Shown: positions 1 to 21,115 of the stretch, one piece after another
Layout: the number at the start of each line of letters is the position of its first letter
Position numbering within the stretch: the stretch's first letter is position 1
Source: Bacillus sp. JCM 19058
GTDB taxonomy: Bacteria; Bacillota; Bacilli; Bacillales_H; Bacillaceae_D
DNA: 21,115 nt
NCBI GenBank assembly: GCA_001310555.1
Contig: BAXO01000089.1
Location: forward strand, 1-21,115
Reading direction: 5' to 3'
Notes under the pieces: model-generated
Databases searched by the model: none
Told to the model about the DNA's origin: nothing
What the model saw: only the letters and a program-made list of their open reading frames with translations
Made by a program: the position numbers and the translations under genes

Positions 1-259
1 CCAACCCTGATTCGTTCGAAAAAGTCCTCTCCAAATTCTGCCCCGGTTTGTTGTGTGATTCGCTGATAGTTTTTTTTCTTAGGTTCTCGCTTTCTTTTGC
101 ACCGCCGATTGTTTTAATCTGCTCATCGACAATCATTCCGCCGCTTAACACCTCAAACTCAAATGAATCACTATAGTTCTGATAAAGGTGCTGAACGACC
201 GACGTAAAAGCATAGCACCAAGGGCAATAAGCATCATAAATATAGATCAACTTTTTCAT
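1..259 (-). CDS. DsbA-family thiol oxidoreductase (partial, frameshifted)
   Basis: This is the N-terminal part of a thioredoxin-fold DsbA/FrnE-like protein that runs off the left edge. Translated from the ATG at 259 (minus strand) it begins MKKLIYIYDAYCPWCYAF. The CPWC redox motif sits at the expected place after the first beta strand, so a thiol-disulfide oxidoreductase or isomerase role is likely. There is no signal peptide, so it should be cytoplasmic. The frame breaks in the T8 run near 72-79; one more base restores a continuation reading NYQRITQQTGAEFGEDFFER. It lies 29 bp downstream of the SDR gene and is probably the last gene of a MerR-SDR-DsbA operon. The ribosome-binding site is weak. 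The family is clear; the substrate is unknown. Confidence 0.75.
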   Translation of the reverse strand, partial: MKKLIYIYDAYCPWCYAFTSVVQHLYQNYSDSFEFEVLSGGMIVDEQIKTIGGAKESENLRKKTISESHNKPGQNLERTFSNESGL

Positions 260-288
260 TGTTCTCGCTCTCTTTCTTTAGCTGAGCG

Positions 289-1037
289 CTACCAAGCAAT
301 TGGTTGACGCTCACGAAAATAACCACCATTAGGTCCGTCCTTATCCAGTGTAGCTAACCAAATAGCAGTAGCTGCGCCTTCTTCAACCGAGCTTGGTGCG
401 TCGGCCCCTCCCATATTTGTTTGCACTCGGCCAGGACAAACCGCGTTCACTTTGATTCCTATATCAGCTACATCTTCGGCAACTAAACAAGTTAAGGCAT
501 TGAGCATGGTTTTAGATATTCGATAAGCAGCTGAGGATCCCCCAATTTGGATAGGACTTTGACCACTCATGATTTCAAAAGCTCCCAAACCAGAGGAAAT
601 ATTAACTATTCGTCCATACCGCTGATTTTGCATCAAAGGCACAACCTCTTGTGTCATTCGTAAGGCACCAAAAAAAATTCGTTTCGAAGGTGTCTTTTAC
701 TACCGATTCTTCAACTTCTAAAATGGAAATCCCCTTGTCAAGGATAGCCCCAGCATTATTCACAAGCACATCTAGTCGGCCATACTCTTTTTTTTATTCG
801 TATAATCGCCTGTTTGACACTGTCTGCATACTCTATATCGACTACTTGTAAATCAACATTCAGTCCATGTTGGTGCATTTCTGTAACAACTTTCTCCCCT
901 TTTTCTCCATCTCTACATCCAATCAGCACACGGTACCCTTGTAAAGCTAACTGTCGTGTAATCTCTTTTCCAATCCCACGATTTCCGCCCGTGACTAAAG
1001 CGATTCTTTGTTTAAGTGAGCTTATTGTGCGACTCAT
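289..1037 (-). CDS. SDR family NAD(P)-dependent oxidoreductase (two frameshifts)
   Basis: This is a classical short-chain dehydrogenase/reductase of about 248 residues when the fragments are joined. The N-terminal fragment carries the Rossmann motif TGGNRGIG. The middle, in another frame, reads EYGRLDVLVNNAGAILDKG with the NNAG motif. The C-terminal fragment has the catalytic Ser (NISSG) and the YxxxK pair (AAYRISK). Breaks fall in a T8 run near 787-794 (one base too many) and an A8 run near 669-676 (one base too many). The start ATG overlaps the stop of the upstream MerR gene as ATGA, which implies translational coupling and control by that regulator. The substrate cannot be told from sequence; related proteins act on small carbonyl compounds. 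Confidence 0.85.
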
Positions 1038-1405
1038 AGTGATAATCGCCTTTGTTCGATTTTTAAATCTGTTACTACATCCATCAGCTGGGATTCAGCC
1101 TGACGTAAGAGCGCTATTTGTTCTCGGATTTCAGTTAGTTTCATTTCCCCTTTTTTAATTCCACTTTGTATACATGATTCTTTGATTTGTCCATCGATTG
1201 TACAATGAAACAAATCAGCGATCTCATTTGTTTTCAAACCCATGCTTAAATAAAGCTGAATCATTCGAATCTGTTCAATATCAACTTTATTATACTGACG
1301 ATACCCATTTTCTAATCGAATCGGATTTAACAGCTTTTTTTCTTCATAGTATCGTAATGAGCGAAGGCTGACTCCCGTTTTTTGAGCTAATTCACTAATC
1401 TGCAA
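1034..1405 (-). CDS. MerR family transcriptional regulator
   Basis: This 123-residue protein has an N-terminal winged helix (about residues 1-70: MQISELAQKTGVSLRSLRYY, then NGYRQYNKVDIEQIRMIQL) typical of MerR regulators, and a C-terminal helical dimerisation segment (about 75-118). It lacks the conserved Cys set of metal-sensing MerR proteins; the two Cys in HCTIDGQIKESC are not in the classical arrangement, so an organic or aldehyde-like effector is more likely than a metal. It is the first gene of the minus-strand operon with the SDR and DsbA genes. A MerR-type promoter with a 19-bp spacer lies directly upstream, indicating autoregulation and control of the operon. Confidence 0.88.
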   Translation of the reverse strand: MQISELAQKTGVSLRSLRYYEEKKLLNPIRLENGYRQYNKVDIEQIRMIQLYLSMGLKTNEIADLFHCTIDGQIKESCIQSGIKKGEMKLTEIREQIALLRQAESQLMDVVTDLKIEQRRLSL

Positions 1406-1442
1406 TGACAGTCACCTCTTTGAGCTTAGTTATATTAGTTTA

Positions 1443-1473
1443 ACTATAAACCATCACATCATGTGAAGGTCAA
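1443..1473 (-). promoter_or_regulatory. MerR-type promoter with 19-bp spacer and operator dyad
   Basis: On the minus strand TTGACC (1468-1473) and TATAGT (1443-1448) are separated by exactly 19 bp, the overlong spacing that MerR activators correct by twisting DNA. Between them lies a 21-bp dyad (1450-1470, one mismatched pair) with core TCACAT-n-ATGTGA. The start codon of the MerR gene is about 38 bp downstream. Spacing and dyad are read directly; the assignment to this MerR protein is inferred from position. Confidence 0.75.
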
Positions 1474-1822
1474 GTACTAGAATTAAACCAAAAAATGATC
1501 ACTCTAAATATAAATGGACTAATCGTTGCTCATACAGACTAAACCCCTTTAGCCTAAGGATAATCGATTATTTGATTTAGTATATATTTTTCACGATTTA
1601 CTGTGGACTTAGCAAAAGGAAACGGATAATAGATGGGGATGGAAATGAGCAATAGAAAGAATCTAGTAGTAATTATTTTATGGAGATAGTTGGAAGGATT
1701 ATTATGATTGAAATTTAATGAACAAATAAATTGGTATAAAATGTAAATAAAATGATGAGTGAGATCTTTGATACACACTTGCTAAAAGTTTCAGTTCTAC
1801 TGCAGGGAACTGGGGAGTAGGC
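1474..1822. other. intergenic, no gene recognised
   Basis: This AT-rich stretch separates the divergent MerR operon and the plus-strand membrane protein. A 74-codon minus-strand frame exists here but has no ribosome-binding site or recognisable domain. I see no repeat or RNA structure that I can support. Confidence 0.5.
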
Positions 1823-2197
1823 ATGCTAATTCAAGTTGCAGCGATATTTAATCTTGCATTTGGAATTTTTCATCTTTTCTTTTGGGTTCTCCTTGATTGG
1901 CCTGGACAATTGAAGAGGTTGTCACATGTCAATCGGGCCGTGACTCAAACATTAAATATTTGTCTTACGTTTATGTTTTTTCTCTTTGCAGGTGAGTTTC
2001 ATTCGTCAAACATTGGGAATGTTCTACTTATAGGTATGGCCTTATTTTGGTGTATTCGTGCACTACTCCAAATTTTTCTTTTTAATTTATCGGAACGCAT
2101 TCATCAATTTCTTTTATTGTTGTTTATTATCGGGAGTATTCTTTATTTACTTCCGCTGTTTTTTAATGCATTTTTCATGGCAAGCACAATTGTTTGA
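1823..2197 (+). CDS. small four-helix membrane protein, function unknown
   Basis: This 124-residue protein consists almost entirely of four hydrophobic segments (roughly residues 5-27, 42-60, 65-87 and 93-118) joined by short polar loops. The loop KRLSHVNRAVTQTLN carries the positive charge. A GGGGAG ribosome-binding site lies 5 bp before the ATG. It ends before a strong double terminator and seems to be a single-gene unit. I do not recognise a named family. It is an intact frame, unlike most of its neighbours. Confidence 0.7.
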   Translation: MLIQVAAIFNLAFGIFHLFFWVLLDWPGQLKRLSHVNRAVTQTLNICLTFMFFLFAGEFHSSNIGNVLLIGMALFWCIRALLQIFLFNLSERIHQFLLLLFIIGSILYLLPLFFNAFFMASTIV

Positions 2198-2284
2198 TGA
2201 ATTCACGGTCCCGATTAATCTCAACATGCACTTGCACAGTATTGCTGATAAAGCTTACCCCAGCTATTAAAAGAATAACTTAAA

Positions 2285-2323
2285 AAGGGCGCGAGTCAGG
2301 GATAACCGACTGATCGCGCTTTA
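2285..2323 (+). terminator. hairpin terminator after membrane protein
   Basis: GCGCGA (2289-2294) pairs with TCGCGC (2314-2319), and TCAG/CTGA extends the stem past a bulged G. It is flanked by an A run on the left and TTTAAAT on the right. It probably ends the upstream gene together with the next hairpin. Confidence 0.65.
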
Positions 2324-2368
2324 AATGATTGTCTTTTATGTCTTTCGATATAAGAATTCATCCGATTC

Positions 2369-2398
2369 AAAAACACTCGAGTAAAGAGTGTTTTTTTT
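2369..2398 (+). terminator. Rho-independent terminator
   Basis: A 10-bp stem, AAAAACACTC (2369-2378) with GAGTGTTTTT (2386-2395), encloses a 7-nt loop and runs into a T8 tract ending at 2398. It lies immediately before the promoter of the MFS gene and so insulates that promoter from upstream transcription. Confidence 0.85.
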
Positions 2399-2399
2399 G

Positions 2400-2431
2400 T
2401 TGACTTTGACATTAATGTCAAAGTTTAAAAT
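2400..2431 (+). promoter_or_regulatory. MerR-type promoter with perfect 22-bp palindrome
   Basis: TTGACT (2400-2405) is followed by a 19-20 bp spacer and TTAAAA/TAAAAT (2425-2431). A perfect palindrome, half-site ACTTTGACATT, spans 2403-2424 and fills the spacer. This is the architecture of a promoter activated by a MerR protein. The MFS start codon is about 40 bp downstream, and the MerR gene at 4167 follows the MFS gene, so that regulator is the natural candidate to bind here. Confidence 0.8.
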
Positions 2432-2471
2432 TTGGTTATGCTAGTTCACAAAATAATATGAGGAGGAGACA

Positions 2472-4021
2472 ATGGTGATTAATATAAATAAAGCTAAACG
2501 GAAAAGTTGGTTAGGGTTGTCTGTGTTGTTGTTGCCAACCTTAGTGGTGTCGATGGATATCAGTATTCTATTTCTAGCCACGCCAAAGTTAAGTATGGCG
2601 TTAGAACCCACTGCTGAACAATTACTATGGATTATAGACATTTATGGGTTCATGATTGCTGGTTTTTTGCTTGTGATGGGTTCTCTCAGTGATCGGATCG
2701 GGCCTAGGAAACTTTTAATGATTGGAGCAGGGGCATTCAGCATTGCATCTGTTGCTGCTGCCTTCTCAACGAGTCCAGAAATGCTTATCTTTGCCCGCGC
2801 AATATTAGGAATTGCCGGTGCAACTCTAATGCCTTCCACACTTGCCTTGCTTAGTCGTATGTTCGTCGATCCGAAGCAAAGGTCACTTGCTATTGGGGTT
2901 TGGGTGACTACGATGTCAGTTGGTATTTCAATCGGGCCTCTAATAGGCGGATTATTATTGGAGTTTTTCTGGTGGGGATCAGTATTTCTTATAAGTGTAC
3001 CATTCTTGGCGCTATTAATCATGACTGCACCATTATTAATTCCTAAACATCAAAGTATTCAACGAGGAACGATTGACTTAGCTAGTGTCATTCTGTCTTT
3101 AACAGCTATGCTTCTTATTGTTTACGGCTTCAAGAACTTACCTGTGAATGGATTCAACTGGCATGATATTCTTTTCATTATCATCGGCTTATTCTTGGGC
3201 ATTGTCTTTATTTTTCGCCAACGTAATCTTAAAGAACCGCTAGTCGATGTGAAACTGTTTAAGAATCCCGCATTTTGTACGGCGTTGTTTTTAATGTTAT
3301 TTGGTATGATAGCTATTAATGGAATCGAGTACCTGTTCCCACAATTTTTACAACTGGTTAGTGGTTTGTCTCCATTTCAAGCTGGACTGTGGACAATTCC
3401 AGGAGCTTTGGCTGTCATTATTAGCTCTATGCTCGCGCCGATCCTTTCGCGTCGGATATCTGTGGCATATGTAGTTGGAAGCGGAATGCTCATTGCAGCT
3501 ATAGGCTTTTCTTTGATGGCTCTTGTGGAAAGTACGTCAAGTTTTGCCATTCTGGTGGTTGGACTTGTTATCGCACAACTGGGTGTCGCACCTATTTTAG
3601 TATTAGGTACTGATTTGGTCGTAGGTGCAGCGCCCTCAAGGAAGTCTGGTTCCGCTTCAGCAATAGCGGAAACGAGTGGCGAACTTGGTGTTGCATTTGG
3701 CATTGCGACTATGGGGAGCATAAGCAATGCAGTTTATCGCCATTCAATGGCGGCCTCAAATACAACATCTAGTGCTGAAGGTAGACAAGACTCGCTCAGC
3801 GGGGTGTTAAGTATCGCTGAGCAGTTACCTAGTAGTTTTTTTTGGAAATCGCTCGAGAAGCATTTACTCAAGGGATAAATGTCGCAGCTTTAGTTAGTTC
3901 CTTTATATGTCTATTGCTTGCCACGCTTTCGGTTGTTATGCTTCGGCATATTAAACCAAGCTCCGATGTAAAGGAAAACAACGATGTTAAGCTTAATGAA
4001 AAATCAGTTAAAAAGGCATGA
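2472..4021 (+). CDS. MFS drug efflux transporter, DHA2 (QacA/SmvA-like)
   Basis: This is a proton-driven multidrug exporter of the 14-helix DHA2 group, about 516 residues after repair. The first helix region reads VVSMDISILFLATPKLSMAL, with the Asp typical of QacA/SmvA cation-drug pumps. Motif A follows as GSLSDRIGPRKLLMIG, and a motif C-like GISIGPLIGG is near residue 160. The open frame stops at 3878 because of the T8 run at 3836-3843. One added base restores the C-terminus (EIAREAFTQGINVAALVSSF, then a last helix and a charged tail) to the stop at 4021. A strong AGGAGGAG site precedes the ATG. It is expressed from the MerR-type promoter at 2400 and followed by a MerR gene, the usual layout of an inducible efflux unit. 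Confidence 0.9.
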
Positions 4022-4166
4022 TGAAGATCGTATAATATAGTTAACAAAGCTATCATTGGGTTTTGCGTTGGTACGCGTGATGAATAACTTCCGAAAAATT
4101 TGAATGACGCCTAATTAAGAGTGACTTAGTGCCATGCTTTAGATAAATGATGAGGAGGTATTTTCA

Positions 4167-4554
4167 TTGAAGATAAGTGATTTGTCAAAGCTAACCAAGG
4201 TTAGTACTCGAGCCATTAGGTATTATGATAAGAAAGGGTTGATTACTTCATACCGACTGAACTACGGCTACCGCGATTTTGATGACTCTGCCATTGAGCG
4301 TATTAAGGAGATCCAATTATATTTAAGTTTAGGTTTAACTACTGAGCAGATAGATTTTAATCGTAAATTGTACAGCAGACTATCCTCAACAGGAAATGTT
4401 CGGTTTCTGTGATGAAGTACTCGAAACATATGAAGAAAAACTGGACGAAATCAAAAATCAAATAAAGACGTTATTCACAGTACAAGCGCGCTTGGAAAAA
4501 CAAATTGATGATATTAAGAAGCAACGTCTGAATATGATTAATATTGGTAACTGA
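4167..4554 (+). CDS. MerR family regulator of the adjacent MFS pump (frameshifted)
   Basis: The winged-helix N-terminus (MKISDLSKLTKVSTRAIRYY, residues 1-70) is intact. The TTG start is supported by GAGGAGGT 7 bp upstream. After TTEQI the frame slips near 4350, and the next frame gives a coherent helical C-terminus (FCDEVLETYEEKLDEIKNQI, ending MINIGN) with a Cys pair in the effector region. The joined product is about 128 residues. It closely resembles the MerR protein at 1034-1405 in layout. It probably binds the 22-bp palindrome upstream of the MFS gene. The inducer is unknown, presumably a pump substrate. Confidence 0.82.
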
Positions 4555-4713
4555 TCAGGACTTTGCATAATAGTTAGTATTCTAATTTATGAGAAGGGCC
4601 GTGATTAAAAAAGGGATACGAGATCTTGACAGGGAATAAGATACCCATTAACGGTCATACCAAAAAATCATAACTTTCTGTGAGCAGATACTAAAGTAAA
4701 ATAACGAAAAAAA

Positions 4714-4747
4714 GCCTATTTTCTTTGAGAAAGTAGGCCATTTTTTT
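4714..4747. terminator. bidirectional Rho-independent terminator
   Basis: An 11-bp stem (4714-4724 with 4728-4738, one G-T pair) closes a 3-nt loop. It is flanked by A6 on the left and T7 on the right (4741-4747), so it can serve both the MerR gene from the left and the lipoprotein gene from the right. Confidence 0.85.
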
Positions 4748-4836
4748 AAAATAGATGAATATCATTGAGAATTGGAATGAAATCACCTTGTTTAGAAGTG
4801 CCCCTATGTGTGCAGGAAATGGGTGAATATTGTTAT

Positions 4837-5825
4837 TTAATTGGCCGGCTGGACAAAATCACCTCGTGTGGGCGTTTCGTTATTTTCAAACTGTATACGA
4901 ATGGACTGGCTCTCCTCGAGATCGGGTGAATTATTGACCTGAAAGTGAATGTGCGGTTCACTCGAATTTCCAGAGTTGCCGCTGAAGCCGAGGACATCGC
5001 CTCTTTCGACTTTATCGCCTGCTTCTACTTGGATGGAATGCTCTTGCATGTGGGCAATGACACTGAATTCATCGTTTCCGTGGTCGATCATCACATAGTT
5101 GCCGAACGGCTGTTCCGAATTCATATCACCTACTTCATTGTCGGCAATATTGTTTTCGATTTCTACGACCGTCCCTGCTGCAGTGCAATCAGTTCTTTTC
5201 CGAACGCATAGTAACTTTCATTTTTTTGTCGGATCCCCTGCATACGTCTGGTCTTCATCCATGATGACCAGGTCGATAGCATAGCGTTGATTCTCATGGG
5301 CATAATGGTAATTGACAAGTTCGTTCGCGCCTCCCCAAAATACAAACCATTCTTCCTGGATAGGTAAAATAAACTCGGTTTGGGTGAATTGTTGATCTGT
5401 TTCCGGGAACGTTTCGAGAGGTAGAAATAGTAGGCCTGTAATTGTTTGCTCTTTATCGAAAATAGCCATGATCCCTTTCGAATCGGATTGATCCACCCAG
5501 GTGTAATGAGTGTCGTTTTGTACTGGAACTTGAGACTGGAGTTTATATTCCTCGACCCCTTCATTAAAGGAAGCGACGAGTCCCTCTAAATCATTAAAAG
5601 AAAGTTCATTTTGAAATTCTTCACTCAATTGATTGTAAACTTTCTCAACTTCCTCTTCTAGGATAGCCGTCCCCAATTGTTCAGGTTCGATAAGGCTTCT
5701 CCCTCTGCAGCCGGTTGTTGTGCATCATCTACTATTTCCTCATTATTCTCTTCAAAGCCGCAGGAAGCAAGGATACAAGTACCCGCAACGACTAACAATA
5801 CGATTTTACTTTTAATGAAACGCAT
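4837..5825 (-). CDS. M23 (LytM-like) peptidase-family lipoprotein (three frameshifts)
   Basis: This is a secreted, lipid-anchored protein of about 330 residues. The ATG at 5825 follows AGGAGG and begins a lipoprotein signal peptide (MRFIKSKIVLLVVAG, lipobox LASC, Cys22) and an acidic linker. A middle domain (VEKVYNQLSEEFQNEL onward) resembles the DUF3887-type domain often found before peptidases. The C-terminal M23 domain reads NENQ-like HENQRYAIDLV, then DHGNDEFSVIAHM and PHIHFQV. The HxH zinc motif is present, but the first zinc His of the usual HxGxD motif is replaced, leaving only the Asp (RYAID). It may therefore be a non-catalytic cell-wall binding or activator protein, or a subfamily with altered zinc ligands. 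Breaks lie near 5690, at the T7 run near 5220-5226 and near 5170. Confidence 0.8.
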
Positions 5826-5908
5826 TATTGTTTCCTCCTGTTTTAAATCTACTTATGTCTTCAATATCTATTAGTGTGTAAAGTGTTTACTTTCAAATGT
5901 TTCAATGA

Positions 5909-6210
5909 TTAATATTTTCTTTTTAAAATGATCAAAACAAGCGCATGCACAATATATATACCTGTAAGCAAAAACCAGATGGCTAACTTGTACGCCTCAT
6001 AAGGAATAGGATCCAAAAATTCATCGTAAAGGAAAATTAAAAGCCAGCCAATTGGAAGCAGCGGGAAGCAACGCCGTATGAAGCATTAACGATTTGCTTT
6101 CCACGTTCATCTTTGGCCTCCTGACCCCATTGGAACTTTAAGCTTATAAACACAGCAGCAAAGAATATACCAACATAAAGCAAACGTAACACCACAAAAA
6201 CAAAGTCCAT
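5909..6210 (-). CDS. small membrane protein partner of HTH regulator (frameshifted)
   Basis: The ATG (6208-6210) overlaps the stop codon of the HTH gene by one base, so the two are translationally coupled. The joined product of about 100 residues has three hydrophobic helices: MDFVFVVLRLLYVGIFFAAV, then PLLPIGWLLIFLYDEFLDP, and IWFLLTGIYIVHALVLIIL. A cytoplasmic loop, KDERGKQIVNAS, resembles DUF2178-type proteins, which are commonly paired with a Cro/CI-like regulator. The frame slips near 6060-6070. The function of such pairs is not established; a membrane-sensing role for the regulator is an inference. Confidence 0.65.
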
Positions 6211-6443
6211 TATTCCTCTTTCTCCTTTCTGACGTACTGAAAAACGTCATGCAAGTCCACTTCAAACAAGAGGGATAGTTCAAAAGCTAACTTTAATGAA
6301 GGGTTATACCGATTTTTCTCAAGTGAAACGATCGTTTGCCGACTTACTCCTAGGCGCTCAGCAACTTCTTTTTGAGACCAACCTTTTTCAGCCCTTAAAA
6401 TATGGATTCTGTTCTGTATTTGGCGTTGATTATAAAGTGACAA
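6210..6443 (-). CDS. Cro/CI-type HTH transcriptional regulator
   Basis: This is a compact single-domain XRE regulator of 77 residues. The helix-turn-helix reads WSQKEVAERLGVSRQTIVSL, followed by EKNRYNPSLKLAFELSLLF and the ending VDLHDVFQYVRKEKEE, the typical shape of small regulators paired with a membrane partner. I chose the TTG start at 6443 because AGGAGGTG lies 8 bp before it; the GTG further upstream would place the start inside the Shine-Dalgarno sequence. It is likely autoregulated through the inverted repeat at 6482-6498. Confidence 0.85.
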   Translation of the reverse strand: MSLYNQRQIQNRIHILRAEKGWSQKEVAERLGVSRQTIVSLEKNRYNPSLKLAFELSLLFEVDLHDVFQYVRKEKEE

Positions 6444-6481
6444 ATGATGTTCACCTCCTGACACTATTAATGTAATATATT

Positions 6482-6498
6482 TTTTACTAAAAGTAAAA
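6482..6498 (-). promoter_or_regulatory. inverted repeat, candidate operator of HTH gene
   Basis: TTTTACT and AGTAAAA are separated by 3 bp, about 40 bp upstream of the HTH start. On the minus strand it overlaps a weak candidate promoter (TTTACT, 17 bp, TACATT). Autorepression by the HTH protein is inferred. Confidence 0.4.
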
Positions 6499-6988
6499 TA
6501 TTTTTTTACAAAATGTCGTAAATATATATCAATTGTTCAGTTCTTAGAAACCGAGCAGAGAATGCAAAAAAAGGTTTAATGTTCTGTACCGTCTCGAGCG
6601 GGAGTGAAGGCGGGTTAAATTCTTCTTGTTTCGGTGTGCGGTTGTCTTTTTCCTCGAAGGACCTGCTTTCCTTAAACTTCCTAACCTACTTGTCAAAAGA
6701 AGAAGGCGTCAGTTCAAAGGCTTCTGGCCGAATTGGTTTATCGGTTTACCGATTTAGTACAACGTCTAGGAGTTTTATTTGATACCTTGCCTCCGTATGA
6801 GTACTTTGATTATGCCTTTCTGCTTTGGAGAAATTTTACCAACACCCATAAAAATAGGCATTGTAATCAGTAACAATACCCACCTATCATTCATAATTTG
6901 TAGGGAGTATTGGAAGTAAAGGTGGATGTATCACCAAACAGTCGGATTTCTGATGTTTTTTTGATATATCTTGTTAAATTTATTTTGC
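6499..6988. other. intergenic left flank of the TOMM cluster, no gene recognised
   Basis: Short frames exist on both strands but none has a start with a ribosome-binding site or a recognisable domain. The promoter of the precursor gene should lie near its right end. A weak extended -10 candidate (TGTTAAATT, about 6972-6980) is the best I see, without a clear -35. Confidence 0.4.
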
Positions 6989-7001
6989 GGAGGTGACAAG
7001 A

Positions 7002-7268
7002 ATGAATAATTTCCAAAACGAACTCCAAATGTTGAATGTTGGCGATTACCATACGAGTGAGGCAGTTCCTTGGGATCAAAATCAGTACTATCATGATTCA
7101 TCTCGACAAATCGGCGGTTGTGGTCGTTGCTTTAACTGTTTCCGTTGTTTTAATTGCTTCAACTGCTTCCGTTGTTTTAATTGCTTTCGCTGCTTTAATT
7201 GTTTTCGTTGTGGCGGTCGATGTGGCGAACGATGCGGTGGTCGATGCGGCGGACGGTGCGGCGGTTAA
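7002..7268 (+). CDS. hcaA: TOMM precursor peptide, heterocycloanthracin-like, Cys-repeat core
   Basis: This 88-residue peptide is a thiazole-peptide precursor. The ATG at 7002 is preceded by GGAGGTGA at 8 bp; the in-frame GTG at 6993 lies inside that site and is rejected. Residues 1-39 form a Cys-free leader (MNNFQNELQMLNVGDYHTSE, then a segment ending SSRQIGG). The core starts at Cys40 and holds 15 Cys: 11 at exact three-residue spacing (40 to 70) and four more at four-residue spacing (74, 78, 82, 86). Positions between are nearly all Phe, Asn, Arg and Gly. There is no Ser or Thr, so only thiazoles can form. The Cys-x-x repeat and the three maturation genes downstream fit the Bacillus heterocycloanthracin family. 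The mature product is expected to be an antimicrobial-type peptide, but activity is not shown. The symbol is by analogy. Confidence 0.9.
   Translation: MNNFQNELQMLNVGDYHTSEAVPWDQNQYYHDSSRQIGGCGRCFNCFRCFNCFNCFRCFNCFRCFNCFRCGGRCGERCGGRCGGRCGG
7128..7265 (+). repeat. in-gene tandem repeats: nine 9-bp units then 12-bp units
   Basis: The core coding DNA is a direct repeat. Units of 9 bp (TGY-TTY-AAY or TGY-TTY-CGY) run from 7128 to 7208 and encode CFN/CFR. From 7209 the unit becomes 12 bp (TGY-GGC-GGN/GAA-CGN), encoding CGGR/CGER to 7256, with a last CGG. Longer 18-bp pairs (CFNCFR) occur four times with one extra CFN. Synonymous codons vary between copies, so the array is not a recent pure duplication. 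Such arrays invite slippage and copy-number variation. Confidence 0.9.
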
Positions 7269-7302
7269 TAGTTCTAGATTTCAAGCAAAAACTATGATTA
7301 TG

Positions 7303-7335
7303 AAAAGTCCCTCAAGATTTATTGCAGGGACTTTT
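7303..7335 (+). terminator. hairpin between precursor and maturation genes
   Basis: A perfect 10-bp stem, AAAAGTCCCT (7303-7312) with AGGGACTTTT (7326-7335), encloses a 13-nt loop, 34 nt after the precursor stop. The right arm ends in TTTT followed by CTCG. It is likely a leaky terminator or mRNA 3'-end stabiliser that yields much more precursor transcript than enzyme transcript. Confidence 0.75.
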
Positions 7336-7433
7336 CTCGATAAGATTAGACATAAGAAACAAGTTCTAGTACATAGATTATAGTGATAGTCATGATGTAG
7401 CTTTGAAAACAGCTATAGGTAAGGAGGAGTGGG

Positions 7434-9379
7434 ATGCCACATTTGACCCCTACTATGCGCCTGAAGGTAAAAAGAGACACGTTCTTTCTCCCTGATCCAA
7501 ACAGCGGTGTGTATTTTCGTAATAACATAAGTTCTTTCCGTATGGAGGGAAAATCAATCGATCAGTGGGTTGAAAAGCTGTTACCGATGTTCACCGGGGA
7601 GTACACGTTAGGGGATTTGACAAACGGATTACCGGAGCCATACCGGGAGCGTGTCTATGAAATTGCTGAAACACTTTACCGAAATGAGTTTGTTCGGGAT
7701 GTGAGCCAAGATCTTCCGCATCAATTGGCAGAGAAGGTTCTTAACATGTATGCTTCTCAAATTGAATTTCTGGACAGTTTTGGCGATTCAGGTGCATACC
7801 GATTTCAAACCTATCGTCAGGCAAAAGTGTTGGCCGTTGGATCTGGTCCTTTTTTTTGTTTCATTAGTCTCTTCATTGATTGAGTCCGGATTGCCCAAGT
7901 TTCATATGCATATCACTGATTCCGTATCGACTAATAGACGACGTTGATGGAACTTGTGGCACATGCTCGTAAAAAAGACTCCGAGGTTGCCGTAGAGGAG
8001 ATCAGCTTACAGGAGAAGGGGATAAGTGCATGGAGAGAGATTGTTCAGCCATTTGATTGGATTTTGCATGTGTCTCAAGAGGGTGACGTAGAGGAACTTC
8101 GCGTTCTTCATACGGTTTGTAGGGAAGAGCAGAAGGCGTTCCTCCCCGCTATATGCCACCAACGGGTCGGTCTGGCAGGTCCGCTCGTGCATCCAGACTC
8201 TAAGGGATGTTGGGAGTCTTCGTGGAGACGCGTGCATCAAACTGTATTTTCCAAAGAGCGACAGTTTCCCGCTAACTCAACTATACCCGGGGCAATGTTA
8301 GCCAATATAATTGTGTTTGAAATGTTTAAAGAGATAACAAAAACGACCGAATCGGAACAGAATAACCAATTCTACTTACTTGATCTGGACACGATGGAAG
8401 GAAACTGGCATTCGTTTTCGCCCCACCCATTGGTGGAGGGACGTGCATCTACTGAATGGATAAGAGATTTAGAATTCCGTATCGCACGAAATCAAGGGGT
8501 AGATGAATCGAATCGATTACTTCTCTACTTTAGTCAGCTGGCATCGCAGGAATCAGGAATTTTCCATAATTGGGAGGAGGGGGACTTAAAGCAACTGCCT
8601 TTAGCTCAGTGCCGGGTTCAGCCAGTCGACTTGCTGTCTGAGGGGCCTGCGGAGCTGTTACCAGAAATCGTATGCAGCGGTCTAACGCATGAGGAAGCAA
8701 GGAGGGAAGCCGGTCTGACTGGGATTGAAGCGTATATAACCCCAATGGTCGATCGGCTCATTACGACCCTTCCGCCAGACGAAGTAAAGGATAGCGTACA
8801 GGAATTCGTAGGTGTTGGAGCGGGTGAAACCGTTGTGGAAGGTATATACCGGGGGCTGCAAAGGTGTTTGGATGAGGAGCTGAGCAAGCAACGGGTGAAT
8901 AAAAGAAATATTGTTACTCGGCTGCAGTTGGGTACGGTAGAAGATGAGCGTTGCCAATTTTATCTGGAAGCCCTGACGACGATGCAGGGACCACCGACGA
9001 TCGGGATTGGAGAGGAAGTGACCGGATTCCCTTCGGTATGGGTCGGCACGGAGGAAGGCTGGTATAGCAGTGTTGATTTGAATACGACGAGGGCGTTGCG
9101 CAAAGCATTACAACAGGCGCTTATTCACGCACAAAATCAAGAGACTTCCCTTATGCCGCAAACGTTGGAGGCTAACGTTTTACTGGAAGAAAAGGCGCCT
9201 TTAAGTTTTGACATTCCCGCTTGTGATGAGTTGACTCAACCGAATTATTGCAATCTGCTATACAAGTCCTGGAACGGAAACGCAAGCGGCTCATGGTCTT
9301 TGATCTAGCATTGGAACCATTTTTAAAAGAGGGACTCGCAGGAGTATATGGTGTACTTTTACGGGAGGAGGGATCCTAG
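7434..9379 (+). CDS. hcaF: ocin-ThiF-like TOMM maturation protein (leader-binding F protein), three frameshifts
   Basis: Rejoined, this is a protein of about 645 residues matching the putative thiazole-containing bacteriocin maturation family (ocin-ThiF-like). In heterocycloanthracin systems the F protein binds the precursor leader and delivers it to the YcaO cyclodehydratase. The N-terminus (MPHLTPTMRLKVKRDTFFLP, then SGVYFRNNISSFRMEG and EYTLGDLTNGLP) has the winged-helix look of a peptide-recognition domain. A ThiF/E1-like region follows (QAKVLAVGSGP, then LVSSLIESGLPKFHMHITDS; HQRVGLAGPLVHPDSKGCW). The frame slips at the T run near 7852-7859, returns near 7935-7944, and slips again near 9260, where the next frame gives MVFDLALEPFLKEGLAGVYG to a TAG at 9377-9379. 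That stop overlaps the GTG start of the D gene. The start is supported by AAGGAGGAG. Confidence 0.88.
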
Positions 9380-11320
9380 TGAGTGCTGTTGTGGTGGTCG
9401 GAGAAGGGTTATTGGCGGATCGGGTGTGCGGAGAACTGTCCGCTCAATATGAAGTAGTCCGCTGTACTAATCTTGAGGCGGGAGTACCGGAAACGACCGA
9501 TTTAGTTATGGTATTGGACGATACTTTGAATCCTTCCATTCATAAAAAGGCGGAAGAGGCGCTGCGACCAACTGGTATTCCTTGGCTGAGAGGCTTCGTT
9601 TCATTTGGAGAGGGCGTAATTGGGCCGTTAGTACGCCCAAATACGCTAGGGTGCTCTCAGTGTGCAGATAAGCGACGTCTCATGGCCGGACGAGACCGTA
9701 AAGAGATGTGGGAGTTAGAGAGGAGACTTGAAGAGAACGGGGAAATGTTGAGCGATGCCTGGGCATCGCGCACGGGAATAATGCAGATGACCCATCTTCT
9801 CGAGGCAGAGGCAAGGAGAGTATTAGAAGGCGATCAGGCTCACTCCGAAGGTCGCTTATGTTTAATCAATCTGAAATCGCTGAAGAGTTCATGGCATTCG
9901 TTTCTTCCCGAACCGTTTTGTCCAATCTGTAGTCAATTACCCGACGATTCACCGGACGCCTCCCGAATTGCACTGCAGCCTAGTCCGAAGATCAGCACTG
10001 ACAGTTACCGCTGTCGTTCGATGGAGGAGCTGAGAAATGTTCTAAACAAAGACTATTTGGATCATCGGACCGGCATTTTAAATGGGAAAATGTATGACCT
10101 TGTCCTGCCATTTGCTGATGTCAATGTCAATCTGCCGTTGTTCACGGGGGACGAAGGCGTGGCTGGTCGGACTCATTCTTACACGATAAGTGAGTCGACG
10201 GCCATCTTGGAGGGTTTGGAACGGTATTGTGGCTTGTCTCCACGAGGTAAACGGACAGTAGTCCATGACAGTTTCCGTAACCTGGAGGGCAAAGCACTCA
10301 ATCCTATCAAGGTAGGCGTACACGCGCAGGAACAGTATGCGCTGCCCGATTTTCCGTTTAAAGCGTTTAATCCTGATCACTCCATCAATTGGGTTTGGGG
10401 CTATTCATTTTTGCAAGAGCGTCCTATTCTAGTTCCAGAGCTGCTTGCGTATTATAGCTTAGGCTGCGGAGAGGGGTTTGTCTATGAAACTTCCAATGGG
10501 TGTGCGTTAGGCGGAAGTCTAGAGGAGGCCATTTTCTACGGTATTATGGAGGTCGTGGAGCGTGATTCGTTCCTGATGACTTGGTATGCGGAGCTGACAC
10601 TTCCGCGCCTTGACCCTTATTCTACTAACGACCAAGAATTAGAGCTAATGATCGACCGTGTACGGACAGTGGGCGGATATGATCTGCATTTTTTTTAACT
10701 CGACGATGGAAAACGGAATTCCAAGCGTTTTGGCGTTGGCGAAAAATAGAAAAAAAAAGAGGGTTAAATATTATAAGTGCTGCTGGCGCTCATCTTGACC
10801 CAATACGAGCGGTGAAAAGCGCGGTTCACGAGTTGGCTGGTATGATGCTGATACTAGACGAAAATTTTGAGGCAAATCAGCAGGAGTATAGGCAAATGTT
10901 GCAAGATTCTTCCCTAGTACGGAAGATGGATGATCATGGTATGCTGTATGGGTTGCCGGAAGCGCAAGAACGCCTACAGTTTTTGCTAGATGATAACCGT
11001 CCATTGCGAACGTTTGACGAGGAATTCAAATGGAAGTCAGGGCATGCAGACCTTACCGATGATCTGCGGGATGTTCTTCAGGAATTTAGCCGATTGAACC
11101 TAGATGTGATCGTGGTGGATCAGACGATACCGGAAATAAAACGAAACGGACTGTTTTGCGTGAAAGTGTTGATTCCGGGGATGCTGCCGATGACATTCGG
11201 GCAACACCTTACCCGCGTAACAGGGCTGGAAAGGTGCTCAAGGTGCCAATGGAACTCGGATATGAAAAACAACCACTAACACTTGAACAACTCAATCCAC
11301 ATCCGCATCCGTTCCCGTAA
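9379..11320 (+). CDS. hcaD: TOMM C-D fusion: leader-docking E1-like domain plus YcaO cyclodehydratase (three frameshifts)
   Basis: The joined product of about 646 residues is the ATP-dependent azoline-forming enzyme. Residues 1-200 are the E1-like docking scaffold, with two CxxC zinc motifs (Cys92/Cys95 in TLGCSQCADKR, Cys181/Cys184 in PFCPICSQ). The YcaO domain follows, with the nucleotide/Mg motif SESTAILEGLERY (Glu272, Glu278, Glu281, Arg282) and a second motif LEEAIFYGIMEVVERDSF (Glu391, Glu394, Arg395). After breaks in T8 (10689-10696) and A9 (10750-10758), each one base too long, it continues SAAGAHLDPIRAVKSAVHEL. A third slip near 11230 restores a C-terminus ending NPHPHPFP, the Pro-rich tail that is important for catalysis in TOMM YcaO enzymes. 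The GTG start overlaps the F gene stop. It acts on precursor Cys residues with the F protein. Confidence 0.92.
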
Positions 11321-11342
11321 CCGATGGTTAGGAGGTAGGAGG

Positions 11343-12907
11343 ATGAGTTTAGAGACATTTCTGCATAACCTACACTTTAACATTGATCAGGCAAGCCCCT
11401 CAGATTGGGAAGTAGCTTGGGACGATGCACCGCTTACGTATAAGCTCTACCGTGACTTACCTGTGGTTCCGCTTTCTTCGGAAGTACCGCTGACGCTTGA
11501 AGGGCGGGAAGTACCAGTAAAGCTTGACCAATGTGAAATCGGTCATTTTCTCTGGTATGTATTCGGACTTACTCAAATTAGCGAGTCTGTCAATGCCTTG
11601 GGTTCCGTAGAGCAAGCAGACCTCATGCAGTCGTATCGGCGGTTTGTTCCTTCTGGAGGGGCGTTGTATCCAAACGAATTGTACGTGTATCTGAAGATAG
11701 AGAATGTTCCTCCGGGTGTTTACCATTATGATGTAGCCCATCACTGCTTAGTGCTGTTACGGGAAGGGAATTTCGATTCATATATATCACGGGCTCATGG
11801 TAATCACTGTAACATATCCGATTGTTTTGGTGCCGTTTTTGTGACGACAATGTTCTGGAAAAATTTCTTTAAATACAATAATTTTGCTATCGCCTGCAAG
11901 GGTTGGATGCTGGTGTGTTGATTGGACAGTTACTTGAAGTAGCGAAGCGTTTTGGCTTCGCATCAAGGGTTTGCTTTCAGTTTCTTGATCGGGCCTTTAA
12001 CCACCTGCTTGGGCTTTCTGAGCAGGAGGAGAGTGTGTATGCAGTTATCCCGCTATCGGTCGAACCAGCGATTGGCATGACTAACGAAAGTGGCACAGAC
12101 GTTGTTGCCACTAACTTGTGCCGAGAGTTGCCAGCGATTCGGCCTACTCATTACGTCCAGTCACAAAGGGTGATAGAGTATCCGACGTTAACCGAGGTGA
12201 ATGAAGCGTCCATGCTGGAATCAACTAGCTCGTTTCGGCATGTCAAGGAGGAAAATACAGACTTTGAGGGTCAAACGGTGGCTCTGCCTTACGTAAAACA
12301 GTTGCCATATGATTTGGCATCAGCCTGCCGAAACCGATTTTCGCCGGACGTAGATTTCGCTCTAGGAAAGGTAAGTCAACAGCAGCTGGCTACACTGCTG
12401 AAGGGGGCGATGGATTCCTTCTCCTATCGAAATGATTTGGATGGAGTACAAAAGGAGCAGGAGCCCCGTGTCTCACTTTACTGTTGTTTGTATAATATTG
12501 AGGGCATTCCAGACGGCGCTTATCAGTATGACAGTCCTTCTCACGCGTTACGTCTAGTACAACGAGGAGATTATCGATTACAGTTACAATACGGAATGTC
12601 CGGAAGTAATGTAAATATGTTCCAAGTACCACTCTGCCTACACGTAGCGGGGAACAGAGAGTACTTTAAAACGGCACTGGGATACAGAGGATATCGGATT
12701 CAACAAATGGAAGCAGGTATGCTTGTACAACGATTACTATTACTAGCATCGGCAATCGGAATGGGGGGACATCCACTTCTCGGGTTCGATGCGAATGTGT
12801 GTGATGAGATTTACAAAATTGATCCACAACGAAAAACGACCCTTATCCAAATCCCAACTGGTCCGTATCGACATCGGCCTTGGTTAAGAGGAAGTCTGCA
12901 TAGTTAA
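11343..12907 (+). CDS. SagB-type azoline dehydrogenase with two nitroreductase-like halves (one frameshift)
   Basis: This FMN-dependent dehydrogenase (the TOMM B protein) oxidises thiazolines to thiazoles. The ATG follows GGAGGTAGGAGG, 22 bp after the D stop. The joined protein has about 521 residues. The first half has the SagB signature RRFVPSGGALYPNELYVYL, then PPGVYHYDVAHHCLVLLREG. Near 11890-11900 one base is missing; the next frame continues YRLQGLDAGVLIGQLLEVAK. The second half repeats the fold: FALGKVSQQQLATLLKGAMD, IPDGAYQYDSPSHALRLVQR and YRIQQMEAGMLVQRLLLLAS, ending with LLGFDANVCDEIYKI. The duplicated layout matches the long SagB proteins of Bacillus TOMM clusters. One half may be structural only; I cannot tell which half binds FMN. 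Confidence 0.9.
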
Positions 12908-13224
12908 GTCAAACTGGAGTGTTTCAAGTGAAAATTTTCGCAGCTGAACAATTAACAATGACCTGAAAAAAATAAACAGCCGTTTCAAGTTTCGTCTAAC
13001 AAAGGGTAAACATGTGTCTTTACCTAAGCGCTTCACTCCGGCTAAGTTACCGAACGTTAATTAAGCGACTATCTTTAAGAGGATTTGAATTAGCACACCG
13101 AGCGACACCTTAAAAGGGCTCACAGACGCTACCGCCTGATCTGTCATACGGGAGTCGAATGGCTCAACGATGGGCTTACTCTCGTGGAAGAAGCATGGAT
13201 TCCGTGAGAGTAAGTACTAGCTGA
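12908..13224. other. degenerate intergenic segment between TOMM cluster and phnW remnant
   Basis: No intact frame, promoter or terminator is evident after the SagB stop. All frames are interrupted by stops. Part of it (13036-13107) resembles a transposase fragment, described separately. The segment ends abruptly where phnW homology begins. Confidence 0.5.
13036..13107 (+). pseudogene. possible IS6-family transposase fossil
   Basis: A 24-codon stretch translates as LSYRTLIKRLSLRGFELAHR with flanks. It resembles the N-terminal part of IS6/IS240-type transposases, where an LSYR...ERG..hHtTi pattern precedes the catalytic core. Upstream and downstream are stops and I see no terminal inverted repeats. 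If correct, it is a small relic. The match is short and may be chance. Confidence 0.3.
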
Positions 13225-13830
13225 ATCATTGATGCGATGAGTAGCTTTGGCGGGATCGATATTGATGTTCCTTCGCTCGGCATTGACTACTTAATAAGCA
13301 GCGCCAATAAATGTATTCAAGGGGTACCAGGGTTTGGTTTTGTCATTGCTAAGCTTGAGAAGCTGTTAGGATGTGAAGGGAATTCCCGTAGCCTTGCATT
13401 AGATTTATACGATCAATGGAAGGAAATGGACAAGGATGGGAAATGGCGCTATACGTCCCCGACACATGTAGTAGCTGCTTTTTCTAAAGCGGTTGATGAA
13501 TTAATAGAAGAAGGCGGTATCCATGCAAGACATTCACGCTATGAAAATAATAATAGACGGTTAAGAGAGAGGCTGAAAAAAGTAGGGATACATGCCTATA
13601 TTGCAGAGGAAAAGCAATCACCGATTATTACAACCTTTCTATTTCCAAACGAGCAATTTTGCTTTGAAGACTTTTATTCATTTGTGAAAGACAGAGGGTA
13701 TGTGATCTACCCGGGAAAGCTTACGGATACAGATACATTCCGAATTGGAAATATTGGTGAAATTTACGAAGAGGATATTCAAGAGTTATGTCATATTATT
13801 GAAGAATATATGGGAGTGGTGAAGCAATGA
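13225..13830 (+). pseudogene. phnW: 2-aminoethylphosphonate-pyruvate transaminase, 5'-truncated
   Basis: About 200 C-terminal residues of PhnW, the PLP enzyme that converts 2-aminoethylphosphonate and pyruvate to phosphonoacetaldehyde and alanine. Homology starts abruptly at codon ATC 13225, just after a TGA, as [19 protein letters not shown]. The PLP-ring Asp and the Schiff-base Lys ([15 protein letters not shown]) are present, but roughly 165 N-terminal residues of a usual length of about 365 are missing and are not found elsewhere in the window. The remaining frame is intact to the stop at 13830, which overlaps the phnX start as ATGA. An internal start at ATG 13237 would make a protein without its cofactor-phosphate and dimer regions, so it is probably inactive. 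Confidence 0.88.
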
Positions 13831-14649
13831 ATAAAATAGAAGGAATAATCTTTGATTGGGCAGGAACAACGGTCGATTTTGGATGTTTTGCACCAGTGAA
13901 CGTATTTATTGATATCTTTAAGAATGCGGGGATTGAAGTGACACTGGAAGAAGCAAGAGCACCGATGGGAATGTTAAAAATTGATCATATTCGTGTCATG
14001 CTATCGATGCCGAGAATTTCTACTTTATGGGAAGAAAAATTTGGAAGGGTATTTAATGAACAAGACGTAGAGAACCTGTATGCCGAATTTGAACCTGCGT
14101 TGATGGACTCATTGTCGGAGTATACAGACCCGATTCCAGGGGTAATTGAGACGGTGCAAGCCTTGAAAAATCAAGGACTCAAAATTGGCTCAACGACAGG
14201 TTATACGAAAACGATGATGGATGTCGTTGTACCGAATGCTTTGAAAAAAAGGGTATGGCCCAGATGTGTACTTCACTCCTGATCATACGGATTCTTTTGG
14301 TAGGCCGTATCCTTTTATGATTTATCGGAACATGGAAGCCTTAAAACTATCAGCAGCTTGGAAGGTAGTAAAAGTAGGCGATACCACTTCTGATATACAA
14401 GAGGGAGTTAATGCAGGTGTATGGTCTGTCGGTGTCATAACTGGTAGTTCCGAAATGGGATTAAGCGCGGAAGAGTTTCAGGCACTTTCTAAATCAGATA
14501 AGGAAAGGATCATTTCGAAAACAGAAGAAACCTTTTTGAAAAACGGAGCAGATTTTACGATCAATACGATGAACGAGCTTCCACCGCTAATTGAAAAAAT
14601 CAATCGACTCATTGCCAATGGGAAAAGGCCTGGCACAAGTTCAATGTAA
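13827..14649 (+). CDS. phnX: phosphonoacetaldehyde hydrolase (one frameshift)
   Basis: HAD-superfamily phosphonatase that cleaves phosphonoacetaldehyde to acetaldehyde and phosphate, the second step of 2-aminoethylphosphonate use. The product is about 273 residues after repair. The nucleophile Asp10 lies in [11 protein letters not shown] (Ala replaces the second Asp, as is normal in PhnX), the Schiff-base Lys51 lies in [10 protein letters not shown], and motif II is GSTTGYT. One extra A in the A7 run at 14244-14250 splits the frame; it continues [20 protein letters not shown], then [16 protein letters not shown] with the Mg-binding acidic residues. It is translationally coupled to phnW. Since phnW is truncated, the pathway is likely broken here unless phnW is supplied elsewhere. 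Confidence 0.93.
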
Positions 14650-14726
14650 AACGATAAATAGCTAACGAGGCTTCGGCTATTTCCAGTTAAGGTTACATGA
14701 ATCCATCATATCCTAAAAATAAAAGT

Positions 14727-14771
14727 AGTGCGTGCTTTGAGATCATCAATTTCAAACGCGCACTTTTTTTT
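14727..14771 (+). terminator. Rho-independent terminator after phnX
   Basis: AGTGCG (14727-14732) pairs with CGCACT (14759-14764), and the stem is extended by TTTGA/TCAAA after one bulge. A T8 tract follows (14764-14771). It lies 78 nt after phnX. A 67-codon frame reading through it is not considered a gene. Confidence 0.8.
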
Positions 14772-14988
14772 GTTGTACCAGCTGCTCTTATCGAAATATC
14801 GTTATCTATCATTTTTCATCGAATCAATTCATTGACGCTTCAAAGTCTGGATCTCCCGAAGGATTTAGAGAGGATAACCTTTTCATCAAGAGGGAATTAG
14901 GTGGTAGCTGATTCACTTCAACAATAAAAGTCAAAAAAACAACATATTTCATGTGTTACTCTGGCAGTATAAGGAGGTAATCTTATTA

Positions 14989-15369
14989 ATGAAATTTGTA
15001 TCAAAAAAGACATATTATATTGTTGGAAGTTTATTCTTATTAATATTTATAACTAGGTTATTTTTAGGGTTTTCAACAGGTGATATTTCTTTTGTAGAAC
15101 TACTTGCATGGGGGACTTTGGCTTATATTTCATTTATAGGAGCTAATGTATTTCCTGGACTACAAGGAAATGATGAACGTGTAAAATACATCAAACAAAA
15201 ATCTTTGTCTAGAAGTGCTATATTAATTGCGTTGTTTGTGGCAATCCTTGTTATGTTCTCTGTTTTGGGGGACGTCGTTTTAACTACCACTCAATTATTA
15301 ACAATAATAATCTGTTTTTCTATACTCTGCATATTTACTTTTTATTCATATTTTGTAGCAAAATATTAG
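14989..15369 (+). CDS. small four-helix membrane protein, DUF2178-like
   Basis: This 126-residue protein starts at ATG 14989 with AAGGAGGTAA 8 bp before; the earlier in-frame start at 14953 has no such site. Four hydrophobic segments (about 8-26, 33-53, 73-93 and 97-120) surround a charged loop, NDERVKYIKQKSLSRS, which recalls the DER...I..K loop of DUF2178-type proteins and of the membrane protein at 5909-6210. Such proteins are often next to a small HTH regulator, but none is adjacent here. The function is unknown. Confidence 0.7.
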   Translation: MKFVSKKTYYIVGSLFLLIFITRLFLGFSTGDISFVELLAWGTLAYISFIGANVFPGLQGNDERVKYIKQKSLSRSAILIALFVAILVMFSVLGDVVLTTTQLLTIIICFSILCIFTFYSYFVAKY

Positions 15370-15381
15370 ATATTAATTAAG

Positions 15382-15412
15382 GGGGAATACCATCGTACTA
15401 AAGGTATTCCCC
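15382..15412 (+). terminator. perfect 10-bp hairpin after membrane protein
   Basis: GGGGAATACC (15382-15391) pairs with GGTATTCCCC (15403-15412) around an 11-nt loop, 12 nt after the stop of the membrane protein gene. No T run follows directly; a T7 lies about 15 nt further on. It is probably a terminator or an mRNA-stabilising hairpin. Confidence 0.6.
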
Positions 15413-15483
15413 TGAACTTAACTACAGTTTTTTTGTAGGGAGTCCAATGTTATTCCGTAATAAGGATAGACGTTGAAAACGGT

Positions 15484-15513
15484 TTGACAAATAAGTTCTC
15501 TTTTTTTTACAAT
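15484..15513 (+). promoter_or_regulatory. sigma-A-type promoter of the GNAT gene
   Basis: TTGACA (15484-15489) and TACAAT (15508-15513) are separated by 18 bp. The start codon of the acetyltransferase lies 45 bp downstream. The -35 box is a perfect consensus match. Confidence 0.7.
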
Positions 15514-15558
15514 GAAAATATATTCATTCATTGAAAAAAAACGGAGAGGGAAGTGTTT

Positions 15559-16172
15559 ATGCAATCAGGAGAATTTATGAGTATCGTCAAGGCGGATAAA
15601 GCTTCTTTTGATGTAAGGACGCAGATGTCTGAAATTTTTGCCGATGGCTTCACACAGTGGCTCGGCTTTTTTTTCCAAGGATAAAAACATCATTGCGAAG
15701 GCTTTTGCCACATGTTTGTTTTAGAGCAATTTTATGTATTTATCATAGGGGATAAGGTTGCTGGAATGGTGGCATGCACAGACGGTACTGCTTTATCGGT
15801 AAGACTAAATAAAAGAGAGCTGAGAAAGCACTTAGGCTTTTTTTAAGGGGAGCCTTGCAGGAGTTTTTTTTGAAAAAAAGAATTTGAAAGCCCTTTTCAA
15901 GATTTACCTCCTGATACAGGCTCAATTGAATTTGTCGGGACAGCTCTCGAATATAGAGGTCAAGGGACGGCATCGCAGATGATACGCCATATTCTTGAAA
16001 ACACTCCGTACAAAGAGTACGTTATTGAAGAGGTTGCTGATACGAATATTCCTGCCATGAAATTATACAAAAAAATTAGGATTTGAAGAATACAAAAGGA
16101 AGCCTTTGCCGGAAAAAAATGTCTAAAAAGAACGGGATAAATAATCTTTTATCCTTGAAATATGTGAAATAG
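15559..16172 (+). pseudogene. GNAT family N-acetyltransferase, multiply frameshifted
   Basis: Pieces in all three frames add up to a GNAT acetyltransferase of about 200 residues. In order they read: MQSGEFMSIVKADKASFDVR; VLEQFYVFIIGDKVAGMVAC; GTALSVRLNKRELRKHLGFF; GSIEFVGTALEYRGQGTASQ (the acetyl-CoA binding motif, in the form YRGQGTAS); and a tail with NIPAMKLYKK and GINNLLSLKYVK. At least five indels are needed, at T8 near 15666-15673, near 15708, in T and A runs at 15837-15887, in the A run near 16067-16074 and near 16115. The start at 15559 has GGAGAGGG upstream. The density of breaks is the highest in the window, so real decay is possible here as well as sequence error. The substrate is unknown. 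Confidence 0.75.
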
Positions 16173-16217
16173 TAAGCATAGGTGCGTGCTAAGTGAAAGG
16201 AACTTTGATCGTGTTTA

Positions 16218-16295
16218 AATGACTGTCAATAAAACTTTTACCGAGAGCCGAAACCTAGCATTATCGCCTAGCATTTTAAATATCGGCCAGTCATT
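16218..16295. promoter_or_regulatory. separated inverted repeat upstream of TetR gene
   Basis: AATGACTG (16218-16225) and CAGTCATT (16288-16295) are inverted 62 bp apart. A direct repeat, CGCCTAGCATT-like (CCTAGCATTATCG / CCTAGCATTTTA), lies between them. Position just before the TetR start suggests an operator or looping pair, but the evidence is weak. Confidence 0.3.
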
Positions 16296-16315
16296 CTTTA
16301 AAGGGGGAGAGTCTA

Positions 16316-16918
16316 TTGCCAAGAACAAAAGAACAGTATGAGGCAATGAGAACAGCAACCAGAAATAAAATCCATTTGGCTGCAATAAAACTATTTGCAA
16401 AAATGGGATTTGCAGCTACAAATGTTCAGGATATTGCAGACAGTGCTGGAATCAGCATAGGACTGATGTATCGCCATTATAAAACCAAAGAAGAATTATT
16501 TAATGAGTTAGTTTCTTATGCTGCCGAAGGGCTAGGTAGAGTCGTGAAAGAGTTTCAAAGCGATGAATCTCCAGCTGAAATCATTCAAAACTTTACGTTG
16601 AACATTTTGAATGATCTTGAAAATGATGATACATTTGCGGAGCTTCTTATGCTTATGAATCGCTCCGCAACGATGGACGAGCCTACTCCTCAAATTCAAT
16701 CTCTTAACAAACAGAGTGAAGCAATGCTAAACCAAACGGCTCGATTAATTGAAAAGGGTCAGAAGCTTGGTCAGTTTAATCAGGGAAATGCTGCAGAAAT
16801 GGCGTTTTACTTTTTTGCTTCCATACAAGGGATAACGATGATCAAGCTTACAATGAGTGAACGATATATTTCGCCAAGCCCTCAAATAATCACCGCATTT
16901 TTAATGAAAGGGTATTAA
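16316..16918 (+). CDS. TetR/AcrR family transcriptional regulator
   Basis: This intact 200-residue regulator starts at a TTG supported by AAAGGGGGAG. The N-terminal DNA-binding domain (about residues 17-65) reads KIHLAAIKLFAKMGFAATNV, then QDIADSAGISIGLMYRHYKT, the standard TetR helix-turn-helix. The C-terminal ligand-binding domain is all-helical and acidic. It is preceded by the frameshifted GNAT gene on the same strand and followed by a strong hairpin, so it is a single-gene unit or the last gene of its unit. The regulated gene and effector are not evident from the window. Confidence 0.9.
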   Translation: MPRTKEQYEAMRTATRNKIHLAAIKLFAKMGFAATNVQDIADSAGISIGLMYRHYKTKEELFNELVSYAAEGLGRVVKEFQSDESPAEIIQNFTLNILNDLENDDTFAELLMLMNRSATMDEPTPQIQSLNKQSEAMLNQTARLIEKGQKLGQFNQGNAAEMAFYFFASIQGITMIKLTMSERYISPSPQIITAFLMKGY

Positions 16919-17012
16919 TAATTGTAAAGTATATCGATGATTCCCTGAAATCTTGGTTCCTTCTTACTCAAAGTTCAGTATAATGCACGGATAAATAGTA
17001 TTCATGTAGGGA

Positions 17013-17044
17013 CTGGATTTTAGCCCAACAGGGCCAAAATCCAG
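17013..17044. terminator. strong 14-bp hairpin, possible terminator
   Basis: CTGGATTTT-A-GCCC (17013-17026) pairs with GGGC-C-AAAATCCAG (17031-17044) with one mismatch and an AACA loop, about 95 nt after the TetR stop. No T tract follows. The rest of 16919-17241 contains nothing I can assign. Confidence 0.5.
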
Positions 17045-17241
17045 CTCGTATTGATTCAACTTATAATCGCGGGAGCACCTGCGTCGTTATACTAATTCGA
17101 TTCCGTGCATGAGTCGTGCTAGTCGCGTATTTTTCGAGCGCTGCCATTCATACGTTTTATGCCGGTAATTGGAAGGCAGTCACTGCCTTTTTCCCCAGCA
17201 AACGAGCGTCATCGCAATTGATCTATTGCCCTTTGGCTACT

Positions 17242-18027
17242 TTACAGGTCTGAAAACCCAAAATATTGCTCGGCTAATTGTTTAAACTTTGTATCGTCAA
17301 TCTGTTCCTTTTTCGTTTTGCCATTTATCCATTGCGTAAAGGACGTATTGGTTAATGTAACATTTCCATCGTTTGTCAGCTGTGTAATCAGAACCTTTTT
17401 GTTAAATGGCGATTCATCGTGCTCGACGATGACTTCTTGTACATCATTTAATTCAGACATGTGGTCTAATGGTCGTTTTGAATCAAAAGCATAACCCAAT
17501 TTCCATTCTGTGTCTTTATATTTTAACTTCACTTCCAATACATAGTTGCCATATGTATTTTCCATTGCTTTGACTCGAAATTCCCCGTTTCTCGAGGCGG
17601 CTGTTTCGCCAGTTAAAGGTACAGGCATTAACGGCAAGCTGTCCCCAAAGCCTGTGTCTATTAAATAGGATTGGCCTTTATGTTGCAAAAGAATCGCTAA
17701 GTGAGTTCTTTCAAGGTGGAACCAGTCCTTCTTTTCATCATTGTACACCTCCCCACGAACTAAAACGGCATCAAATCCATTTTCGATTAAGAAAAAGTAA
17801 AGCAGCGGATTTAGTTCGTAGCAGAGACCTCCTCTATGATTCACAAGTATCTTTTGAATCAAATTCTCCTTCGTTACCTCTTTTATTTCATTTGAAATGA
17901 TGGCTACATTTTCGAAAGGAAACGCTGTGGCTGTTTTTTCAAGAATAGTATTTAGTGTTTCAAAAGTTATTTTTTGATCTTCCGGAAAACCAATCTTTTT
18001 TCGAAATAATGAATTCAGTCTGCTCAT
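17242..18027 (-). CDS. nat: arylamine N-acetyltransferase
   Basis: This intact 261-residue enzyme transfers acetyl from acetyl-CoA to arylamines and arylhydrazines in the cytoplasm. The catalytic triad is visible in order: Cys69 in RGGLCYELN, His109 in THLAIL and Asp124 in YLIDTGFGD. The N-terminal FPFENVAI segment is also typical. Length fits the family (about 250-280). The ATG at 18027 has AGGAGG about 8 bp upstream. It is one of the few unbroken long genes in the window. The only upstream gene trace on the same strand is an azoreductase fragment. Confidence 0.93.
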   Translation of the reverse strand: MSRLNSLFRKKIGFPEDQKITFETLNTILEKTATAFPFENVAIISNEIKEVTKENLIQKILVNHRGGLCYELNPLLYFFLIENGFDAVLVRGEVYNDEKKDWFHLERTHLAILLQHKGQSYLIDTGFGDSLPLMPVPLTGETAASRNGEFRVKAMENTYGNYVLEVKLKYKDTEWKLGYAFDSKRPLDHMSELNDVQEVIVEHDESPFNKKVLITQLTNDGNVTLTNTSFTQWINGKTKKEQIDDTKFKQLAEQYFGFSDL

Positions 18028-18161
18028 CTTTATTCATCCTCCTACTATTTTTTTAATACTGCTAAGAATCGAAATTTAAGTCCAATTCAGCTACACGGTA
18101 GTCTAGTAAGATCATCGCTCCTGTTCAGCCGTTTATGAACACTTCCTTTTCAATCGTTGAG

Positions 18162-18290
18162 TCATCTTTCTTCAATCTCTTCATAAAGATGTGTCTCTTG
18201 GTTACGCACCCGAAAGGTTTCATAAAGGTTTAGGCTCACAGAGTCTTTTGGATTTCGGTCACTCGCCTTTACAAATAATATTGCTATCAT
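18162..18290 (-). pseudogene. FMN-dependent NADH-azoreductase, N-terminal fragment
   Basis: A 42-codon minus-strand frame begins MIAILFVKASDRNPKDSVSL and continues NLYETF. This matches the start of AzoR/AcpD-type azoreductases, which begin with a beta strand LFVKA and a short loop leading to S-x-x-LYxxF, in which the flavin-phosphate loop lies. A GAGGCGG site precedes the ATG. The frame ends at a TGA after EEIEER, and I see no continuation downstream in any frame, so about four fifths of the protein is missing. It is a relic lying about 135 bp upstream of nat on the same strand. Confidence 0.5.
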
Positions 18291-18737
18291 GCTACCGCCT
18301 CTTTTTTTGAACTATCTTAACTGTACTAGTTCTAGGTTCCAGCCACTTCGTCCATCCGTCTAAACTTCGCATACAAAAAAGGCCTGATCATTGATAAGAC
18401 CTTTCTTACGACTATCGTCGTACGCTATGCTTTAAAGGATGATGCCAAGCACACGAGTCGCATCGCTGTTTTATGAACCGAAGGGAGGGTGGGAACAAGT
18501 GTAGGAATGGATCTTGTTAGTCAGGTTGACTCGGCCAAGCTATTCGTGTCGACATGTACTGAAATTAACTGGGAAATGAGTTCAGTTTATGACCGGATCG
18601 TTCTTATACTATTGTAGGGGGATGTTACGATTGGTTCATTTAATCTGCTTCTATCACTGCGTTTCCAGAAAATGGTGATTATAATATTCGAATAAACCCA
18701 GGTTCAATATTAAATAAAAGTAGCGGGTAGCCTTGTG
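18291..18737. other. intergenic, only a terminator recognised
   Basis: Between the azoreductase relic and tgl I recognise only the minus-strand terminator at 18375-18404. Short frames on both strands have no ribosome-binding site or family resemblance. Confidence 0.5.
18375..18404 (-). terminator. Rho-independent terminator (minus strand)
   Basis: On the minus strand AAAGG-T-CT pairs with AG-G-CCTTT (one mismatch, stem extended by GAT/ATC) and is followed by a T run (complement of A6 at 18375-18380). It is oriented to end transcription coming from tgl, though it lies about 330 nt beyond that gene. Confidence 0.55.
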
Positions 18738-19590
18738 TTAACTAATATGATTGTACATCGTGTACAATAAAAGCAAATATTGATCAAACGAAATTGAATT
18801 TTTGCTATGATGGACGATCATATGTTGGGATTTATAGTAAGAGTAGCTTCGTTGCCCCATTGCAATTTTCGCCAAATGGTCAAAGGAAGGTCTCGTCGTT
18901 CTGTTCATCAAATAGGCTGATTGATTGCTCCCCGGCTTTCTCGCTTGATTCAAAGTTTGAATCATTTGTTCAGCTGTTCCAATTGCTATTCCATGACCAA
19001 AATACGTACCATCTTCGAGAACAACGGCATTTTCTCCTCTCCATTGAGGCGTTTGAGGATCGAAATCTGGATTATTAAAGTAGACGACGTCTCCGGGTAG
19101 GAAGTAGTGTGTATCATATGACGTTAGTCCAAGGTCAGGATCAGCATGCCAGCTATATAAATAGATGTTTTGAAAAAAATTGATTGAATAACTGCTCGCC
19201 TATAAGGCTTAGGACCGCATGATAATAAATAATAATCATTGCTGTTGCACATTCAAATGCATATAGCGAGCTGTTCGAATAAATATCTTGAATCGCGTCC
19301 GATGGCTTTATGCCTTGCCGCAGCTGGAATCCACCCGTATTCGTCAAAAGCCAGTATTGAGGATTACAGCGGGAATTTTCAAATACTGCGAACTGTACAT
19401 TGCTTTGATTCATGGCCCTTGCACTTAATACGATATTTTTTCGTAAGCTAAGCTCAAATGACAATTCGTCTACGGATGAGTACGAATAAACCGTCGGATT
19501 GTTATTCATCCGTTGAATAATCGCACGTTCAATACCCCCAGTTGGCCACATGCTACTTTGTTGAAAAGGTTCCCCCGCTATTTGGATCAT
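18738..19590 (-). CDS. tgl: spore coat protein-glutamine gamma-glutamyltransferase (one frameshift)
   Basis: This transglutaminase cross-links spore coat proteins through Gln-Lys isopeptide bonds. The joined product has about 283 residues. The N-terminal part reads MIQIAGEPFQQSSMWPTGGI, then the catalytic Cys in YAFECATAM. The A7 run near 19170 carries one base too many; the next frame continues YLYSWHADPDLGLTS, LPGDVVYFNNPDFDPQTPQW, RGENAVVLEDGTYFGHGI, and RKPGSNQSAYL to the end at TAA 18738. All are hallmarks of Bacillus Tgl. An AAGGAGG site precedes the ATG. It marks the host as an endospore former. Expression should be restricted to the mother cell late in sporulation. Confidence 0.93.
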
Positions 19591-19627
19591 ACTATACCTC
19601 CTTCCATGTTCAAGTGTTTATACATTT

Positions 19628-19649
19628 TATGCAATTACCGGTCTGAAGT
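19628..19649 (-). promoter_or_regulatory. possible sigma-K-type promoter of tgl
   Basis: On the minus strand AC (19648-19649) lies 16 bp before CATAAAATG (CATA at 19628-19631), close to the sigma-K pattern AC-16-CATAnnnTA with one mismatch. It is about 38 bp before the tgl start. The motif is short, so this rests mainly on the sporulation role of Tgl. Confidence 0.3.
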
Positions 19650-19660
19650 GTAATCTTTAG

Positions 19661-19810
19661 GCGGAGCAAGAAGATGCAGTAGCCCGAATACGTTATCCTA
19701 TAGACCCGTAAGTGGTTGAAGAACAGGTCTGGCTTCCGAAAAGACCGCCATATGGGGAAAATCGCTTATACAAGCAGGAGATTGAACCTGCGTATGGAAT
19801 GTATCACTAG
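19661..19810 (+). pseudogene. unrecognised coding remnant
   Basis: One frame reads AEQEDAVARIRYPIDP, a TAA at 19709-19711, then VVEEQVWLPKRPPYGENRLY and KQEIEPAYGMYH before a TAG at 19808. The composition (Glu, Lys, Pro and aromatic residues) looks protein-like and the frame is continuous apart from one stop. It has no start or ribosome-binding site at its left end and I do not recognise a family. It may be the C-terminal relic of a lost gene. Confidence 0.3.
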
Positions 19811-19877
19811 AAAAAAATGTTCGAGGGAGCCATAATGTGACACGGGTGAAGAAGTCCAATCATTCACGAGGAGGGGT

Positions 19878-20883
19878 ATGATGAGAATTTTAATCATCGG
19901 CGGAACGAGTTTTATAGGCCCTTATGTTGTCCGCGCCTTGCAGGAGAAGGGACACGATATCACGGTTTTTCACCGCGGGAAAACGAGCTCAAATTTACTC
20001 GGAGATGTTCGGCATATTTATGGAGAGCGCGATGAGCTTGAACAACAAATGAAAGAAATTACAAAGGTGAATCCAACTGTTGTGCTTGATATGATACCTT
20101 ATTTTGAAAAGCATGCCCAAATGGTGATGAACGTATTTCAAGGTTTAGTTGAACGAGTTGTTGTCATTAGTAGTGTAGACGTTTATCGAGCATACGAAAT
20201 TCTCAATCGAATGAAAGCAGGTAGCATTCAAAGGGTTCCTTTAAAGGAGACAGATGAATTAAGAAGCGTACTGTTTCCGTATCGAGGGAAACTACAGAAG
20301 GACTTTGCGCATGATTACGAAAAAAATTTTGGTAGAGCAAACCGTCCTTAACAATACAGAGCTTTCAGCAACCATTTTGAGGCTTCCAATGGTTTATGGA
20401 CCTAACGATCCACAAAGGAGACTACTTGAATACGTTCAGCGCATGAAAGACGAACGACCGTATATTTTATTAGATGAACGAATGGCTGACTGGAGAACTT
20501 CGATGGGCTATGTTGAAAATGTCGCTTCAGCGATTGCTATGGCCGTAGATAATAAAGAAGCTGCTTCTCATATAATAAATATTGGTGAAAGTATAGCCTT
20601 ATCTTTGCTTGAACAAGTGGAAGAAATCGGGGAAGTCATGAATTGGAAGGGACAAGTAATTTCGGTTCCTAAAGGGACTATGCAGGATGAATTACCATTT
20701 GACACAAGACAGGATCTCGTGATCGACACGACCAAACTACGCGAGCAATTTAATTATGAAGAACCTATTTCACGAAAGGAAGGGCTAACAAGAACCGTTC
20801 GCTGGGAGCTTGCTAATTTACCGAAAAACTCACCATTCGATTACGATAAAGAAGACGCCGTTTTCCGTAGGTTAAACCTGTAG
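19878..20883 (+). CDS. NAD-dependent epimerase/dehydratase family protein (one frameshift)
   Basis: An extended SDR of about 334 residues. The N-terminal NAD-binding motif is MRILIIGGTSFIGPYVVRAL, followed by DITVFHRGKTSS; the mid-strand VVVISSVDVY and later DYEKILVEQT (YxxxK-like) fit the family, as do RLPMVYGPNDPQRR and YVENVASAIAMAV. The frame breaks in the A7 run near 20320-20326, one base too long. Start codons at 19878 and 19881 follow GAGGAGGGG. The C-terminus has TRTVRWELANLP typical of nucleoside-sugar-type epimerases of Bacillus. The substrate is not evident and no sugar cluster is nearby. A small GAGGA/TCCTC hairpin follows the stop; 20884-21115 holds nothing else I can assign. Confidence 0.88.
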
Positions 20884-21115
20884 AAAGAGGAGCTTCCTCA
20901 TTTAACGTTCGTATAAAAGAATGGAAAGGTATTGAAGGGCAGCTCTGTAAGCAAAGATTTGCCTCGTCATATTAGTTAGAGACTTGCTTAATGATGATAA
21001 ATTAACATGTTTAGTTTTACTGATAAAGATTCGCAATCTTCAATCAAAAAAATGACCGCGCTTTATGTATTTTAGTGGAATTAAGAAAAAGTCAACGAGC
21101 TACATGGATGGTTCT

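Follow-up and report, generated by a model that had tools for sequence, protein, structure and literature searches.

The window, by which we mean the whole stretch of 21,115 nucleotides that was analyzed, contains on its forward strand a linear azole peptide cassette that is, on its profile matches, of the heterocycloanthracin/sonorensin type and an ordinary member of this known family. Profile searches place a TIGR03601 precursor first, followed by F (TIGR03693), a fused C-D YcaO protein (TIGR03882 and TIGR03604) and a double-SagB dehydrogenase (Table 1), with family matches across the cassette genes of 1e-19 to 1e-141, far above chance. The original prediction described a Cys-repeat precursor with 15 Cys, followed on the same strand by F, C-D and B. 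Both the precursor (68.8 bits vs TIGR03601, cut-off 35) and the gene order are borne out, the overlap TAGTG between F and D is present (positions 9377-9381), and every enzyme piece matches the TOMM model that had been named for it. The new point is the promoter-like element upstream, not the gene set or its linkage.

Table 1. Features of the cassette and its upstream region (positions in the window)
Feature	Position	Strand	Description
GerE-type box AAATAGGCATTG	6852..6863	+	11 of the 12 letters of RWWTRGGYNNYY
Putative sigma-K promoter core	6872..6900	+	AAC 6872-6874 (-35 side), 17 nt, CATAATTTG 6892-6900 (-10); matches the strict rule
Leader	6901..7001	+	~100 nt; contains a GGAGG ribosome site at 6989 (from sequence)
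Precursor peptide	7002..7268	+	88 aa; CxxC-type core with 15 Cys behind a leader of ~37 aa
Hairpin between precursor and F, possible attenuating terminator	7303..7335	+	-15.0 kcal/mol
F gene (ocin-ThiF-like), broken	7434..9379	+	TIGR03693
Fused C-D cyclodehydratase (YcaO), broken	9379..11302	+	TIGR03882, TIGR03604, PF02624
B dehydrogenase, two SagB-like halves, broken	11343..12907	+	TIGR03605; PF00881 on second piece

Precomputed Pfam/NCBI annotations name 36 of the 39 precursor homologues as members of the heterocycloanthracin family or of PF27784. A hairpin-plus-T scan found hairpins in 35/50 precursor-F gaps, and missed the window's own. The linkage of precursor and enzymes had been put forward as giving a clear enzyme-substrate pair. 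The linked pair is right, but the linkage is ordinary and already in print: a Cys-rich precursor lies directly upstream of F in all 49 related genome loci that reach F (one row, L050, was left out because its contig begins inside D), and loci reached through the precursor family are linked in 36/37 and 39/40 cases. It is a precursor far from its enzymes that is peculiar, namely to B. cereus/anthracis (Haft 2009).

None of the three enzymes is a single open reading frame as sequenced. The F gene is found as pieces at 7434-7883 and 7944-9308, with its last part in another frame to ~9376. These pieces match TIGR03693 at 2.7e-70 (237 bits) and 5.2e-141 (471 bits), each falling under the whole-protein cut-off of 561.9 because the frame is broken. 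C-D is split into 9379-10698, ~10691-10747 and 10743-11243, with a tail in another frame; it scores 155.3 bits against TIGR03882 (cut-off 36.9), and its pieces score 205 and 125 bits against TIGR03604 (cut-off 219). Both pieces of B (11343-11921 and 11903-12907; 113 and 87 bits) exceed the TIGR03605 cut-off of 78.4, and its two halves are alike, with 23-26% identity to each other. Homologue alignments place the frame changes of F at a shifted stretch (~7850-7940) and again at 9239, those of C-D at 10691, 10745 and 11240, and that of B at ~11900. The cluster had been called complete and sufficient for conversion of Cys to thiazole, and with the enzyme frames broken neither description fits the present sequence. 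The earlier mention of rejoined proteins implies that the breaks had been noticed, but they were given no weight in the title of the prediction.

As had been claimed, there is no transporter, protease or immunity gene among the ORFs listed for 7002-12907, and this is a trait of the family rather than a gap peculiar to the window. In a census of the neighbors of 50 cassette regions (families in at least five regions, ORFs of at least 90 aa), six families passed, four of which reflect Rossellomorea synteny, and no exporter, protease or immunity family is conserved in place beside the cassette. The commonest family, ABC ATPases, occurs in nine regions at scattered distances and on both strands. 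Genes that look like LysR-type regulators lie beside the cassette in 5/50 regions, also scattered. Sixteen plasmid records match the window, but over the cluster itself they give only weak matches (67-71%) to parts of it.

Upstream of the precursor, the window and many relatives share the element WTRGGY-N13-AC-N17-CATAnnnT. Its first part resembles RWWTRGGYNNYY, which we take to be the GerE consensus. For sigma K we assumed a -35 AC and a -10 CATAnnnTA, 16-18 nt apart, and the consensus strings for the other sigma factors were assumed likewise. The -10 in the window, CATAATTTG, ends in TG, whereas the sigma-K consensus ends in TA. In an open-access literature search, cyanobacterial PedR was the sole regulator for which RWWTRGGYNNYY turned up in print. 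The leader downstream of the element is partly conserved (15 aligned loci). A conserved small ORF between promoter and precursor was considered and rejected, as it was alike in few loci and the longest frames disagree over 110 loci.

The strict rule for the element was fixed on the first set, where 26/50 loci match. Later sets were a second (37 loci, less eight duplicates of the first and three without a precursor by the start rule, leaving 26) and a third (40 loci, drawn from hits that had not yet been assigned a locus, less three and three on the same grounds, leaving 34), in which 22/26 and 21/34 match, compared with 3/1172 upstreams of other ORFs; 0.18% of 5000 shuffles match. A fourth, wider class sample (36 loci, less two duplicates and 11 without a start by the rule) comprises 14 precursors with F adjacent and nine without F in the retrieved stretch. 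In the former, matches to the strict rule are rare (2/14) and the sigma-K core is found in 4/14; in the latter, the core A[CG]-N16-18-CATAnnnT precedes 8/9 precursors, as against 89/1172 controls. Most of the loci dropped by the start rule were rechecked at the profile hit, and show the sigma-K core in 9/16 and the strict rule in 5/16.

Of the eight sigma types compared, sigma K alone has a consensus that is strongly enriched upstream of the relatives' precursors. With no more than one mismatch, it occurs in 37/50, 23/26 and 26/34 loci of the first three sets, where 11.4, 5.9 and 7.7 are expected; matches for sigma A, F, G, H, B and W are near expectation. The -10 is perfect (CATAnnnTA) in 9/50, 0/26 and 3/34. 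The geometry is well kept, with 17 nt between AC and CATA in 66/84 and 13 nt between the GerE-type box and AC in 74/84 loose matches. Full RWWTRGGYNNYY occurs in 29/50 precursor upstreams vs 31/1175 controls, the GerE part having no positive control here: in related genomes the 12-letter box is absent upstream of CotZ ORFs (0/16) and Coat_X ORFs (0/19). The sigma-K core is found in 2/16 and 5/19 of these. As a positive control these ORFs failed, and the control is a weak one because some of them are spurious or inside operons. Genome-wide, the composite pattern is not enriched in the 12 genomes searched (26 matches vs 87 for the reversed control), and one of the 26 matches is the precursor promoter itself.

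Could the product be an ordinary bacteriocin, secreted by growing or stationary cells, with export, leader cleavage and immunity encoded elsewhere? The family is annotated as bacteriocin, and sonorensin is reported to be an active bacteriocin from culture that kills Gram-positive and Gram-negative cells (PMC4544038). The heterocycloanthracin gene set of B. cereus is up in biofilm cells, but the portion of that study that we cite has sporulation genes up as well (PMC6962202), so this induction does not discriminate. Sigma-A sites occur ahead of the precursor at control level (5/50 vs 3.5, 3/26 vs 1.8 and 1/34 vs 2.4 expected), and no transporter, protease or immunity family holds a fixed place beside the cassette, both of which make vegetative secretion unlikely in our view. 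The window also encodes Tgl, of a spore-coat transglutaminase family. Among genomes, spoIVA is present in 65/65 that bear the precursor and 203/333 others, a comparison uncorrected for kinship; within the order of Sporosarcina the association, likewise uncorrected, is not significant (6/6 vs 191/255, p 0.18).

We consider it about equally improbable that the element serves another regulator or sigma factor (an unknown activator, say, or sigma E) or works at the RNA level. The GerE-type box without a positive control leaves room for this, as do a mild enrichment of sigma E in one set (6 vs 1.3) and conservation that extends into the leader. However, in Brevibacillus loci the ATA of the sigma-E -35 is lost whereas AAC is retained, and Rfam gives no match in 6800-7450. 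Least likely is that the cluster is decaying into pseudogenes in this organism. All three enzyme genes do have frame changes, some off long homopolymers (F ~7940 and 9239, C-D 11240, B ~11900), and the first 168 residues of neighboring phnW are missing from the window. However, the breaks at 7850, 10691 and 10745 coincide with T8, T8 and A9 runs, respectively, unrelated neighbors phnX and tgl also break, on A7 runs, and the frame and promoter of the precursor are intact. Because several breaks fall on homopolymers of 7-9 bases and unrelated neighbors break alike, sequencing error is likelier than decay. D is about as similar to its counterparts in 11 relatives as these are to each other (means of 78.2% and 82.5%), with the nearest proteins in Sporosarcina (79-81%); F (63.9%) and B (70.4%) are slightly under the relatives' mutual levels (65.7-70.2% and 71.7-76.4%). 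In the cell, the cassette is probably whole, the breaks being confined to this sequence.

Taking the pieces together, we think it rather likely that an azole cassette intact in the cell has its precursor under a sigma-K-type promoter, active late in the mother cell. We infer a sigma-K promoter from the upstream sequences, and late mother-cell expression of the precursor is likewise putative. By the mechanism of the family, F would hold the precursor leader, C-D would close core cysteines to thiazolines, and B would oxidize these to thiazoles. The precursor would be transcribed, perhaps with assistance from GerE, in the mother cell during late sporulation, and the product may then be freed as the mother cell lyses or be deposited on the spore. 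With either route, an exporter, a dedicated leader protease and an immunity gene would be unneeded, so that sporulation-type expression could explain the absence of a conserved export gene beside the cassette. More tentatively, heterocycloanthracins in general might be sporulation products rather than vegetative secreted bacteriocins: poly-thiazole peptides that the mother cell makes under the control of sigma K, with GerE as a possible partner. Several precursor genes scattered over the genome would often be served by one F/C-D/B cassette, and the peptides would either become part of the spore surface or be set free by lysis of the mother cell to guard the spore. To our knowledge, heterocycloanthracin precursors and enzymes have been known since 2009, but their export route, immunity and natural role have not. 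Should these genes be active solely in the late mother cell, the family's lack of exporter, protease and immunity genes would be accounted for, and hunts for the peptides in growing cultures would look at the wrong time and in the wrong place.

Compared with known systems, the locus is like the heterocycloanthracin/sonorensin family (TIGR03601; Haft 2009; Cox 2015) in its precursor model, F (TIGR03693), fused C-D and B, as well as in its Cys-Xaa-Xaa repeats and the lack of a dedicated transporter. In B. cereus/anthracis the precursor is distant, whereas here it adjoins the enzymes, whose frames are broken as sequenced. In B. licheniformis it lies beside the maturation genes, as here, but the core has Cys-Trp-Ser (Haft 2009) in place of FNC/FRC. 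A precursor that adjoins the maturation genes is also seen in the four-gene Parageobacillus locus, as far as the accessible text describes it (PMC11270796). Thiopeptide clusters with an F-dependent cyclodehydratase, in the available sections of Cox (2015), share F and, presumably, a truncated C-D, the C domain in the heterocycloanthracin family being without ~100 N-terminal residues according to that paper; in contrast, no pyridine-ring enzymes were seen in the window, and the Cys core here is repetitive. For the promoter, we found no published tie between the heterocycloanthracin family and sigma K in the parts of the open-access literature covered. The sigma-K promoters of exosporium genes bclA and bclB in B. 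thuringiensis, as given in an excerpt of that report (PMC4750369), are alike in AC/AGC, a short spacer and a CATA-T -10, and differ in that their spacer is N16, whereas here it is mostly 17 nt from AC.

The interesting result here is a putative sporulation-type promoter shared by many family members, which makes the role of the family testable. A D piece used as query against genome contigs recovered 50 loci from Bacillales and related families, of which 49 extend to F. The 220 nt upstream of 50 precursors (those of these 49 loci and of the window) share a block consisting of AAATAGGC, then GTAACAATACCC, then TTCATATTTTG. A strict rule (WTRGGY-N8-30-AC-N16-18-CATANNNT), written after inspecting these same 50 upstreams, matched 26/50 precursors compared with 3/1175 upstreams of other ORFs at the same loci and 0.18% of 5000 shuffles; a loose rule matched 37/50 compared with 9/1175. 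In sets fetched afterwards, the strict rule matched 22/26 and 21/34 precursors, and 2/14 in a fourth set (F adjacent, wider class); the loci are related to one another, the counts are not independent trials, and distal precursors of the B. cereus group fall outside the sampled sets. Spacing from AC to CATA is 17 nt in 66/84 cases, and the gap from the GerE-type box to AC is 13 nt in 74/84.

Features in and around the cassette
Feature	Position	Strand	Evidence or remark
Short-chain dehydrogenase, two pieces	289-657, 756-1037		
GerE-type box AAATAGGCATTG	6852-6863	+	window sequence
AAC, putative sigma-K core	6872	+	window sequence
CATAATTTG, putative sigma-K core	6892-6900	+	about 100 nt before start codon
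Precursor, 88 residues, 15 Cys	in 7002-12907	+	TIGR03601, 68.8 bits (cut-off 35)
Hairpin	7303-7335		between precursor and F
F, in pieces	in 7002-12907	+	TIGR03693
Fused C-D, in pieces	in 7002-12907	+	TIGR03882, TIGR03604, PF02624
B, in pieces	11343-12907	+	TIGR03605 twice
phnW	13225-13830		
Tgl, spore-coat transglutaminase family	19153-19590	-	broken at A7 run
Epimerase, two pieces	19878-20351, 20305-20883		

When upstreams were scored against sigma-factor consensus strings, a sigma-K match with no more than one mismatch occurred in 37/50, 23/26, and 26/34 of them, whereas the control rate predicts 11.4, 5.9, and 7.7. Sigma E gave 3, 6, and 3 (2.4, 1.3, and 1.7 expected), and sigma A, F, G, H, B, and W were close to expectation. 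Assignment of the upstream box to GerE is putative, as its only positive controls (the CotZ and Coat_X upstreams and a genome-wide search for the composite pattern) failed.

The putative promoter core also occurs where no F lies nearby. More than one precursor is present in each of six genomes from the class sample, and a sigma-K core precedes 8/9 nonduplicate precursors that have no F within the fetched ~3 kb (89/1172 controls). Four of these nine are on one Aneurinibacillus chromosome, and the cases are not independent because several are recent paralogues. Previously dropped precursor places had the core in 9/16 cases when rechecked, and no recognizable element was found upstream of one group of mutually related precursors (including those of genomes G849 and G856). 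In some genomes (Aneurinibacillus and others) as many as six precursor genes lie at widely separated places, and most of them share the core. Among 398 class genomes, spoIVA occurs in 65/65 with an over-cut-off precursor match versus 203/333 others (P = 4e-13, uncorrected for kinship; lists matched by eye). In the 66th to 71st genomes, among them G711, which lacks spoIVA, the precursor match is below cut-off. Within the order of Sporosarcina, the figures are 6/6 and 191/255 (P = 0.18).

The cluster itself belongs to a known family, to which it adds an ordinary new member. The original prediction had gene order, strand, Cys count, and the TAGTG junction right, as judged from the sequence and family matches. 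B is a tandem of two SagB-like halves (23%-26% mutual identity). The cluster had also been called complete, but alignment to unbroken relatives reveals that none of the three enzymes (0/3) has an unbroken frame as sequenced: the frame changes at about 7850-7940 and 9239 in F, at 10691, 10745, and 11240 in D, and near 11900 in B. Four of these breaks lie off long homopolymers, as might be expected of a decaying gene set, yet those at 7850 and 10691 fall on T8 and that at 10745 on A9, and the unrelated neighbors phnX and tgl are likewise frame-shifted, each at an A7 run (14244 and 19173). The short-chain dehydrogenase and epimerase genes are also split. Compared with 11 relatives, the D pieces are as similar as the relatives are to each other, and the F and B pieces are a few points below. 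Given the homopolymer breaks, the broken neighbors, and this near-normal identity, decay is unlikely, and the breaks are probably mostly sequence error.

The precursor does adjoin its enzymes, as predicted, but this is the rule rather than special: a Cys-rich precursor lies just upstream in 49/49 loci reaching F, and F is adjacent in 36/37 and 39/40 loci found via the precursor family. Precursor and enzymes are distant in the B. cereus group and adjacent in B. licheniformis (Haft 2009), and a 2024 study places the four-gene locus in Parageobacillus (PMC11270796). The predicted lack of transporter, protease, and immunity genes is borne out, but as a family-wide trait, because no family holds a fixed place beside the cassette across genera in the 50 regions; Cox 2015 agrees. 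Six families recur in at least five of the 50 regions, four of them through shared Rossellomorea synteny, and ABC ATPases occur in nine, at scattered positions. Only residues from about 170 to the end of phnW are present (the first 168 were not found in the window), and just 317 bases lie between it and the end of B, so the right edge of the cassette lies at a truncated gene. The cluster (8001-13000) has 46%-50% GC, compared with 34%-43% in the flanks, and flanking genes are not common to relatives across genera, as if the four genes move together. Partial matches were seen to a Paenibacillus larvae plasmid (F, 7417-8218, 71%) and a 2.7 Mb Paenibacillus cellulosilyticus replicon (D, 10172-11319, 67%).

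The leader (6901-7001) and its counterparts in relatives are conserved at the DNA level with no consistent reading frame, and a structured leader between promoter and precursor is possible. Hairpins with T-runs similar to that between precursor and F occur in 35/50 loci and would favor precursor over enzyme transcripts. By the family chemistry described in Cox 2015, Cys residues of the precursor would undergo F-guided cyclodehydration by C-D, then oxidation by B. The putative promoter suggests late timing, with modification taking place inside the mother cell as sporulation ends. The genes activated by GerE include cwlC and cwlH, which lyse the mother cell (PMC517825), so a peptide made at that stage would escape by lysis or stay on the spore and would need no exporter. 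Mapped sigK-dependent promoters are known from B. thuringiensis (PMC4750369), and they are built in the same way as the element shared upstream of the precursors.
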